DNA of 64,000 nt from Mesorhizobium sp. SARCC-RB16n (GTDB taxonomy: Bacteria; Pseudomonadota; Alphaproteobacteria; Rhizobiales; Rhizobiaceae). The stretch is taken from the NCBI RefSeq assembly GCF_008520305.1, contig NZ_ML703280.1, positions 26,154-90,153 of the forward strand, written 5' to 3'. The notes under the pieces are model-generated. The model was not told where the DNA came from, did not search any database, and saw only the letters and a program-made list of their open reading frames with translations. A program made the position numbers and the translations under genes. Below, piece after piece: positions 1 to 64,000 of the stretch; positions within the stretch are counted from its first letter, which is position 1; each line of letters starts with the position of its first letter.

Positions 1-31
1 AACCGAGGACACTTCCGGGCGACATGCATTA
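1..31. repeat. Truncated copy of a palindromic intergenic repeat
   Basis: These 31 bases are identical to 6114-6144. At the second site they form the right half of a hairpin element that starts at 6095, so the copy here is probably the right half of an element cut by the window edge. Both copies contain GAGGACACTTCCGGGCGACA and end in ATGCATTA. It is non-coding as far as can be seen. Confidence 0.75.
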
Positions 32-317
32 GGCAAATGCTTGCTTCGAGAAGCTATGCGATCCTCGGATCGAACCGCGCGGTTTTCCCTGTAGGACCAA
101 GGTCTTGGGTGATGCGCGCAAAGGTCCGATGGGGCCTGTTCGGTTCCGGCAATGTCCATTGGACGTTCCGGTATTTTAGTCAATTGAGATATAATAGTGT
201 GGCCTCGCCGCCAGGTTGAGAAGAGGCAAAAGCCCGGTCGGAGAGCCTGTCCAACAGGGAGCGCAAGCGCAAAATTGCAGCGAAGGCCGACATGGCGCAA
301 AAACCGCCAGCGCGCGG
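32..317. other. Intergenic stretch, no supported gene
   Basis: No reading frame here has a credible start, ribosome site and protein-like composition. A TATAAT sequence lies at 190-195 but no matching -35 box was found at the right distance, so no promoter is called. The stretch lies downstream of the minus-strand sulfotransferase-like gene. Confidence 0.4.
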
Positions 318-1058
318 TCAGCCCAGCCACCACCACAGCGCCGCGATCACAACCGCGATGGCGGCCGCCGTCAGCCCCAGCATGATGTAGGAGCCCTTGA
401 TGATGTCGCGGATGATCTTCTTGATCGTTTCGCGGTCGTTCAGGTTTGGGAAGGGTTCGTTCGGTTGCGCCACGTCGAGGAAATGGCAGAGCGGCCCCCA
501 GCCTTCACTGACCTTGTAGACCAGCAGCTTTTCCGGCGGCACGGCCGCCTTCACTTCGTCGACATAGCTGACGTAGCGGGCCACCGCCTTGTCACGGTCG
601 CCCATGACGCCGGCCAGTGTGCGGCCCCAGATGAGCTTGCGCGACATGTCGCCGAACTTCCGGCCGAACGGGGTAAGCCATTCCAGGATCTTGAACTGCC
701 ACAGGTTCTCGGTGAAGTAGATCGTGTCGATCGTGCTTTCGTACCAGGCCTCGGCGCCGCGTGGGTGCAATGTCAGCAGCACTTTGGCGTCGGGGTAAGC
801 CGCCATCAGCTCGCGCCACACGCAGCAGCCGGGATTGTCGACCGTGGCGGTGTAATTGGCAAACACCTTGCCCCAATCCTGCTGAGTGCCGGGCGGGCTG
901 TTGGCCACCTTGCGCCAGAAATCGAGATGGCCCTTATTGGCCTTGTTTATGATCACTTCCTGCATGTGGTAGCAGGGCAGGCCGAGCCTGTTCAGGGCGG
1001 CAAAGGTCGACCACGTGCCGGTGCGGCCGAAACCGGCCCCGATAAGCTTGAGCGTCAT
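318..1058 (-). CDS. Sulfotransferase family protein with C-terminal membrane anchor
   Basis: The 246-residue product begins MTLKLIGAGFGRTGT, the glycine-rich nucleotide-binding loop that opens the short bacterial sulfotransferase-like family. The downstream CYHMQEV and WRELMAAYPDAKVLLT segments are also typical of it. Such proteins are expected to bind PAPS and move a sulfuryl group, but the substrate is unknown for this subfamily. The last 20 or so residues (GSYIMLGLTAAAIAVVIAAL, then WWW) form one membrane helix, so the enzyme is probably tail-anchored. The ATG at 1058 follows a GGGGG tract at good spacing; a TTG two codons upstream is an alternative. It stands alone, divergent from the ExoX-like gene. 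Confidence 0.75.
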   Translation of the reverse strand: MTLKLIGAGFGRTGTWSTFAALNRLGLPCYHMQEVIINKANKGHLDFWRKVANSPPGTQQDWGKVFANYTATVDNPGCCVWRELMAAYPDAKVLLTLHPRGAEAWYESTIDTIYFTENLWQFKILEWLTPFGRKFGDMSRKLIWGRTLAGVMGDRDKAVARYVSYVDEVKAAVPPEKLLVYKVSEGWGPLCHFLDVAQPNEPFPNLNDRETIKKIIRDIIKGSYIMLGLTAAAIAVVIAALWWWLG

Positions 1059-1270
1059 TCCCAACCCCCACCGGACTTCTTTTCCCGATTATCGCGGTCC
1101 GTGAGCATCAGACTGCTCCTGCCAGCGCCGCCGCGCAACAAATTTCTACGGGATGCTCAGCCGCATACCGTACTTGCGTAGTTGCTAAAATAATGAAAAC
1201 CTGTGCGCGGGTGCGGAGATTAGGTAGGGAGTCGCCGGGACCGGGACGGGTTCGGCGATATTGAAGGTCG

Positions 1271-1516
1271 ATGTATTTTGGGCCATTTCTCGTCGGGATG
1301 TCGGCGACCACGATCCTTATCGCGGTCTGGACCTATGTTGCCACGGGTTCTTTCTGGGAGGCACTCGTCTGGATGGCGGTGACCCTAGTTATCCTGCAGG
1401 CCGGCTACTTCGCGTTCGTGGTGAGGCTGATCTACAGGCGCACACAAGACGCCGCTGCAAGCCAGGATTCGGTCAACAGCTTGCCCCCGCTGCATAGGGA
1501 TGGCGTCTGGCTTTGA
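1271..1516 (+). CDS. ExoX-like exopolysaccharide production repressor
   Basis: An 81-residue membrane protein with two predicted helices (about residues 4-26 and 29-52) and a short basic cytosolic tail. The opening MYFGPFLVGM and the QAGYFAFVV segment in helix two match the small rhizobial ExoX/PsiA-type proteins. Those act at the inner membrane and lower exopolysaccharide output after translation, apparently through the priming glycosyltransferase ExoY. An AAGG tract precedes the ATG by about five bases. No exo genes are adjacent, so its target would be encoded elsewhere. Assignment to the family is fairly firm; its activity here is inferred. Confidence 0.7.
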   Translation: MYFGPFLVGMSATTILIAVWTYVATGSFWEALVWMAVTLVILQAGYFAFVVRLIYRRTQDAAASQDSVNSLPPLHRDGVWL

Positions 1517-1581
1517 AGCTCTGCCTAGGCTGCGGCTGGAATGGCGAACCTCGCGGCCCGCCATTCCTTGCCCGAAAGACG

Positions 1582-1857
1582 TCAGGCGTGGCCGGCCAGC
1601 GCGTTCAACTTGGCGCAGAATTCGGCATGCGGCTTGCTCATCGCGGCGTCCTGGCATTCCTTCATCATCGCGGTCTGGTTCTTCTTCGACATTTTCGCCC
1701 AGACCTTCTTCATGGCAGCGTCCGACTTCATGGTCTTCATGGTCTTGTCGGTGAAGAAGGGTGCCATCATCTTCGGCTCGTCGAGAATGCCGGCCAGTGC
1801 CGAGCCGGCAATCACGGTGGCAGCCAATACTCCCAGGCAGACGGTTTTGATATTCAT
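1582..1857 (-). CDS. Small secreted Met/Lys-rich protein, unknown function
   Basis: This 91-residue protein opens with a clear Sec signal peptide (MNIKTVCLGVLAATVIAGSALA), leaving a mature chain of about 69 residues rich in Met and Lys with two cysteines (KECQDAA and AEFCAKL) that could form one disulfide in the periplasm. The chain is probably helical. I do not recognise a domain. AGGGGAG lies upstream of the ATG. It faces the ExoX-like gene tail to tail. The methionine content raises the possibility of metal binding, but no defined motif is present. Confidence 0.65.
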   Translation of the reverse strand: MNIKTVCLGVLAATVIAGSALAGILDEPKMMAPFFTDKTMKTMKSDAAMKKVWAKMSKKNQTAMMKECQDAAMSKPHAEFCAKLNALAGHA

Positions 1858-2002
1858 GGATTACACTCCCCTGTTCCTGCCGCCGGATCGGCGACAGTCT
1901 GCGTTTAATACCATCATCCCAAGGTCATTTAGAGGCGGCTTACATTATTGACTGGTCACGTTTCAGTGAGGCGACGCGCCGAAAGCCGCCTGATCGGGTG
2001 GC

Positions 2003-2119
2003 TTACCAGCCCATCCATGCGTGAGCGCCCCAGGCAAGGCCGACAAGAGGCGCCATCAATGCGATAATGACAAACATCAGCGTGAAGGGATGCTTGGTCA
2101 CGGGAGGACGGGGAGCCAT
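2003..2119 (-). CDS. Putative 38-residue single-span membrane peptide
   Basis: A short frame encodes MAPRPPVTKHPFTLMFVIIA followed by a hydrophobic run ending AWMGW and a TAA stop. It has a basic, proline-rich N-terminus and one membrane helix of about 20 residues, the usual form of small bacterial membrane proteins. No strong ribosome site is visible, so the call rests on composition alone. Function unknown. It lies back to back with the RNA candidate that starts near 2161. Confidence 0.4.
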   Translation of the reverse strand: MAPRPPVTKHPFTLMFVIIALMAPLVGLAWGAHAWMGW

Positions 2120-2160
2120 GGCGCGGTGTCCGTGCTGGAAATTTCATCCGGAAAAATGCT

Positions 2161-2326
2161 GGAGAACAACGTCATGACGTCGACATGGTTGCATGCGGTG
2201 CAGGCTACGCTGCACGCCGCTGGAACCGGATCCCGACACCGGCGTTTTCCTCATGTGACCGGTGAGGCGCCACCTCCACCGGTCCATTGGGGGCTCGCTC
2301 TGCTCCCGGCAGGGCGGCCCTTTTTT
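2161..2326 (+). ncRNA. Candidate structured small RNA with intrinsic terminator
   Basis: Three hairpins follow one another in an otherwise gene-free stretch. The first is at 2195-2220 (GCGGTGCAG pairing with CTGCA and CCGC). The second is at 2257-2284 (GACCGGTGAGG pairing with CCTC, one bulged base, ACCGGTC; loop CGCCA). The third is at 2291-2320, followed by six T residues. No plus-strand gene lies upstream that would need this terminator, because the neighbours on the left are on the minus strand. The CCACCTCC segment in the second hairpin could pair with ribosome binding sites, a common mode for rhizobial trans-acting RNAs. The 5' end is a guess. Confidence 0.5.
2291..2326 (+). terminator. 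Rho-independent terminator
   Basis: GGGC-T-CGCTCTGC pairs with GCAGGGCG-GCCC around a TCCCG loop (one bulge, one G-T pair), directly followed by TTTTTT at 2321-2326. It is the 3' end of the small RNA candidate. Confidence 0.7.
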
Positions 2327-2648
2327 GGATGTGAGGTAGGCCTTGGAACGACATCCGGCTGCAATGCGTTAGATGTTGCCAAGACGATGTGCGAATCGAA
2401 CCACCCCGAAATGCGCCGTCGATCGCTTTCGCAGGCGCGAGGTTTTTGTTATTTCTGTCAAAACTAAGTAGAAGTTTATGGTGTGCAAACGAAGCATATC
2501 TCGGTTGAAATATTCACCTACAACGATAACAAAATGTTGCATACTGTTGGTTATTTGCCTTATTTATTTCAAAAAAGGAATGGAACCTCCAGGTTGCGGA
2601 CGAGTTTTCCTCCAAGGCGGAACAAGATCGCCAATCACGGAGGTTGTT
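2327..2648. other. Intergenic region upstream of the DUF1236 gene
   Basis: From about 2440 to 2600 the sequence becomes markedly AT-rich, unlike the surrounding DNA, and probably carries the promoter of the downstream secreted protein. No convincing -35/-10 pair was identified. A frame open from 2478 runs into the gene but lacks a ribosome site and only extends it artificially. Confidence 0.4.
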
Positions 2649-2948
2649 ATGAAACGTTATCTTACGAGTGCCGCAGCTGCCATCGTCCTGCTGGGCGGTG
2701 CCGGTGTGGCCCTGGCGGACACCATCGTGGTCCAGCCGGAACAGGAGACGGTCGTTCGCGAATACGTCAAGAAGCAGCCGCTGGCGTCGGTGAACCTTCT
2801 CGGCGTCGAACTCAAGCTCGGCTCGCCGGTGCCGGACAAGGTCGAACTGCGTGAAGTTCCCAACGTGAAATATCGCGTTGCGGTGATCAATGATCAGACC
2901 GTGCTGGTCGACCCTGACACCCGTCAGATCGTGGAAGTCCTTCACTGA
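2649..2948 (+). CDS. DUF1236 periplasmic protein
   Basis: A 99-residue protein with a signal peptide (MKRYLTSAAAAIVLLGGAGV, then ALA) and a mature part of about 75 residues. EYVKKQPLASV, the central PVPDKVELREVP and the terminal PDTRQIVEVLH are the hallmarks of DUF1236, a family widespread and often multi-copy in Rhizobiales. It is expected in the periplasm; its role is unknown. The start is fixed by GGAGG eight bases upstream of the ATG. A strong hairpin terminator follows at 2972. Confidence 0.85.
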   Translation: MKRYLTSAAAAIVLLGGAGVALADTIVVQPEQETVVREYVKKQPLASVNLLGVELKLGSPVPDKVELREVPNVKYRVAVINDQTVLVDPDTRQIVEVLH

Positions 2949-2971
2949 TCCGTCTCATGCAATCAAGCAAA

Positions 2972-3010
2972 AAGCCCATCACCGATTGATCCGGTGATGG
3001 GCTTTCATTT
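2972..3010. terminator. Bidirectional intrinsic terminator
   Basis: AAGCCCATCACC (2972-2983) pairs with GGTGATGGGCTT (2993-3004), a perfect 12-base stem. T-rich sequence follows on the plus strand and a run of A residues precedes it, giving a T tract on the minus strand as well. It lies between convergent genes and should end both transcripts. Confidence 0.9.
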
Positions 3011-3027
3011 TGGCGGCCAGTTGGAAT

Positions 3028-3894
3028 TTACTCGGCGGCCAGCTTGTCCTGCGTCCTGGTGTCGAAATCGCTGGCATCATGGCGTTCGTGCAGCTGCATG
3101 GCCGGTTCGCCGAAGGCGCGGTTGACCATACGGCCACGCTTTACCGCTGGGCGTTGATCGATCGCTTTCGCCCAGCGCTGCACGTTCTTGTAATCCTGCA
3201 CCGACAGGAAAGTGGCGGAATCGTTATACTGCCGGCCGAGCGCCAGTCCGCCATACCAGGGCCATACCGCCATGTCGGCGATCGAATAGCCGGTGCCGGA
3301 GAGGTATTCCACCTCGGCCAACCGTCGGTCGAGCACATCGAGCTGACGCTTCACCTCCATCGAGAAGCGGTCGATGGCATATTCGATCTTCTCCGGCGCA
3401 TAAGCGTAGAAATGGCCGAAACCGCCGCCAAGATAAGGCGCCGAGCCCATCTGCCAGAACAGCCAGGACAGGACTTCGGCACGGGCCGGCTGTCCGGCCG
3501 GCAGGAATTCGCCGAATTTCTCGGCGAGATAGACCAGGATCGAGCCGGATTCGAAGACGCGCACCGGGGTCTTGCCGCTGCGATCCATCAGCGCGGGAAT
3601 CTTGGAATTGGGGTTGATATCGACAAAGCCGCTGCCAAACTGGTCGCCATCGTTGATGCGGATCAGCCATGCGTCGTATTCGGCGCCCTTGTGGCCAAGC
3701 GCAAGGAGCTCTTCGAGCATCACCGTCACCTTGACGCCGTTCGGCGTCGCCAGCGAATAAAGCTGGAGCGGGTGCTTGCCGACGGGCAGTTCCTTGTCAT
3801 GCGTCGGGCCGGCGATCGGCCGGTTGATGCTGGCAAAGGCGCCGCCATTTGCCTTGTTCCAGGTCCATACTTTCGGCGGGGTGTATTCGGTCAT
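3028..3894 (-). CDS. yghU: Glutathione-dependent disulfide-bond oxidoreductase YghU
   Basis: The 288-residue product has the same length as E. coli YghU and matches it throughout, for example PPKVWTWNKANGGAFA, GKHPLQLYSL, TPNGVKVTVMLEELLALG, NPNSKIPAL and the terminal ERHDASDF. YghU is a nu-class glutathione transferase homologue that binds two glutathiones and reduces small disulfides in the cytosol. An N-terminal thioredoxin-fold domain (about 45-130) is followed by an all-helical domain. The ATG at 3894 is chosen because it matches the E. coli start; another ATG lies four codons upstream. It is monocistronic and convergent with the DUF1236 gene. Confidence 0.92.
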   Translation of the reverse strand: MTEYTPPKVWTWNKANGGAFASINRPIAGPTHDKELPVGKHPLQLYSLATPNGVKVTVMLEELLALGHKGAEYDAWLIRINDGDQFGSGFVDINPNSKIPALMDRSGKTPVRVFESGSILVYLAEKFGEFLPAGQPARAEVLSWLFWQMGSAPYLGGGFGHFYAYAPEKIEYAIDRFSMEVKRQLDVLDRRLAEVEYLSGTGYSIADMAVWPWYGGLALGRQYNDSATFLSVQDYKNVQRWAKAIDQRPAVKRGRMVNRAFGEPAMQLHERHDASDFDTRTQDKLAAE

Positions 3895-4142
3895 GTGAGG
3901 TCTCATGTCGTGGGAAGGATGGGTAAGTCATCTATAGCTAGGGTTGTGGAGGAGGAAGTTCAACTTGTGTTGAACTATGTTAATCTGGCGCCACCGCATT
4001 GCCGTGCCAGGCGTTCGAGACACGAAAGGCCAAACAATTGGCTTTTCGAGGCTATGGCCACCGTTTCTCACCCCCTTGCGCCTTGTCCCGCGTGGCATAC
4101 CTATAGAACGAGGCGCCAGGCCATTCGCATCAGGACAAAATC

Positions 4143-5048
4143 ATGACCATCAATCCCAATCCGCGCTCCGTCGTTGCCGTGCGGGCGACCGTTCCGGAGG
4201 ATGCCTTCACGGCCGGAGCACTCGGCACGCTCAGGGAAGGCAGCGGCGTCGTCATCCGCGACGACGGGCTGGTGCTGACCATCGGCTATCTCATCACCGA
4301 AGCGGAGGAGGTCTGGCTGACCTCGCATGACGGCCGCGTCATCCCCGCGCACGCGCTGGCCTATGATCAGGAGTCGGGCTTCGGCCTCGTCCAGGCGTTG
4401 GCGCCGGCTGGCCTGCCCGCCGTGGCGCTGGGCGATGCCGGCAAGGCCAGGATCGGCGACGCAGTCGTGCTTGCCGACGGCATCGGTCGGGCGGTCGAGG
4501 CCAAGATCGTCACCAAGCAGGAATTCGCCGGCTATTGGGAGTATCTGCTCGACGAGGCGATCTTCATCGCGCCCGCGCATCCGTCCTGGGGCGGCGCGCC
4601 GCTGTTCGGCGCCGATGGCGCGCTGCTTGGCATCGGCTCGCTGCGCCTGCAGATGAGCCGCGCCGGCGAGGTGGCCGATATCAACATGGTGGTGCCGATC
4701 GACCTGTTGCCGCCGATCCTCGACGACCTCTTGACGCGGGGCCAGGTGGCCAAGCCGCCGCGCCCGTGGCTCGGCGCGCTGTCGGCCGAAAGCGACGGCA
4801 AGGTGGTGGTGATGAGCGTGACCGAGGGCGGTCCGGCCGCCAAGGCGGGCCTGCGCGAAGGCGACGTCATTTCCGAGGTGCGCGACGGCGCGGTCGACGG
4901 GCTCGCCGATTTCTATCGCAAGCTGTGGGAAAGCGGCTCGGCTGGCGCCGAGATCCCGATGCGGGTGGTGCGCGATGGCCGCGAGACCTGGCTGCGCGTC
5001 AAGTCCGCCGACCGCGGCAGCTTCCTGAAGAAGCCGCAGCTGCAGTAG
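4143..5048 (+). CDS. HtrA-like serine protease homologue lacking the catalytic triad, with PDZ domain
   Basis: The 301-residue protein has a trypsin-fold domain (about 1-195) and a C-terminal PDZ domain (about 205-290, with GPAAKAGLREGDVI). It aligns to HtrA/DegP blocks, but all three catalytic positions differ. The His block reads VLTIGYLITEAEE (Tyr49 where His is expected), the Asp block DQESGFGLVQ (Gly79), and the GNSGG active-site loop reads PSWGGAPL (Gly150). No signal peptide is visible. It is therefore probably a non-proteolytic, cytosolic binding or chaperone-like protein. The LysR gene starts 11 bases after its stop and may be co-transcribed. Confidence 0.8.
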   Translation: MTINPNPRSVVAVRATVPEDAFTAGALGTLREGSGVVIRDDGLVLTIGYLITEAEEVWLTSHDGRVIPAHALAYDQESGFGLVQALAPAGLPAVALGDAGKARIGDAVVLADGIGRAVEAKIVTKQEFAGYWEYLLDEAIFIAPAHPSWGGAPLFGADGALLGIGSLRLQMSRAGEVADINMVVPIDLLPPILDDLLTRGQVAKPPRPWLGALSAESDGKVVVMSVTEGGPAAKAGLREGDVISEVRDGAVDGLADFYRKLWESGSAGAEIPMRVVRDGRETWLRVKSADRGSFLKKPQLQ

Positions 5049-5059
5049 CCGCGCCGGTA

Positions 5060-6025
5060 ATGCATCCGAGACTGCTCAAGACCTTCCTCGCGGTGGCGCG
5101 GAGCCGCAACATCACGCGCGCCGCCGAGACTGTTCATCTCGCCCAGTCGAGCGTCAGCGACCAGATCCAGTCGCTGGAGGCAGAGTTGGGTGCGGCCTTG
5201 TTCATCCGCTCGAAGTCGGGGCTGGACCTGACACCGGCGGGACTGGCACTGAAGCCCATCGCCGAAGAACTGCTGCGGCTCGATGGCGAGGCGCGCGCGG
5301 CGGTGCTGCTGGCTGCCGGGCAGATCGGTGGAACGCTGAGCATCGGCGCGCTGGAGACGATCGCGTCGGCCCGGCTGGCGCCTTGGCTGCCGGGGTTCCA
5401 GGCCAGTCATCCCGACATCGCCGTGCGGATGAAGGTGGCCGACAGCGGCACGCTGCTGCGCCAGCTGGAGGACGGCGAAATCGATGTCGCCTTCTGTTTC
5501 GGCCGCGATGTCTCGAATGGCGGCACCGATCAGCGCTTCGCCAGGCACACGATAGCGGCCGAACCGCTGGCGCTGGTCGCCGCGCCGGGGCAGAACTTGG
5601 CTCCGTGCGATCTGGCCGCCCTTGCCGCAAAGCGCTTCGTGGCGACGGAGCCCGGATGCGTCTACCGGCATATGTTCGACACCGCCTTTGCCGAAGCGGG
5701 CATCGGTGCGTCGGAACTTGCCGCCGAAGTCGGCAGCATCGGCGCCATTGCCCGGCTGGTGGCGGCCGGCGCGGGGTTGGGCCTCGTTCCACGTCTGGCC
5801 GTCATCGACGCGCTCGAGCGTGGTGAGCTCATCGAACTGCCGTGGCCTGGCCGAGCGCAAGTGGCGCCGCTGACGATGATCTGGCGCCGCCGGCGCGTCC
5901 GGCCGCCGGCGCTACGCCAACTGCTCGCCGCCGCGCGCGACACACTGGCGCCGCCGCGCTCCGGAACCGGCTCAGGATCTGAATCGGCGAACCGCTCCAA
6001 CGCCTTGTTTGCAAAGAATTCCTGA
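5060..6025 (+). CDS. LysR-family transcriptional regulator
   Basis: A 321-residue regulator with an N-terminal winged helix-turn-helix (residues 1-60: MHPRLLKTFLAVARSRNITR, AAETVHLAQSSVSDQIQSLE) and a periplasmic-binding-protein-like effector domain (about 90-290). The tail is basic and low in complexity. The ATG at 5060 is the usual LysR start, directly before the HTH; no strong ribosome site is visible, in line with coupling to the gene 11 bases upstream. The SDR gene downstream is convergent, so the target is uncertain. The effector is unknown. Confidence 0.85.
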   Translation: MHPRLLKTFLAVARSRNITRAAETVHLAQSSVSDQIQSLEAELGAALFIRSKSGLDLTPAGLALKPIAEELLRLDGEARAAVLLAAGQIGGTLSIGALETIASARLAPWLPGFQASHPDIAVRMKVADSGTLLRQLEDGEIDVAFCFGRDVSNGGTDQRFARHTIAAEPLALVAAPGQNLAPCDLAALAAKRFVATEPGCVYRHMFDTAFAEAGIGASELAAEVGSIGAIARLVAAGAGLGLVPRLAVIDALERGELIELPWPGRAQVAPLTMIWRRRRVRPPALRQLLAAARDTLAPPRSGTGSGSESANRSNALFAKNS

Positions 6026-6094
6026 CGGATGGCGCCGCTTACAGCATGTCGCTGCGAATAGAATTCGCCCGCCCTGCTGTAAGCTTCTGATTTT

Positions 6095-6144
6095 ATGTAT
6101 GTCGTTATCCCGGAACCGAGGACACTTCCGGGCGACATGCATTA
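6095..6144. repeat. Palindromic intergenic element
   Basis: Nested hairpin: ATGTATGTCG (6095-6104) pairs with CGACATGCAT (6133-6142) at nine of ten positions, and inside it CCCGGAA pairs with TTCCGGG. Its right 31 bases are repeated at 1-31. It lies between the convergent LysR and SDR genes, and its last bases provide the TAA stop codon of the SDR gene (6142-6144). Elements of this shape are very common between rhizobial genes and may end transcripts from both sides. Confidence 0.75.
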
Positions 6145-6870
6145 GACCAGGCGATGCCCGCCCTCGACATGCAGCGTCGTGCCGGTCGTAAAACCATTGC
6201 CCATGAGGAAGGCAATCGCGTCGGCGATATCACCCGGCTGGCCGATCCTGCCGACCGGCAGCCGCTCGGCCATCGCCGCAAGCGCCTCTGCCTTCCTGTC
6301 GCCCGCCACCTGCGCCCAAATCCCGGTGTCGACCCAGCCGGGCGAGACGGCGTTGACGCGGATTGGCGCGAGTTCTATCGCCAGCGCCCGCACCAGCCCT
6401 TCGAGCGCGGCATTTATCGCGGCGACGACCGAGCCGCGCGCGGCGGGCCGGTAGGCGGCGATGCCGGAGACGAAGGTCATCGAGCCGGCCACTGCCAGCC
6501 GTGGCGCGCCGTGCTTGGCAAGCAGCAACGGACCGAAGAGCTTGCTGTCGACCACGCGTTGCGCCGCTTTCAAGGCAAGCTCCGGCAACAGCCGGTAGGC
6601 GCCTTCGATGTCGGCGGCGGTGCTGAGGATATGGTCGAGGCCGCCGATCCCGGCGAACAATGCCGCGACCTGGTCTTCTCGCGTGATGTCGACAGCGGCC
6701 ATGTCCAGACCCGCGGGATTGCCCAGCGCCTCACGGGCCTGCCGCAACCTGTCCTCGCCGCGCCCGGCGATGACGACTTTGGCCCCGGCTTCGAGGCAGT
6801 GCCCTGCAAGCGCAAGACCCATGCCGGAGCCGCCGCCGACGATCAGGATTTTCTGATTCGAAATGCTCAT
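6142..6870 (-). CDS. Short-chain dehydrogenase/reductase
   Basis: A 242-residue SDR. The NAD(P)-binding loop is IVGGGSGMGLALA near the N-terminus, in place of the usual TGxxxGIG. The C-terminal PIRVNAVSPGWVDTGI and FTTGTTLHVEGGHRLV segments are standard. At the expected catalytic site the sequence reads SGIAAYRPAARGSVVAAINA: Tyr is present but the Lys four residues on is Arg, so catalytic competence is uncertain. The ATG at 6870 follows AAGGCAGAG. The frame is open further upstream, but that part has no homology and overlaps the neighbouring repeat. Substrate unknown. Confidence 0.8.
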   Translation of the reverse strand: MSISNQKILIVGGGSGMGLALAGHCLEAGAKVVIAGRGEDRLRQAREALGNPAGLDMAAVDITREDQVAALFAGIGGLDHILSTAADIEGAYRLLPELALKAAQRVVDSKLFGPLLLAKHGAPRLAVAGSMTFVSGIAAYRPAARGSVVAAINAALEGLVRALAIELAPIRVNAVSPGWVDTGIWAQVAGDRKAEALAAMAERLPVGRIGQPGDIADAIAFLMGNGFTTGTTLHVEGGHRLV

Positions 6871-6990
6871 ATCCGCTCTGCCTTCGTTTGGTTGGACAAG
6901 GGCCGGGATTGGCAGGTCGGCGTGGAAAGCGAAAACGGAAGAAACCGATGGTGCTATCGGGGATGCCGATGACTGGAGAGACAGCTTGAG

Positions 6991-7022
6991 CGCCCCCTTT
7001 GTCCGGCAGGACAGAGGGGGCG
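6991..7022. repeat. Short palindrome related to the CCCCCTCTGTCC repeat family
   Basis: CGCCCCCTTTGTCC (6991-7004) pairs with GGACAGAGGGGGCG (7009-7022) around a four-base loop. The sequence matches the outer arms of the larger elements at 23294-23464 and 43519-43678, so this is a shortened member of that family. It lies between two minus-strand genes and could attenuate read-through. Confidence 0.7.
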
Positions 7023-7060
7023 TGAAGGAACGCTGTCCTTTGTACGGTTCAACCGTTCCT

Positions 7061-7405
7061 CTATTCCCTCTCCGCACTCGCAAACACCACCAGATTGCCA
7101 TCGGGATCGCGCATGCGCATGATCCAGAAATGGTCGGCTTTCTCGATCGGGCCGGGTTCGAGGCCTGCATCCACCAGCCGCTGCCGCTCGGGCGCCAGCG
7201 GCAGGACGCCGAGCGTCAGTGTCGAGGTGCCGGCTTTTTCCTTGTCCTCGAAGAGCTGCACCTCGGCGCTTTCCGTGAACTGCCATTCGGCGAGCCCCGG
7301 CATCGGCCGGCGCAGCGGCGGTTTGCCGAAGAGCTTTCCATACCAGCCGATGCTGACCTCGAGGTCGGAGCAACTGACATGGGCGAAAACGGTCTGCACG
7401 GCCAT
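7061..7405 (-). CDS. VOC superfamily (glyoxalase/bleomycin-resistance fold) protein
   Basis: A 114-residue single-chain VOC protein: MAVQTVFAHVSCSDLEVSIG opens the first beta-alpha-beta module (SIGWYGKLFG) and MRDPDGNLVVFA is the conserved end of the second. The fold serves as dioxygenase, isomerase or drug-binding protein; the product is not specific enough to name a substrate. GGAGG six bases upstream fixes the ATG at 7405 rather than an ATG eight codons earlier. It precedes the SDR gene on the same strand, with about 190 bases and a hairpin repeat between them. Confidence 0.85.
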   Translation of the reverse strand: MAVQTVFAHVSCSDLEVSIGWYGKLFGKPPLRRPMPGLAEWQFTESAEVQLFEDKEKAGTSTLTLGVLPLAPERQRLVDAGLEPGPIEKADHFWIMRMRDPDGNLVVFASAERE

Positions 7406-7597
7406 CGCGATCCTCCATGGCGATTGCACTCTTGCCGGAACGCGGCGATGGATGGTGCGTTCCGTTGCCTGGCGGCACCGTGCCCCACTGCTGACGAAAA
7501 CTGGTAGTGAACCATGCCATGATGTCGGGGAATCGCATGAACCGGAGGCAGACGACGTGACGCCAGCGACAACAGCACCGAATAGGCGGGCTTACTG

Positions 7598-8197
7598 ATG
7601 GCGCCGGTCAAGGTCGATCCCGACAAGGTGCGGGAATTTCCCGACGCGGCGAGCTTTTACGCCTGGCTCAGCGAACACCACGCCACCGAAACCGAAGTGT
7701 GGATCAAGGTGCACAAGGTGGGGTCGGGACTGAAGTCCATCACACCGAAGGAAGCCATCGACGTCGCGCTGTGCTTCGGCTGGATCGACGCCGTGCGCAA
7801 GGGGCTGGACGAGAACAGTTTTCTGCAGCGCTACACGCCGCGCGGCAGGAAAAGCATCTGGAGCAAGATCAACATCGACAATGTCGCGCGCCTCGTCGAG
7901 GAGGGCCGCATGACCGGGCACGGGCTGAAACAGGTCGAGGCGGCCAAGGCCGACGGGCGCTGGGCGCGCGCCTATGGCAGCGGCAAGGAGATGAAGATCC
8001 CCGATGATTTGCAAGCGGCGATCGATGCCGAGCCGGCGGCCAAGGCGATGCTGGAAAAGCTCAGCGCGCAGAACCGCTTCTCGCTGGCTTTCCGCACCCA
8101 CAATATGAAGACCGAGGCCGGGCGCAAGAAGAAGATCGAAACCTTCGTGGCAATGCTGAAGCGCGGCGAGACGATCTATCCGCAGGGAAAGAAGTAG
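7598..8197 (+). CDS. YdeI/OmpD-associated family protein
   Basis: A 199-residue cytosolic protein. SFYAWLSEHHATETEVWIKV, the central EAIDVALCFGWIDAVRKGLD and QRYTPRGRKSIWSKIN are the signature segments of the YdeI family, while the C-terminal part (about 135-195, basic, ending EAGRKKKIETFVAMLKRGE) is the OmdA helical domain. Members are linked to resistance to some antimicrobial peptides, but the biochemical activity is not known. The gene is convergent with the GST gene, with five bases between stops. Confidence 0.85.
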   Translation: MAPVKVDPDKVREFPDAASFYAWLSEHHATETEVWIKVHKVGSGLKSITPKEAIDVALCFGWIDAVRKGLDENSFLQRYTPRGRKSIWSKINIDNVARLVEEGRMTGHGLKQVEAAKADGRWARAYGSGKEMKIPDDLQAAIDAEPAAKAMLEKLSAQNRFSLAFRTHNMKTEAGRKKKIETFVAMLKRGETIYPQGKK

Positions 8198-8202
8198 ATT
8201 GC

Positions 8203-8832
8203 TCAGGCGCCCGAATGCGGGTCGATGCCATAGGGATGGACGGGGTAGCCGGGTCCGACGGCATCGCGCACGCGGTCGGTCCATGCGGCGAACGCCGGAT
8301 AGTCCGCAAGCGAAAAGCCGCAATCCCCGGCAAGATGGCTGTAGGCATAGACGGCGATGTCGGCGACGGTGAAGTCGTTGCCGGCGAGGAACGGCGTTTC
8401 GCCAAGGCTGCGGTTCAGGGCCACGAGCGTGCGGGCTCCCGCCTCGCGCTTGCCGGCAACCATGGCCTGGTTGCGCTCCAGCCGTCCAGTCAGGGTCCAG
8501 AAGCGCAGCGAGCCGATGACGGGCTCGACATTGTATTGTTCGAAGAACAGCCACTGCATGACCTTGGCGCGCCGGTAGCGGTCGGCCGGCAGGAGCGGCG
8601 TGCCTTCCGAGAGGTAGGTGAGGATCGCATTGGATTCGGCGATGGCGTTGCCATCTTCGAGTTGAAGTACCGGAACCGCGCCGGCCGGATTGAGCGCCAG
8701 GAAGGCGTCGGTATGGCTCTCGCCCTCGAAGATCGAGACGAGGTGGCTGTCATAGGGGATCTTGAGCAGCCCGAGCAGGACCCGGACCTTCCAGCCGTTC
8801 TGCGACGGCAGATAATCGTGAAGCGTGAGCAT
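8203..8832 (-). CDS. Glutathione S-transferase family protein
   Basis: A 209-residue cytosolic GST: thioredoxin-fold domain (1-80; MLTLHDYLPSQNGWKVRVLL, then NPAGAVPVLQLEDG and the glutathione-contacting AESNAIL), then an alpha-helical domain (about 90-205) with the GNDFTVADIAVYAY capping motif. The usual catalytic Ser/Tyr/Cys near the N-terminus would be Ser10 or Asn12. The ATG at 8832 is preceded by AAGGATCGG; upstream in-frame ATGs would add a non-homologous leader. Function could be detoxification or a ligandin role. Confidence 0.85.
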   Translation of the reverse strand: MLTLHDYLPSQNGWKVRVLLGLLKIPYDSHLVSIFEGESHTDAFLALNPAGAVPVLQLEDGNAIAESNAILTYLSEGTPLLPADRYRRAKVMQWLFFEQYNVEPVIGSLRFWTLTGRLERNQAMVAGKREAGARTLVALNRSLGETPFLAGNDFTVADIAVYAYSHLAGDCGFSLADYPAFAAWTDRVRDAVGPGYPVHPYGIDPHSGA

Positions 8833-8997
8833 GACCGATCCTTGTGATGGGTGAACATCGCATGGCGCGACACCCACCGACACCCGATTCATGCGCACCG
8901 AATTCATGCAGTCGGTCGCACGATGGCTGTGATCGTGCTTACGCCGACAACTGGCACGGCGGGACCGAGCGCAATAGCCAGACCTTTTGGGCTGTCG

Positions 8998-9318
8998 TCA
9001 CTGGTCGAGGTCGATCGGTGTCACGCCGAGAAGCTTCAGGGCGTTGGCATAGGTCCGGATGCCTTGGGCCTGCTTGCTCTCGGCGCACAACCGGTTCGCC
9101 TTGTCGTGCAGTGCCGTTACCTCTGCGATCTGGCTCGCGCCAGCACCGGGTTTGGCCTTGGTCTGGATGGCTCCGTCGAGTTGAAGGCCGAGCCGGCTGC
9201 AATATTCGCTGCGGGTGACCGCCGCCTCCGCGCCCGGCTGTGCGACCGCAAGCATGGCAAGCGAAATGCCTGTCAGGGCACTTATCCATCCAGCGGAACG
9301 TCGTTGCCTTGCAGGCAA
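8998..9318 (-). CDS. Small secreted protein, unknown function
   Basis: A 106-residue product starting from TTG with AAGGG just upstream. The N-terminus is a signal peptide (arginine-rich start, then hydrophobic ALTGISLAMLAVA, cleavage near AEA). The mature part of about 75 residues (TRSEYCSRLGLQLDGAIQTK, later NRLCAESKQAQGIRTYANAL) is helical with two cysteines. No ATG lies at a better place, so the start is uncertain. I recognise no family. A 55-base sequence repeated elsewhere lies 59 bases upstream. Confidence 0.55.
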   Translation of the reverse strand: MPARQRRSAGWISALTGISLAMLAVAQPGAEAAVTRSEYCSRLGLQLDGAIQTKAKPGAGASQIAEVTALHDKANRLCAESKQAQGIRTYANALKLLGVTPIDLDQ

Positions 9319-9376
9319 TATCCCTTGGCGTTGTGGCGGCCGCTGTCCGGCCGCCACGGGATGGTTTATCGCAGAG

Positions 9377-9431
9377 GATCTTTTCGCCAGTTTTTCCCGG
9401 ATGTTGAATCTTGTTTCTGGAGTGTGTCTGG
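9377..9431. repeat. 55-base non-coding repeat, copy 1
   Basis: This stretch matches 50500-50554 at 49 of 55 positions. Both copies contain GATCTTTTCGCCAGTTTTTC and TGTTGAATCTTGTTTCTGGA. Differences cluster in the middle. Here it lies between the secreted-protein gene (start 9318) and the end of the EthD gene. No hairpin is evident. Confidence 0.8.
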
Positions 9432-9440
9432 AGGCCGGGC

Positions 9441-9761
9441 TCACACTTCGTCCGCCTCGAACAGCAACATCGTCAGATCGTCGTCGCCCGGGGCCAATAT
9501 CCGCCGGTCGGCGGCGCAGGCAACGCCGATTTCGCTGGCGAATGCGGTGCGGATGTCGTCGAGGCTGTCGAAATACAATGTCCCGACCAAGTAAGGCATC
9601 TCGCCCGCCGAGAGCTTGACGATGGGCCGCCTGCTGACATCGTAGCGCCGCAGGCCGGGAAGCTTCTTGGCGAGCGGTATATGAACATCGAAATAGTGCC
9701 GGTCGAACGCGGCCGGATCGGCCGGGGTTTTGTAGATCACAAGCATCTTGGCCATTGCCAT
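9441..9761 (-). CDS. EthD family protein
   Basis: A 106-residue protein with the ferredoxin-like EthD fold: VIYKTPADPAAFDRHYFDVH, HIPLAKKLPGLRRYDVSRRP and the C-terminal APGDDDLTMLLFEADEV are typical. EthD proteins resemble dimeric alpha-beta barrel enzymes and accompany degradation pathways; the specific reaction is unknown. AGGACAGG precedes the first ATG; a second ATG two codons on is an alternative. It is isolated, with no pathway genes nearby. Confidence 0.8.
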   Translation of the reverse strand: MAMAKMLVIYKTPADPAAFDRHYFDVHIPLAKKLPGLRRYDVSRRPIVKLSAGEMPYLVGTLYFDSLDDIRTAFASEIGVACAADRRILAPGDDDLTMLLFEADEV

Positions 9762-10028
9762 GGTCCTGTCCTGTTGGCGTTGCTGGTCGGGCCGTGCGGG
9801 CCGCCAATCGCAAGTCGTTCGGCAAGGGTGGATTTCGACCGCCGGTCGATTTTTATCTGCGCGGGCAGGGGCCAGCGGCTATGCAACAGCCGATTTCTCC
9901 CATTGGGGAGATCGGCGGCTCGCGTCCCGTCAGGCATCTGCGGCGCTTCTGCCTCTTCCCCCGGCATCGTCATTCGCGTAAGGGCGCGGGCAAATCCCAA
10001 TTCCGCATCGATACCCTCTGGAATACCC

Positions 10029-11651
10029 ATGATCAGACTTGAAAACATCGGCAAGCAGAACGGCCGCCAGCTTGTCTTCATCGAGGCGTCAGCCTCGCTG
10101 CAGAAGGGCGAGAAGATCGGCCTTGTCGGACCCAATGGCGCCGGCAAGACGACTTTGTTTCGGATGATCACCGGGCAGGAGCAGCCCGACGAGGGCCAGG
10201 TGCAGGTCGATCGCGGCGTCACCATCGGCTATTTCAGCCAGGATGTCGGCGACATGGCCGGCCACAGCGCGGTGGCCGAAGTGATGAACGGCGCCGGGCC
10301 GGTGAGCGACGTGGCGGCTGAGATGGCGGAACTCGAGGCTGCCATGGCCGATCCCGACCAGGCCGACCGGATGGACGAGATCATCGAAAAATATGGCGAG
10401 GCGCAGCACCGCTTCGAGGAGCTCGACGGCTATGCGCTGGACGGCCGCGCGCGCGAAGTGCTCGATGGTCTCGGCTTTTCGCAGGAGATGATGGACGGTG
10501 ATGTCGGCAAGCTTTCGGGCGGCTGGAAGATGCGCGTGGCGCTGGCCCGCATCCTGCTGATGCGCCCCGACGTCATGCTGCTCGACGAACCGTCGAACCA
10601 TCTCGACCTGGAAAGCCTGATCTGGCTGGAGCAGTTCCTGAAGGGCTATGACGGCGCGCTGCTGATGACCTCGCACGACCGCGAGTTCATGAACCGCATC
10701 GTCAACAAGATCGTCGAGATCGATGCCGGCTCGCTCACCGCCTATTCCGGCAACTATGAATTCTACCAGCAGCAGCGGGCGATCGCCGACAAGCAGCAGC
10801 AGGCGCAGTTCGAGCGCCAGCAGGCGATGCTGGCCAAGGAGATCGCCTTCATCGAGCGCTTCAAGGCGCGTGCCTCGCACGCCGCGCAGGTGCAGAGCCG
10901 GGTGAAGAAGCTCGACAAGATCGACCGCGTCGAGCCCCCCAAGCGTCGCCAGGTGGTGAATTTCGAGTTCCAGCCGGCTCCGCGCTGCGGCGAGGATGTC
11001 GTGACCTTGAAGAACGTGCACAAGGCCTATGGCAGCCGCACCATCTATGAAGGGCTCGACTTCCAGGTGCGCCGCCGCGAACGCTGGTGCATCATGGGCG
11101 TCAACGGCGCGGGTAAGTCGACGCTGTTGAAGCTGGTGGCCGGCGCTTCCGACCCCGATACCGGCACGGTGGCGCGGGGACCGAGCGTGAAGATGGGCTA
11201 TTTCGCCCAGCACGCCATGGAACTCCTGGAAGGCGAGCGCACCGTGTTCCAAACGCTGGAAGACAATTTTCCGCGGGCCGGCCAGGCGCCGCTTCGGGCA
11301 CTTGCCGGCTGTTTCGGCTTTTCCGGCGACGAGATCGAGAAGAAATGCCGGGTGCTGTCGGGCGGCGAGAAGGCGCGGCTGGTGATGGCGCTGATGCTGT
11401 TCGACCCGCCCAACCTGCTGGTGCTGGACGAGCCGACCAACCATCTGGACATCACCACCAAGCAGATGCTGATCGAGGCGCTGTCGCAATATGAAGGCAC
11501 GATGCTGTTCGTCTCGCACGACCGCCACTTCCTGGCCGCGCTTTCGAACCGCGTCCTCGAATTGACGCCCGAAGGCATCCACACCTATGGCGGCGGCTAT
11601 ACGGAATATGTCGAGCGCACCGGACAGGAAGCGCCGGGCCTGCGGAGCTGA
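10029..11651 (+). CDS. ABC-F family ATPase, ribosome-associated
   Basis: A 540-residue protein of two fused ATP-binding domains without membrane segments, the form of ABC-F translation factors (EttA, YbiT, Uup group). Walker A GPNGAGKT is at 34-41, the first signature is LSGGW with Walker B MLLDEPSNHLDL, then the charged inter-domain helix (QQQQAQFERQQAML to VKKLDKIDRVEPPKRR), a second Walker A GVNGAGKST and signature LSGGE with LVLDEPTNHLD. ABC-F proteins bind the ribosomal E site and act on stalled or initiating ribosomes. The ATG at 10029 starts directly at MIRLENIGK; the frame is open for 600 bases upstream without homology. Specific orthology was not settled. Confidence 0.9.
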   Translation: MIRLENIGKQNGRQLVFIEASASLQKGEKIGLVGPNGAGKTTLFRMITGQEQPDEGQVQVDRGVTIGYFSQDVGDMAGHSAVAEVMNGAGPVSDVAAEMAELEAAMADPDQADRMDEIIEKYGEAQHRFEELDGYALDGRAREVLDGLGFSQEMMDGDVGKLSGGWKMRVALARILLMRPDVMLLDEPSNHLDLESLIWLEQFLKGYDGALLMTSHDREFMNRIVNKIVEIDAGSLTAYSGNYEFYQQQRAIADKQQQAQFERQQAMLAKEIAFIERFKARASHAAQVQSRVKKLDKIDRVEPPKRRQVVNFEFQPAPRCGEDVVTLKNVHKAYGSRTIYEGLDFQVRRRERWCIMGVNGAGKSTLLKLVAGASDPDTGTVARGPSVKMGYFAQHAMELLEGERTVFQTLEDNFPRAGQAPLRALAGCFGFSGDEIEKKCRVLSGGEKARLVMALMLFDPPNLLVLDEPTNHLDITTKQMLIEALSQYEGTMLFVSHDRHFLAALSNRVLELTPEGIHTYGGGYTEYVERTGQEAPGLRS

Positions 11652-11677
11652 TTCGAGTTTTCGGTATATGCGCCGAA

Positions 11678-11705
11678 GCGCGTCGCATGATCCACGGCGA
11701 CGCGC
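11678..11705. terminator. Hairpin downstream of the ABC-F gene
   Basis: GCGCGTCGC (11678-11686) pairs perfectly with GCGACGCGC (11697-11705) around a ten-base loop. It lacks a T tract, so it may work as an RNA-stabilising hairpin or a repeat rather than a classical terminator. It separates two convergent genes. Confidence 0.5.
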
Positions 11706-11720
11706 CCTAGGGATGGCGGC

Positions 11721-12161
11721 TTATTTCAGCGAGATGGCCAGCCCGCTCAGGTCTGCGTTGACCTGTAGGCCCACCTGTCTGCCCGTGAGTTGGAGCTGGG
11801 CGCCCTTGTCGTTGGTCATGACGATCACCTGGGCGCCTTTGCCAAGCGTGCCGCCGCCGCCGGCCGCGCCGTATACGCCGGTCACGTCCCGTACGCGCCT
11901 GATGTGGCGCACGGTGCCCTGGAAATAGGTCTTGGAGGCGCCGAAGGCGAGGCCGCCCGAGACGCCGCCGATCGAGATCGGATATTTGCGGCCATGGAAG
12001 GTCAGCGTGCCCTCGCCGCCAGAGCCGCCAATGAAGAAGGCCGCCTTGTAGACGGAGAAGCGGATCGTACCGCTGTCGGCATGCGCGGCGCTGGCAAGGC
12101 TGACGCCTACGGTCGCGATGGCAGCTACGGCGATCGAACGAAATCCGGACGAAATAGTCAT
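11721..12161 (-). CDS. Secreted glycine-rich beta protein, possibly EipA/DUF1134-like
   Basis: A 146-residue protein with a signal peptide (MTISSGFRSIAVAAIATVGV to AHA). The mature chain of about 118 residues is rich in Gly and beta-branched residues, with GTIRFSVYKAAFFIGGSGGE, KYPISIGGVSGGLAFG and LQVNADLSGLAISL. The pattern recalls the periplasmic EipA/DUF1134 beta-barrel proteins, which support envelope integrity in Brucella and Caulobacter, but the resemblance is from memory and not certain. CAGGAG eight bases upstream fixes the start. Confidence 0.65.
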   Translation of the reverse strand: MTISSGFRSIAVAAIATVGVSLASAAHADSGTIRFSVYKAAFFIGGSGGEGTLTFHGRKYPISIGGVSGGLAFGASKTYFQGTVRHIRRVRDVTGVYGAAGGGGTLGKGAQVIVMTNDKGAQLQLTGRQVGLQVNADLSGLAISLK

Positions 12162-12366
12162 GATGGGAACTCCTGAAGGTGGCCGCCGGCAAGAATGTCT
12201 GCGTCGTATCGAAGTTACAACTGAACAGTCTCGCCCAACATTGGTTCCAAGCGGCGGTCTGAATCTGGCGGGGGAGACCACCATGAAACAAGGCCGGCTC
12301 TCTGGTCGCGGCGGTCTCTTTGTGGGATGGAGACGCCCGTGTACGTGGTTGGCAAAGGGGTTCGGG

Positions 12367-12732
12367 ATGAGAATTGCGACGGGAGTGGCAATGTCGGCAT
12401 TGGCCGCGACGATGGCTGGATGCGCGACCTCTCCGGTCGACTATGGAGCCTCACTTTCGCAGCAGGACCAGAAATGGGCGACGCCACAATGCCAGCACGC
12501 AAGGACGGCGGCTTCGGACTACGCGGTCCGCGAAAAAACGCATCCAGGTTGGGAATTCGCAGCACTTGGCCCCTACGGGCTGGGGATCATAGCGGCCACC
12601 AAGGAGCACGAGCAGAAGCAGCGAAAGCTGCTCGCCCGCGACGTGCACCTGCAATGTTCGAGCCTTCCCCTGCCGAAGGAGCTGCAAGGTGATTTGAGCC
12701 CCGCCGGCGCCAGTCATACGCAATATCCATAA
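12367..12732 (+). CDS. Putative lipoprotein, unknown function
   Basis: A 121-residue product with a lipoprotein signal peptide: MRIATGVAMSALAATMAGC, the cysteine at residue 19 being the likely lipidated residue (TMAGC is an acceptable lipobox). The mature part has three further cysteines and GPYGLGIIAATKEHEQKQRK, suggesting one hydrophobic stretch before a charged helix. AAGGGG precedes the ATG; in-frame upstream starts would bury the signal peptide. No family recognised. Confidence 0.6.
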   Translation: MRIATGVAMSALAATMAGCATSPVDYGASLSQQDQKWATPQCQHARTAASDYAVREKTHPGWEFAALGPYGLGIIAATKEHEQKQRKLLARDVHLQCSSLPLPKELQGDLSPAGASHTQYP

Positions 12733-12757
12733 GCTGAAAACCACCACGGGCTTGCTT

Positions 12758-13462
12758 CTAGCGTAGCAATCCGTCCGCCTCGAACGTGTCCCAACCTTCG
12801 AGCTTTGGCGCATCGTCCTTTCCCGCATTTCTGGTGCCGCGCGCCGTGCCGCTCCGCTTTCCTGCTCGCGTCAGTGCGGCCTTGCCGGCCCCGCGCCGTC
12901 TGTTTTCGGACGCCTCCAGCGCATCCTCCTCCCGCCAGGCGGTCGCCAGGTCGCGATCGAGAACGTCCTCGATGTGACGTGGATCGAAGACATGGAAGGT
13001 TACGGCCTTGGATCGCCCGCGCATCTTCACGGTGCGCGTGCCGATGCTTTTCAGGCGGCCATCCCTGAGCCATTTGTGCCGCTCGCGCGACGAGATGGTG
13101 AGAATGTCCTCTGCCTCTCGCGGAAGCACGGCCAGGGCTTCGATCTCCTCCAGTGTCCTGGAGATGGTTGCCGAGGCGGCCCGGAACGCATCCGCGTCGG
13201 TTTGCAGCATGCGCAAGACGATGCGGCCGGTCTCGGCCTTGGCGAATTTCCGCACCGTCCATGGCAGCCTGGCCCGAACTTCGCGTTCGATCCCTTTCAG
13301 GCGCAAGGAGGAGCCAAGCGTCGCCGATGGCGGCAGCGGCCATTCGGCGACCATCGACGCGGTGCTCGTGCCTTGCCCGGCCGTGGGATCAGGGGCGGCG
13401 GCAATTTTCGCCGCGACGCCGCTCAGGATCTTCCGCAGGGAACCCCGCTTCTTGTCTGCCAT
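12758..13462 (-). CDS. Hypothetical protein with a putative excisionase/MerR-like HTH
   Basis: A 234-residue cytosolic protein rich in Arg, Ala and Lys. The middle (about 118-170) reads LAVLPREAEDILTISSRERH, then KWLRDGRLKSIGTR, then TFHVFDPRHIEDVLDR, similar in layout to a winged helix-turn-helix in which a recognition helix is followed by a GRL turn. The C-terminal 50 residues are basic and probably disordered. The ATG at 13462 is preferred over one 24 codons upstream because the extension is not protein-like. It may bind DNA; this is inference. It is convergent with the lipoprotein gene. Confidence 0.5.
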   Translation of the reverse strand: MADKKRGSLRKILSGVAAKIAAAPDPTAGQGTSTASMVAEWPLPPSATLGSSLRLKGIEREVRARLPWTVRKFAKAETGRIVLRMLQTDADAFRAASATISRTLEEIEALAVLPREAEDILTISSRERHKWLRDGRLKSIGTRTVKMRGRSKAVTFHVFDPRHIEDVLDRDLATAWREEDALEASENRRRGAGKAALTRAGKRSGTARGTRNAGKDDAPKLEGWDTFEADGLLR

Positions 13463-13767
13463 GTCTGGTCTTCGCTCATCGGGTGCCTTCGTGGAACGAC
13501 AATTCGCACGGCAGACAACCGAAATCAGGCTCAAACAGTTCCCTGCATGCGCAGGCGAGGGACCGTTGATTCATCTGGATGCAACCCTTCACGCAAGCGT
13601 CTCTGGACAGCGGTCCTATTACCTTGAAGCCGTGAGAAGGGCGCCCTGGACTGCGCGGCCGGCGACAAGCAAGAAGTCCGATGCCGCTTTTGGCAAACAC
13701 ATCGTCCGGTGTTCCGGGATAATGTGTTGGCTGAATATGCTTGAGACAAGGCGGTTCCGGAAACACC
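13463..13767. other. Divergent intergenic region
   Basis: About 305 bases between the minus-strand HTH-like protein and the plus-strand GlxA-type regulator. It must hold promoters for both, but no clear -35/-10 pair or operator palindrome was found. Confidence 0.35.
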
Positions 13768-14748
13768 ATGGCCAGGCGGTTTGCCTTTCTCCTCGTGCGC
13801 GACTTCACGCTGTCGCCGCTGTCGCTGTTCATCGACACGCTGCGGCTGGCGGGCGATGAGGGCGATCGCAGCCGCAGGATAGAGTTCGACTGGGAGATCG
13901 TCGGCGAACGCGGCCTGCCGATCCGGGCAAGTTGCGGTGTCGAATTGCTGCCGACCAAGGGGATCGGCAATCCGGAGGATTTCGACAATGTCGTCGTGGT
14001 CGGCGGCCTGCTCGACACCAACCGCAGCCTGAGTTCCGAGAAGGAGGCCTTCCTGTTGCGGGCCGCAGGCAAGGGAGTGCCGCTGACGGCGCTCTGCACG
14101 GGCAGCTTCGTGCTGGCGCGCTACGGGTTGCTCGATGGCTATAGTGCCGCCGTCAGCTGGTTTCATATCAAGGATTTCCGCAGCCAGTTCCCCGATGTCA
14201 ACGCCCATGCCGACAGCCTGTTTTCCGTCGACCGTGGCCGCTCGACATGCGCCGGCGGCACGGGTGCGGCCGACCTTGCGGGCCACTTCGTGTCCCAGTT
14301 CATCGGCCAGAAGGCGGCGGAAAAGGCCGCCAAGATCCTGGTGCTCGACCGGATCAGGAGCAGCCGCGACGTGCAGCCCGTCGGCGACCTGTTTCCGGAA
14401 GCGTCGAGCCGGGCGGTGAAGCGCGCTTTGCTGTTGATGGAGAGCAACCTCCAGGAGACGCTGTCGGTCGCCGAGATCGCAAGCCGCCTGAATTGCTCGC
14501 GGCGCCAGCTCGAACGGCTCTTCGGATTGGAACTGGGCACCGGCCCGATGGCCTGTTATCTCGCGTTACGAGTGCATCATGCGAAGTCGCTGCTCGAAGG
14601 CAGCGACCTGCAGATCGGCGACATCGCCTACCGCTGCGGCTTTACCAATGCCGGCCATTTCAGCCGCGTGTTCCGCCAGCAGACCGGCATCACGCCAACC
14701 CACCTCAGGCATCCAAACCGCCTACCAGGCGGGGCGGCGAGAGTATGA
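13768..14748 (+). CDS. GlxA-type AraC regulator with DJ-1/PfpI domain
   Basis: A 326-residue regulator. The N-terminal half (about 1-190) is a DJ-1/PfpI fold with the nucleophile-elbow segment LTALCTGSFVLARYG; the C-terminal half (about 220-320) is a double helix-turn-helix of the AraC family (SVAEIASRLNCSRRQLERLF and IAYRCGFTNAGHFSRVFRQ). GlxA-type regulators often control uptake and catabolism of quaternary amines, amino acids or polyamines. It ends 65 bases from the convergent four-gene polyamine-type transporter, a plausible target. The ATG at 13768 starts the PfpI domain directly. Confidence 0.88.
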   Translation: MARRFAFLLVRDFTLSPLSLFIDTLRLAGDEGDRSRRIEFDWEIVGERGLPIRASCGVELLPTKGIGNPEDFDNVVVVGGLLDTNRSLSSEKEAFLLRAAGKGVPLTALCTGSFVLARYGLLDGYSAAVSWFHIKDFRSQFPDVNAHADSLFSVDRGRSTCAGGTGAADLAGHFVSQFIGQKAAEKAAKILVLDRIRSSRDVQPVGDLFPEASSRAVKRALLLMESNLQETLSVAEIASRLNCSRRQLERLFGLELGTGPMACYLALRVHHAKSLLEGSDLQIGDIAYRCGFTNAGHFSRVFRQQTGITPTHLRHPNRLPGGAARV

Positions 14749-14813
14749 AGCGGGTCAGGAAGCGCGCGCGCCTCGGCGCCGCCCGAGCCGTACCCGCTAC
14801 CAAGCGGCATGCA

Positions 14814-15977
14814 TCACGAAATCCGCTGGCCGCCCTCGTCGAGCAGAACGCAACCCTCGGCATCGAATCCGAGGTCGACCGTCTCGCCTTCACGAAGGAC
14901 GCGGCCAGTGATCGGCGCGTTGGCGCGCAGGCTGGCCTTGCCGCCGATATCGATCTCGTAGATTGCGCTGCCGCCCAGATACGAGGCCGAAACGACGCGG
15001 CCGGTGAGCCGGTTGGCGCTCGCTCCAGCACCGACCGAAAATTTCTGCGGCCGCACCACGACGGTGACCTTGCTGCCGTCGGCAAGCGGTCTTGGACAGG
15101 CCACGTTGATCGTCTGTCCGGTCCCAAGCACCACCACCGCCGTCTTTCGGTCCGATCCGCGCACGGTCCCGGCAAGCATGTTGGCCTTGCCGAGGAAGTC
15201 GGCGACAAAGGCCGTGGCCGGCGCCTCGTAGACCTCCTCGGGCGTGCCGATCTGCTCCACCGCGCCGGCATTCATCACCACGATGCGATCCGACATGGAG
15301 AGCGCCTCTTCCTGGTCGTGCGTGACGAAGATGGCGGTGATGCCGGTTTCCTTCTGGATCTTCTTGATCTCGACGCGCATCTCCTCGCGCATGTTGGCGT
15401 CCAGCGCCGACAGCGGCTCGTCGAGCAGCAGCACCTGCGGCTCGAAGACGATGGCGCGGGCGAGCGCGATGCGCTGCTGCTGCCCACCAGACAGCTGCGA
15501 CGGCAGCTTCTTCTCGCTGCCCGGCAGCCGCACCATCTCGAGCGCCTTGCCGACCTTGCGCGCAATCTCGGGCTTCGGCACGTTGCGGTACTTCAGGCCG
15601 AAGGCGACATTGTCGAACACGTTCTTGTGCGGGAACAGCGCATAGCTCTGGAAGACCAGCCCGATGTTGCGCTTGTAGATCGGGACGTCGTCGACCCGCC
15701 GGCCGTCGATCATGATCTGGCCGCCCGAAATATCGACCAGGCCGGCGATGGAGCGCAGGATCGTGGTCTTGCCGCAGCCCGAGGGTCCGAGCAGGGTGAC
15801 GAAGCTGCCCTTGCGGATCGAAAGCGAGAAATCGCGCACCGCGACGAACTTGCCGTAGGCGATGTCGATGTCGCGGAACTCGACCGCCGGGCTGTTCGCC
15901 TCGGCGGCCGCGCTCGCGCCGGCTGCACCGGCCAGGACAGGCCGGGGATGGAGTGTCGTGCCCTGGCTGTCAGGCAC
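14814..15977 (-). CDS. potA: Polyamine-type ABC transporter, ATP-binding protein (PotA-like)
   Basis: A 387-residue ATPase: Walker A GPSGCGKT (64-71), signature LSGGQ (162-166), Walker B LLLDEP (183-188), switch histidine in FVTHDQEEAL, and a C-terminal TOBE domain (about 290-380). The order and the tandem with two permeases and a binding protein place it in the spermidine/putrescine uptake family. It is the last gene of the operon and overlaps the binding-protein gene by eight bases. The symbol is by family resemblance; the true substrate (putrescine, spermidine or another cation) cannot be read from sequence. Confidence 0.85.
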   Translation of the reverse strand: MPDSQGTTLHPRPVLAGAAGASAAAEANSPAVEFRDIDIAYGKFVAVRDFSLSIRKGSFVTLLGPSGCGKTTILRSIAGLVDISGGQIMIDGRRVDDVPIYKRNIGLVFQSYALFPHKNVFDNVAFGLKYRNVPKPEIARKVGKALEMVRLPGSEKKLPSQLSGGQQQRIALARAIVFEPQVLLLDEPLSALDANMREEMRVEIKKIQKETGITAIFVTHDQEEALSMSDRIVVMNAGAVEQIGTPEEVYEAPATAFVADFLGKANMLAGTVRGSDRKTAVVVLGTGQTINVACPRPLADGSKVTVVVRPQKFSVGAGASANRLTGRVVSASYLGGSAIYEIDIGGKASLRANAPITGRVLREGETVDLGFDAEGCVLLDEGGQRIS

Positions 15978-17112
15978 CTTTCGAGATCCTGTTCCACTGC
16001 TTGGTCCAGGCGTCCTCGTTGGTCGCCCAGTAGGTCGGATCGGCGAAGGTCAGCGACTTCATGGTGCCGGTCTTGTCGAATGCCGGCAGCTTCTCGATCT
16101 TCTCGGTCAGCTTGACCTTGTTCGGGTCCAGCGACGGCGGATAGCTCTGGCCTTCGGCCACTGCGATCGAGGTCGCCGGGTCGAGCATGAAGTTGATCAG
16201 TTCCTCGCACTCGGCCATCGGCGAGCCCTTCAGGATCAGCATGTCCTCCATCCAGGCATAGGAACCGGCCGGATCGAGATAGCCGATCGGGTGGCCCTGG
16301 TCCTGCAGCGCGGCGACGCGGCCCGACCACGCATCGGTCACCACGATCTCGCCCTTGGAGAGAAGGTCCATCAGCTCCGCTCCGGAGCTCCAGAACTTCT
16401 TGGCGAGGTCGCGCGTCTCGCGCACCTTGGCCCAGATGGCGTCCATGTCCTTGAGATTGTTGGGGTCCTGCCCGGTGGCGAGCGCCGCGTACCAGACGCG
16501 CGTCGTCATGTCGGAATAGCCGCCGACCTTGCCGGCATATTTCTTGTCGAGCAGCAGGGCCGCGCCCTTTTCCTTGGCCTCCTCCGGCGAGATCACCTTG
16601 GTGTTGTAGGCGATGCCCGTCGTGCCATAGTCGTAGGGCACGGCGGAAAGCTTGGGCGTCAGCTTGCGGAACGGCTCGATCATCGGCTGCAGCACATTCG
16701 CCATGTTGGGAATGTTGGCCTCGTTGATTTCCGAGGTCAGGCCGGCGTTCACATATTTGATGTAGTAGTTGACGCCCGAGGAATGGATGACCTGGTAGTC
16801 GCCTGGCTTGGCGGTCTTGATCTTGGTGATGATCTCGTCCTCGTCGCCGAACGTGCCCTGGACCACCTTGATCTTGGTCTTGGCCGTGTAGGGCTGGAAG
16901 GCGAACTTGTCGATTGCGTCCTGCACGGTGCCGCCCCAGCCATCGAAGCGAACCTCCTGGACCGCGGCGAGCGCCCGGCCCATCCACGGCATGGAAAGGC
17001 CCGCCGATGCCGCTGCGGCGGCGGTCAGTGTCAGGAAAGTGCGGCGGCTCAGGTCGCCATTGGCGTATCGATCATGCAGCCGTTCCAGCCGCTTCGTGGT
17101 GGTGAGTTTCAT
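15970..17112 (-). CDS. potD: Polyamine-type ABC transporter, substrate-binding protein (PotD-like)
   Basis: A 380-residue periplasmic binding protein. The N-terminus carries a twin-arginine signal (SRRTFL at 22-27, then TLTAAAAASAGLS), so it is probably folded before export. The mature chain has the two-lobe PotD/PotF layout (FDGWGGTVQDAIDK, YDYGTTGIAYNTKVIS, LINFMLDP). The start overlaps the stop of the second permease gene by four bases. It delivers ligand to the two permeases; polyamine specificity is inferred from family. Confidence 0.85.
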   Translation of the reverse strand: MKLTTTKRLERLHDRYANGDLSRRTFLTLTAAAAASAGLSMPWMGRALAAVQEVRFDGWGGTVQDAIDKFAFQPYTAKTKIKVVQGTFGDEDEIITKIKTAKPGDYQVIHSSGVNYYIKYVNAGLTSEINEANIPNMANVLQPMIEPFRKLTPKLSAVPYDYGTTGIAYNTKVISPEEAKEKGAALLLDKKYAGKVGGYSDMTTRVWYAALATGQDPNNLKDMDAIWAKVRETRDLAKKFWSSGAELMDLLSKGEIVVTDAWSGRVAALQDQGHPIGYLDPAGSYAWMEDMLILKGSPMAECEELINFMLDPATSIAVAEGQSYPPSLDPNKVKLTEKIEKLPAFDKTGTMKSLTFADPTYWATNEDAWTKQWNRISKGA

Positions 17113-17951
17113 TGTGTTTCCTCCTTTGGTTCGCCACGTCTTCTCAGTTTTGTCAGGCTTTGCAGGACCAGGCCGCCGATGAGCGGGATGCCGACGGTCA
17201 CCAGGATCATCACGGTGCCGAGCGCGTTGATTTCCGGGCTGATCGAGATCTTGAGCATCGAAAGGATCTGGGTGGGCATGGTCTCGACACCGGCCGGCCG
17301 CCAGAACAGGCTGGCCGAAGTGTTGTCGAACGAGATGGTGAAGGCGAGCAGGGCGCCGCCCACCACGGCCGGGATGAGCAGGGGCAGCGTGATCTCGCGG
17401 AAGGACGAAAAGCGCGAGGCGCCAAGCGACAATGCCGCCTCCTCATAGACGCGCCGGATGCCGATCATGCGCGCCTGGGCGATCAGCACCACATAGGGCA
17501 CGGCAAGCAGGATATGGCCAAGCACCAGCAGCAGCATCGTCCTGGGCTGGTCGACCGCCTTGATCAGCACCAGCAGGCCAACGCCGAGAATTGTTTCCGG
17601 CACCAGCGCCGGCAGGATCACCAGCGTGCTCAGCGCCTGCTTGCCGCGAAAATCGAAGCGCACCAGTGCAAACGCCGTGGTGACGCCGATGGCGGTGGTG
17701 ACGATCGCGGTCACCAATGCAATCCACAAGGACGTGCGGAAGGCGGCCAGCACCGCCTCATTGGCCATCAACTTGCCGTACCATTGCAGGCTGAAGCCGG
17801 TCATCGGGAAGCCGCCGAACATCGAGGCATTGAACGACAGGATCACTGTCGCCACGATCGGCGCGAACATGAAGATGTAGACGCAGACCGTGACGAATCC
17901 GGTCAGCCGCCACGCCCATCTGCCTTCCTGCTTGCGCCGTGTTTCTCTCAT
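17109..17951 (-). CDS. potC: Polyamine-type ABC transporter permease (PotC-like)
   Basis: A 280-residue inner-membrane permease with six predicted helices. The EAA loop, which docks the ATPase, is near residue 180 (YEEAALSLGASRFSSFREIT, then LPLLIPAVVGG). Its start codon lies inside a 17-base triplicated repeat that also carries the stop of the preceding gene; AAGGG about ten bases upstream is the likely ribosome site. Pairs with the PotB-like permease. Confidence 0.85.
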   Translation of the reverse strand: MRETRRKQEGRWAWRLTGFVTVCVYIFMFAPIVATVILSFNASMFGGFPMTGFSLQWYGKLMANEAVLAAFRTSLWIALVTAIVTTAIGVTTAFALVRFDFRGKQALSTLVILPALVPETILGVGLLVLIKAVDQPRTMLLLVLGHILLAVPYVVLIAQARMIGIRRVYEEAALSLGASRFSSFREITLPLLIPAVVGGALLAFTISFDNTSASLFWRPAGVETMPTQILSMLKISISPEINALGTVMILVTVGIPLIGGLVLQSLTKLRRRGEPKEETQ

Positions 17952-17996
17952 CCTCCCAATCCCTTCATCCGCCCAATCCCGTCATCCGCCCAGTCC
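17948..17996. repeat. Three tandem copies of a 17-base unit at the potB-potC junction
   Basis: TCATCCTCCCAATCC (17948), TCATCCGCCCAATCC (17965) and TCATCCGCCCAGTCC (17982) recur with a period of 17 bases. On the coding strand they read GGATTGGGCGGATGA. The array spans the stop codon of potB and the start codon of potC, so the 30-base spacer between the genes is itself repeat-derived. Confidence 0.85.
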
Positions 17997-18860
17997 TTTG
18001 ACGATCTGCGACATGCCCATGTAGCGCGTGTAGACGGCGGCGAATAAGCCGAGCACGATGAACAGCACGATCGAAAGCGTGGCGCCCATCGGCCAGTTCA
18101 GCTCGCCCATGATGGTGTCGTAGATCAGGTTGCCGAACAGCGCGTCGCGCCCCGAGCCGAGGAGCTGCGGCGTCACATAGCTGCCGGCGGCCAGCACGAA
18201 GCAGAGCAGCAGGCCCGCCGCCAGGCCGGGCAGCGACAGCGGCAGCGTGACCTCGCGGAACGCCTGCGCGCTGGTGCAGCCCATCGAGCGGGCCGCCGAA
18301 ATCAACGTTCGATCAATGCTTTCCAGGCTGACATAGACGTTGAGGATCATGTAGGGCAGCAGGAAATGCAGCATGCCCAGGATGACCGCCCCCTCATTGT
18401 AGAGCATCGGCAGCGGCTCGTTGATGATGCCCAGTTTCAGCAGCGCAACGTTGATGACGCCCTGTTCGCCCAGGATGTTGATCCAGGAAAAGGTGCGGAT
18501 GGTGAAGCTGATCCAGAACGGCACGATCAGCAGAAGCAGCAGCAGCCATTTGTGCCTGAAGGTCGTCGCCCAGATGAAATAGGCGGGGAAATAGCCGAGC
18601 ACCCCGCAGAGCGCCGCTGTAATGGCCCCGACCCTCAGCGTCTTCAGGAGGAAGCCGGAATAATAGCTGTCGGTGAGGAATTCGTGCCAGTTCGCCGTGG
18701 TCAGCGCGCTCGTTTCTACGCCGGCGGTGACGAAGGTGAAGAAGGTATAGCCGGCCATCACGGCGATCGGCAGCACCAGGAAGAAGATCAGCAGCAGGAG
18801 CACCGGCGCGACGAGCATCCAGGCCAGCCGTGGATCATACAATGTCCATCGTCGTTTCAT
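17982..18860 (-). CDS. potB: Polyamine-type ABC transporter permease (PotB-like)
   Basis: A 292-residue permease with a first helix after a short basic N-terminus (MKRRWTLYDPRLAWMLVAPV) and five more, plus the EAA loop AARSMGCTSAQAFREVTLPL. First gene of the operon potB-potC-potD-potA. The ATG at 18860 is taken; a GTG two codons upstream is possible. The promoter must lie in the 287 bases between 18861 and the epimerase gene, where no clear box was found. Confidence 0.85.
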   Translation of the reverse strand: MKRRWTLYDPRLAWMLVAPVLLLLIFFLVLPIAVMAGYTFFTFVTAGVETSALTTANWHEFLTDSYYSGFLLKTLRVGAITAALCGVLGYFPAYFIWATTFRHKWLLLLLLIVPFWISFTIRTFSWINILGEQGVINVALLKLGIINEPLPMLYNEGAVILGMLHFLLPYMILNVYVSLESIDRTLISAARSMGCTSAQAFREVTLPLSLPGLAAGLLLCFVLAAGSYVTPQLLGSGRDALFGNLIYDTIMGELNWPMGATLSIVLFIVLGLFAAVYTRYMGMSQIVKGLGG

Positions 18861-19147
18861 GATCACCCGGACGTCCGCGCTTTCTTTGAAGCGCTATTTT
18901 GTTCCCGGAGCCAAGATTGGGTGATTGAACGCGCGATGTCTACAGTCGGCGATTGAGCCAGTGGATTTCGGCGCATCACTGGCCGCAGTAGACGCCGGAA
19001 CTGATGGGCGGATGGAATCACAACGCCGAGGCATGACCGAATTTTACCGGCGGCAAATCGGCGCGGGAAGCGCCTGGTCGGGGAACTGAGCGGGCAGGGG
19101 ACGCACACGCCCCAGCCACATCGTCGCCCCGCCTCGGCGGGTTGGCT

Positions 19148-20110
19148 TCAGGCGCCGAAGTAGCCCGGCCGGTTGATATCGGCGATCAGCCCCGGCTTGC
19201 CTGGTTGCCACCCGAGCCGTTCTCGCGTCCGCTGGCTTGACGCCGGGTTGTCGGCGGCAACAAAGGGCGCGAGCCAGCTGAATTGTCCCGCCCCCTCCCG
19301 TGCTGTCTTGGCGGCGACCGGCACGCCCAACCGACTGCCAATCACATCCGCGATCGCGCGAAACGCCACGCCCTCATCGGCGACACCATGATACCTGGCG
19401 CCTGCCGTGCCCTTCTCCAATGCCAATCGGAAGAGATAAGCAGCATCGAGGCGGTGCACGGCGGGCCAGCGATTGCTTCCGTCGCCCAGATAGGCCGAGA
19501 CGCGCTTCTTGCGCGCAATGCCGATCAACTGCGCGATGAGACCCGTGTCGCCGTCGCCGTGGACCGACGGCGGCAGTCGGACGATCGACGCGCGTACCCC
19601 GCGCGACGCCCATACCTGCACCGCCTTCTCCGAAGCGGCCCGACTGGCCCCCGGGGAGCGCGGATCGGGTGCATCCTCCTCTGTCATCGCGCCGCTGGGA
19701 ACCAGACCCATGGTGCCGAAGGTAACGACCAGCGGCCGCCCCGAGCCTTCGAGTGCCGAGCCGAGCGCGTCGATGGCGCGCCGATCCGCTTCACTGCTGA
19801 CTGCCAGGAACCGCGAGATGATACCGCCTGGAAGACCACCGAACAGGATCCGAAGACGCCCGCCAATCGTCATTTTGGAGAGGCCGTGCATATAGGCGAG
19901 GTGGATCACGCCGTCCGCGGCCGCCGCCCCCGCGCGCAAGCTCGCCACGTCGTCGATCGAGCCGTGATGCGCTTGTGCGCCGGCGGCGGCCAGGGATTTG
20001 GCCGCCGCGTCCGAACGCGCCAGCCCGACCACCTGATGGCCGGCGCCTATCAATTCCTGAACGACGGCCGAGCCGATGAACCCGGTCGCCCCGGTTACGA
20101 AGACACGCAT
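19148..20110 (-). CDS. NAD-dependent epimerase/dehydratase family protein
   Basis: A 320-residue extended SDR. The N-terminal MRVFVTGATGFIGSAVVQEL has the TGxxGxxG nucleotide-binding loop, followed by GLARSDAAAKSLAAAGAQAH and a stretch DVASLRAGAAAADGVIHLA. The expected YxxxK catalytic pair is replaced: the sequence reads SPGASRAASEKAVQ, so Tyr is missing although Lys is present. Relatives act as NAD(P)H-dependent reductases or remain uncharacterised. It is divergent from the AraC-family gene, 150 bases away, which probably controls it. Confidence 0.82.
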   Translation of the reverse strand: MRVFVTGATGFIGSAVVQELIGAGHQVVGLARSDAAAKSLAAAGAQAHHGSIDDVASLRAGAAAADGVIHLAYMHGLSKMTIGGRLRILFGGLPGGIISRFLAVSSEADRRAIDALGSALEGSGRPLVVTFGTMGLVPSGAMTEEDAPDPRSPGASRAASEKAVQVWASRGVRASIVRLPPSVHGDGDTGLIAQLIGIARKKRVSAYLGDGSNRWPAVHRLDAAYLFRLALEKGTAGARYHGVADEGVAFRAIADVIGSRLGVPVAAKTAREGAGQFSWLAPFVAADNPASSQRTRERLGWQPGKPGLIADINRPGYFGA

Positions 20111-20212
20111 CTGGATATCCTGTTCTGCCGCGACCCGGCCTTGATGGCGCGGCCGTTGTTGTTTTCACCGAGCAGTCAGTCGCCCCTATCCAGATCTTTA
20201 CCGCGGAACATT

Positions 20213-20237
20213 CGGAGTATATATAATCAAGACTCCG
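20213..20237. promoter_or_regulatory. Inverted repeat in the epimerase/AraC intergenic region
   Basis: CGGAGT (20213-20218) and ACTCCG (20232-20237) flank an AT-rich 13-base centre containing TATATAAT, a possible -10 box for the AraC gene starting at 20261. The position suits an operator controlling one or both divergent genes. Confidence 0.4.
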
Positions 20238-20260
20238 GGTTTGTTTATCAGGCGTCCAAA

Positions 20261-21166
20261 ATGGATCCATTATCCCAAATCATCGCACTGTCGAAGCCGC
20301 AAGCGCTGGCGTGGCGGGTCATCGAGGCACACGACGCCTGGTGCATCCGTTTCCCGACGACAGACGTGGTCGTCTTCGGCCAGGTGATCGAAGGAAGATG
20401 CCAGGTGGAACTGGCGGACGGTGCGCAAATGGACATTCAGGCCGGCGATTTCCTGCTGCTGGCGTCTCCGTCTTCCTGGACAATGGGTACCTCCGGCAGC
20501 GGGCGCGCCGTCGACTTCAAATCCGTCGTCGACGACCCTGCATGCCTGATTTCGTCGGCATGCGACCCGACGATCACGCGGTTCATCGCGGGCGCCTTCG
20601 TTTTCGCGGCGCCCAACGCTGACCTGCTGACGGGGTTGATGCACCCCGTCATCCATGTGCGCGGCGCCAACATCGTGGCGGACCGTTTGGAGGCGTTGCT
20701 GAGGATTCTGGGAGACGAGGCCCTGGCGAGCCGGCCGGGTCGGTCGCTGATCCTCGACCGGCTGCTGGAGATCATGCTGGTCGAATCTCTTCGGCATCGG
20801 GCTGGCGATCTTGCTGGGGCGAAGCGAGGCCTTCTAGCCGGTCTGGAGGACGTACACATCGGTGCGGCTCTGCGGCTGATGCACCAGGAGGTCCAGCGGC
20901 CGTGGACGGTCGCCATGCTGGCGCGGCAGGTGGGTATGTCCCGGTCGTCATTCGCGGCGCGTTTCACAGAAACCTTGGGGACGCCCCCCATGGACTATCT
21001 TTTGAACTGGCGCATGAACCTCGCCAAGGCCGCCCTTACGTCGTCAAAGAAACCCATGTCCGAGATCGCGGAACTGGCTGGCTATCAGTCGGTCAGCGCG
21101 TTCAGCACGGCATTCAGCCGCGCGACCGGCTGCTCTCCGACCGCGTATATGCGAATGTCGGCCTAA
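20261..21166 (+). CDS. AraC-family transcriptional regulator
   Basis: A 301-residue regulator with an N-terminal cupin-like sensor of the AraC_binding_2 or CupinN type (VVVFGQVIEGRCQVELADGA, DIQAGDFLLLASP) and a C-terminal AraC DNA-binding domain (about 200-298) with two helix-turn-helices (WTVAMLARQVGMSRSSFAAR; MSEIAELAGYQSVSAFSTAF). The ATG at 20261 is the first methionine before the sensor domain; the frame is open far upstream without homology. The divergent epimerase gene is its likely target. Confidence 0.85.
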   Translation: MDPLSQIIALSKPQALAWRVIEAHDAWCIRFPTTDVVVFGQVIEGRCQVELADGAQMDIQAGDFLLLASPSSWTMGTSGSGRAVDFKSVVDDPACLISSACDPTITRFIAGAFVFAAPNADLLTGLMHPVIHVRGANIVADRLEALLRILGDEALASRPGRSLILDRLLEIMLVESLRHRAGDLAGAKRGLLAGLEDVHIGAALRLMHQEVQRPWTVAMLARQVGMSRSSFAARFTETLGTPPMDYLLNWRMNLAKAALTSSKKPMSEIAELAGYQSVSAFSTAFSRATGCSPTAYMRMSA

Positions 21167-21236
21167 TGATCGCGGGCGCGGCTCCGTGCCGGCGCCCTCT
21201 TGCCAATCGATATCAAGGCGTGGCGTTGCCCTGGCC

Positions 21237-23123
21237 TCAGCCCTTCGAGATGCCGCGCGCGATCAGCCGGGCAAGGCGTTCGGAAAAAGCCCTGGCGTCG
21301 GCAGGCTTGTCGCCGTCGAGCACGCGCGCCTCGTCGTAGAGGAGGTGGGCCGCGTCGTCCTTGAAGGCCTGCTCGTCTTCGCCGAGGCCGGCGAGCGCCA
21401 GGACGCGCTCGTGGCGGGGGTTGATTTCGAGGATCGGCTTGGCCGTCTTGTCCAGGCGGCCGGCGGCGTTGAGCAGTCGCTCGAACTGCCGGTCGGGACC
21501 GTGTTCGGGCGCGACCAGGCAGACCGCGCTTTCGGTCAGCCGATCGGAGGCCTTCACGTCGGAGACGGCATCGCCGAGAGCGGTCTTGACGAAGGCCAGG
21601 AAGCCATCGACTTCGGGCGTCGCCGCCGTGTCCGGCTTCTTTGCCTCGTCGAGCAGCGGGATTTCGGAAAGCTCCGCCCCGCCCTGCGTCACCGACTTGA
21701 ACGGCTTGCCGTCGAATTCCGGCGCCATCGACGTCCAGAAACTGTCGACCGGATCGGTCAAGAGCAGCACCTCGATGCCGCGTGCCTTGAAACCTTCGAG
21801 CTGCGGCGAGGCCTCGAGCCGCGCGCGGTCGTCGCCGGCCATGAAGAAGATCGCCTTCTGGCCCTCCTTCATCGCCGAGACATAGCCGGCAAGGCCGCGC
21901 CAGCCTTCGCCCGAGGCCGTCGAACGGAAGCGGGCGAGCTTCAAGAGCTGCTCGCGCCGCTCGTAATCCTCGTACAGCCCTTCCTTGAGGACGACGCCGA
22001 AATTCTCCCAGATTTTCCCGTAAGCCTCGACTTCGTTTTCCGCCAGTTTGGTCAGGTCGCCGAGCACGCGGTTGGTCAGGCCCTTGCGGATCGAGGCCAG
22101 CAGCGGGCTTTCCTGGATCATCTCGCGCGAGACATTGAGCGGAAGGTCGGCGGAATCGACCAGCCCGCGTATGAAGCGCAAATAGCGCGGCAACAAATCG
22201 GCCTCGTCGGTTATGAAGACGCGGCGCACATAGAGCTTCATGCGGCCCTTGCGGTCCTGGTCGAAGAGATCGAAGGGACGCGAGCCGGGCACGAAGGCGA
22301 GCACGCTGTATTCCTGCCGGCCTTCGGCGCGGAAATGGATCGTGGCGGCCGGCTCGTCATACTGGCCGGAGAGGCCGCGGTAGAAGTCGGTGTATTCCTC
22401 GGGCTTGATCTCGCTTTTCGGCCTGACCCAAAGGGCCGTGCCATCAGCGATGTCGCGCGGCTCGGCGCCCGGTTTCTCGATGAGCGTGATCGGCACAGGC
22501 ACGTGGCCCGACTGCGACTTGGCTAGCTGCTCGAGACGGTAGGATCCGGTGTAGGACACGGCGTCGTCCATCAGATGCAGCACGACGCGGGTGCCGCGTT
22601 TGGGTGCGGCTTCGAGCGGGGCGGGCGCGATTTCGTAGGAACCCTTGCCGTCGGACGACCAGCGCCAGGCCTCATTGCTTCCCGCCAGGCGGCTGATGAC
22701 GTCGACCCGCTCTGCGACCATGAAGGCGGAGTAGAAGCCGACGCCGAACTGGCCGATGAGCTGTGTGTCCTCGGTGCCGGAGCCGACGCGCTCGATGAAG
22801 GCGCGCGTGCCCGAGCGGGCGATCGTGCCCAGCGCCTCCGTCATGTCGTCGCGGCTCATGCCGATGCCGTTGTCCTCGACGGTGATCAGCTTGCCGTCGG
22901 GATCGGCCGAGATCGAGATGCGCGGCTTGGGATCGTCGGCCAGCAATTCCGGATGGCTGACGGCCTCGAAGCGCAGCTTCTCGCAGGCGTCGGCGGCGTT
23001 GGAGATCAGTTCGCGCAGGAAGACGTCCTTGTCGGAATAGACCGAGTGCACCATCATGTGCAGCAGCCGCGAAACATCCGCCTCGAACACCTTGGTTTCC
23101 GTCGCTTTTGTGTCTGTCGTCAT
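21237..23123 (-). CDS. htpG: Molecular chaperone HtpG (Hsp90)
   Basis: The 628-residue product matches bacterial Hsp90 over its whole length. The N-terminal GHKL ATPase has FLRELISNAADACEKLRFEA, VEDNGIGM and the lid segment IGQFGVGFYSAFM; then the middle client domain (YVRRVFITDEADLLPRYLRF) and C-terminal dimerisation domain. The start at 23123 follows GGGAAACTCGGA and matches the HtpG start; a frame extension of 21 codons has no homology. Cytosolic ATP-dependent chaperone for stress and late folding. It is monocistronic here, and a repeat array lies upstream. Confidence 0.95.
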   Translation of the reverse strand: MTTDTKATETKVFEADVSRLLHMMVHSVYSDKDVFLRELISNAADACEKLRFEAVSHPELLADDPKPRISISADPDGKLITVEDNGIGMSRDDMTEALGTIARSGTRAFIERVGSGTEDTQLIGQFGVGFYSAFMVAERVDVISRLAGSNEAWRWSSDGKGSYEIAPAPLEAAPKRGTRVVLHLMDDAVSYTGSYRLEQLAKSQSGHVPVPITLIEKPGAEPRDIADGTALWVRPKSEIKPEEYTDFYRGLSGQYDEPAATIHFRAEGRQEYSVLAFVPGSRPFDLFDQDRKGRMKLYVRRVFITDEADLLPRYLRFIRGLVDSADLPLNVSREMIQESPLLASIRKGLTNRVLGDLTKLAENEVEAYGKIWENFGVVLKEGLYEDYERREQLLKLARFRSTASGEGWRGLAGYVSAMKEGQKAIFFMAGDDRARLEASPQLEGFKARGIEVLLLTDPVDSFWTSMAPEFDGKPFKSVTQGGAELSEIPLLDEAKKPDTAATPEVDGFLAFVKTALGDAVSDVKASDRLTESAVCLVAPEHGPDRQFERLLNAAGRLDKTAKPILEINPRHERVLALAGLGEDEQAFKDDAAHLLYDEARVLDGDKPADARAFSERLARLIARGISKG

Positions 23124-23293
23124 TCCGAGTTTCCCACGCTGTTCATCCGCCCGCCGCGCCATGCACGATCCAGGTTCGTCCTTCAACCATTTTCAATTGC
23201 TCTGGCGACTCTGTTCAAAGGCCAGCGCGCCGACAATATCGTGACGCGATGCGCAGGCCGCAAGGGGCGGAATCGGCGCTGACGGCGAAACAG

Positions 23294-23464
23294 CCAATCT
23301 CCCCCCTCGTGGGGGAGATGCCCGGCAGGGCAGAGGGGGGCGCGAAGGATCTCGGCCTTGCCGCACTATCACACTGGGAGTAGCACGAGCGTCGACTGAG
23401 ACGTCGGCGGGACAGCGCCCCCCTCTGGCCTGCCGGCCATCTCCCCCACGAGTGGGGAGATTGG
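23294..23464. repeat. Pair of inverted copies of a 50-base palindromic repeat
   Basis: Copy one (23294-23344) runs from CCAATCTCCCCCCTCGTGGG to GGGGGGCGC. Copy two (23415-23464) is its near-exact reverse complement. Each copy contains its own hairpin (TCTCCCC pairing with GGGGAGA). Seventy bases of unrelated DNA lie between. The same pair, in opposite order, is at 43519-43678. The region 23124-23482 between htpG and the next gene holds nothing else recognisable. Confidence 0.85.
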
Positions 23465-23482
23465 CAGCATCGGCGCCGCGTC

Positions 23483-24367
23483 TTACTTACCTGCCATGTG
23501 GTCGGCCAGCGTCTGCGCCTGGGCAAGCAGCGCGGGGAAGACGGGGCTGTCAGGCAGGTTCTTGCCCATGCAGGCGCGGAAGTCGCTGTCGCCTTTTGCC
23601 CAGGCGGCGTCGGCGGCATCGGATGTATTCTGGTCGCTGTCGTCGGTGGCCTGCTTGACCAGTTTCTGCGCGGCGGCGTCGGCGGCGGTCCACACCGCGT
23701 CGCAGGCCGCGATCCTCGGGACGGGCGGTGTCGCGGGCGCCTCGGCGATCATGACGCTGTTGCCCTTGACGACCGTGACGACGACCTCCTGATCGTAGTT
23801 CGGCCCGACATCCTGTGCCCAGCCGCCGAGGCGGGCGATCGCCATGTCGGCGCCGTCAGGCTTCTTCAGCGCAAAGTCGAGCGTGCCGGTGAAAGCGGCG
23901 TCGCTGCCGATGGCCTGGGTGTAGAAGGCATCGAGCTTCAGCGCCGCGTCGAAACTGGTTGGCAGCTTGAGATCGGCATCCGTCTCGGCGGCGCGCGATT
24001 GCAGCCAGCGCTCGACCAGCCCGCGCGTCGACACCACGATGCTGGGGCCGTCCTCGGTGCCGTGGCGAAGTCCGTCCAGCATGCCGAAGCCGACATCGGA
24101 GGAACTGAGGCTTTCGATATTGATCGTGCCGGCCGCCGGAAAATCCTTGACCGTGAAGGGGCCGAGAAGCGTGGAAAGGCGCTTTTCGAGATCGGCGCGG
24201 GCCTTTTCATTGGCCGCATCGAGCGTTTCCACGGGGGCGTTCGCGCTTTCCATCGCGGCGATGGCTGATATCGCCTTGTCGCGCGCGGCGATGTAGTCGT
24301 CCTCCGGCGAAGCCGCATAGGCAGCACCGCTCGCCAGCGCGAACACCAAAGTCCAGACCAGACGCAT
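23483..24367 (-). CDS. Secreted protein, unknown function
   Basis: A 294-residue protein with a signal peptide (MRLVWTLVFALASGAAYA, cleavage at AYA-AS). The mature chain is acidic, opens with a helix (AARDKAISAIAAMESANAPV), then a beta-rich core, and has a C-terminal part with two cysteines (RIAACDAVWTAAD and DFRACMGKNLPDS). I recognise no family. The start is fixed by GGAGG upstream of ATG 24367. Divergent from the ABC exporter gene, with 136 bases between. Confidence 0.7.
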   Translation of the reverse strand: MRLVWTLVFALASGAAYAASPEDDYIAARDKAISAIAAMESANAPVETLDAANEKARADLEKRLSTLLGPFTVKDFPAAGTINIESLSSSDVGFGMLDGLRHGTEDGPSIVVSTRGLVERWLQSRAAETDADLKLPTSFDAALKLDAFYTQAIGSDAAFTGTLDFALKKPDGADMAIARLGGWAQDVGPNYDQEVVVTVVKGNSVMIAEAPATPPVPRIAACDAVWTAADAAAQKLVKQATDDSDQNTSDAADAAWAKGDSDFRACMGKNLPDSPVFPALLAQAQTLADHMAGK

Positions 24368-24503
24368 CGTGGAACCTCCGTTTCGCAAGCTCTTCGCGTG
24401 GCTTGGTGGCGATTGTGCGGCGGTGAAGCCCTGGCGAGCTTGCCGCTGGCCGGGATGCTAGAACAGCCTTGGCACGGCCGGAAGTCGTCATATCAGGAGG
24501 ACA

Positions 24504-26561
24504 ATGAAACCTTCCGATTTCCAGGCCGTTATGGCCGTTGTGGCAGATATCAAATCCAAACCGAGGCCGGCCGACGGCGCCAAACCAAACGGTGCCAGAA
24601 AGCCCCGCCGGCAGAAGGCGCCTGATGTCGAGGCCGCTTCCGAGGTCGTCGGCGAGTCCGCACCGCCGCCGGAGGCGGTGGAGACTGATCCGCAATTGAC
24701 CCCCGAACAGGCCGAGCAGGCGCGCAAGAAATATCTGCTGAAACGTTTCTGGATCAGCGCGCGCGGCTACTGGAGCCGGCGCGGCGACGGCCTCGCCTGG
24801 CCGTGCACGATCGGGCTCCTGATCCTGATCTGCGCCAATGTCGGCTTCCAGTACGGAATCAATGTCTGGAACCGCTCGATCTTCGACGCCATCGAAAAGC
24901 GTAATGCCCCGACCGTCTATTACCTGAGCGCCGTGTTCGTGCCACTGGTGCTTGGAAGCGTCAGCCTCGTCGTCGCGCAGGTCTATCTGCGCATGACCAT
25001 CCAGCGCCGCTGGCGCTCCTGGCTCACCACATCGGTCATCGGCCGCTGGCTCACCAACGGCCGCTACTACCAGCTCAATCTCGTCAGTGGCGATCACCAG
25101 AACCCGGAAGCCCGCATTGCCGAGGATCTGCGGATCGCCACTGAATCCCCCGTCGATTTCGTCTCCGGCGTCATCAATGCCTTCCTGGCGGCCTCGACCT
25201 TCATCGTCGTGCTGTGGACGATCGGCGGTGCGCTGACGCTGCCGATCGGCGGTGCGAACATCACCATTCCAGGCTTCCTCGTCATCACCGCGGTCATCTA
25301 TGCCGCCATCACGTCCACCTCGATGGTGGTCATCGGCCGGCATTTCGTCGAACTCTCCGAGCAGAAGAACCAGGCGGAAGCGGAATTTCGCTACACGCTG
25401 ACGCGCGTGCGCGAAAACGGCGAGAGCATCGCCTTGCTCGGCGGCGAGGAGGAGGAGCGCAGCGGCATCGACAGGACCTTCGCCGGCGTGCTGGGGCGTT
25501 GGGCGATGCTTGCGGGCCAGCACATGCGCACGGCGCTGGTCTCCCAGGGATCGAGCCTGTTCGCGCCGGTGGTGCCGGTGCTTTTGTGCGCGCCCAAATT
25601 CCTCGACGGCTCGATGTCGCTTGGGCAAGTCATGCAGGCGGCATCCGCGTTTGCCATCGTGCAGGGCGCGTTCGGATGGCTGGTCGACAATTACCCGCGT
25701 CTGGCCGACTGGAACGCCTCGGCACGGCGCATCGCCTCGCTGATGATGTCGCTCGACGGGCTCGAACGCGCCGAAGAGAGCGACGCGCTCGGACGCATCA
25801 GTCATGGCGAGACCAAAGACGATACGATGCTCAGCCTGAACAATCTCTCCGTGTCGCTCGACGACGGCACCGCCGTGGTCAAGGAAACCGAGGTCGTGGT
25901 CCAACCGGGCGAGCGGTTGCTGGTGGCCGGCGAATCCGGTTCGGGCAAGAGCACGCTGGTGCGGGCCATAGCGGGGCTGTGGCCGTGGGGCGGCGGCAGT
26001 GTCAATTTCCACCCCGACAGGCGCATGTTCATGCTGCCGCAGCGTCCCTACATTCCCTCGGGCACGCTGCGCCGGGCAGCAACCTATCCCGGCGCCGCGG
26101 ACGACTGGACGGTTCCGCAGATCAAGGCAGCCCTCGACAAGGTGGGGCTCGGTCATCTCGGCGACAAGATCGAGGAAGACGCGCCATGGGACCAGACCCT
26201 GTCGGGCGGCGAGAAGCAGCGGCTGGCCTTCGCGCGGCTCCTCCTGCACGCGCCCGATATCATCGTGCTGGATGAGGCGACGGCGGCACTCGATGACAAG
26301 AGCCAGGACAGGATGATGGAGACCATCATCCACGAATTGCCCGATGTCACCATCGTCAGCGTGGCGCACCGGGCCGAGCTGGAGGCCTTCCACAGCCGCA
26401 AGATCACGCTCGAGCGGCGCAAGGGCGGCGCCAAGCTCGTCAGCGATATCGATCTCGTTCCGCGCAAGCGCAGGGGCCTGCTCGGCCGCGCCTTGTGGGG
26501 TTCCGGCGCGCCGGCCGAAAGGCCGCGTGAGCACAATGGTACCGCCCATAAAAAGAATTGA
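24504..26561 (+). CDS. SbmA/BacA-like ABC transporter, fused membrane and ATPase domains
   Basis: A 685-residue half-transporter. A charged, Pro-rich cytosolic extension (1-80) precedes the ABC_membrane_2 domain (about 95-410, six helices; IGRWLTNGRYYQLNLVSGDH, NPEARIAEDLRIATESPVDF). The ATPase has Walker A GESGSGKST, signature LSGGEKQRLAFARLLL and Walker B IIVLDEATAALDD. This domain order resembles the BacA-related transporters that carry peptides, B12 or very-long-chain fatty acids. GGAGG precedes the ATG. In rhizobia BacA relatives matter for symbiosis, but this ATPase-bearing type is distinct from BacA itself. Substrate unknown. Confidence 0.88.
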   Translation: MKPSDFQAVMAVVADIKSKPRPADGAKPNGARKPRRQKAPDVEAASEVVGESAPPPEAVETDPQLTPEQAEQARKKYLLKRFWISARGYWSRRGDGLAWPCTIGLLILICANVGFQYGINVWNRSIFDAIEKRNAPTVYYLSAVFVPLVLGSVSLVVAQVYLRMTIQRRWRSWLTTSVIGRWLTNGRYYQLNLVSGDHQNPEARIAEDLRIATESPVDFVSGVINAFLAASTFIVVLWTIGGALTLPIGGANITIPGFLVITAVIYAAITSTSMVVIGRHFVELSEQKNQAEAEFRYTLTRVRENGESIALLGGEEEERSGIDRTFAGVLGRWAMLAGQHMRTALVSQGSSLFAPVVPVLLCAPKFLDGSMSLGQVMQAASAFAIVQGAFGWLVDNYPRLADWNASARRIASLMMSLDGLERAEESDALGRISHGETKDDTMLSLNNLSVSLDDGTAVVKETEVVVQPGERLLVAGESGSGKSTLVRAIAGLWPWGGGSVNFHPDRRMFMLPQRPYIPSGTLRRAATYPGAADDWTVPQIKAALDKVGLGHLGDKIEEDAPWDQTLSGGEKQRLAFARLLLHAPDIIVLDEATAALDDKSQDRMMETIIHELPDVTIVSVAHRAELEAFHSRKITLERRKGGAKLVSDIDLVPRKRRGLLGRALWGSGAPAERPREHNGTAHKKN

Positions 26562-26613
26562 CGGCCCTCAGGTGAGTTCTGCTTTTTCGCAAGGACGGCC
26601 CGGCGACTGTTCA

Positions 26614-27336
26614 TCAGGCGCGCAATTCCTCCCTATGCGCCTTCACCAGGTCGGCCATGCTGTCGAAGCGGAAGTCCACTTTCGGCATGTCGCCGGGATG
26701 CATCGTGGCGCCAAAACCCTGGTCGGCGTGCCGGCGATGGATCCAGCACGATGCGAGCCCCAGGCGGTTGGCGACAGTGTGATCATGGAACAGGCTCTCG
26801 GCGGTGTGTAGGACCTCCTTGTCGCCAATCCCGAGCGTCGCCAGCTTTTCGAGCATATAGTCGAAATTCCGGGGCGACGGCTTGTAGGAGCCGATGTCCT
26901 CTGCGGTGTAGATCGCATCGAAATCGACGTCGAGTTTCCTGTTGCTAAAGGAGAAGCTCGTGTTGTCGACGTTGGAGAGGATGACCAGCCTGTAGTGCTG
27001 CTTGAGGTATTGCAGGGCGGCGGCGGTGTCGGCGAAGGCCGGCCAGTCCTTCACGCTTTGGCCATAGGCGATGCATTCCTCCGGTGTGGCCACGACGCCC
27101 CATTCCTCGGCGAGCCGCTTGTAGACGACAGCCAGAAGGTCGCAGTAGCGTTTTTGCGGCGTCCAGTTCTGCTGGCTGGATTCGTGACGGGCGTGCGCCT
27201 GCAGGATCTCGTCTCGGCTCAGGCCGCGGTCGACCCGCGCGGTCAGCGGCCTCAGGGCTTCGATCATGCCGGTCTCCCAATCTATGAGGGTGCCGTAGCA
27301 GTCGAAGGTCAGGGCCTTGAAATCAGTCAGCTTCAT
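26614..27336 (-). CDS. Haloacid dehalogenase-like hydrolase, type II
   Basis: A 240-residue HAD enzyme. The nucleophile Asp12 lies in LTFDCYGTLIDWETG, the wording typical of type II 2-haloacid dehalogenases; motif II is VILSNVDNTSF, motif III Lys is in GSYKPSPRNFDYML. Type II enzymes hydrolyse (S)-2-haloacids to hydroxy acids, though many relatives are phosphatases. The ATG at 27336 opens MKLTDFKAL; eight codons upstream is another ATG. It is followed on the other side by the DMT exporter gene, 52 bases away on the same strand. Confidence 0.85.
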   Translation of the reverse strand: MKLTDFKALTFDCYGTLIDWETGMIEALRPLTARVDRGLSRDEILQAHARHESSQQNWTPQKRYCDLLAVVYKRLAEEWGVVATPEECIAYGQSVKDWPAFADTAAALQYLKQHYRLVILSNVDNTSFSFSNRKLDVDFDAIYTAEDIGSYKPSPRNFDYMLEKLATLGIGDKEVLHTAESLFHDHTVANRLGLASCWIHRRHADQGFGATMHPGDMPKVDFRFDSMADLVKAHREELRA

Positions 27337-27388
27337 GGGGTTCACTCTCTTGCGGTTCATCGTTTGGCCTGGTTTGCGTGGATCGCGG

Positions 27389-28327
27389 TCACTCCGCCGG
27401 TTGCCCGACGGGCTGGCCGACTGGGCGCAGACCTGCCTTCGATGCCGTGCCGCGTGGCGATGTCAGCCAGACGCCGAACAGCGTCACCGCAAGGCCGAGG
27501 AACATCGCCGCCGAAAGCGGCTCGCCGAAGAGCAGCCAGGCCCAGAGCATCGTCACCGGCGGGCTGAGATAGATCACGCTGCTGACCTGCGCGGCGCTGT
27601 AGAGGCGCAGGCTCACATAATAGACGCCGTAGCAGAAGAACGTCGAAAACAACACCAGCCAGGCGATGCCGAACTCGAAGCGGCCATCGAGAGGCGGCAT
27701 CAGCCCGCCGTTCCAACCGGCGCAGGCGGCAAAAAGGATCGCCGCCGTCAGGCATTGAACGCACAGGCTCTGGTGGATGGGCATGTCGATCGTGCCCATC
27801 CGCTTCTGCAGCACGGTCGCCAGGGCGAAGACCATCATGGAAGCGATGGTCACCATATACGCCCAGGCCGGCGCCGTCCCGAGGCTGAGGCTGTTCAGCG
27901 AGACGATCAGCACGCCCAGCACCCCGAGCGCCGTTCCGGTCCATTGCCTCGATGTCAGCCGGTGGCCCAGGATGGGCTGCGAAAGTGCCGCGATGGCGAG
28001 CGGGACAAGGTCCGAGATCAGCGCGACCAGGCCGGTCGGCACGCGCTGGCCGATGGCAAGCGCGAAGCCGCCGAGATAAAGGAACATCATCGCCACGCCG
28101 AACGCCATCTGCCGTATCAAGGCGCGTACGCCGATGCGCGGTCCGACCATGAGCGCGAAGGGCAGAAGGACCAGTCCCGACATCAAGGTCCGCCAGAACA
28201 GGACCAGCATGACGTCGGCGTTCTCGCTGGCGTAGCGGATGCCGACGAAGCCGGAACTCCAGCTGACGACCAGCGCGGCCGCCATCAGCGGCCAGACCAG
28301 GCGATGGGACGGTTTCGGGAGGGTCAT
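27389..28327 (-). CDS. EamA-family (DMT) transporter
   Basis: A 312-residue inner-membrane protein with ten predicted helices in two EamA repeats (about 10-145 and 160-295; VSWSSGFVGIRYASENADVM, LLFGEPLSAAMFLGLAVTLF). Such proteins export metabolites or amino acids. The ATG at 28327 is preceded by GAAGAGA. It is divergent from the LysR gene, whose likely operator lies between them, and upstream of the haloacid dehalogenase gene on the same strand, so the two may share a transcript. Confidence 0.85.
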   Translation of the reverse strand: MTLPKPSHRLVWPLMAAALVVSWSSGFVGIRYASENADVMLVLFWRTLMSGLVLLPFALMVGPRIGVRALIRQMAFGVAMMFLYLGGFALAIGQRVPTGLVALISDLVPLAIAALSQPILGHRLTSRQWTGTALGVLGVLIVSLNSLSLGTAPAWAYMVTIASMMVFALATVLQKRMGTIDMPIHQSLCVQCLTAAILFAACAGWNGGLMPPLDGRFEFGIAWLVLFSTFFCYGVYYVSLRLYSAAQVSSVIYLSPPVTMLWAWLLFGEPLSAAMFLGLAVTLFGVWLTSPRGTASKAGLRPVGQPVGQPAE

Positions 28328-28427
28328 GCGGTCTCTTCGTTGAAGCGGCGCCGGGCTCCACAAGCGGATCACGGCCAATCCCGGGTGCGGACTTATGGCG
28401 ACCTGCATTCGCTTTTGCACATGACAA

Positions 28428-28448
28428 ATTTCGATGCATCCATGAAAT
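28428..28448. promoter_or_regulatory. Putative LysR-type operator
   Basis: ATTTC (28428-28432), eleven bases, GAAAT (28444-28448): a perfect five-base inverted repeat that fits the T-N11-A rule for LysR binding. It lies between the divergent EamA and LysR genes. A further GAAAT occurs eight bases to the right. Confidence 0.5.
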
Positions 28449-28536
28449 AGCCACGAAATCTGGCATATTCATTTGCCTGAAAACCGGTTCCGCGCCAGCA
28501 CCTGGAGCGCCGCTTTCGTTTCAAACGAGGATTGTC

Positions 28537-29427
28537 ATGGCTGGAGTGATGAGCCGCCGCCTGGATGTCGATGCCTTGCGGGCGATGGTGGCAATCGAGA
28601 AGCATGGCGGCGTCACGCGCGCCGCCGAGATGCTGGGCTTGTCGCAGTCGGCCGTCAGCCACAAGATCAGGCGGCTGGAAGCGAGCCTCGACTGCGAAAT
28701 CCTCAGCCGCAAGGCCAATGCGCCGATGTTCACCAGTTCAGGGCAGGACCTTCTGGGCTATGCCAGGCGCATCCTGGGCATCCATGACGAGGCGATCCTG
28801 AGCCTGTCGAAAAGCACGCTGCAGGGCAAGATCGCGTTGGGGATGACCGAGGATACGACCTGCACGGACCTTTCGCGCATCCTTGGCCGGTTTCGCCGGC
28901 TCCACCCCGAGGTCAGCGTGCGCACGCAAGTGCGCATGAGCCTTGCCTTGCAGAAGCTGCTGGGCGAGGGCGCGCTCGATGCGGCCATCATCCAGGTGTT
29001 CCAGCACGAGGTCCGGCCCACCGATATCCTGCTCTTCCGCGAGAGCCTGCATTGGGTGAAGTCGCCCGAACTGACCCTGGCGAAAGGGGACCCGGTGCCG
29101 TTCCTGTCCTTCGACGACAACTGCTTCTATCGCCGTTGGGGCCTCGATGTCGGCCAGGACGAGGGAACGGTGTTCGAGATCGTGTTCGAATGCTCGAGTG
29201 CCGCCGGCATCATCGCCGGCGTGACGTCCGGGCTCGGCGTCGCGCTGCTCAGCCAGCGGCACCTGCAACCCGGCATGGAGATCGTCGACAAGCAGTTCCC
29301 CAAGCCCCCGGACCTCGCCTACGTCATCCGCCGCGCCCGCAACGCCCGCAACCCCGCGCTGGAAACGCTGGTGAGGGAGATCGAGGCCGAGGTGAGGCGC
29401 CACGGGGCGCTGCAGATCGCGGTGTGA
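28537..29427 (+). CDS. LysR-family transcriptional regulator
   Basis: A 296-residue LysR protein: HTH at about 9-65 (IEKHGGVTRAAEMLGLSQSA, VSHKIRRLEASLDCEILSRK) and effector-binding domain (about 92-290). GAGG seven bases upstream supports the ATG. Divergent orientation and the ATTTC-N11-GAAAT site in between indicate control of the EamA exporter and of its own gene. Confidence 0.87.
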   Translation: MAGVMSRRLDVDALRAMVAIEKHGGVTRAAEMLGLSQSAVSHKIRRLEASLDCEILSRKANAPMFTSSGQDLLGYARRILGIHDEAILSLSKSTLQGKIALGMTEDTTCTDLSRILGRFRRLHPEVSVRTQVRMSLALQKLLGEGALDAAIIQVFQHEVRPTDILLFRESLHWVKSPELTLAKGDPVPFLSFDDNCFYRRWGLDVGQDEGTVFEIVFECSSAAGIIAGVTSGLGVALLSQRHLQPGMEIVDKQFPKPPDLAYVIRRARNARNPALETLVREIEAEVRRHGALQIAV

Positions 29428-29755
29428 GGGATGGCGGATTGGGGTGGCCTGGGCGTTCTGGATTCAAGAAAATCTCGTTTTCTCCGTCCTTAAGCCGATC
29501 AATGCTAGACGTTTGCTTTGCGCCGCATCCACGCCGTGCGCGGTGTCAATCGCTGATCCGAGCCGTCGGCGAAACGGGAGCGTGACGCCTCAGCGCTTTG
29601 TCCGCCCCGCCTCGGTCAATCCGAACGCAATAGCCCGCTTCCTGCGGTGGCGGCCTTTTGGATCTCACACCGCAGCGGCTGGGAGGGGGTGCGGAACGCA
29701 AGGAACGAGTGAGCCAGCGTTCGCGTTATTTAACGTCGAACTAATGGAGGTAACC
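29428..29755. other. Intergenic region, no gene seen
   Basis: About 330 bases before the Tyr/His-rich protein. Towards the end (29690-29755) it becomes AT-richer and holds the GGAGG ribosome site. No promoter pair, operator or hairpin stands out. Confidence 0.35.
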
Positions 29756-30043
29756 GTGAGAAAGCTGATATTGGCGTCTGTGCTCGCGCTTGCTGCGACG
29801 GCCGCTGTGACTTCACCAACCAAGGCGCAATTTCTGTTCTCACCGTTCGGTGGTTTTGGTGGTTTCGGAGGCCCGCCATTCCCCTACCGGCCCTATTACA
29901 ACCCGTATTACGGCCCGTACTACGACCCGTATTACCAGCCATATCGACCGTACTACCGATACCACCGCAGGTATTATCACCGGTACTACTACCCGCACCG
30001 GTATTATCACCACAGGCGCCATCACAGGCACCACTATCGATAG
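29756..30043 (+). CDS. Secreted Tyr/His/Arg-rich low-complexity protein
   Basis: A 95-residue product from a GTG start, with GGAGGTAACC placed just right; an ATG four codons earlier overlaps that ribosome site and is unlikely. The signal peptide is MRKLILASVLALAATAAVTS to KA. After a Gly-Phe turn the mature chain is built of PYY units (PYYNPYYGPYYDPYYQPYRP) and then a Tyr-Arg-His tail ending HHRRHHRHHYR. Such composition suggests metal binding, polyanion binding or oxidative cross-linking at the cell surface, but no domain supports any of these. Confidence 0.7.
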   Translation: MRKLILASVLALAATAAVTSPTKAQFLFSPFGGFGGFGGPPFPYRPYYNPYYGPYYDPYYQPYRPYYRYHRRYYHRYYYPHRYYHHRRHHRHHYR

Positions 30044-30130
30044 CTACGGTTGAGCCGTTGGTCAGATCGACGATCCCTGTCAGGCGCGTGGACGGGGTAA
30101 GGAGGTCAAGCCCTTCTATTTACCCGCTCA

Positions 30131-30310
30131 TCATCTGGCGCGGTTCTTCGTTGACGGCTGCGATCTGTCCACGTCTTTCGATCCGTGGGCTGCTTTGACC
30201 AACCGATCCAGCACTGGGGAATCTTTCAAATCTCGATAGGGCGTCAGGTCGAGGTCGTGAGGGACGGCTTTCACCTTCTCCTCGTCGATGGGCTTCTCGT
30301 TGCTCTTCAT
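30131..30310 (-). CDS. Short hypothetical protein, coupled to the upstream gene
   Basis: A 59-residue charged, hydrophilic protein (MKSNEKPIDEEKVKAVPHDL, later LVKAAHGSKDVDRSQPS). Its ATG overlaps the TGA stop of the upstream gene by one base, which strongly suggests translational coupling. No family recognised. An in-frame ATG seven codons earlier lies inside the preceding gene. Confidence 0.6.
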   Translation of the reverse strand: MKSNEKPIDEEKVKAVPHDLDLTPYRDLKDSPVLDRLVKAAHGSKDVDRSQPSTKNRAR

Positions 30311-30669
30311 CAGGGCTGGTAGGCCTGCCATGAAACACCGGCTGCGCGGACGGCATCCCGCTCCGTCCGAAGCGCTATTTGGTGGGCATGCAGATAGTGA
30401 AGTCGCAATTTGTCCAAGAGCGATTTCTCGACCACCTCATGCGTGAGCAAAAAGGGCGCAAGCCTTACCGCCCGGCCCTGCGACGCCATGGATCGCGGTA
30501 AGTGGCGGTCGATATAGACGGTTCGCCCATCCTCGCTGTAACCGGCAAGATAAGGGATATCGAAGTCGTGGTTCACCTCGATCCGCCGCTGCAAGGCAAG
30601 CACGACGTCTGCGAGGACGGCATTGTCCACATCTTCGGATTTGTGGCGGGCTTCGTCCTCGAGTCTCAT
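30310..30669 (-). CDS. Hypothetical protein with HExxE motif
   Basis: A cytosolic protein of about 119 residues. YSEDGRTVYIDRHLP is followed by FLLTHEVVEKSLLDKLRLHY and LHAHQIALRTERDAVR, then a terminal GVSWQAYQP. The His-Glu-x-x-Glu cluster and the following Tyr-x-x-Ala-His look like a possible metal site, but no peptidase family is assigned. Similar short proteins of unknown role are frequent in rhizobia. The start at 30669 is the best available ATG, with no strong ribosome site; the frame is open further upstream. Confidence 0.55.
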   Translation of the reverse strand: MRLEDEARHKSEDVDNAVLADVVLALQRRIEVNHDFDIPYLAGYSEDGRTVYIDRHLPRSMASQGRAVRLAPFLLTHEVVEKSLLDKLRLHYLHAHQIALRTERDAVRAAGVSWQAYQP

Positions 30670-30986
30670 CAGCAGCAACCCGGCCCAGACGGCCGCTTGC
30701 GCCTCATATCGGCCGCTAAGGGCCGCTTGCCGCTTCCGAAAGCAGACGTCGCCAGCGCCTCCCGCTGAGGTCGTGGTCGCGGTCGGACCGCCTGCGCGGG
30801 GTGAATATCGCAGACGGCCCGTATCATTCGCCCGAAGGTTAAGCCGGTCAGATCTGAGATCGCGGCGCAATTATAAGTGCGGCGATCCGGCGGCATGCTG
30901 AAAGAAATCTATCGCGCAATGCTGTGGTTCCGCTCCGCTTGCCTTGTCGGCGGGCAGTTGGCCACACGGGTCAAAGATTTCGGTTC
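30670..30986. other. Intergenic region downstream of groEL
   Basis: Roughly 317 bases between the groEL stop and the HExxE gene. The part next to that gene may belong to its 5' end if an upstream GTG start is used. No T-tailed hairpin typical of a terminator was found after groEL. Confidence 0.35.
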
Positions 30987-32994
<2,008 letters not shown>

Positions 32995-33050
32995 GGGGAC
33001 TCTTTTCTGGGGCCGGCATGATGGCGACCGCGCCCTGTCTATTAGACGCT

Positions 33051-33077
33051 TTGGCAGTCGATAGATAGCAGTGCCAA
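33051..33077. promoter_or_regulatory. Degenerate CIRCE element (HrcA operator)
   Basis: TTGGCAGTC (33051-33059), nine bases, CAGTGCCAA (33069-33077). This is the CIRCE layout of two nine-base arms around nine bases, with the arms differing from the consensus TTAGCACTC at a few positions; seven to eight of nine bases still pair. It lies 57 bases upstream of groES. CIRCE is bound by the repressor HrcA, which is not encoded in the window. Confidence 0.75.
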
Positions 33078-33078
33078 A

Positions 33079-33108
33079 AAGTTATTGATGGGCCGCGCCT
33101 AAATTCAA
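33079..33108 (-). promoter_or_regulatory. Possible promoter of groESL
   Basis: On the minus strand TTGAAT (33108-33103) and TAACTT (33084-33079) are 18 bases apart, and the CIRCE element starts immediately downstream, where a repressor would block the start site. The boxes are weak, and a heat-shock sigma factor type of promoter is not excluded. Confidence 0.35.
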
Positions 33109-33270
33109 AAGGAATTTTTTTGCAGTCTCGCCCAGCCGTATCGGCTGATATGCAAATATTTCAAATTTGAATTTATCGTTCTAGCTACCTATTTTATGGC
33201 GGCCTTCCTTTTAGCATTTCCATTCACCAGCGGGAGAATTTGCCGATGGCCGAAACCAACCCCGAATATC

Positions 33271-33540
33271 ATGGAAAAAGCGGAAGCCCGTTTTGCAGAC
33301 AAGCAGAAGAAGACTACTCAGCGCAACAAGGCGACCGCCGAGTACATGTCCGAAGCAAAGCTCAGGGAGCGCAAGACAGCGAGGCTCAGGGACTTGCGGC
33401 TGGCCAAGCAAGAGACCGATCGCATAGCGGGGTCCTTTAGTTCGACCCCGAAGAAGAAACTGCCAACGCGGGCCATCAAGCGGCGGCAACGGAGGTATAG
33501 TGATGAGCCTGACATTTCCCAATACCAGCCGCAGTTATGA
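33271..33540 (+). CDS. Small basic coiled protein, unknown function; start possibly frameshifted
   Basis: An 89-residue charged helical protein (MEKAEARFADKQKKTTQRNK; RERKTARLRDLRLAKQE). The ATG at 33271 has no ribosome site. A better start, ATG 33246 with GGGAGA upstream, is in another frame, while the bases just before 33271 translate in the coding frame as WPKPTPNI, which looks like the true beginning of the protein. One extra base near 33249 would explain this. The last 38 bases overlap the DUF1488 gene. Confidence 0.5.
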   Translation: MEKAEARFADKQKKTTQRNKATAEYMSEAKLRERKTARLRDLRLAKQETDRIAGSFSSTPKKKLPTRAIKRRQRRYSDEPDISQYQPQL

Positions 33541-33769
33541 CGAGGCGGGCAAGCGCATCCGCTTCGTCGGCCATGACGGCATGTTCCAGATTTCCTTTTC
33601 GGTTGCTGCCGACGCCATGTCGAAGATCAATCCGGAAACCGCTGCCGACGAGGCCGGCTACCTCGCCGCCTTCGACATCGCGAGCAATGCAATCCATGTC
33701 GTGGCGGCAAAAGCCTACGACCGCACCCGCAGAAGCATGTATGTGCTGACTGCCGCCGATTTTGGATAA
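33503..33769 (+). CDS. DUF1488 family protein
   Basis: An 88-residue protein: MSLTFPNTSRSYDEAGKRIR, then RFVGHDGMFQISFSVAADAM, AAFDIASNAIHVVAAKAYD. This is the compact DUF1488 form, of unknown function and common in rhizobia. GGAGG seven bases before the ATG fixes the start; a GTG one codon upstream is possible. It overlaps the end of the preceding gene. Confidence 0.8.
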   Translation: MSLTFPNTSRSYDEAGKRIRFVGHDGMFQISFSVAADAMSKINPETAADEAGYLAAFDIASNAIHVVAAKAYDRTRRSMYVLTAADFG

Positions 33770-33782
33770 GCGCGTCGAGGCA

Positions 33783-33974
33783 TCATGATTTGCGTTCGGC
33801 CTTTTCCCGTCGCTTGATGTCGCGAACATTCATCTGAACGACCATGGCATCCGCATCGCGCGTGTCCATGCCGACCATGATCCGCTGTTTCACCACGGCG
33901 GGCTCGCCGGTGAAAACGTCGAAAATTGTCCAGCTGTGCGGGTGTTCCATTCGCAGTGCATAACGGTTTGCCAT
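33783..33974 (-). CDS. Short hypothetical protein
   Basis: A 63-residue protein: MANRYALRMEHPHSWTIFDV, FTGEPAVVKQRIMVGMDTRD, and a basic end RDIKRREKAERKS. Its middle has the alternating pattern of a small beta fold. GAAAGG precedes the ATG. Unknown family. Same strand as the next four short genes. Confidence 0.65.
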   Translation of the reverse strand: MANRYALRMEHPHSWTIFDVFTGEPAVVKQRIMVGMDTRDADAMVVQMNVRDIKRREKAERKS

Positions 33975-33984
33975 TGGGTGCCTT

Positions 33985-34209
33985 TCAGATGCTGACCGGA
34001 TACGCACCATCGGCCGGGCCGACATAAAGCTCGCTGCCGTTCTCGTCGCAGATGCGCAAACGATCGGGAATCTGCGGCATGGCCAACGTGTGGAACAGCG
34101 CAGCCGCGCTCTGCAGCGCGGCGCGCAGGTTTGGCGCCTCCAGCGACACCTTGTCGAGCGTGGCTTCGTCGGCATTGCGCGATCGGTAGAACTCGATGAG
34201 GAAGTTCAA
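33985..34209 (-). CDS. Short hypothetical protein, TTG start
   Basis: A 74-residue protein: MNFLIEFYRSRNADEATLDK, ALQSAAALFHTLAMPQIPDR, CDENGSELYVGPADGAYPVS. The start is TTG, supported by GGAGG five bases upstream. A helical first half followed by beta strands. It resembles short stress-region proteins of rhizobia; family not known. Ten bases upstream of the preceding gene, so they are probably co-transcribed. Confidence 0.65.
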   Translation of the reverse strand: MNFLIEFYRSRNADEATLDKVSLEAPNLRAALQSAAALFHTLAMPQIPDRLRICDENGSELYVGPADGAYPVSI

Positions 34210-34253
34210 GCACGCCTCCGTGCGGTTAGGGCAGGTGTCTGGCGCCCGTGACT

Positions 34254-34385
34254 TCAGCCCTTGGACTTCAGGCCGGCTTGCGCCTGCTTGACGGCCGAAC
34301 CGAACGGCGAGGCCGGCTTGGCCACCACCTTGTCCTTCTTGGGCTTGCGTGTCTCGCGGTTGCTACGCTGTTGACCCTTGGCCAT
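34254..34385 (-). CDS. 43-residue basic protein
   Basis: MAKGQQRSNRETRKPKKDKV, then KPASPFGSAVKQAQAGLKSK. Strongly basic, with GGATGGAAG before the ATG. The opening is that of a small conserved rhizobial protein of unknown role; a nucleic-acid contact is plausible from charge only. It had to be found by reading the strand directly because of its length. Confidence 0.65.
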   Translation of the reverse strand: MAKGQQRSNRETRKPKKDKVVAKPASPFGSAVKQAQAGLKSKG

Positions 34386-34428
34386 CTTCCATCCTTCGTT
34401 GTGTTTGGTGCCGGCGATTCAAGCGGAC

Positions 34429-34677
34429 TTAGACAACTGGAGTATCGGCCGCCTCGAGATTGTCTTCTGTTGTGACGCGTTCATGGGTCTCCTGATCGCT
34501 GCGGATGCGATATTGCGGCGAGCCGTCCTTGACCGGCAGTGTGCTCTTGATCTCGAACAGCTCTGTCGTCTTCTCGCGAAGGCCGGTGCGGCTTTTCATG
34601 CGAACAGTCTGGCCCACTGAGAAAAGATGCGAGGGCGTGTCATTGCGCGGGCGTGCATTTTGCTGGAAGCGAATCAT
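34429..34677 (-). CDS. Short hypothetical protein, SH3-like pattern
   Basis: An 82-residue protein: MIRFQQNARPRNDTPSHLFS, VGQTVRMKSRTGLREKTTEL, then FEIKSTLPVKDGSPQYRIRS. The FSVGQTVR and the QYRIRS strands suggest a small SH3-type beta barrel. GGGAGA lies upstream. Its ATG overlaps the stop of the upstream gene by four bases. Confidence 0.65.
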   Translation of the reverse strand: MIRFQQNARPRNDTPSHLFSVGQTVRMKSRTGLREKTTELFEIKSTLPVKDGSPQYRIRSDQETHERVTTEDNLEAADTPVV

Positions 34678-34940
34678 GCGGCATTCTCCCTGTCTTGCCG
34701 AAGCGCCGTTTCGAGTTCGGCGTGGTCGATGGCGACGAGCTGGCTGGTCGGGCTTTTCACGGTTCTTGCCGGCAGATGGATGAAAGTGGCGACGCGGCGC
34801 CAGGCCAGTCGCGATGTGCTGTCGATCAGCTCTTCGTCATGGTCGATGTCGTAGTCGCCAGCCGGCATTGTTCCTGCCAGCCCACCGAGCACGAAGGGTG
34901 CTTCGAAATGCGCGATGGAGCGGGTGGTGCGGCCAGACAT
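34674..34940 (-). CDS. Short hypothetical protein
   Basis: An 88-residue protein: MSGRTTRSIAHFEAPFVLGG, MPAGDYDIDHDEELIDSTSR, LAWRRVATFIHLPARTVKSP. The TMPAGDYDIDHDEE segment is acidic and precedes a beta-type part. It begins the minus-strand run of short genes and overlaps the next gene by four bases (ATGA), so the two are translated together. Family unknown. Confidence 0.65.
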   Translation of the reverse strand: MSGRTTRSIAHFEAPFVLGGLAGTMPAGDYDIDHDEELIDSTSRLAWRRVATFIHLPARTVKSPTSQLVAIDHAELETALRQDRENAA

Positions 34941-35443
34941 TCGTGCCTCGATATCTGTCTCGGCCTGAGCCGAGTTGAAAACAAAGAAGCGGGGACGACT
35001 CCCGCTCTCCTATTTCCGGCAATCGCTGGAAATATGCCTCGTTCGAGAGCTGCCAGTACATCCGTGGTCAGCGATCTCAAGGTTGCCAAGATTGGCCCAA
35101 AGCGATTTCTGTAAAATAGGCCAAATTTGCTGCTTGTTCAAGGCGATTTCCAAAAAACCCCCCGCGCTTATAAAAAATAGATCGCGATGATTATTTGCGA
35201 AAAACTGCCAGATATTCGAAATGTTTCTGGAAAATTATTTAGGAATTTGCTGGAGAGATTGCCCGCATTTCTGGTTTTGTATATTCGCGAAAGAAAAACC
35301 ATGATTTTGACGGAGCTTCGAGGGTAAGGCAATAGCAACCAAGCTGGTCGCCATACATGCCATTGCAGTTGGACCGACCGGCAACCCGATTATCGTCAAG
35401 TTGACCCGGCAGACCATAAGAGGTGACGAGGCGGCAAGGCGAA
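34941..35443. other. AT-rich intergenic region
   Basis: About 500 bases. From 35100 to 35310 the AT content is much higher than elsewhere in the neighbourhood. It should contain the promoter of the short-gene run that starts at 34940. No gene, RNA or repeat could be supported. Confidence 0.4.
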
Positions 35444-37120
35444 CTATTGCCGACACCGATGGGACCCCTTCCTCTTCTCCACCTCCGCTTTCCGCAGCAA
35501 AAACCGCTGGATCTTGCCGCTCGGCGTCTTCGGCAGTTCCGCCACGAAGTCGATCTCGCGGGGATAGGCATGGGCCGAGAGGCGTTTTCTGACATGTTGC
35601 GCCAGTTCCTCGGCCAGTTCCGGGCTGCCTTTGTAGGCAGGGGCCAGGATGACGAAGGCTTTGACGATCTCGGTGCGCTGCGGGTCGGGCACGCCGACCA
35701 CCGCCGCCTCGGTCACCGCGGGATGTTCGATCAGCGCGCTTTCGACGTCGAAGGGGCCGATGCGGTAGCCGGATGAGGTGATGACATCGTCGGCGCGGCC
35801 GATGAAGGAGACCGAGCCGTCCGGCTCGTATTCCACGGTGTCGCCGGTGCGGTAGTAGCCGCCTGAAATGGCTGGGGTCTCCGCCTGGTGATAGCCGCCG
35901 AACCAGCGCAGCGGCGAGTTGGCGATGTCGACGGCTAGCACGCCGGGCTGGTTGGGGCCGAGCTCGTTGCCAGCCTCGTCCAGCACCACCATGCGGTAGC
36001 CCGGCATGGCAAAGCCGGCGGAGCCGGCGCGGACAGGGTGCGCGAGGCCATGGTGGTTGTTGACCATCATGCCGTTCTCGGTCTGGCCGTAATGGTCGTG
36101 GATCGGAGCGGCGAGATGGGCGTCGAACCAGCGGATCACTTCCGGGTTGAGCGGCTCGCCGGCGCTGCTCACAACGCGGAGCCGACCCTTTGCACGCGCC
36201 GCGGCGTCGGGGCCTTCGGCGAGCAGCAGGCGGAAGGCGGTGGGCGAGCCGGCGAGGCTGGTGACGCCGAGCCGCTCGATGACGTCATAGGTGCTCCTGG
36301 CGGTGAAGGCGCCCTCGTTGAAGGTGGTGGCGATACCGAGCAGCAGGGGGCCTGATATGGCGTAGTAGAGGCCGTAGGCCCAGCCCGGGTCGGCGATGTT
36401 CCAGAAGATGTCGTCGGCGCGAAGCCCGATCGCGTCGCGCATATAGGCGCCGAAGGCCATGAGCGCGTTGAGCGGCACCGGCACGCCCTTGGGCAGGCCC
36501 GTGGTGCCCGAGGTCGACATCATCATGAACAGGTCTTCGCCCTTGCGCATCACTGGCTCGCAGTCGGGGGAGGCGGCGGCGAGGGCGGCGCGGAAATCGA
36601 TGTCGCCCGGGGGCAGGGCCTCGCCGGCGCCGAGGATGGTCGCGACAAGCGGAGGGCTCGCGACCTCGTCGAGCTTGCCGCGATTGGCCGGATTGGTCAC
36701 CACCAGCCTAGCGCCGCTGTAGCCGAGGCGATGCTCGATGGCCTTCGGGCCGAAGGCGGTGAACAGCGGCTGGTAGACGGCGCCGATGCGCCAGGCGCCG
36801 AGGATCAGCGCCACAAGTTCGGGGATGCGCGGCAGCATGCCGGCCACGACATCGCCAGGGCCGACGCCCAGCCGCTTCAGCAGATTGCCGACACGGCCGG
36901 ACATGTCGTCGAGATCGTCGAAGGTGAATTCGCTGAGTTCGCCAATGGCGGAGATCGCCCGCAGCGCCAGCCGGTTCTGGCCGATATGGCGGCCGCAGCA
37001 TTCGACATAGGCGTTGATGCCGGTCGCCGGGTCGCCGTCGAGCCTGGCGATCTCATCCTCGATGCGAAAGCGCTGAACGGCGTCCTCATAGCGGGGCAAG
37101 CCGGCTTGTGCGCTGGTCAT
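35444..37120 (-). CDS. Acyl-CoA synthetase (AMP-forming)
   Basis: A 558-residue adenylate-forming enzyme. Key motifs: MMMSTSGTTGLPKGVPV (P-loop), DHYGQTENGMM, YYRTGDTVEYEPDGSVSFIG and RADDVITSSGYRIGPFDVES, with the catalytic Lys in PKTPSGKIQRFLLR. The segment order and WNIADPGWAYGLYY match medium-chain and acetyl-type acyl-CoA synthetases. It activates a carboxylic acid with ATP and CoA; chain length cannot be read. Monocistronic; no fatty-acid genes adjoin it. Confidence 0.88.
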   Translation of the reverse strand: MTSAQAGLPRYEDAVQRFRIEDEIARLDGDPATGINAYVECCGRHIGQNRLALRAISAIGELSEFTFDDLDDMSGRVGNLLKRLGVGPGDVVAGMLPRIPELVALILGAWRIGAVYQPLFTAFGPKAIEHRLGYSGARLVVTNPANRGKLDEVASPPLVATILGAGEALPPGDIDFRAALAAASPDCEPVMRKGEDLFMMMSTSGTTGLPKGVPVPLNALMAFGAYMRDAIGLRADDIFWNIADPGWAYGLYYAISGPLLLGIATTFNEGAFTARSTYDVIERLGVTSLAGSPTAFRLLLAEGPDAAARAKGRLRVVSSAGEPLNPEVIRWFDAHLAAPIHDHYGQTENGMMVNNHHGLAHPVRAGSAGFAMPGYRMVVLDEAGNELGPNQPGVLAVDIANSPLRWFGGYHQAETPAISGGYYRTGDTVEYEPDGSVSFIGRADDVITSSGYRIGPFDVESALIEHPAVTEAAVVGVPDPQRTEIVKAFVILAPAYKGSPELAEELAQHVRKRLSAHAYPREIDFVAELPKTPSGKIQRFLLRKAEVEKRKGSHRCRQ

Positions 37121-37317
37121 GAAAACCCTCCCTGGCGCTGCGCCATCTCCCCATGGCGCGCTGTCGCGGCGACAATGGCATCAGATGGCGCCGATGGGCA
37201 ACGATCGATGCTCGTCCCCTGTCTCTTTGTCGAGAGCGCCGGGCAGGAAGCGCGGGGGCTGAGGACAGGAACGGCTGCTTGCCGCTGGCAGTCTTGTAAC
37301 AGCGGATCTCTCGTCCC

Positions 37318-38592
37318 TTACTTCTTCAGCGGAACGTTGAGCAGGGCGAGCGACATCCCTGCCAACAGGTCGTATGCTCTGCGCATCTCGGCTGTTCCTT
37401 CATCCGTTGTCGTCACGCCGTCCGGACCGGGATTTGACGAGGGCGGCGCGACGGTCGTCATCAGGCCGGTGCTTTTCGTGACTTCGATATAGCAGAACCC
37501 ATGCGAGACCCGATCTCCGATGTGCTGCACGCAACCGAATTCGGCCAGCCGTTTTTCTCCGTTGGTCGTGAACGTTACCTGTGACCTCCTATCGAGGTAA
37601 TCGGCACCGCCTTCCTCGCTCGCCTTCTTGTCGGCCATCGCCTCCATCTGGGCGAATACGTCCGATCCATCGACATGGTAGAGATCGACGACATCCGCCT
37701 CCGGGCTGGCCGGATCGGCCACCGTCGTCGTGCACCTGATCTTGCTGTCGCCCGCCAGGCGGCCGCAGCTGAAAGTGCCCTGGAAGCTGAAACGATCGCT
37801 CGTCTGGCGGTTGATGTTGCCGATGCCTTCCGACAGGGCCCCGTTCAGGGCCTCTTCGTTCACGCCGAATGCCTCAAGCGGGGAGATCGGTATGTTCTGC
37901 GATGTCGATGCCTGCGCGACCTCGGCGCGCGGCGCTGCGGTCTTTGTGTGCCAGTCCGATGTATCGATATTGCGATTTCCCTCCAAAATGGCCGCCACGA
38001 GTGCGCCGGCGCCGCCGAACTTGGCCGTCAGCTGGTCGAGGGTTTTCTCGTCGGGCTCACCGGTGACCGGCAGCCCCGCCTGGGTTTGAAACGACCTTAG
38101 CGCGCTCCGTGTGTCCGATCCCGCGTTGGCGTCGATCCCGCCTTTATAGTAGCCCAGCTTGAGCAACAGGACCTGCGCGTAGAGCGTGCGGTCGAACAGC
38201 GCATTGTCCTCCTGGCTGATGGATTGATTGCGCTCGGAGAAGGTGGTTTGCGTGTGACACAAGCCTTTCACCGTGGTCATGCACACCAGCCCGGCCTCAA
38301 TGCGCGCGTTGACCTCGTTGGAGGTCTCACAGGCCATGCCATAGCCGCCATTGTCGCCGGTGGCGATCGCCCCCCATCCGCCCTGGCATTCCAGGGCCAG
38401 CTGGCAATTGACGCCGCCGGCGTCCTTGCACTGCCCAAGCGCGCATTTGCGCGCGGCTTCCTTGCTTGTGTAGCCCGAGCACCAACCATAGGACTCATCG
38501 TCGCCGAAGAAGATCGCGCCGGCTGCCCGAGTGCTGGTGGGCTCCAACAGGCCAAGCAGAATACAGCCAAGCATGAGGGTAACGCGCTTCAT
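37318..38592 (-). CDS. Secreted protein with DUF4189-like and peptidoglycan-binding domains
   Basis: A 424-residue exported protein. Signal peptide MKRVTLMLGCILLGLLEPTS to RAA. Next a Cys-rich DUF4189-like domain (about 25-100; WCSGYTSKEAARKCALGQCK), then a PG_binding_1 repeat (about 125-180; LKLGYYKGGIDANAGSDTRS, ALRSFQTQAGLPVTG) and a C-terminal region of unknown fold. GGAGG seven bases upstream gives ATG 38592. A role at the cell wall is likely; no catalytic motif is evident. Confidence 0.75.
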   Translation of the reverse strand: MKRVTLMLGCILLGLLEPTSTRAAGAIFFGDDESYGWCSGYTSKEAARKCALGQCKDAGGVNCQLALECQGGWGAIATGDNGGYGMACETSNEVNARIEAGLVCMTTVKGLCHTQTTFSERNQSISQEDNALFDRTLYAQVLLLKLGYYKGGIDANAGSDTRSALRSFQTQAGLPVTGEPDEKTLDQLTAKFGGAGALVAAILEGNRNIDTSDWHTKTAAPRAEVAQASTSQNIPISPLEAFGVNEEALNGALSEGIGNINRQTSDRFSFQGTFSCGRLAGDSKIRCTTTVADPASPEADVVDLYHVDGSDVFAQMEAMADKKASEEGGADYLDRRSQVTFTTNGEKRLAEFGCVQHIGDRVSHGFCYIEVTKSTGLMTTVAPPSSNPGPDGVTTTDEGTAEMRRAYDLLAGMSLALLNVPLKK

Positions 38593-38921
38593 CGCAGCCT
38601 CCGATTTCCATTTCCGAGCATTCTCGGCAGGGTGTGACGGCGGCGGCTGCGTTCCGCGATGCCGCAGCCAAACGGGAAATGCCATTCAAGCGTCCGGAGC
38701 ATCGAGCTGCTCATGGCGACCAGGCCTGACCAAGTCCGCCTTTCGCGGCCTGGTCTTGGGAGCAAGGCGTATTTTGCCTTGCCAGGCATCATCTCACGGC
38801 GGCCGGCTCACGTCCCCCTTCATAGTGATGAAGACAGCTGCATTTGCGATGCCTCGATGTCGGTCCGGCGGCGGCCATGCCGAATATATCGGATGCACCG
38901 GGCAGGAGGCGTGGGAGGGCG

Positions 38922-39173
38922 ATGACGCACATCCTGGCCAAGGAACTTGGCGCGCGCCGGATCACTGTCAACGCGGTGGCGCCCGGACCGGTCGAGACGG
39001 CGCTGTTCACGGACGGCAAGAGCGCCGCGCAGATCGAGGCCATCGAAAAAATGATCCCGCTCGGCCGCCTTGGCCAGCCCGACGACATTGCCGGCCTAGT
39101 CTCGTTTCTGGCCGGGCCGGACAGTGGCTGGGTCAATGGACAAATCATCCGCGCCAATGGCGGCGTGATCTGA
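38922..39173 (+). pseudogene. Fragment of a short-chain dehydrogenase (C-terminal third)
   Basis: The 83 residues AMTHILAKELGARRITVNAV, APGPVETALFTDGKSAAQIE and FLAGPDSGWVNGQIIRANGG are the end of a 3-oxoacyl reductase-type SDR. The cofactor loop and the catalytic Tyr-x-x-x-Lys are absent, and the upstream DNA (38690-38920) does not encode them in any frame I could follow. A GGAGG-like tract precedes the ATG, so a peptide could still be made. Most probably a deletion remnant. Confidence 0.7.
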
Positions 39174-39262
39174 AGGAGGCAGGCCGCTGCTGCTGCGGCG
39201 GCCTTGCCGATCTGTTCCATCCCAAACCGGAAATCCAACCTTGAGAAGATAAGGAAAAAATC

Positions 39263-39475
39263 ATGCCATTCGCCAACATCAAGATGCCGCAGGCGGCTCT
39301 CTCAAAGGCGCAGAAGGAAGACCTCATCCATCGCACCACAGCCATGTTCGTCGACTTTTTCGGCGAGGGCGTGCGGCCCTATACGATGGTGCTGGTGGAG
39401 GAGATCGCCGACGGCGGCTATGGCCGCGCCGACGAGGTGTTCATCGTGCCGGAAGCTTTTCGCGCCAAGGAGTAA
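39263..39475 (+). CDS. Tautomerase family protein (4-oxalocrotonate tautomerase-like)
   Basis: A 70-residue protein that begins Met-Pro (MPFANIKMPQAALSKAQKED), leaving Pro1 as the catalytic base after methionine removal. It continues RPYTMVLVEEIADGGYGRAD. The 4-OT group uses Pro1 to isomerise enols, and some members have dehalogenase or unknown activity. It follows the SDR fragment by 90 bases and meets the convergent SDR gene. Confidence 0.8.
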   Translation: MPFANIKMPQAALSKAQKEDLIHRTTAMFVDFFGEGVRPYTMVLVEEIADGGYGRADEVFIVPEAFRAKE

Positions 39476-39479
39476 GCCT

Positions 39480-40295
39480 TCAGGCCGGCAGGTTCATCTG
39501 TTTTCGAAGGCTTTTGTCGAAAGCACTCGCTGGAACAAACCGTCGCAGCAGGTACAGGCGACGCGCCTGCTTGCTGGCGGGATAACGCAGCTTCGGCGAT
39601 GTCGCCGTGGCCGCGGTGACGACGGCCTGGCCGACGATCTCAGGTGGATCGCCGGCCTCGATCGCGCTGTTCCAGACCGCGGTCGCCGTTGCCCGCGCCT
39701 GATCATAGACACTCATCATCCTGTCCGGCTTCGTCGCATTGTGGTCGAGAGCCGTGCGGGTGAACGCGGGTTCGACCAGCAGGACGCGAATGCCGAAGGG
39801 GCGGACCTCATGATCCAGCGATTCGGAATAGCCCTCGACTGCATGTTTCGTGGATGTATAGAGCGCGCTGAAGGGGCTGGGGACGAAGCCGACGACCGAG
39901 CTGATGTTGACGATGCGGCCGCTGCCCTGGCTTCGCATGATCGGCAGCACCTCGTTTGTGACGCGGATGAGGCCGAAGACGTTGACGTCGAAAAGGGCTT
40001 TTGCCTGTTCGACCGACGATTCTTCCGCACCCGCGATCAGGGCATTGCCGGCATTGTTGACCAGCAGGTCTATGCGCCCGGCCTGGCTTATGACCTCCGA
40101 CACCATGCGTGCGACGGAGTCCGCGTCGGTCACGTCGCAGCTCAGCATGGTGATCCCTGGCGGTGACCCGGCTGTGGCTTTCCGGCTCGTGCCGAAGACG
40201 CGGTAGCCTGCCGACAGAAGGGCCTTGGCCGTCGCAAGCCCGATGCCGCCCGCTGCTCCGGTGACGACGGCGACGCCGCGATCTTTGTTGCTCAT
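39480..40295 (-). CDS. Short-chain dehydrogenase/reductase
   Basis: A complete 271-residue SDR: cofactor loop VVTGAAGGIGLATAKALLSA, NNAG motif LLVNNAGNALIAG, catalytic Ser in NISSVVGFVPSPFSALYTST and Tyr-x-x-x-Lys YTSTKHAVEGYS. The extended C-terminal part (about 230-271) is basic. Acts as NAD(P)H-dependent oxidoreductase in the cytosol; substrate unknown. It lies downstream of the YCII gene on the same strand, probably the same operon under HxlR control. Confidence 0.87.
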   Translation of the reverse strand: MSNKDRGVAVVTGAAGGIGLATAKALLSAGYRVFGTSRKATAGSPPGITMLSCDVTDADSVARMVSEVISQAGRIDLLVNNAGNALIAGAEESSVEQAKALFDVNVFGLIRVTNEVLPIMRSQGSGRIVNISSVVGFVPSPFSALYTSTKHAVEGYSESLDHEVRPFGIRVLLVEPAFTRTALDHNATKPDRMMSVYDQARATATAVWNSAIEAGDPPEIVGQAVVTAATATSPKLRYPASKQARRLYLLRRFVPASAFDKSLRKQMNLPA

Positions 40296-40350
40296 TTCAA
40301 TATCCTTCGAGATGCACGATCAAAGCCATGGCGCTTGTGCCGACGCATTG

Positions 40351-40647
40351 TCAGCCACGTACGCTCAGGTGAAGCATGGGGTGATGTTCGTAATGGCCGG
40401 CGCCATTCCTCACGATGGGGTCCTGCGAGGTTATCGTCTGGATGTCCTGGTCATCGCCGATCCGGTAGAGCGACAGGCCGTAGCCGCCGCCCGGATCCAT
40501 CACCGGCCCATGAGCGACGATCAGTCCGCGATCGAGCAGCTCGTCCAAAAAGGCGCCATGCTGCTTCATCCATTCCCGCTCGTCGCCGGTCATGGTCGCA
40601 AGAAAGTCGGCGCGGGGCGGGATGTACTTGCATAGATAGAACTTCAT
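40351..40647 (-). CDS. YCII-related protein
   Basis: A 98-residue protein: MKFYLCKYIPPRADFLATMT, RGLIVAHGPVMDPGGGYGLS and the end IVRNGAGHYEHHPMLHL. The ferredoxin-like YCII fold; members are small dimeric proteins, some with hydrolytic activity. First gene of the minus-strand unit, divergent from the HxlR regulator with operator-like repeats between. Confidence 0.78.
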   Translation of the reverse strand: MKFYLCKYIPPRADFLATMTGDEREWMKQHGAFLDELLDRGLIVAHGPVMDPGGGYGLSLYRIGDDQDIQTITSQDPIVRNGAGHYEHHPMLHLSVRG

Positions 40648-40717
40648 TTTGGACTCCAGCGGCGCGGTGACCGGCCTTCACCTTCACTTTTCGGTGGAAC
40701 GGCCTCGCGACGTCGGA

Positions 40718-40746
40718 TACTATCAAATTAATAGTAAGTCACTATC
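40718..40746. promoter_or_regulatory. Operator-like repeats between YCII and HxlR genes
   Basis: TACTAT (40718-40723) and ATAGTA (40731-40736) form an inverted repeat around seven bases, and a further ACTATC half-site follows at 40741. The AT-rich repeats sit just before the HxlR start at 40761, where an autoregulating HxlR protein would bind. Confidence 0.55.
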
Positions 40747-40760
40747 AAAATGGTATCGAT

Positions 40761-41213
40761 GTGAAGAATCTTTCCGACCAGCCCTGTTTGATCGCCCGCA
40801 GCCTCGGCTCGGTGGGCGATACCTGGAGCATGCTGATCATGCGCGACGCCCATGCGGGGCTCAGCCGTTTCGACGAGTTTCGCAAGAACCTCGGCATCGC
40901 CCCGACGATGCTGACCAGCCGGTTGGCAACCCTCACGGACGAGGGGCTGCTGGAGAAACGGCGATATTCAGAGCGGCCGCCACGCGATGAATATGTGCTG
41001 ACCCAGGCCGGTCGGGATTTGCTTCCCGTGCTGTTCTCGCTCGCCGCATGGGGGGGCAAGCACCGGGGTGGTGGCAATTTCACCCGGTTCTTCGACGCCG
41101 AGACAGGAACCGAAATCGACCCCGTCAGCATCGATCGCGGAACCGGGGCGCCGATCGGCAGCCGTCCCATCCAGATCGTGATGCCCAAGGTCCCTGACGA
41201 GCCGTCGGACTGA
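40761..41213 (+). CDS. HxlR-family transcriptional regulator
   Basis: A 150-residue regulator from a GTG start. The winged HTH (about 8-100) has the family pattern GSVGDTWSMLIMRDAHAGLS, RFDEFRKNLGIAPTMLTSRL, LATLTDEGLLEKRRY. The C-terminal 45 residues form an acidic extension. HxlR proteins respond to aldehydes, quinones or oxidants and control adjacent reductases, consistent with the divergent YCII-SDR pair. Confidence 0.87.
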   Translation: MKNLSDQPCLIARSLGSVGDTWSMLIMRDAHAGLSRFDEFRKNLGIAPTMLTSRLATLTDEGLLEKRRYSERPPRDEYVLTQAGRDLLPVLFSLAAWGGKHRGGGNFTRFFDAETGTEIDPVSIDRGTGAPIGSRPIQIVMPKVPDEPSD

Positions 41214-41280
41214 CCGGTTGCGCAGCCTCCGCTCCGGATATCTCGCTCGGCCTGACAGGGAATTTGGGGGCCTTGTCGGA

Positions 41281-42192
41281 TCATCCGCTCTTCTTCGCGC
41301 CGACCCAATCAGCCGCGATCTCGGCGAACAGCCAGTCACGGAAGGCCCTGACCTTTTTCTGGCGCAGCGCGCCTTCGGGATAGACGACGTAGTAGCTGGC
41401 GGCTGATTTCAGCGCGAGGTCGAAGGGCCGGACCAGCCGCCCCGCCGCGAGATCGGCCGAGACCAGCGCACTGCGGCCGAGCAGCACGCCTTCGCCGTGC
41501 ACGGCGGCCTCGACGGCGAAGGTGGCGGAATCGAAGCGCACGCCGCGTTTGGAGTCGATGCCTTCGACGCCGGCCTGTTCAAGCCATGTCGCCCAGTCGA
41601 TGCGGAAGGCGTCGTGGATCAATTTGTGATGCCTCAAATCGTTCGGCTGCCGCAACGGATGCTCGCCTTGCAGGAACTCCGGGCTGCAGACAGGGAAGAC
41701 CTCCTCGTCGGCGAGGAATTCCGCCGTCACTCCGCTATAGCCGCCGCGCCCGTAGCGGATGGATATGTCGATGCCGTCGCTCACGAAATCGGCCAGCACG
41801 CCCGAGGTCGCCAGTCGCACGTCGATGTCGGGATTAGCGCGATGGAAGCGGTGCAGCCTCGGCACCAGCCAGCGGCCAGCGAAACCATCCGAGGTGCTGA
41901 CGTTGAGGATGCGCGTCGAGCGGTCCGGCGTGGCGGCGATGGTGGCGGCGGCGATCTGGTCGAGCGCCTTGCCGACCTCTGCCGCATAGGCCGCGCCGAC
42001 AGCGGTGAGGTGCACGGAGCGCGTGCCGCGATCGAAGAGCTGAATGCCCAGCCTGTCCTCGATGTTGCGGATCGCCCGGCTGACCGCGCCATGGGTGAGG
42101 TTGAGCTCTTCGGCGGCCTTGGAGAAACTCAAATGCCTGGCTGCCGCGTCGAAGGCGGGCAAAGCGGTGAGGGGCGGCAATCTGCGCGGCAT
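41281..42192 (-). CDS. LysR-family regulator, GcvA-like
   Basis: A 303-residue regulator: HTH LPAFDAAARHLSFSKAAEEL, NLTHGAVSRAIRNIEDRLGI and effector domain (about 90-300) with VSTSDGFAGRWLVPRLHRFH. The wording is that of the GcvA/AmpR branch. It is divergent from the DUF1127-NmrA operon; a perfect palindrome lies ten bases before its own start. Confidence 0.87.
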   Translation of the reverse strand: MPRRLPPLTALPAFDAAARHLSFSKAAEELNLTHGAVSRAIRNIEDRLGIQLFDRGTRSVHLTAVGAAYAAEVGKALDQIAAATIAATPDRSTRILNVSTSDGFAGRWLVPRLHRFHRANPDIDVRLATSGVLADFVSDGIDISIRYGRGGYSGVTAEFLADEEVFPVCSPEFLQGEHPLRQPNDLRHHKLIHDAFRIDWATWLEQAGVEGIDSKRGVRFDSATFAVEAAVHGEGVLLGRSALVSADLAAGRLVRPFDLALKSAASYYVVYPEGALRQKKVRAFRDWLFAEIAADWVGAKKSG

Positions 42193-42201
42193 AGTTCTAC
42201 C

Positions 42202-42218
42202 TGTGAGCGTTGCTCACA
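42202..42218. promoter_or_regulatory. LysR operator palindrome
   Basis: TGTGAGC (42202-42208), three bases, GCTCACA (42212-42218), perfectly paired. A second half-site, TGTGAGCAA, occurs at 42332-42340, upstream of the DUF1127 gene. The two positions fit control of both divergent units by the LysR protein. Confidence 0.6.
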
Positions 42219-42405
42219 AATCCTGCACAAAGAGTCGTTTGTCGTCCAGCCCCGAATGACCCAATATTCAGGCGTACCAAGCATCCGCACCGGCCTTCCG
42301 GTTCATCGATGCGCTGAATCGACCAGACAAGTGTGAGCAATCGTCATGCTCGCCCAGTGGGCGACATCGGCAAGCTTGCGCCCAGTGAAACACAGGAGAC
42401 GGACA

Positions 42406-42603
42406 ATGACCTTGACCCTTCGACCCATCGGCGCCGCGATGAGCGGCCTTGCCATGCGAAGCGCGGCAGCCTTCGAGCGCCGCCGCACGCTGCACCAGAT
42501 CGCCCGGCTTTCCGACCGCCGTTTGCATGACATCGGCCTGGAACGCGACTGGGACGGCTCCATCCTTGCTAACGGAATCCTGGGCAACGGGAGGGGGATA
42601 TGA
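42406..42603 (+). CDS. DUF1127 family small protein
   Basis: A 65-residue protein whose second half, RTLHQIARLSDRRLHDIGLE, is the Arg-rich DUF1127 motif. In alphaproteobacteria such proteins bind RNA or regulate sRNA turnover and phosphate or nitrogen balance (known from Agrobacterium and Rhodobacter). AGGAGA six bases upstream gives the start. Its stop overlaps the start of the NmrA gene by four bases. Confidence 0.8.
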   Translation: MTLTLRPIGAAMSGLAMRSAAAFERRRTLHQIARLSDRRLHDIGLERDWDGSILANGILGNGRGI

Positions 42604-43478
42604 CCAGCACGCTGATCATCGGCGCCAGCGGGCTTCTCGGCAGCGAGATGGCCAAGGCCAGCGCCCGCAATGGCGATAGCCTGCATGTCCTGGTCCGGCC
42701 GGCAACATCAGGCAATGGAGAGCGGATGCGCCCGCTGAAGGAATTGGGTGCTACCGTTCATGTCGGCGACCTCGACGACTATGACAGCCTTGTGCGGGCT
42801 GTCGGAAAGGTCGATCGCGTCATCAGCTCGGTGCATGTCGGGTCGGCCAGCGAGATGACGCTGGTACGCGCCGTCAAGGATGCCAGCGTCTCGCGCTATG
42901 TGCCGTCCGCCGGCTTCGGCCTCGACTTTGCCGCCGCCGCAGCCGGCTCGATCGAACCGCTCGACATCAAGCGGGCCGTCTTCGACGCGGTCAGGGAGGC
43001 CGACCTGCCCTATACGGTGATCTACACCAACGGCTTCTTCTCGACCTGGGTGGCGACACTGGGCGACCTGACGCGCTTCGGCTCGTCGCCGCTGCCGCCA
43101 GACGAGGTGACGCTCTATGGCGACGGCAATGTGCCGGCGACCTTCGTCAGCGAAAAGGATATCGCTGCGGTCACTTTGCGCGCGCTGGAGGATCCCGACG
43201 CCGTTCGCAGCGAAATCCGCATCGCGCAGAACAAGATCACGCAAGGCGAGATGATCGAGCTGTGGCGGCAAGTGAGCGGCCGTTCGGCGCACATCAAGCA
43301 GATGAGCGCCGAAGAACTGGAGGCGCTGATCGCAGCGGTTCCCGGCCTTGGATTGCTGCGCGCGTTCTGGATTCGCGGCGAGACTGCCCTCGAGACGGCC
43401 ACCCCTGAGGCCGGGAGGCTTTATCCGGAGCTTAGGTTTCAAAGCATCGAGAGCGCTTTTGTGGCGATGGCGGGCTAA
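42600..43478 (+). CDS. NmrA-like NAD(P)-binding protein
   Basis: A 292-residue atypical SDR. MTSTLIIGASGLLGSEMAKA carries the dinucleotide loop (GASGLLG), followed by GDLDDYDSLVRAVGKVDRVI and PSAGFGLDF. It lacks the Tyr-x-x-x-Lys pair and resembles NmrA/isoflavone-reductase-like proteins that act as redox sensors or reductases. Translationally coupled to the DUF1127 gene. Confidence 0.82.
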   Translation: MTSTLIIGASGLLGSEMAKASARNGDSLHVLVRPATSGNGERMRPLKELGATVHVGDLDDYDSLVRAVGKVDRVISSVHVGSASEMTLVRAVKDASVSRYVPSAGFGLDFAAAAAGSIEPLDIKRAVFDAVREADLPYTVIYTNGFFSTWVATLGDLTRFGSSPLPPDEVTLYGDGNVPATFVSEKDIAAVTLRALEDPDAVRSEIRIAQNKITQGEMIELWRQVSGRSAHIKQMSAEELEALIAAVPGLGLLRAFWIRGETALETATPEAGRLYPELRFQSIESAFVAMAG

Positions 43479-43518
43479 GGATGGGCGGAGGTTGGGAAGG
43501 CAAAGGTAGCGCTCTACG

Positions 43519-43678
43519 GCGCCCCCCTCTGTCCTGCCGGACATCTCCCCCACGAGGGGGGAGATCGGATGTCGCGAGGGCCTTCGCCAATCTCCAGAGG
43601 TTTAAGGGGAGAGCCGGCGCTGAAACCGCCAATCTCCACCCTCGTGGGGGAGATGTCTGGCAGGACAGAGGGGGGCGC
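43519..43678. repeat. Pair of inverted 50-base palindromic repeats
   Basis: Copy one (43519-43568) begins GCGCCCCCCTCTGTCCTGCC; copy two (43629-43678) is its near reverse complement. They are the same units as at 23294-23464 but in the other order, so the whole 160 bases can fold back on itself. It lies between the NmrA gene and the kamA gene. Confidence 0.85.
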
Positions 43679-43771
43679 CGTAGGGCGCGGCGGGTGTCGT
43701 TGGCTTCCTGGCGGTTGACCCGACAGCCCAATCCGGCCGATAGGTCCGCGCGAACAGCCCGAGACCTGCCG

Positions 43772-44872
43772 ATGCCAAACCTCAAAGATGCAACCCGCGC
43801 CGCCGATACCGCCTGGCAGGACGATGTCCGCGCCGGCGTTCGCCATGTGCGCGACCTCGCCTCCCTGCCGCTTTTGGCGGCCGAACGCGAAGCCGCGCAA
43901 GCTGCCGCCACGCTCCACAAGGTGCGCGCGCCAAAAAGCTATCTCGACCTGATCGACTGGAACGATCCCGCCGATCCGATCCGGGCGCAGGTGATCCCGT
44001 CGCCTGAGGAGATGGAGGAGGCGGAGGGCGAGCTTGGCGACCCGATCGCCGATCACGAATTCAGCCCGGTGCCCAGGCTGACGCATCGCCATGCCGACCG
44101 GGTGCTTTTGTTCCCGACCTATCAATGCGCGGTCTATTGCCGGTTCTGCTTCCGCAAGGAATCGCTGACTTCGATCGGCCGTGGCTATACGCGCGAGGCG
44201 CTGGAGCCGGCGCTGGCCTATATATCAGGCCACTCCGAAATCCGCGAAGTGATCCTGACCGGCGGCGATCCGCTGTCGCTGCAAGATACGGCACTTGCCG
44301 AAATCCGCGCCCGCATCGAGGCTATCCCCCATGTGCGGCTCTTGCGCATCCACACGCGCGTGCCGGTGGCGTTGCCTTCGCGCATCACGCCAGGGCTGGT
44401 CGCGGCGCTGCAGGGCCGGCTGATTGTGACTGTGGTTACCCACTTCAACCACGCGCGCGAGATCACCGATGCCACCGAAGCGGCTTGTCGCACCTTGCGG
44501 CAGGCGGGCTTCGTGCTGCTCAACCAGAGCGTTCTCTTGAAGGGCGTCAACGATAGCGTCGAGGTGCTGGAAGAACTCTGCCGCGAACTGATGTACCGGC
44601 TTGGGATAAAACCCTACTACCTCCACCATGGCGACCTCGCGCGCGGCATGGCGCACCGGCGCACGACCATCGCGCAGGGCCAGGCGCTGGCCGAAGCGCT
44701 GCGGTCCCGCCTGTCGGGCATCTGCAATCCGGTCTATGTGCTGGACCTGCCGGCAGGGGGAGGGAAGGTGCCGCTCGGACCTTGCCATGTCGAGGGACAG
44801 GACGGGCAGAGCTGGCGTATACGCGGGCTGGATGGGGAGGTGAGGACCTATCGGGAAGTGGTTGGCGAATAG
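43772..44872 (+). CDS. kamA: L-lysine 2,3-aminomutase (radical SAM, PLP)
   Basis: A 366-residue radical-SAM enzyme. The CX3CX2C cluster motif is Cys119, Cys123, Cys126 (YQCAVYCRFCFRKES). By motif position, Asp288 (HHGDLARG), Asp325 and Lys332 (VLDLPAGGGK) align with the clostridial residues that bind the lysine side-chain amine (two Asp) and PLP (Lys). EpmB lacks the Asp-Lys block, so this looks like a true KamA making L-beta-lysine rather than an EF-P modifying enzyme. It lacks the about 50-residue Cys-rich tail of the 416-residue clostridial enzyme. Convergent, seven bases from the PPTase gene. Confidence 0.82.
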   Translation: MPNLKDATRAADTAWQDDVRAGVRHVRDLASLPLLAAEREAAQAAATLHKVRAPKSYLDLIDWNDPADPIRAQVIPSPEEMEEAEGELGDPIADHEFSPVPRLTHRHADRVLLFPTYQCAVYCRFCFRKESLTSIGRGYTREALEPALAYISGHSEIREVILTGGDPLSLQDTALAEIRARIEAIPHVRLLRIHTRVPVALPSRITPGLVAALQGRLIVTVVTHFNHAREITDATEAACRTLRQAGFVLLNQSVLLKGVNDSVEVLEELCRELMYRLGIKPYYLHHGDLARGMAHRRTTIAQGQALAEALRSRLSGICNPVYVLDLPAGGGKVPLGPCHVEGQDGQSWRIRGLDGEVRTYREVVGE

Positions 44873-44879
44873 CCAATGC

Positions 44880-45524
44880 CTATCTTGCAACAAACGCCAG
44901 CACGACCACGCGCGGGGCAACGCAGTATGTGAGCCGCGCCTTGCGGCCGCTCCTCGTCGTTGCGTGGCCGGTCTCGAGGTCCACGGTGATGTCCTCGTAG
45001 CCCAGCACCTCGCGATCCAGCGGATAGGCGGCCTTGTAGACCGCTTCCTTGGCCGCGAAGAGGATGCGGCCGGCGAGCTGCCGGTTGGCTGCACCTATCC
45101 GGTCGGCGGGAATGGCAACGAGGGCGGAAATCTCGTCGGGCAGGGGCAACGCCGGCTCGACATCGATACCGAGCGAGCCGATGCCGGCAACGGGCGCGAC
45201 CGCCGCCACGGCCATGTCGTCATCATGCGCGAGCGAGCCCGTCATCCCCTCTGGCCAGGCGGGTGCACCGGACGGCGTGCGCAACAGGGCGAAACCGTCG
45301 AAGCCGGCATCCGCCAGCAGCCGGTGCGCGATCCAGCGCGCCGCGCCGCTGGCCCGCCGCATGGCAGGCTGGCGGGCAGGGATGGAGCCTGCCTCCGCCG
45401 GCAGCAGATGGGCCTCGTCACCTTCGCGGATCAGCCGGCAACCTATGCGGACCCCGGCCGGGGCCATGGCGGCCATGGCGCGCGTCAGCGCGATTTCCTC
45501 GGATAGATCGGCGGGCGGTGTCAT
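44880..45524 (-). CDS. 4'-phosphopantetheinyl transferase
   Basis: A 214-residue EntD/Sfp-type enzyme. Motifs are SLAHDDD (97-103), GIDVEP (119-124, metal-binding Asp and Glu) and FAAKEAVYKA (156-165). It moves the 4'-phosphopantetheine arm of CoA onto a carrier-domain serine. As last gene of the operon with an NRPS-like protein whose carrier serine is visible, it is the obvious activator. The start overlaps the stop of the acetyltransferase gene by four bases. Confidence 0.9.
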   Translation of the reverse strand: MTPPADLSEEIALTRAMAAMAPAGVRIGCRLIREGDEAHLLPAEAGSIPARQPAMRRASGAARWIAHRLLADAGFDGFALLRTPSGAPAWPEGMTGSLAHDDDMAVAAVAPVAGIGSLGIDVEPALPLPDEISALVAIPADRIGAANRQLAGRILFAAKEAVYKAAYPLDREVLGYEDITVDLETGHATTRSGRKARLTYCVAPRVVVLAFVAR

Positions 45525-45997
45525 CGATTGCCGGCCGGGAGGACGAGGTCGGCGATCATTTCGCCGTCCTCGTCGAGCCCTTCCTCGACGAAACCGGCGC
45601 TGCGATAGAGTCGCCGTGCCGCTTCGTTCTCCGGTTCGTAGCAGATCGACACGTGCCTGATGTGGCCGAGCCCGCGGATTTCCTCCAGCACCGCCCGCAG
45701 CGCGGCCTTGCCATAGCCCCGGCCCTGCCAGGCGCGGTCGATCATGAAGCGGTAGATGCGCGCCTCGTCATCGTCGCGCGGCGCCTCGTACATCAGGAAC
45801 CCGACGAGCTGGTCCCCGGCCATCACGGCGCGCGGCCGCGCGTCCCGATCGGACCCGGCTTCACGCAGGGAGTCTGCATTGCTGGCGACGAAATCCATCT
45901 GCTCCGGAGCCAGTTGCAGGGCCGTGACCAGGGCTCGATTGGCCTTGGTCACGGGAGCGATACGGATGTCCCCGGTGCCAGGTGCGCGGTCCGTCAA
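45521..45997 (-). CDS. GNAT-family N-acetyltransferase, BltD/PaiA-like
   Basis: A 158-residue single GNAT domain. The acetyl-CoA loop is RAWQGRGYGKAALRAVLEEI; the APEQMDFVASNADSLREAGS and CYEPENEAARRLYRSAGFVE segments resemble polyamine acetyltransferases such as BltD. A cationic acceptor is therefore plausible. Its start overlaps the stop of the NRPS-like gene and its stop overlaps the PPTase start, so the three genes are translated as a unit. The true acceptor is unknown. Confidence 0.85.
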   Translation of the reverse strand: MTDRAPGTGDIRIAPVTKANRALVTALQLAPEQMDFVASNADSLREAGSDRDARPRAVMAGDQLVGFLMYEAPRDDDEARIYRFMIDRAWQGRGYGKAALRAVLEEIRGLGHIRHVSICYEPENEAARRLYRSAGFVEEGLDEDGEMIADLVLPAGNR

Positions 45998-48900
45998 GAC
46001 GCCGATGCCCGGGAGCCGTCGCTGATCGGCTCCACGAACCGATGCAGCTTGGCTGGGTTGCCGCGCCAGATGGAGTTGGGCTCCAGCTCTTCGCCCTTCA
46101 TCACGAAGGCGTCGGCATCGACCATCGAGCCTTCACCCATCACGACGCCGTAGTGGACGAAGGCGGAGGGCCCGAGCGTGCAGCCCCTGCCGATGCGGAT
46201 GAAGTCCGACTTGAACGCACCTTCTTCCAGGGAGTGGGCCTGGATGACCGATCCCTCGTTGAGCGTGACGTCGTCACCGATCTCGACCAGGGAACGCTCG
46301 GTCAGGTTGCTGCCGCCGTCATAGACGCGCTTGCCCACCTTGACGCCCAGCATGCGCAGGATCATCGGCCGGAACGGCGTGCCGCTGAACAGGCGCACGA
46401 TCGGCGAATCCGCGAGTTTCCAGTGGCGTTCGTGGCGCCAGAAGGTGACGTCGTAGATCGTCGTTATCTGCGGCTTCAGCTTGCGAAAACCAAGGCTTGC
46501 CCGCTCGACGAAGATGTAGAACGGAATGGTGATCGCCGAGGTCAGAAGCACCGCCACGAAGAGGGCGATTTCCGCCCATTCGGTATAATAGTTCAGCGCC
46601 CGGTCCCAGATCGCCAGCGTGGCGAACAGCATGACCCATTGCGTCGCCACGAACAGGATGATCGTCACCAGATTGTGGAGGTTCTTGAGCGGGATACGCT
46701 TGCGCCGGTCTTCCTCGTCGATGCCGGCGATGAGTTCCTTGTCGCGATTCACCATCCGTGGGATTTCAAAGGGCGGCGAACCCAGAAGGCCGACATTCTC
46801 GCGCACCGGTCCGTCGATGGGAACCATCACCTTGGTGCCGAGCAGGACGTTGTCGCCCGTGCGTCCATCCGGCGGATAGTAGATGTTGTTGCCGAGATAG
46901 TTGCGCTCGCCGATCCGCGTCGGCTCGAGCCGGAATGCGGAAGCGGACTTGTGCATGTTGATCATGAAAAGCCCGTCCGACACCATGGTCTGGGTGCCGA
47001 TCTCGCACAGGAGCGGGTTTTCGTGCTGCTGGTTGGAGCCGAAATTGGAACCGGTCTGTACCACCTTGTTGAGGTTCCAGCCGATGGCGCTCATATAATG
47101 GACGATGGCCGAGCTGTCGCCGAACAGCAGCCCGAGCACGCGGGAGTTGCTCGAGAACTGGGCAACCGTCTGCAGCCAATAGCGGAAGCCGTAGAGCGTG
47201 TAGGTGCGGCCGGGTTTCAGGATCAGGCTGAACAGGCGCGGCACCACCGTGGCGGCGAGGAAGGCCACGGCGATGTAGCCGAAAAGCGTGACCGTGGTGC
47301 CGATCGCCACAATGCCGATCGTCTCCTGATAGTCGTCGCCGACATTCTCCCAATAGCTGTGGAACAGAAGCGGCAGCGGGGTGACGATGGCAAACAGGCC
47401 CATCAGCTGCACGGCTTCGTAGAGGAAGCGCCGGATACGGGGAGGATTGACATTGCGCACCTTGCAATAATCCGCCGTGGTCGGCACCGCCGGCGATCCA
47501 TGCCAGTGTTCGCCGTCCGGGATGCTTTGCCCGCGCTGCAGCGAGGAGGAATGTCCGAGCTGGCCGTCGTCGCCGATCGCGGTGTCGATGTCGAGCGTGC
47601 AGCCGACGCCCACGAAGGCATCGCGGCCGATGGTCAACGGCCCGGTGTGGATATAGCCGGCCTGGGCGCGATAGCCGAGGATCAGCGATTCCTTGCGCAG
47701 GATGGTTCGGTCGCCGATCGAAATCAGGTCCGTGCACACGGGCACGGCACGGGATTCGATGACCACGTTCTTCCCTATCCTGGTTCCCAGGAGCTGCAGA
47801 TACAGGCTGTAGAGCGGGCTTCCGCGGAACAGGACGACGGGTGCGGAGCGGATCAGGGTCTTGACGACCCAGAAGCGATAGTAGCGCAGGCCCCAGATCG
47901 GGAACGCTTCCGCCTTCCAGCGGCCGACCAGCACCCATTTGGCGAGAACGGCAAAGCCCGACATGCCGAAGAATACGCCGCCCGAGAGCACCACGCACCT
48001 GACATAAAGCTGAAGCGGATCGTCGAGCGCGTCATAGACCCAGTTGAGGCCGCCGTTGATCGCCCACAATGCCACGTAGCTGTAGGTTGCGTAAAACAGC
48101 AACTGCGCCGCGCCGCAGGTCCAGTAGACGAGGTCGGATGTCCGACGGGTGAGAACAGGCTCGTTGGTGGCCGTCGTCATCTCTTCCGCCGCGCTCAGGT
48201 GCTTGGCCAGGCGCGCCACGGTCGGATAGAGATAGATGTCGCGCATCGACGTCGTCGCCCATTCCTTGCGGGTACGCACTCGGGCGCAGAAATGCGCCAT
48301 GAGCAGCGAGTTGGCGCCGAGATCGTCGAAGAAATTGTCCTCGACGGACACGTCGTCGAATTTCAGCACGGCGCATAGCGCGTCGGCCAGGAAACGCTCG
48401 TCGTCATTGCCGGGCGGCACCATGGCGCGGTCGGCCGAAAGCCGGACGCTCGTCGGTTTGGGAAGCTGGCGAAGGTCGACCTTGTTGGAGACCGTCATCG
48501 GGATCGCCGGCAGTTCCTCCAGGTAGGAGGGCACCATGTAGTCCGGCAGCCGCCGCTTCATCGTCTGGGCAATGTCGGCGCGCGAGAGCGCCGGCTGGCC
48601 GGCCTTGGGCGCGTAATAGGCAACAAGCTCGACGCGGCCGGGCTCGATCTCCCAGGTGGTGACGGCGGCCTGCGCGATCCCAGGCTGGTCCAGCAACACG
48701 GCCTCGATCTCGCCGAGTTCGATGCGATAGCCGCGGATCTTCACCTGGGTGTCGATGCGCCCGGCATACTCGATCTCGCCGGCATCGTTGATCCGGCCAA
48801 GGTCGCCGGTGCGGTAGATGCGCTTCGACGGGTTGTTCGGCAGGCCGAGGAAATCGGCAATGAACTTCTGTTCGGTCAGGTCCGGCCTGTTGAGATAGCC

Positions 48901-50103
48901 GACGGCGAGCCCAATGCCGGCAATGCCGATCTCGCCCAGTTCGCCGGGTTCGGCAAGTTGCGGCAGCGAAGGGTCGAGAATGGCGATGGAATAGGTGGGC
49001 AGCGGCGCGCCGATCGTTACCGGCCTGTCCGGCGTCAGCGCACCCATGGTTGCCGTGACGGTCGCCTCGGTCGGGCCATAGGTGTTGAGGATCTGCCGGC
49101 CGGGCTTCGACCAGCGCACCACCAGATTGTGGGGGCAGGCCTCGCCGCCCACCAGCAAGGTGCGCAGGCTAGGCACGTCCGATGTCATGGACGACAGAAG
49201 CGTCGGGCTGCAGGCCATGCAGGTGATGTCGTGATGGCGCAGGAAATCGGCGAGTTCTTCGCCCACCAGTGGCATCTGGCCCGGTGCTGGCACGACGGTC
49301 GCGCCGGCGACGAACGGCACCCAGATCTCTTCGGACGAAAAGTCGAAGGCGATGGTCATGCCCTGGTAGACGCGGTCGCCCGGCTGGTAGCCGTAGGACG
49401 CGGCGGCGACGCGGATGAAGTTGACGAAGCTCTGGTGGCGGATGGCCACGCCCTTCGGGCGGCCGGTGGTGCCCGAGGTGTAGAGGATGTAGCAGATGTC
49501 GTCGGCTGGAGTGGGCGCCTTGTGCGGCTTCAGCGGCGCGCTGGATTGTTTGGCGATCTCGGCGGAAGCGCTGTCGATCAACAGGTGGGGAACGGGCAGT
49601 TGACCGGCCCGCGATGCATAGGTGGCAATGGTGACGATCAGGCTGACGCTGGCGTCTTCGATGATGAGCGCCATGCGCTCTTCAGGAAACGCGGTGGCCA
49701 GCGGCACGAAGGCGGCACCCGCCTTCACCACGGCGAGCAAGGCAACATAAGTCTCGGCGGACCGGTCGAGAATGAGGCCGACCCGGTGACCCGGTTGCAC
49801 GCCGCGCTTGACCAGCAGGCGGGCGAACTGGTTGGCGCGCTTGTCCAGCTCCTGATAGGTCCAGGTGCGGCCCTCGGAGATCACCGCCGGCAGCGTGGCG
49901 AATGTTTCGGCGAGTTGCTCGAAGACCTTGTCCAGCCGCTCGTCCGGCTGACCTGCCCGCGCAAAATCGGCGCCCGTCAGAACCTGCGGGTGCGCGAGCA
50001 GTTCGAGGCCGGGGGCGATCTTGACAAGCGCTTCGCCCATTTCGGGCCGGACAGGTCTTGCCTCGTCCCTGCCACATTCGGCAATATCCGCACCGTGGTC
50101 CAT
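45994..50103 (-). CDS. Membrane NRPS-like protein of the Pls/PosA type
   Basis: A 1369-residue protein. Adenylation domain about 50-550: ILYTSGTTGRPKG (206-218), NTYGPTE (340-346), YRTGDLG (430-436), and Lys541 in TVSNKVDL. Carrier domain about 560-640 with Ser599 in DDLGANSLL. The rest alternates three membrane pairs (about 660-725, 895-955, 1140-1200) with three soluble blocks containing hexapeptide (left-handed beta-helix) repeats (about 778-870, 1030-1110, 1250-1345). This is the layout of epsilon-poly-lysine synthetase, which polymerises basic amino acids. No condensation or thioesterase domain. The ATG at 50103 is preferred to a TTG at 50196. Confidence 0.85.
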   Translation of the reverse strand: MDHGADIAECGRDEARPVRPEMGEALVKIAPGLELLAHPQVLTGADFARAGQPDERLDKVFEQLAETFATLPAVISEGRTWTYQELDKRANQFARLLVKRGVQPGHRVGLILDRSAETYVALLAVVKAGAAFVPLATAFPEERMALIIEDASVSLIVTIATYASRAGQLPVPHLLIDSASAEIAKQSSAPLKPHKAPTPADDICYILYTSGTTGRPKGVAIRHQSFVNFIRVAAASYGYQPGDRVYQGMTIAFDFSSEEIWVPFVAGATVVPAPGQMPLVGEELADFLRHHDITCMACSPTLLSSMTSDVPSLRTLLVGGEACPHNLVVRWSKPGRQILNTYGPTEATVTATMGALTPDRPVTIGAPLPTYSIAILDPSLPQLAEPGELGEIGIAGIGLAVGYLNRPDLTEQKFIADFLGLPNNPSKRIYRTGDLGRINDAGEIEYAGRIDTQVKIRGYRIELGEIEAVLLDQPGIAQAAVTTWEIEPGRVELVAYYAPKAGQPALSRADIAQTMKRRLPDYMVPSYLEELPAIPMTVSNKVDLRQLPKPTSVRLSADRAMVPPGNDDERFLADALCAVLKFDDVSVEDNFFDDLGANSLLMAHFCARVRTRKEWATTSMRDIYLYPTVARLAKHLSAAEEMTTATNEPVLTRRTSDLVYWTCGAAQLLFYATYSYVALWAINGGLNWVYDALDDPLQLYVRCVVLSGGVFFGMSGFAVLAKWVLVGRWKAEAFPIWGLRYYRFWVVKTLIRSAPVVLFRGSPLYSLYLQLLGTRIGKNVVIESRAVPVCTDLISIGDRTILRKESLILGYRAQAGYIHTGPLTIGRDAFVGVGCTLDIDTAIGDDGQLGHSSSLQRGQSIPDGEHWHGSPAVPTTADYCKVRNVNPPRIRRFLYEAVQLMGLFAIVTPLPLLFHSYWENVGDDYQETIGIVAIGTTVTLFGYIAVAFLAATVVPRLFSLILKPGRTYTLYGFRYWLQTVAQFSSNSRVLGLLFGDSSAIVHYMSAIGWNLNKVVQTGSNFGSNQQHENPLLCEIGTQTMVSDGLFMINMHKSASAFRLEPTRIGERNYLGNNIYYPPDGRTGDNVLLGTKVMVPIDGPVRENVGLLGSPPFEIPRMVNRDKELIAGIDEEDRRKRIPLKNLHNLVTIILFVATQWVMLFATLAIWDRALNYYTEWAEIALFVAVLLTSAITIPFYIFVERASLGFRKLKPQITTIYDVTFWRHERHWKLADSPIVRLFSGTPFRPMILRMLGVKVGKRVYDGGSNLTERSLVEIGDDVTLNEGSVIQAHSLEEGAFKSDFIRIGRGCTLGPSAFVHYGVVMGEGSMVDADAFVMKGEELEPNSIWRGNPAKLHRFVEPISDGSRASAS

Positions 50104-50706
50104 TTCCAAACTTTCTTGTCCTGGTCGAGCTGTCACAGGCACATCCCAATCATGCCGCCGCTCAGACAGGCATTGTCGGCTGTGCCGCCGCTGCAATTTG
50201 ACCGTTGTTGATGGAGGTGGAATGACCGAAGACGCCGGAATTCCGACCGGCGGTCACTGATCGCCGAGTCGCACCCCTCTTTGGCCGGCCCGTTATCACA
50301 AATTTTCCTGCCGCGCGATCATATAATTGTGGGCGCAAAGCGGACACGGGTGCATCGCCTCGGCGCCGCCGGCGGCGAGTGCCATGCCGGGCAGGGCACC
50401 GGTCCATCCGTTCGAACCTCGTTGCATTGCCTGTATCTAAACCCCCTGCACCCGTGCCGCGGCCAGATTTCCGGCCGTTGAGGGATGCTTATGCCATCCG
50501 ATCTTTTCGCCAGTTTTTCTGAACTGTTGAATCTTGTTTCTGGATTGTGTCTGGGCTCTCTGCCGCATGGCGGCCGCCGGTTTCTGCCCTTCGAGAAAAA
50601 ATCTCAGACCTCCCGGGAATAAAGCGTGGCCCTCGGGGGTCTTCTCTGCAAGCGGGGCAATCTTGCGGTCCGCGACCCCTAGGAAACGAAACAAGGATTT
50701 ACCGAT
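50104..50706. other. Intergenic region with a 55-base repeat
   Basis: About 600 bases between the divergent NRPS-like gene and the DUF680 gene. It holds the second copy of the 55-base repeat (50500-50554). The promoter of the NRPS operon should lie at its left side, near 50104-50250, but no clear boxes were seen. The frames here look random. Confidence 0.4.
50500..50554. repeat. 55-base non-coding repeat, copy 2
   Basis: 49 of 55 bases match 9377-9431. The six differences include five within a short block in the middle. Located 150 bases upstream of the DUF680 gene. In contrast to copy 1, it points towards the neighbouring secreted-protein gene in the opposite sense. Confidence 0.8.
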
Positions 50707-50928
50707 ATGACCAAGCTCGCTCTCAGCGTGGCCGCGATGTTGCTTGCCTCGAGTTCCGCCTTTGCCGGCAGCGACCATTTCGACACCCGCGCCACCGACC
50801 AGACGCGCGCCACCGTCGACAACACATACACCGCCTCGACCGCCAAGACGGACGTGGTCCGCCATGGCATGCAGGCGGCGATGAAATCCGATGCGGACGA
50901 ACCAGGCCAAGGCATCTGGGGCAACTGA
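50707..50928 (+). CDS. DUF680 family secreted protein
   Basis: A 73-residue protein with signal peptide MTKLALSVAAMLLASSSAFA and a mature chain starting GSDHFDTRATDQTRATVDN, the GSDH opening that marks DUF680. The family is known almost only from Mesorhizobium, so this gene is the best genus marker in the window. AAGGA eight bases upstream fixes the start. Function unknown, periplasmic or secreted. Confidence 0.85.
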   Translation: MTKLALSVAAMLLASSSAFAGSDHFDTRATDQTRATVDNTYTASTAKTDVVRHGMQAAMKSDADEPGQGIWGN

Positions 50929-51052
50929 GTTCAGGGGTTCGGACCACCTTCGAGGTCCTGACCCCGTCCGCGATCAGGACGGAGGGCCATGTGGCGTGGC
51001 TCTCCGTCACCAGCGCCGCCACCGCCACCGCCACCCCATAGGAGAATACGCC

Positions 51053-52024
51053 ATGTTCAGCATGTCACGCCGCACAGTGCTTCAATCCGCCGCCGCCGCT
51101 GCCGCTTTCGGCCTTGCCGGCAAGCTTGAGTTCACCCGGCCCGCCTTCGCGCAGACGCCGCTGGAACCCGCCGTCGGCTTCTACAAATACACGGTTGGCG
51201 ACATCGAGGTCACCGCCGTCTATGACGGCATCTGGAAGAAGCCGCACGACCCGGCCTTCATCAAGGACGTCTCCGTCGACGACACCAAGGCCGCTCTCGC
51301 CAAGGCGGGGCTGACCACCGACTTCATGCCCATTCCGCTCACCGTCGCCGTGCTCAAGATGGGCGGCAGGCTGATCATGATGGATGCGGGCTCCGGCGTC
51401 GGCCAGTGGCAAGCCAACGCCACGCATCTGCCGGCCAACATGGCCGCCGCCGGCATCGACTACAAGGCGATCGACACCATCATGATCTCGCATTTCCACC
51501 CCGACCATGTCTGGGGCCTGATGGAGAAGGGCACCAACACGCCGGTGTTCCCCAATGCCGAGCTGATCGTCAACGCCACCGAATATAGCTGGTGGACCGA
51601 TCCCGCCCGTCTGGCCAAGCTGCCCGAGGGCCGCAAGCCGGCGGGCAAGCGCATCGCCGAAAACTTCCCGAAATGGAAGAACTGGAAGCTGGTCGAGGAC
51701 GGCGCCGAGGTCGCGCCCGGCATCCAGATCATCGGTGCACCCGGCCATACGCCCGGCCATTCCGTCTATCTCGCCAATTCCGGCAAGGAGCAGCTGATGA
51801 TCTCGGCCGACACCATGTATGTGCCGGCTCTGCTGGCGCCGCATCCGGAATGGCAGGGCAGCTACGACCAGGACGGGCCGACGGCGATCGCCACGCGCCA
51901 CAAGATCATCGACCGGGTGATCGCGGACAACATCCGCATCTCCGGTTCGCACTTCCCGTTCCCAGGCACCGGCGTCTTCGTGAAAGACGGCAATGCCTAT
52001 GGCTTCACTCCGGTCCAAATTTGA
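51053..52024 (+). CDS. MBL-fold metallohydrolase, Tat-exported
   Basis: A 323-residue metallo-beta-lactamase-fold protein. The N-terminus carries a twin-arginine signal (MSRRTVLQSAAAAAAFGLAG). The dinuclear metal site begins with HFHPDH (His147 to His152), continued by GAPGHTPGHSVYL and SADTM. Similar exported proteins act as lactonases or general hydrolases; the substrate is unknown. AGGAGAA precedes the ATG at 51053. The stop codon lies within a long fold-back repeat. Confidence 0.87.
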   Translation: MFSMSRRTVLQSAAAAAAFGLAGKLEFTRPAFAQTPLEPAVGFYKYTVGDIEVTAVYDGIWKKPHDPAFIKDVSVDDTKAALAKAGLTTDFMPIPLTVAVLKMGGRLIMMDAGSGVGQWQANATHLPANMAAAGIDYKAIDTIMISHFHPDHVWGLMEKGTNTPVFPNAELIVNATEYSWWTDPARLAKLPEGRKPAGKRIAENFPKWKNWKLVEDGAEVAPGIQIIGAPGHTPGHSVYLANSGKEQLMISADTMYVPALLAPHPEWQGSYDQDGPTAIATRHKIIDRVIADNIRISGSHFPFPGTGVFVKDGNAYGFTPVQI

Positions 52025-52169
52025 GACCGTTTGGAAACTCTACTCTGGCGGCCATCTGAAGGCGTTTTCTGCGCTTCCGTTGCTCACGGACCCAAACGTC
52101 CGCTGCGCTACGGTTCTCGAAACCACCATCAAATGACTCGCCAGAGCGAATTTCGAAACGGTCTCTCAA
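52021..52169. repeat. Long imperfect fold-back element
   Basis: Arm one (52021-52050, TTGAGACCGTTTGGAAACTC) and arm two (52139-52169) are imperfect inverse copies that begin and end with TTGAGA and TCTCAA and meet with CTCTGGCG and CGCCAGAG. Inside, CGGAC (52087) pairs with GTCCG (52098). The element starts inside the stop codon of the metallohydrolase and ends 29 bases before the TPR gene. Confidence 0.75.
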
Positions 52170-52197
52170 CGTCAGCACCCAACCAAGCGAGACAGCA

Positions 52198-52677
52198 ATG
52201 AAACAGATCCTTTTGGGCAGAAACGCCCTGTTCGGCCTGCTCGGCGCCATTGCCGTGCTGACCGTCGTTCCCGTCGCCACAATCATGCCGGCCTATGCTG
52301 TCGACGACATCGAGGGCGCCGATGCGCCCGACCTCACCGCCGTCAAGGCCAAGATCGACGCCAAGGACTACAAGGGCGCGCTGGCCGATCTGCGTGATCT
52401 GGCGCAGGACAACCAGCAGGCCGATGTCTACAATTTGCTCGGCTTCACGTTGCGCAAGACCGGCGACACCGCCACCGCACTGACCTACTACAACAAGGCG
52501 CTGGAGCTGAAGCCCGACCACAAGGCGGCCCGCGAATATCTGGGCGAGCTCTACGTCGAGACCGGCGACATGGCCAAGGCCAATGAGCAACTGGCCTCGC
52601 TGCAGAAACTCTGCCCCGCCGGCTGCGACGAGCTTTCCGACCTGCAGAAGGCCATCGACACCAAGGTGACGAAGTAG
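52198..52677 (+). CDS. Exported TPR protein
   Basis: A 159-residue protein: signal peptide (residues 1 to about 35, LLGAIAVLTVVPVATIMPAY) and two to three tetratricopeptide repeats (about 60-140; ADVYNLLGFTLRKTGDTATA, LTYYNKALELKPDHKAAREY). Two cysteines (KLCPAGCDEL) follow. A protein-protein contact role in the periplasm is likely; partner unknown. Confidence 0.82.
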   Translation: MKQILLGRNALFGLLGAIAVLTVVPVATIMPAYAVDDIEGADAPDLTAVKAKIDAKDYKGALADLRDLAQDNQQADVYNLLGFTLRKTGDTATALTYYNKALELKPDHKAAREYLGELYVETGDMAKANEQLASLQKLCPAGCDELSDLQKAIDTKVTK

Positions 52678-52690
52678 CGCTACCTATTTC

Positions 52691-52733
52691 CTCTCCCCCA
52701 CGGACGTGGGGGAGAGGTGGCCGCGAAGCGGCC
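52691..52733. repeat. Double-hairpin palindromic repeat
   Basis: CTCTCCCCCAC (52691-52701) pairs with GTGGGGGAGAG (52706-52716), followed by GGCCGC pairing with GCGGCC (52719-52733). A repeat type common in Mesorhizobium; it may also stop transcription after the TPR gene. Confidence 0.7.
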
Positions 52734-52911
52734 GGATGGGGGCCTGGCACTAACCCGTCCCCCAACACCCCAGTTCGGGCGCTCGTGGCTGGCGCCCATT
52801 GCCGGAGCCGGCACCTCTCCCTCAGGCCGGCTCCGGCCCTTTCAAGCATCACTTTCGGCAAGCGCCATCCCCGCGCGTGCCCGCACGGTGTAAAAATATC
52901 GGAGCCCGACC

Positions 52912-53433
52912 ATGACCCTGAACGAACGCGCCGCGAAGCTGTACGCCCTCGCCGCCAGACTCTATGTCAGGGATGTGATACTGCTTGTCGGGCGCCTGCT
53001 TATGTCCTTCATCTTCCTGCATGAGGGGATGACACTGGCCACCCATTTCGACGGCGCCGCCAAGGCGATGGCCGCGCAAGGCGTTGGTCTGCCGCTGTTT
53101 GTCGCCACCATCGCGTTGCAACTGGGGGCGGGGCTCTCGGTGGCGACGGGCGTGCTGACGCGGCTGGGAGCCATCGGCCTCGGCCTCTTCTGCCTGGCAA
53201 CGGCCACACTGTTCCACACCAATTTCGCCAGCCAGAGCGAGTTGCTGAATTTCGAAAAGGATCTGGCGATATCAGGCGGCATGTTCGTCCTGGCCGTCGC
53301 CGGCGCCGGCCGGATCTCGCTGGACTGGCTCCTGGCTGCCTACTTGCAGCAGCGGCGGCGCGACAAGGACATGGTGGCGGCGCTGCTGGCGGTCGAGAAC
53401 CAGTTTTCGCTGGAGGTGAGGCTTCCGGTTTGA
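52912..53433 (+). CDS. DoxX-family membrane protein
   Basis: A 173-residue protein with four predicted helices (about 20-45, 62-85, 92-110, 120-140). LLVGRLLMSFIFLHEGMTLA and GVLTRLGAIGLGLFCLATAT match the DoxX family, some of which partner with oxidoreductases in redox stress or modify membranes. GGAG lies eight bases before the ATG. Function here unknown. Confidence 0.8.
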   Translation: MTLNERAAKLYALAARLYVRDVILLVGRLLMSFIFLHEGMTLATHFDGAAKAMAAQGVGLPLFVATIALQLGAGLSVATGVLTRLGAIGLGLFCLATATLFHTNFASQSELLNFEKDLAISGGMFVLAVAGAGRISLDWLLAAYLQQRRRDKDMVAALLAVENQFSLEVRLPV

Positions 53434-53539
53434 GGGGAGCTGAGCCCGCGCGCCGTCCACGCAGGCTTGCCGCACGCACTGTGCTGGAACCAGCCTTGAT
53501 GCTCCGCATTTCTATAAGCAGGGACTGAAGGAGCGTGAC

Positions 53540-54139
53540 GTGAAAGCGATTTTGGCACTGGTTAGCGGCTTCGTCTTGACGCTTGCGGTCTTCGGCAGTG
53601 GGCTGGGTTTTGCCGCTTGGCTGCTGGCCGCCAAGTCCCCGCATGAGGCAAGGCCGACCGTCAGCGTGGCCGAGCTGTGGACCAGGGACGCGCGGCCGGT
53701 GAACAAGGCGGCGCAAAATCTCCAGCGCCTGCCGGCGGACCAGCCCGCGCCGCCCGATCCCGTGGCCAAGGTCCAGGCACCTGACCCGACCGCGACCGGC
53801 TCGATCGCGCCGGCGACTGGAGCCGACGCGCTGCCGGCGTCCCATCTCCAGTGGTGCGCCGACCACTACCGCTCCTACCATCCCGACGACAACAGCTACA
53901 TGTCCTATAGCGGACGGCAGCGCCCCTGCGTCTCGCCCTATCTCGACGCCGGCGCCGACCAGGGTACGCAGCCTACGGCGGCGGTCAGCTATGCCGAGAC
54001 GGGCGACGCCGCTTCGGCCGCCACGACGGGACTTTCGGCCGACCATGTCGATTCCTGCTTCAGCCGCTACCGCTCCTACCGGCCTGAGGACAACAGCTAC
54101 CAGCCATATTCCGGCGGACCCAGGCGCCAGTGCGAGTAG
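53540..54139 (+). CDS. BA14K family protein with duplicated domain
   Basis: A 199-residue exported protein from a GTG start, with AAGGAG in front. An N-terminal membrane or signal helix (LALVSGFVLTLAVFGSGLGF) is followed by a Pro/Ala-rich linker and two BA14K motifs: WCADHYRSYHPDDNSYMSYS and CFSRYRSYRPEDNSYQPYSG. BA14K in Brucella is a lectin-like immunoreactive protein; carbohydrate binding is plausible. Two copies in one chain is unusual. Confidence 0.8.
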   Translation: MKAILALVSGFVLTLAVFGSGLGFAAWLLAAKSPHEARPTVSVAELWTRDARPVNKAAQNLQRLPADQPAPPDPVAKVQAPDPTATGSIAPATGADALPASHLQWCADHYRSYHPDDNSYMSYSGRQRPCVSPYLDAGADQGTQPTAAVSYAETGDAASAATTGLSADHVDSCFSRYRSYRPEDNSYQPYSGGPRRQCE

Positions 54140-54254
54140 CCGCCTGGTGCGGGCGCGCGTTGAAGGCGCCTTGTGATCTCCGACGATCACGCAAATTTTT
54201 TGGATCGTTCGCACCAGCGCGGCGTTCATGCCTCACATGAGTGGAGGAATGGAT

Positions 54255-54578
54255 ATGAGCGACGACCGCGACGACAAGATCAGGACCCGCGCCTACGAGA
54301 TCTGGCAACGCGAAGGCGGGGCGCATGGCGACCATGACCGCCACTGGCATCAGGCCGAAATGGAGATCGACAGGGAAGCCGCCCTGCCGCTGACGGCGGA
54401 CGATGCGCTGCCGCGGACACGCGAGATCGCCAGCACGGACGTGCTGGCAGTCGAGGAGCTGGCCATGCGCGCGGGCATATCGGGCGACGAGGCGCAGGAG
54501 CTGCTCGACCGCCTCGGCACCGACCGCGCCGCGATCGAGCAGGCCGCGCGCAGCCTCAAGGCGAGGAAGCGCGGCTAG
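54255..54578 (+). CDS. DUF2934 domain protein
   Basis: A 107-residue cytosolic protein. Its first 50 residues carry the DUF2934 signature (KIRTRAYEIWQREGGAHGDH, then DRHWHQAEMEID). The remainder has a helical segment (ISGDEAQELLDRLGTDRAAI) like a UBA or DNA-binding bundle. GGAGGA eight bases upstream fixes ATG 54255. Unknown function. Confidence 0.8.
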   Translation: MSDDRDDKIRTRAYEIWQREGGAHGDHDRHWHQAEMEIDREAALPLTADDALPRTREIASTDVLAVEELAMRAGISGDEAQELLDRLGTDRAAIEQAARSLKARKRG

Positions 54579-54584
54579 GTCACG

Positions 54585-54627
54585 CAATTCCCGAGGGAAA
54601 AACCGTTTCACGCTTTTCCTGGAATTG
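54585..54627. repeat. Palindromic intergenic element
   Basis: CAATTCC (54585-54591) pairs with GGAATTG (54621-54627); GGGAAAA and CTTTTCC pair inside. This is a very common rhizobial hairpin type. A second GC-rich hairpin, CCGCCGGCA with TGCCGGCGG (54655-54677), follows and may end transcription. Confidence 0.75.
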
Positions 54628-54789
54628 CCCTGACCAGCGCACAAAAGCGCCGCGCCGCCGGCAGCCAATGCCGGCGGAGTGGTGCTTTCTGGCCGGTATT
54701 ATCCCAAGGCATCAGCGACATGAAATCGGTCGGAACCCTTGGCCGCCTCGGAGGTTCACCCTGTCCCAACCCCGAAGGAGAATGCACTC

Positions 54790-55077
54790 ATGGACCACGC
54801 CAATCACGTAAGGCTCCGCCCCGCCGAACTGACACCGGACACGCTTGAAGGCGCGGCCATCTACGGCCCCAACGACGAGAAGATCGGCTCCATCGACCAT
54901 ATGCATGGCAGCGGCCTGGTCGTCATCGATGTCGGCGGCTTCCTCGGCATCGGCGCCAAGCCCGTCGCCGTCGCCGCCAGCGAACTCGATTTCATGCGCG
55001 ACGAGGACGGCGACGTCCACGCCGTGACCAACTGGACCAAGGACCAGCTGAAAGCCATGCCCGAACACCGCGACTGA
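54790..55077 (+). CDS. PRC-barrel domain protein
   Basis: A 95-residue protein that is almost entirely one PRC barrel (about 20-85): ATG at 54790 with AAGGAGA upstream. The segments EGAAIYGPNDEKIGSIDHMH and GGFLGIGAKPVAVAASELDF are typical. PRC barrels bind RNA or proteins; free-standing versions in rhizobia often lie in stress regions, as here next to DUF2934. Confidence 0.82.
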   Translation: MDHANHVRLRPAELTPDTLEGAAIYGPNDEKIGSIDHMHGSGLVVIDVGGFLGIGAKPVAVAASELDFMRDEDGDVHAVTNWTKDQLKAMPEHRD

Positions 55078-55134
55078 GAATTGAGAGGGGCTCGGCGACG
55101 GCCGGGCCCTTCGTCTTTTCCAAGGGAGAGACCG

Positions 55135-55284
55135 ATGATCAGGAAGCTGAAAGACGGAAAATACCGGCTTTATTCAAGGAAGAAGGACGAGAAGACGGGG
55201 AAGCGGCGGAATCTGGGGACGTTCGATACGCGGGAAGCGGCGGAGAAGCATGAGAAGGAGGTGCAGTATTTTAAGCGGGGGTGA
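55135..55284 (+). CDS. 49-residue basic protein, copy 1
   Basis: MIRKLKDGKYRLYSRKKDEK, then TGKRRNLGTFDTREAAEKHE, ending KEVQYFKRG. The three-strand-plus-helix pattern resembles the AP2-like N-terminal DNA-binding domain of phage integrases, but standing alone. GGGAGAG precedes the ATG. A near-identical gene lies at 56083, with the membrane protein gene in between. The two coding sequences differ at only a handful of bases. Confidence 0.75.
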   Translation: MIRKLKDGKYRLYSRKKDEKTGKRRNLGTFDTREAAEKHEKEVQYFKRG

Positions 55285-55327
55285 GGGGAATTGTTTGGTG
55301 CTCGCCCCTACATCGGCGGGCGTGCGC

Positions 55328-55825
55328 TCATTCTTTCGCCGGCTCTTCGTAGATGCCGATGATAAGCAGCCATGCGCCCGAAATGAGGAAGGCGAACAAA
55401 ACGATCGCCCCAAGGGCTGCGATGTAGAGCCCTGCGCTGTGTCCGAGGACGAGCAGAATCGCGCCTGCGACTTCAGCAAGGTAACACATCGTGCCGCCCG
55501 CGAGCCGGGGGGCGGTCAGCCCGATGGAACTCATCCCCGACTTGATGGCCACGACATACCCTCTGACAAAGATGAATGTCGCGATGAGCCACAGGAAAAG
55601 CCATTCGAGGCCGAGTGCCGGCAGATATTGACCTCCCAGAAGCGCAAGGCTGCATGCCATGAAAATCGCACTGAAGCCCGACAGCATGTTGATTGCTCGG
55701 TTCTTGTGCGTTGTGTTGCGGACAATGCGTTCGGGGTTGATCGAGATCGCGACGAAGATCAACCCGGCAAGCCCTGCCGCGCCGCCGCCGACCATGACGA
55801 AGAAATTATTCCATTGATCCAACAT
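55328..55825 (-). CDS. Membrane protein, unknown function
   Basis: A 165-residue protein with five predicted helices (FFVMVGGGAAGLAGLIFVAI; LSGFSAIFMACSLALLGGQY; LEWLFLWLIATFIFVRGYVV; YLAEVAGAILLVLGHSAGLY; AALGAIVLFAFLISGAWLLI). No family recognised. It is encoded between the two copies of the 49-residue gene, on the opposite strand. Confidence 0.72.
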   Translation of the reverse strand: MLDQWNNFFVMVGGGAAGLAGLIFVAISINPERIVRNTTHKNRAINMLSGFSAIFMACSLALLGGQYLPALGLEWLFLWLIATFIFVRGYVVAIKSGMSSIGLTAPRLAGGTMCYLAEVAGAILLVLGHSAGLYIAALGAIVLFAFLISGAWLLIIGIYEEPAKE

Positions 55826-56082
55826 GACTTGCCCCGCAGGTCTGAGCTTCAGGCGGCTCGATGGAGCCTAGCATAGCTGCGTTCTCGAACTCCACGGGGC
55901 GAGACAGCCGACCGGGAGGGCGTCGTTTGGCCGACAGGTCCGGGATCTTGCGGCCTGGCTGCGCCCATCATCGAGCAGCAATCAAGACCCCTGGATCGGC
56001 GGATGAGGTGAGGGGTGCACCTTCCCGGGGAAGGCCGATAGCCATGGGAAATTCTGATCGAGGCCAAATCCTGACTGGCGAG

Positions 56083-56232
56083 ATGATCCGCAAACTGAAA
56101 GGTGGAAAATACCGGCTTTATTCAAGGAAGAAGGACGAGAAGACGGGGAAGCGGCGGAATTTGGGGACGTTCGATACGCGGGAGGCGGCGGAGAAGCATG
56201 AACGGGAGGTGCAGTATTTTAAAAGGGGGTGA
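56083..56232 (+). CDS. 49-residue basic protein, copy 2
   Basis: Identical to copy 1 at all but two residues (D7G, K42R). Coding bases from GGAAAATACCGGCTTTATTC onwards are almost unchanged, including silent sites, while the upstream DNA is unrelated. The duplication is therefore recent or kept uniform by gene conversion. Ribosome site is weak (GGCGAG). Confidence 0.75.
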   Translation: MIRKLKGGKYRLYSRKKDEKTGKRRNLGTFDTREAAEKHEREVQYFKRG

Positions 56233-56286
56233 GGGGGGCACGATGGGGCTCGCCATCAGCCAAAGGTAAAGGCCCCTCTCTTCAAG

Positions 56287-58944
56287 TTATAGCGATGCCA
56301 AAGACAACCATATCCCAGGCAGCATAAGCCGCTGTCCATTTTTTAACTGCAGTATTCGGGAATTCTCGCCGCTATATAGTCCAAAATCTACGTTGCCGCC
56401 TTCGAAGACTAGGTGCTTGCCTTTTGATTTAGCGTAGCGACCAAGGCATCCGATGAAGCTTAATGGCGCAGGCTTACTATCTTCTGGTAATACCCAATAT
56501 GCTTGAGTGCCGGCGGTATCACCTGCAAGAAGGACATTTTTCAAGGTAACTTCAACTTCGTCCTCGGGAATAACAAATCCAGAACTATGGTTTACCGTGC
56601 CCATAATTGCCCATTGATCACGCTGATGATCAGCTGGTTTGATGGGTGCGTAAATCAACTCATTCGCCAAAAGTTTTTCGAAGACATCAGCAACCGTCAA
56701 CCACTCATTGTCCACGAGGCAATTTGCGATGGCCAAAGGGTCGCCGCCGAAATGTGCGGCGTGTGCCGAGATGAAATTGCGCTCGCGAGCGTCAATGTCA
56801 GTGGCAAGCCATTTTTTGACTTGGCCAGTCGCCCATTGCTCGATGACAGGCCGCGACAGCAAGTCGCCAGAATCGCGTCGAGGTCCGCGCGGTGACAGGT
56901 CCAAACAGCCAACGAATTGCCTTCCATGGTCGACATGACCCTGTTTTTTCTTACCGAGCCCTCCAATTGTGTATACAGAAAGCTTGGCGCCAGACGGATT
57001 CAAAGATGCGCGTCCAATTATTTGCCCGTCGAAAATTATAGGTTCGATTATTTCTAAATTTTCTATAATAGCTTCAGGAATATCCTTTGTTTTTACGCCA
57101 TTAATTCTCTGAAGCCAATTTTGGCCGTTTTCTTCTACCCAATTAGATGCGATTTTATGAATTTCTTCGTCAGGATCTTGTTTGATAAAAATATCAACAT
57201 CGATCGCTGGGCATAGCATTTCGACGAGTTCAGGAAGAGTAAACTTCGTAGCGGGTCGCAAGTAAGATTTTCCGTCTTCGTACACCTGCGTCTGGTTGTC
57301 TCGATGCAGGATCTTGTCTTTCGTATCTGACGAGACAAAAATATCGACTACGGTAGAATAACTCATCTGGAAGTCTGAGGCGCCTTCCTTAACGATCGGA
57401 CGCAACGCTAAGCCGGAACTGAAACTGAGCGTTCGTACCGCTGAAGATCCGGCGTCAAACGGTCGCGTGGTTACGTTGATTTCTTGGCTGATCATGAAGA
57501 CCGAGAAAAAACCAATTCCAAAACGGCCAATCTTCTTGAAATGACTCCCGAGGAAACCCGGGCGCTCCTCCCGCAATGTCCAAGACGACCAACCGCTTTC
57601 GCCGAAAGCTAAGAAAGGCCCTGTCAAAACCGCAGACGACATACCGATACCGTTGTCTGCCACTCGCAACCAATAACCATTTTCCCCCGATTCATTCTGA
57701 CCTGGCCGAAGGTCGATCATTAGCTTGCCGGCGAACTCACTTTCCAAAACCCTACGCGCTCTAACGGCGTCGACGGCGTTTTGTATCAATTCTCTCAGGG
57801 GGACGGTGTCGTCGTCTCCGTATAGTCCTCTGCCGCCGAACATTTGCACTATCTTGCCGGTGTCGTTGATCCGTACCTCTGCGTCGATAGGAACCCATCC
57901 GTCGGTTTGAACGTGCTTTGAAAAACGCCTAGGGTCAGAAATATCCTTAACTCTCGTGATTTCGAACGGCGGTAGGGAGGCATCACGGAGGACTTGGTCA
58001 GAGGCGCGTAATTCGCGATCAGCGGTGTTCGCGAGATCGAAAGCAATCCACCAAGCTCTCGCTTCCTTCTCATTAAATGGCACGGAGCTGGTGACCATGA
58101 GCGCACTGGGGTCTTGGGAGTCAGGCGCAATGGACAATCGATTCTGGGCGGTCCAGTGGTCGAGGGAAGCTCCTTCAGGTTGAAGCAGGGCAAACTCGAA
58201 ATCCGGTGCACGCGCAGCATCGATTTGAATCGCGTCGGCTGTTCGTATCAAAGCTGCAAGTACCATTGGACGAATTAGTCCGCGCTTATGATAAGGAGGA
58301 ATAGGATTCTTCTGGCGCCCCAGGGATTCCAGCTTTGAGATGCTCCAGTGGTGGCTTGCTGCAATTTCGCCAATTAGCGGGCCGAAATGAGATCGGACCG
58401 TCGGGTCGTCAAGAAGGTAAAAATCGGCGCCAAGTACCGGGTGTTTAAATGTGGCGCTGAGAATGTTTTTTGCCTGCCGCGCGTGCAGCGCTCTCAGCAC
58501 ATCGAACAACACAGCCTTTCTCAGCCCAATGGATAGAGTCGCAAGGTCGTCGTTCCTATTACTTTGATCCCCCTGCATCTTGGAGGCAAGCGCATCCTTC
58601 CATTCCGGTGTCTTGATTAGGGTCCGTATCCCGCCTTCGAAGGCAAGGACGGTATGGGCTGCGTCATGAATAAGGATCGCGATACCGAAGATGAACGTTT
58701 CGATTGGCGACAGCTTGTATTTCTTTCCAACAATGATGTCAGCGCATTCCCATAGGCGTGTAAAGTGAGCCTCATCATGTAGCGTCAAGCCCTCCGCATC
58801 CGCTGCGATACGCTTTGCGAGCGAACACGCGCGTTCCCAAGCAACTGAATACATTTCAACAAGATGGGTGGTCGCTTCATCATCGTCGGCGATCTTTCCA
58901 AAGGATGCGCGCCATAGCTGCGTTTTTTCGTAGGGTTTTGGCAT
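56287..58944 (-). CDS. HD domain fused to Hsp90-like ATPase
   Basis: An 885-residue protein. The N-terminal part (about 50-245) has HD-superfamily features: LHDEAH (55-60), IHDAAH (92-97), EIAASHHW (193-200), LIRTADAIQ (232-240). About 350-550 is a GHKL ATPase of Hsp90 type: ELIQNAVDA (385-393), VADNGIGM (428-435), GRFGIGFFSVFM (473-484). The last 300 residues have no known domain. AGGAAG just before ATG 58944. Codon use is AT-richer than both neighbours, and it is alone on its strand, signs of transfer. Role unknown; stress or phage defence are possibilities. Confidence 0.75.
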   Translation of the reverse strand: MPKPYEKTQLWRASFGKIADDDEATTHLVEMYSVAWERACSLAKRIAADAEGLTLHDEAHFTRLWECADIIVGKKYKLSPIETFIFGIAILIHDAAHTVLAFEGGIRTLIKTPEWKDALASKMQGDQSNRNDDLATLSIGLRKAVLFDVLRALHARQAKNILSATFKHPVLGADFYLLDDPTVRSHFGPLIGEIAASHHWSISKLESLGRQKNPIPPYHKRGLIRPMVLAALIRTADAIQIDAARAPDFEFALLQPEGASLDHWTAQNRLSIAPDSQDPSALMVTSSVPFNEKEARAWWIAFDLANTADRELRASDQVLRDASLPPFEITRVKDISDPRRFSKHVQTDGWVPIDAEVRINDTGKIVQMFGGRGLYGDDDTVPLRELIQNAVDAVRARRVLESEFAGKLMIDLRPGQNESGENGYWLRVADNGIGMSSAVLTGPFLAFGESGWSSWTLREERPGFLGSHFKKIGRFGIGFFSVFMISQEINVTTRPFDAGSSAVRTLSFSSGLALRPIVKEGASDFQMSYSTVVDIFVSSDTKDKILHRDNQTQVYEDGKSYLRPATKFTLPELVEMLCPAIDVDIFIKQDPDEEIHKIASNWVEENGQNWLQRINGVKTKDIPEAIIENLEIIEPIIFDGQIIGRASLNPSGAKLSVYTIGGLGKKKQGHVDHGRQFVGCLDLSPRGPRRDSGDLLSRPVIEQWATGQVKKWLATDIDARERNFISAHAAHFGGDPLAIANCLVDNEWLTVADVFEKLLANELIYAPIKPADHQRDQWAIMGTVNHSSGFVIPEDEVEVTLKNVLLAGDTAGTQAYWVLPEDSKPAPLSFIGCLGRYAKSKGKHLVFEGGNVDFGLYSGENSRILQLKNGQRLMLPGIWLSLASL

Positions 58945-59211
58945 AGCTTCCTGCTTAAGCAAAATTCCGAGTCGCAAAGCCGTTGTACAATAGATTTTTC
59001 TCCTAACAACCGAACGGAACTATGAAAAACGGGATTCGTAAGCGGCTAGCTAGTTTTTAAGCGACTAAGTTGGCGTTACGTCGGCTGTGGCGAACCGCTG
59101 CGGGCACGCCCGTCCGAAAACTTCAACTTCTACCGTCATAGAATGAAGCCGAATTCCCCCTAGGGTGGTGCCAGAAAATAGGCTTCCAACGCTTATCTCA
59201 CCCCCTCCGCA

Positions 59212-59227
59212 TTAACCATTCGTTAAC
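59212..59227. promoter_or_regulatory. CtrA binding site upstream of minC
   Basis: TTAA (59212-59215), seven bases, TTAAC (59223-59227): an exact match to the CtrA consensus TTAA-N7-TTAAC. It lies 45 bases before the minC start. In Sinorhizobium the cell-cycle regulator CtrA is known to regulate minCD. The rest of 58945-59211 shows nothing else. Confidence 0.75.
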
Positions 59228-59271
59228 CATTCCCACCCTAGCGTTTACCTCTCAGTAAGGATTCGCTGGCC

Positions 59272-60114
59272 GTGACCTTTGCCGCCCCCGTCGAAACAAA
59301 ATCCATTCGCTTTCGCGCCCGTTCTTTCGTGGCCTTCACGCTCACGCCGGAGGCGCCAATTGCGGCTTGGCTGGAGGGGCTGGATCACTGGATCGGCAAT
59401 TCGCCGGGGTATTTTGCCGGGCGGCCGGTGGTGCTCGATTTGAACACGCTGAAGCCTGAGGTCGCCGATATCGCGCTGCTGGTCGCTTCGCTCGGTGCGC
59501 GCGGTATCCGGGTCTATGCCATCGAGCTCGAAGGCGCTTCGCTCGGGCTCGACCTGCCGCCGCTGCTCTCCGGCGCCAAGGAGGCGACTTCGGACGGCCT
59601 GCTTTCCGGCCGCAAGGGCAAGGCGGAGGCGGCTGATGAAGCCGGCAAGCTGGAGACGGTGTTTTCGGAGCGCGGCAAGGATGCCGGCAAACCCGCAGAG
59701 GGCAGGCCCATCGAAATCAAGGCCGAGGCCGGCAAGGGCAAGGCGGCCAAGGCGGCGGAAGCCGGCGCGGTGGAGGCGGTGCAGGCGGGCACGCTGATGG
59801 TCAAGTCGCCGATCCGCTCGGGCCAGTCGATCTTCCATCCGCATGGCGATGTCATCGTGCTCGGCTCGGTCGCGTCCGGCTCGGAAATCATCGCGGCGGG
59901 CTCGATCCATGTCTATGGCACGCTGCGCGGCCGGGCCATTGCCGGCTCGCAGGGCAATAGGTCGGCGCGCATCTTCTGCCGCAAGAACGAGGCGGAACTG
60001 ATCTCTGTCGATGGCTGGTACACGACGGCCGAAGAGATGGAAGGCGTGTCGCGCGGCAAGGCGGTGCAGGCCTTCCTCGAGGGCGACATGCTCGCCGTCG
60101 TGCCGCTGAACTAG
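59272..60114 (+). CDS. minC: Septum site-determining protein MinC
   Basis: A 280-residue FtsZ inhibitor. The N-terminal domain (about 1-100) contacts FtsZ; a linker rich in Lys, Ala and Glu (about 115-175) leads to the C-terminal beta-helix domain (SPIRSGQSIFHPHGDVIVLG, GSEIIAAGSIHVYGTLRGRA) that binds MinD and dimerises. The GTG start is preceded by TAAGGA. First gene of minCDE. Confidence 0.93.
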   Translation: MTFAAPVETKSIRFRARSFVAFTLTPEAPIAAWLEGLDHWIGNSPGYFAGRPVVLDLNTLKPEVADIALLVASLGARGIRVYAIELEGASLGLDLPPLLSGAKEATSDGLLSGRKGKAEAADEAGKLETVFSERGKDAGKPAEGRPIEIKAEAGKGKAAKAAEAGAVEAVQAGTLMVKSPIRSGQSIFHPHGDVIVLGSVASGSEIIAAGSIHVYGTLRGRAIAGSQGNRSARIFCRKNEAELISVDGWYTTAEEMEGVSRGKAVQAFLEGDMLAVVPLN

Positions 60115-60272
60115 GGCGGCGCGGTGCTGACGCCCGGTTTCACGGTTCCGGCCTGGGCAGGCGCCGAGGCAAGATCGCCGCGCGCAAGCTTCGGACCGGT
60201 TTGGGATGGCATGATGGCAGGCTCTGACCGTGCGGCGCACGGCAACAACAACAGGCAACGGAGGCTTTTTCC

Positions 60273-61088
60273 ATGGGCAAGGTAGTGGTCGTCACATCGG
60301 GCAAGGGGGGCGTCGGCAAGACCACCTCGACGGCCGCACTAGGGGCCGCCGTCGCCAAGACCGGCAAGAAGGTGGCGCTGGTCGATTTCGACGTCGGCTT
60401 GCGCAACCTCGACCTGATCATGGGCGCCGAGCGGCGCGTGGTGTTCGACCTCGTCAACGTCATCCAGGGCCAAGCCAAGCTGTCGCAGGCGCTGATCCGC
60501 GACAAGCGCGTCGACACGCTGTTCCTGCTGCCGGCCTCGCAGACGCGCGACAAGGATGCGCTGACCGAGGACGGCGTCGGCGAGGTGATCGACAAGCTGC
60601 GCTCGGTCTTCGACTATGTGTTCTGCGACAGCCCGGCCGGCATCGAGCGCGGCGCGCAGCTTGCCATGCGCTTTGCCGACGAGGCGGTCATCGTCACCAA
60701 TCCGGAAGTCTCGTCGGTACGCGATTCCGACCGCATCATCGGCCTGCTGGACGCCCGCACCATGCGCGCCGAGCAGGGGGAGCAGATCGCCAAGCATGTG
60801 CTGGTCACCCGCTATGACGCGGCGCGGGCCGCGCGGGGCGAAATGCTCTCGATCGACGATGTCCTGGAGATACTGTCGGTGCCGCTGCTCGGCATCATAC
60901 CGGAAAGCCAGGATGTGCTGCGCGCCTCCAATCTCGGTTCGCCGGTGACGCTGTCGGAGCCGCTCAACAACGCTGCCAAGGCCTATCTCGAAGCGGCAAG
61001 GCGGCTCGAAGGCGAAGATTTGCCGGTGGTGGTGCCCTTCGAACGCAAGGGTTTCCTCGACCGTCTGCTCGGAAGGAGGGCCGCATGA
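60273..61088 (+). CDS. minD: Septum site-determining ATPase MinD
   Basis: A 271-residue deviant-Walker ATPase: [10 protein letters not shown] (9-18), [15 protein letters not shown] and DSPAGIE. The C-terminus ([13 protein letters not shown]) is the amphipathic membrane-targeting helix. ATP-bound MinD recruits MinC to the membrane to block polar division. GGAGG lies before the ATG. Confidence 0.97.
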
Positions 61089-61357
61089 GCATCCTCGACC
61101 TCTTCAAGCGGCGCACCAGCGCGCCGGTGGCGCGCGAGCGGCTGCAGGTGCTGCTCGCCTATGAGCGCCGCAGCCGTGGCCAGCCCGATCTCGTCTCCAT
61201 CCTGCGCGAGGAGATCATGGCTGTGATCGCCAAGCATGTGCAGATCGACCAGGACTACCTCCAGGTCTCGATGGACCGCGGCGAGACCATGTCGACGTTG
61301 GAAATCGACATCCAGATCCCCAACAAGAGCGCCGTGCCGCTGGCCATGGCGGGGTAA
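61085..61357 (+). CDS. minE: Cell division topological specificity factor MinE
   Basis: A 90-residue protein: [20 protein letters not shown] (membrane-contact segment and start of the MinD-binding region) followed by [17 protein letters not shown] and the dimerising C-terminal strands (about 40-85). It stimulates MinD ATPase and drives pole-to-pole oscillation. Its ATG overlaps the minD stop by four bases. Confidence 0.97.
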
Positions 61358-61363
61358 TTTTTT

Positions 61364-61405
61364 ACCCTCCCCCTTGTGGGGAGGGTCGATCCGCATCGCG
61401 GATCG
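61364..61405. repeat. Double-hairpin repeat after minE
   Basis: ACCCTCCCC pairs with GGGGAGGGT (61364-61386), followed by CGATCCGC pairing with GCGGATCG (61387-61405). A repeat of Mesorhizobium type that probably also acts as transcription stop for minCDE. Confidence 0.7.
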
Positions 61406-61660
61406 GGGTGGGGCTGCGCCACCTTCCAAAATGTAGGTTTCCATTTCATGGGGCGAGCGACCTGGGTTCTGTGGTCTCGGCGCCGCCCCACCGACACGCC
61501 TTTTACTGACGCGGGCATTGGCTGCTCGCGGCGTCCAAATCGCCAATGTCGGAAATTTACATTTCCCCCCGGGGCCTTCCCTTGCGGAATAAGCGGATGT
61601 AAGGATACATATTAGCAGTTTATTAAATATTTGGTTCTGTTGCGTAAGAGGGAGTTCCGT

Positions 61661-63127
61661 ATGAACTTCAAGAGCCTGATCAAGCGTGCTGAAGACGTAG
61701 ATAACGCACTCCAGGAGCTGCAGGACGATCTGGCGGACGCCCTGGATGCCAGCCTGGACAGCGAATTCGACGAGCCGCCAAAGGGCGACGATGTCCCCGA
61801 TGTCGCGTCAGGCGCCGACGCCTCGCCACCCCAAGCCGATGCGCCACAAGCGAATGCCGCGGACAATCCGGATGGGGCGGGCAACGCCGACACTGCCGAA
61901 ACCGCGCCACGACTGACACCCCATGCGCAGACCCGGCTGGCGGCGCTGAATGCCTTCGAAGGGATGTTCCACGACGCCAGGGATTATCTGGACGAGATCA
62001 ACGGCAAATTGTCGGAGATTTCGACCTCGCACCATCTGACGCGCGAATTCCTCAACATCCTCCACACCGACATTCTTCGCGCCAACGAGCTGGAGCTCGC
62101 AAATGCCGGCCTGATCGCGCAGCAGAGAACGCTGTCGGAAAAGCTGCACGACACAGCTGCAAAGCTGCGCGAGCGTGAAGGCGCGTGCGAATTGCTGCAG
62201 CAGCGCGAGACGAGCCTGGTCCAGGACCGGGATACGCTTCGCGCAACGCTTGCAGCGGTAAGGCTCGAACTCACGGAGACGGCCAATGCCAACGCCAAAC
62301 GCGACGCCGAATTCGGCGACATCGCCAACCGGCTGACGGCCAGGACGGTCGAGGCCAACAGGCGCCTGCGCGAGAGCAAGATGCTGCGGGAGAAACATGT
62401 CAGCCTGTCGGCCGAGCTCGACAAGGTGCTGAAGCGGGAGAGCCAGGCGCGCCACAGGCTGGACGAGCTTTCCGCAGTCCACGCCAGCGAAGCAGCGCGG
62501 CTCGCCGAACTGATGGCGGCGCTCGGCAAGAGCGAGAAAGAGGAGATCCGGCTGCAGAAGGCGCTCGAGGCCACGCAGGCGAAGCTGGCGGAAAAGACCG
62601 AGTCGGCCAGCATGATGGAAGGCGACTGGGAAGCCGAACGGGCTCGCGCCCAGACGGAAATGCGTGGATTGCGGTCCGAGATACAAGATCTGGAATCGCG
62701 GCTGGAGCGGACCTCGAACGAGAACAGCGCGGCCGTCGCCGAGATCGCCAGGCTCAAGACCGAGCTGGACGACGCAGTGGCCGAAAAGAAGATCGCCGAT
62801 GAGAGATTGTCCGTGCTCACGCATGAGAACGAAGCCGACAAGCTGAGCCTTTCCAGGGCGAACGCCAATCTTTCGCAGCTGGCGCTGCAACAGGCGTCGG
62901 AGGACATACAACGGGATGTCCAGCGGCAGGAATGCGAGGACCTGCGGGCAGAAATCGCGTCGCTCAACGCCCGGATCAAGGAATTGCTGCCCTACGAGCG
63001 GCTCCACAAGGTCACCAACGGCCGGTCGCGCGAGGGCGAAGTGGTCGAGATCGCCACCGTGGTGGCCGAGAAAGCCCGTGCAACGAACAGGCGGCCCATC
63101 CGCAGGAATCTGCGCGCCACGTCGTAG
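61661..63127 (+). CDS. Large coiled-coil protein, unknown function
   Basis: A 488-residue acidic protein. After a short N-terminal helix (MNFKSLIKRAEDVDNALQEL) and an Asp/Ala/Pro-rich linker (about 35-95) almost all of 100-450 is heptad-rich coiled coil (LREKHVSLSAELDKVLKRES; EIARLKTELDDAVAEKKIAD). The last 35 residues are basic (ATNRRPIRRNLRATS). No membrane span. GGGAG before ATG 61661. Structural or scaffold role likely; neighbouring minCDE may hint at cell-cycle or envelope work, but this is inference. Confidence 0.7.
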   Translation: MNFKSLIKRAEDVDNALQELQDDLADALDASLDSEFDEPPKGDDVPDVASGADASPPQADAPQANAADNPDGAGNADTAETAPRLTPHAQTRLAALNAFEGMFHDARDYLDEINGKLSEISTSHHLTREFLNILHTDILRANELELANAGLIAQQRTLSEKLHDTAAKLREREGACELLQQRETSLVQDRDTLRATLAAVRLELTETANANAKRDAEFGDIANRLTARTVEANRRLRESKMLREKHVSLSAELDKVLKRESQARHRLDELSAVHASEAARLAELMAALGKSEKEEIRLQKALEATQAKLAEKTESASMMEGDWEAERARAQTEMRGLRSEIQDLESRLERTSNENSAAVAEIARLKTELDDAVAEKKIADERLSVLTHENEADKLSLSRANANLSQLALQQASEDIQRDVQRQECEDLRAEIASLNARIKELLPYERLHKVTNGRSREGEVVEIATVVAEKARATNRRPIRRNLRATS

Positions 63128-63210
63128 CTCGCTTCGCGGTCGCTGGCCCCATTGCCTGGCAGCGTCCCGGCTTTGGGCTGCCTTTCACGATGCGGCCGGG
63201 CCTCACGCAA

Positions 63211-64000
63211 TCACACCGCCGCGAACACCACGGTCTGCGCCAGCCCGCCGCCCCGGCGGTTTTGCAGCGTCACGGTGCCGCCGTAGCGCTCGATGATTTC
63301 CTTGGCGATGGCGAGGCCGAGGCCGGCGCCGGGAATGGATTGCAGGCGGCCGGGGTCGACACGGAAGAAGGGCTCGAACGCCTTGTTGATGAGGTCGGGC
63401 GGAATGCCGGGGCCGACATCCGAAATCGAGAGCACGGCGCGCTTGTCGGCGAGGTCGAGCGCGATCGTGCAGGCCTTGCCGTGGGTGGCGGCGTTGACGA
63501 TCAGGTTGCGCAGCGCGCGGCGCAGGCCGAGCGCGCCGGCGCGCACCGAAACCTTGTCGAGATGCCCGATCGAGACGGAATGACCGAGCATGGTCATCTC
63601 GGCGGCGATGTCGCGCACCATCTTTTCCAGGTCCAGCGGCTCGACGGCATCCTGGTTGACCTCCTCGCGCACCAGGCGGATGGCGCTGTCGGCGATGCGG
63701 TCGAGTTCGTCGAGGTCGTGCAGCCACTTGTCGCGCTCCTCGTCGAGGAATTCGGCGCGCAGCCGCATGCGCGTCATCGGCGTGCGCAAGTCATGGCCGG
63801 CGGCGGCCACCAGCCGCATGCGGCTCTCCATGGCCGTCTTCAGCCTGGACGAGAGCTGGTTCAGCGCATGCGCCGTAGCCTTCACCTCGGCCGAGCCCAC
63901 CTCCGGCACCGGCGCCAGCACGCCGTCCGAGCCGATCTTGGAGACAGTAGCCTCCAGCATTTCGAGCGGCCGGATCAGCACCGAAGTGAAATAGACCGAG
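63211..64000 (-). CDS. Sensor histidine kinase, C-terminal part (continues beyond window)
   Basis: At least 263 residues of a sensor kinase; the 5' end lies beyond 64000. Visible are a HAMP-like segment (SVLIRPLEMLEATVSKIG), the dimerisation box with the phosphorylated His (AAGHDLRTPMTRMRLRAEF) and the ATPase domain (LRNLIVNAATHG, SDVGPGIPP, GAGLGLAIAKEI). The H box is of the EnvZ type. Its response regulator is expected outside the window. Signal unknown. Confidence 0.88.
   Translation of the reverse strand, partial: SVYFTSVLIRPLEMLEATVSKIGSDGVLAPVPEVGSAEVKATAHALNQLSSRLKTAMESRMRLVAAAGHDLRTPMTRMRLRAEFLDEERDKWLHDLDELDRIADSAIRLVREEVNQDAVEPLDLEKMVRDIAAEMTMLGHSVSIGHLDKVSVRAGALGLRRALRNLIVNAATHGKACTIALDLADKRAVLSISDVGPGIPPDLINKAFEPFFRVDPGRLQSIPGAGLGLAIAKEIIERYGGTVTLQNRRGGGLAQTVVFAAV

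What the first reader, a model, noticed from the sequence alone, without database searches (positions are those of the whole stretch)
43772..50103. Lysine 2,3-aminomutase next to a Pls-type NRPS, acetyltransferase and PPTase: possible beta-lysine polymer or conjugate pathway
Seen: kamA runs head-on into a three-gene operon with four-base overlaps encoding a membrane NRPS-like protein (A, carrier, three beta-helix blocks between membrane pairs), a BltD-like acetyltransferase and a PPTase. Known: Pls-type synthetases make epsilon-poly-L-lysine and related polycations; KamA makes beta-lysine; N-acetyl-beta-lysine is an osmolyte. Inference: the locus makes poly-beta-lysine, an acetylated derivative, or attaches beta-lysine to an envelope component. 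I know of no rhizobial product of this kind. KamA is on the other strand, so it may be only a neighbour.
Basis: partly seen in the sequence, partly recalled or inferred. Interest (0 to 1): 0.8.

Follow-up and report, generated by a model that had tools for sequence, protein, structure and literature searches.

The report
Polycation synthetase operon beside unrelated kamA
A rhizobium carries a known type of enzyme that strings one small two-amine amino acid into a positively charged polymer, and the beta-lysine-type gene beside it is most likely an unrelated neighbour rather than its supplier.

Summary
The anatomy is as described: kamA converges on an operon NRPS-GNAT-PPTase with four-base overlaps. 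The NRPS is a Pls/PosA-family homopolymer synthetase (TIGR02353, 927 bits, cut-off 423). The beta-lysine reading is not supported. (1) Its A-domain code is DFEALGTVTK; the published beta-lysine synthetase code is DGESISVVNK, and Phe at position 2 marks the published diaminobutyrate/diaminopropionate synthetases. The code is DFEA(L/M)G(T/S)(V/I)TK in all 86 rhizobial rows read. (2) kamA lies near the operon only in Mesorhizobium (31 of 37 loci; 0 of 43 others). Of 146 genus genomes, 52 have KamA without the NRPS and 4 the NRPS without KamA. (3) In 16 genomes lacking the operon kamA is intact, in 8 of them with a gene from the operon's far side now under 200 bp away. KamA looks like a genus-wide gene, perhaps serving EF-P, though it scores below every specific KamA model's cut-off. 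The operon probably makes a poly-diaminobutyrate- or poly-ornithine-type isopeptide; the GNAT resembles polyamine acetyltransferases. The monomer is unresolved: related synthetases sit beside ectB or dat, yet 21 of 29 rhizobial genomes have neither. New member of a known kind.

The parts
45994..50103 (-). Pls/PosA-family NRPS, 1369 aa: A domain, carrier domain, terminal membrane domain
   Evidence: TIGR02353 927.4 bits, cut-off 423.1; Pfam AMP-binding and PP-binding; orthologues in 80 genome loci
48481..49923 (-). adenylation domain (AMP-binding plus C-terminal subdomain), specificity code DFEALGTVTK
   Evidence: Pfam ranges shifted by 31 residues to the ATG start; code by alignment
48196..48393 (-). 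carrier (PP-binding) domain; attachment Ser599 in the motif DDLGANSLL
   Evidence: Pfam PF00550; motif and serine
46051..48120 (-). Pls/PosA terminal domain with membrane segments and three soluble blocks; hexapeptide similarity in blocks 1 and 3
   Evidence: TIGR02353 range, hydropathy, profile search of PDB sequences
45521..45997 (-). GNAT acetyltransferase, similar to BltD-type spermine/spermidine acetyltransferases
   Evidence: PF00583; 9dsb and 2fl4, E 3.7e-18 and 4.3e-18; next to the NRPS in 61 of 80 genome loci
44880..45524 (-). 4'-phosphopantetheinyl transferase, expected to activate the carrier domain
   Evidence: 4PPT_N and ACPS; next to the operon in 73 of 80 genome loci
43772..44872 (+). 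divergent KamA-family radical SAM protein; neighbour, judged not to be part of the operon's pathway
   Evidence: TIGR00238 284 bits, cut-off 199; below the cut-offs of TIGR03820, TIGR03821 and TIGR03822; distribution
53540..54139 (+). BA14K-family gene that flanks kamA directly in several genomes lacking the operon (marks the empty site)
   Evidence: PF07886; kamA to this gene under 200 bp in 8 of 16 loci without the NRPS

Best explanation
Genes 45994-50103, 45521-45997 and 44880-45524 form an operon for a cationic homopolymer of the Pls/PosA kind. The PPTase loads phosphopantetheine on Ser599 of the carrier domain (inferred from family). The A domain activates a short-chain L-diamino acid, most likely 2,4-diaminobutyrate, with ornithine next and 2,3-diaminopropionate third (inferred from the code and the tree). 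The membrane-bound terminal domain joins the units through side-chain amines (inferred from characterised relatives) into an isopeptide chain. The GNAT probably acetylates free amines of the product or monomer, as a cap or for self-protection (inference from its likeness to polyamine acetyltransferases). kamA is a resident gene of the genus beside which the operon happens to lie. Its own role is probably to make beta-lysine or beta-lysyl groups for something else, with EF-P the best candidate.
For: Family: TIGR02353 more than twice its cut-off. Code DFEALGTVTK; Asp and Glu at positions 1 and 3 as in all cationic homopolymer synthetases, Phe at position 2 as in PDAP/PDAB synthetases (PMC10522769, Results parts 1-3 of 4 and Discussion; codes). 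The position mapping is checked by L090 giving DMEHNGTVTK and L089 DLEDIGTVVK, near the published PosA and 'Rhizobia' codes. Tree: the rhizobial clade is sister (support 1.0) to Skermanella/Paenarthrobacter synthetases; the two Skermanella ones lie just downstream of ectB, and next out is a Streptomyces synthetase in a run with a diaminobutyrate transaminase and aspartate kinase. kamA independence: near the operon in 31 of 37 Mesorhizobium loci but 0 of 43 others; 52 of 129 KamA-bearing genus genomes lack the NRPS; 29 NRPS copies of a second lineage in the genus are not near kamA on any shared contig; empty sites. The NRPS occurs with no KamA in M. soli, two Phyllobacterium and two Brucella/Ochrobactrum genomes. 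EF-P link: outside Mesorhizobium 12 of 12 genomes with a KamA at 45% identity or more have it within 1.6 kb of epmA, and efp lies beside epmA.
Against: Monomer: diaminobutyrate transaminase/EctB is found in only 8 of 29 NRPS-bearing genomes and SbnA over cut-off in 0 of 29, one at 349.7 against 349.95, so no dedicated diaminobutyrate or diaminopropionate supply is seen in most; this favours ornithine. The rhizobial code differs from the ectB/dat-linked code (DFECLSVVTK, DFECLSAVTK) at positions 4, 6 and 7. kamA: within the genus KamA and NRPS are positively associated (odds ratio 4.8, p 0.008), although this comes from 11 small genomes lacking both; without them the counts are 77, 4, 52 and 2. 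45 of 53 copies of the main NRPS lineage lie within 5.5 kb of kamA. EF-P role: Mesorhizobium KamA is below the cut-offs of EpmB and AblA_like_2, and 13 genus genomes have EpmA without KamA.
Confidence: 0.6

Rival explanations
1. The synthetase uses L-ornithine and makes a delta-poly-L-ornithine-type polymer (PosA-like) with a Phe instead of Met in the pocket.
For: Ornithine is a universal metabolite, and no dedicated precursor gene travels with the operon (one search shows no conserved neighbour of known role beyond GNAT and PPTase); 21 of 29 genomes lack diaminobutyrate transaminases. Code positions 6-8 (G, T, V) match PosA.
Against: Phe at the position that sets chain length is reported for the shorter monomers (PMC10522769); in the tree the PosA-like L090 is far from the rhizobial clade.
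Confidence: 0.25
2. One reading: KamA supplies beta-lysine and the NRPS polymerises it or attaches it to the envelope.
For: Adjacency in Mesorhizobium (31 of 37 loci; 45 of 53 main-lineage copies). NRPSpredictor2 once named beta-lysine for the diaminopropionate synthetase of S. albulus, whose A domain showed weaker adenylation with beta-lysine (PMC4668381, passages), so some activity is conceivable.
Against: Code unlike DGESISVVNK; same code where no KamA exists; KamA without NRPS in 52 of 129; genes on opposite strands; empty sites with kamA kept.
Confidence: 0.04
3. KamA and the GNAT together make the osmolyte N-acetyl-beta-lysine (AblA/AblB type), the NRPS being separate.
For: KamA and a GNAT gene lie within about 1.1 kb.
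Against: AblB (TIGR03827) was found in 0 of 11 Mesorhizobium genomes, with the control ringing in 4 of 14 named genomes; the GNAT overlaps the NRPS and occurs in 26 of 43 loci outside Mesorhizobium with no kamA nearby; KamA is below the AblA cut-off, 305 against 525.
Confidence: 0.03
4. The synthetase activates 2,3-diaminopropionate and makes a PDAP-type polymer.
For: Phe at position 2 is shared by PDAP and PDAB synthetases (PMC10522769).
Against: SbnA family over cut-off in 0 of 29 genomes; related synthetases are linked to diaminobutyrate genes.
Confidence: 0.12

Closest known systems
Poly-diaminobutyrate (PDAB) synthetases; here the ectB-linked Skermanella and dat/aspartate-kinase-linked Streptomyces synthetases (assignment by gene neighbours, not by assay)
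   Same: same domain order, DFE code start, nearest clades in the tree
   Different: the rhizobial operon has no precursor gene, a different pocket at positions 4, 6 and 7, and a GNAT plus its own PPTase
PosA, delta-poly-L-ornithine synthetase of Acinetobacter baumannii (PMC10522769)
   Same: A-T-terminal domain; Asp/Glu anchor residues; Gram-negative host
   Different: PosA is a single-gene operon by that paper; code DMEHNGTVSK against DFEALGTVTK
epsilon-Poly-L-lysine synthetase Pls (S. albulus)
   Same: same family and architecture
   Different: Ala rather than Phe at position 2 (PMC10522769)
epsilon-Poly-L-beta-lysine synthetase (Streptoalloteichus hindustanus, as cited in PMC10522769)
   Same: same family
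   Different: code DGESISVVNK; the window code shares only D, E, V and K positions
EpmA/EpmB EF-P beta-lysylation; AblA_like_2 KamA beside epmA in other Rhizobiales
   Same: KamA family; one KamA and one EpmA in most Mesorhizobium genomes
   Different: window KamA scores 353 bits on AblA_like_2 against 558-579 for four epmA-linked ones, and is not beside epmA
BltD-type spermine/spermidine acetyltransferase (9dsb, 2fl4)
   Same: nearly full-length similarity
   Different: encoded inside a polymer-synthetase operon; substrate untested

Membership tests
Pls/PosA cationic homopolymer synthetase | terminal domain TIGR02353 above curated cut-off | tested here: met
   927.4 bits, cut-off 423.1
Pls/PosA cationic homopolymer synthetase | A domain plus carrier domain, no classical condensation or thioesterase domain | tested here: met
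   Pfam scan lists only AMP-binding, AMP-binding_C, PP-binding and hexapeptide families
Pls/PosA cationic homopolymer synthetase | membrane segments separating three soluble blocks | tested here: inconclusive
   three hydrophobic clusters by hydropathy, first cluster without a clear pair; fold not predicted
Pls/PosA cationic homopolymer synthetase | Asp and Glu at code positions 1 and 3 | tested here: met
Pls/PosA cationic homopolymer synthetase | makes an isopeptide homopolymer | not testable with these tools
   needs enzyme assay or LC-MS
epsilon-Poly-beta-lysine synthetase | code DGESISVVNK | tested here: not met
   DFEALGTVTK
epsilon-Poly-beta-lysine synthetase | beta-lysine supply (KamA) tied to the synthetase | tested here: not met
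Poly-diaminobutyrate synthetase | Phe at code position 2 | tested here: met
Poly-diaminobutyrate synthetase | diaminobutyrate transaminase with the synthetase or in the genome | tested here: not met
   not beside it in 80 loci; in the genome in only 8 of 29
EpmB (EF-P beta-lysylation) | TIGR03821 above cut-off | tested here: not met
   273.3 against 369.3 bits
EpmB (EF-P beta-lysylation) | genome also has EpmA and a lysine-bearing EF-P loop | tested here: met
   close relatives only: EpmA in 126 of 129 KamA-bearing genus genomes; HPGKGTP loop in 4 of 4 Mesorhizobium loci read; the window's own genome is not held
Lysine 2,3-aminomutase AblA | TIGR03820 above cut-off | tested here: not met
   304.7 against 525.4 bits

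The most novel reading that the evidence does not exclude
The DFEALGTVTK clade of Rhizobiales makes a cationic isopeptide not yet described: a homopolymer of a short diamino acid from a source other than the known EctB/Dat or SbnA routes, partly N-acetylated by the BltD-like GNAT encoded in the same operon, and widely spread on rhizobial chromosomes and plasmids.
Probability: 0.2. Interest if true: 0.6.

Novelty: new member of a known kind. Interest (0 to 1): 0.35.

Why it matters
Characterised enzymes of this family come from actinomycetes and one Acinetobacter (PMC10522769). Here a well-bounded operon, in 81 of 146 Mesorhizobium-genus genomes and in other plant-associated Rhizobiales, poses a concrete question: which diamino acid does it polymerise, and does it matter in soil or nodules? 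It also warns that gene adjacency within one genus can suggest a pathway that distribution outside the genus does not support.

Tried and rejected
Beta-lysine polymer: rejected on code and distribution. N-acetyl-beta-lysine osmolyte: AblB in 0 of 11 genomes. A precursor gene in the neighbourhood: ORF clustering of 55 loci gave no conserved neighbour beyond GNAT and PPTase apart from antisense ORFs, genes shared only among Mesorhizobium, and a generic ABC-transporter-like cluster; a class-III aminotransferase upstream of the NRPS in L053, L055 and L076 fits no diaminobutyrate model (L053 scanned: TIGR00709 229 against 401.6 bits). Strict EpmB identity of KamA: I first took the co-occurrence in 29 genomes as near proof, but the family scan and the genus table weakened it. 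Literature: six searches were answered; the only listed paper joining such synthetases with rhizobia is PMC10522769, whose supplementary table could not be read here, so I do not know whether this clade is listed there. Only PMC10522769 was read in sections (Results parts 1-3 of 4, Discussion); PMC9606270 and PMC4668381 in passages; all other papers only as search listings with abstract beginnings. Rows dropped: L007, L091 and L095 had no full-length A-domain ORF and were left out of the code table and tree; L002, L039 and L086 were left out of the tree as repeats or near-repeats, and L156 because its ORF is broken.
Full report
Observation. The NRPS, GNAT and PPTase run on the minus strand with TTGA and ATGA overlaps, and kamA converges on them with seven bases between its end and the PPTase stop codon. 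The NRPS matches TIGR02353 (Pls/PosA family) at 927 bits against a cut-off of 423. Pfam finds AMP-binding, its C-terminal subdomain, a carrier domain and hexapeptide repeats, and no condensation or thioesterase domain. Hydropathy shows three hydrophobic clusters; hexapeptide similarity is seen for the first and third soluble blocks, not the second. The fold could not be predicted.

Source. The window's genome is not held. The closest locus found is Mesorhizobium sp. ES1-4 (terminal domain 97%; whole NRPS 95%, kamA 92%), so the window is most likely Mesorhizobium.

Specificity. I mapped the ten code positions by alignment; the mapping uses recalled gramicidin-synthetase numbering and is checked because L090 and L089 give codes close to the published PosA and 'Rhizobia' codes. 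The window reads DFEALGTVTK. Of 94 rows read, 86 are rhizobial and all are DFEA(L/M)G(T/S)(V/I)TK; two of the 86 repeat another record (L039 repeats L008, L086 repeats L002). Skermanella and Paenarthrobacter read DFECLSVVTK, a Streptomyces plasmid synthetase DFECLSAVTK and a Rhodococcus one DFEYLGTVTK. Patel and Gulick (PMC10522769; Results parts 1-3 of 4 and Discussion) report Phe at position 2 for diaminopropionate/diaminobutyrate synthetases, Met for ornithine, Ala for lysine, and DGESISVVNK for the beta-lysine synthetase. The window is therefore of the short-chain type and unlike the beta-lysine type. PMC4668381 (passages) adds a caution: NRPSpredictor2 called a diaminopropionate synthetase beta-lysine-specific, and the assay showed otherwise, with weaker activity on beta-lysine.

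Tree and neighbours. In a FastTree of 94 sequences the rhizobial clade (86 tips, support 1.0) is sister to Skermanella plus Paenarthrobacter (joint support 1.0), and next out are the Rhodococcus and Streptomyces synthetases. Both Skermanella synthetases lie just downstream of ectB, and the Streptomyces one is followed by a diaminobutyrate transaminase and an aspartate kinase. None is annotated beside the Paenarthrobacter or Rhodococcus ones. So the relatives on either side point to diaminobutyrate. Against this, diaminobutyrate transaminase/EctB was found in the same 8 of 29 NRPS-bearing genomes by two searches, and SbnA over cut-off in 0 of 29 (one at 349.7 against 349.95). The monomer is therefore open: diaminobutyrate first, ornithine second.

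Operon conservation. In 80 genome loci the GNAT follows the NRPS in 35 of 37 Mesorhizobium-labelled loci and 26 of 43 others, and the PPTase in 36 of 37 and 37 of 43. A well-supported group of 17 tips (Rhizobium, Shinella, Pleomorphomonas and others) lacks the GNAT, except that its member L004 is a plasmid locus where neither GNAT nor PPTase was found. The GNAT's best solved relatives are spermine/spermidine acetyltransferases, which fits acetylation of a polycation or its monomer but does not prove it.

kamA. In the same 80 loci kamA lies somewhere in the locus in 31 of 37 Mesorhizobium-labelled loci, within 2.6 kb in 28; of the six without it two are cut by contig ends. It is in 0 of 43 others, 39 of which have at least 7.5 kb downstream; one of these, L016, sits inside the main Mesorhizobium clade of the tree. 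In 146 genomes of the genus KamA is in 129, the NRPS in 81 and EpmA in 139. The KamA/NRPS table is 77 both, 4 NRPS only, 52 KamA only, 13 neither (odds ratio 4.8, p 0.008). That is a positive association, but 11 of the 'neither' genomes are small (3.3-4.8 Mb); without them the table is 77, 4, 52, 2. Of 53 copies of the main NRPS lineage, 45 lie within 5.5 kb of kamA, 4 are 265 kb to 4.2 Mb away, 3 are on another contig and 1 genome has no KamA. By comparing the lists, of the 29 copies of the second lineage (73-76% identity) 5 share a contig with kamA at megabase distance, 21 are on other contigs (fragmented assemblies, so adjacency across contig ends is not formally excluded) and 3 genomes have no KamA; the four such loci fetched show no kamA.

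Empty sites. I fetched the kamA region of 16 genus genomes without the NRPS. All keep an intact-looking kamA at 82-89% identity; in 14 the BA14K gene that lies beyond the operon in the window is found nearby, in 8 of them under 200 bp from the end of kamA. In two others, L139 and L145, the lactonase and TPR genes are present but not the NRPS. The operon is thus gained or lost beside a kamA that stays.

What KamA does. In 12 of 12 genomes outside Mesorhizobium with a KamA at 45% identity or more, it lies within 1.6 kb of epmA (11 within 110 bp), and efp lies beside epmA. The five genomes of the 29 with no EpmA over cut-off also have no KamA match; one genome (G022) has EpmA but only a 34% KamA. 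In the 11 Mesorhizobium genomes of that set that have KamA, epmA and an EF-P with a lysine loop stay together while KamA is elsewhere. Window KamA is, however, a divergent form: 353 bits on AblA_like_2 (cut-off 396) against 558-579 for four epmA-linked ones, and only 1 of 146 genus genomes has an AblA_like_2 over cut-off. In the genus, 126 genomes have both EpmA and KamA, 13 EpmA only, 3 KamA only and 4 neither (p 0.004). I read it as a likely stand-in for EpmB, but this is an inference and the 13 EpmA-only genomes speak against a strict need. AblB is in 0 of 11 genomes tested, against the osmolyte idea.

Verdict. A new member of a known kind: a Pls/PosA operon in Mesorhizobium with unknown monomer. 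The reported kamA link is best explained as chance adjacency within one genus.

Noticed in passing
L127-L130, L131-L146; window 43772-44872: Mesorhizobium keeps efp-epmA but lacks the AblA_like_2 kamA found beside epmA in other Rhizobiales; a divergent KamA elsewhere may replace it.
   Followed up: partly
G038, G039, G055, G056, G083-G085, G087, G095, G141, G150: Eleven small genomes (3.3-4.8 Mb) placed in the genus have EpmA but no KamA match.
   Followed up: no
L053, L055, L076 around 5354-6571: A class-III aminotransferase lies upstream of the NRPS in three Rhizobium loci; the one scanned (L053) is below cut-off for diaminobutyrate transaminase models.
   Followed up: partly
G004 (L013, L032): Mesorhizobium comanense has two NRPS copies; the copy beside kamA has an internal TGA in the genome searched.
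   Followed up: no
L156 (G115): The second-lineage NRPS of this genome looks broken: longest A-domain ORF 529 aa.
   Followed up: no
window 38844-39173: Short ORF matching only the C-terminal part of a short-chain dehydrogenase model (positions 152-235 of 236), possibly a gene remnant.
   Followed up: no
window 50891-52024: Metallo-beta-lactamase-fold protein with resemblance to AidB quorum-quenching lactonases, 160 bits against a cut-off of 360.
   Followed up: no
window 56287-58977: HD-CE domain plus histidine-kinase-like ATPase domain in one protein.
   Followed up: no
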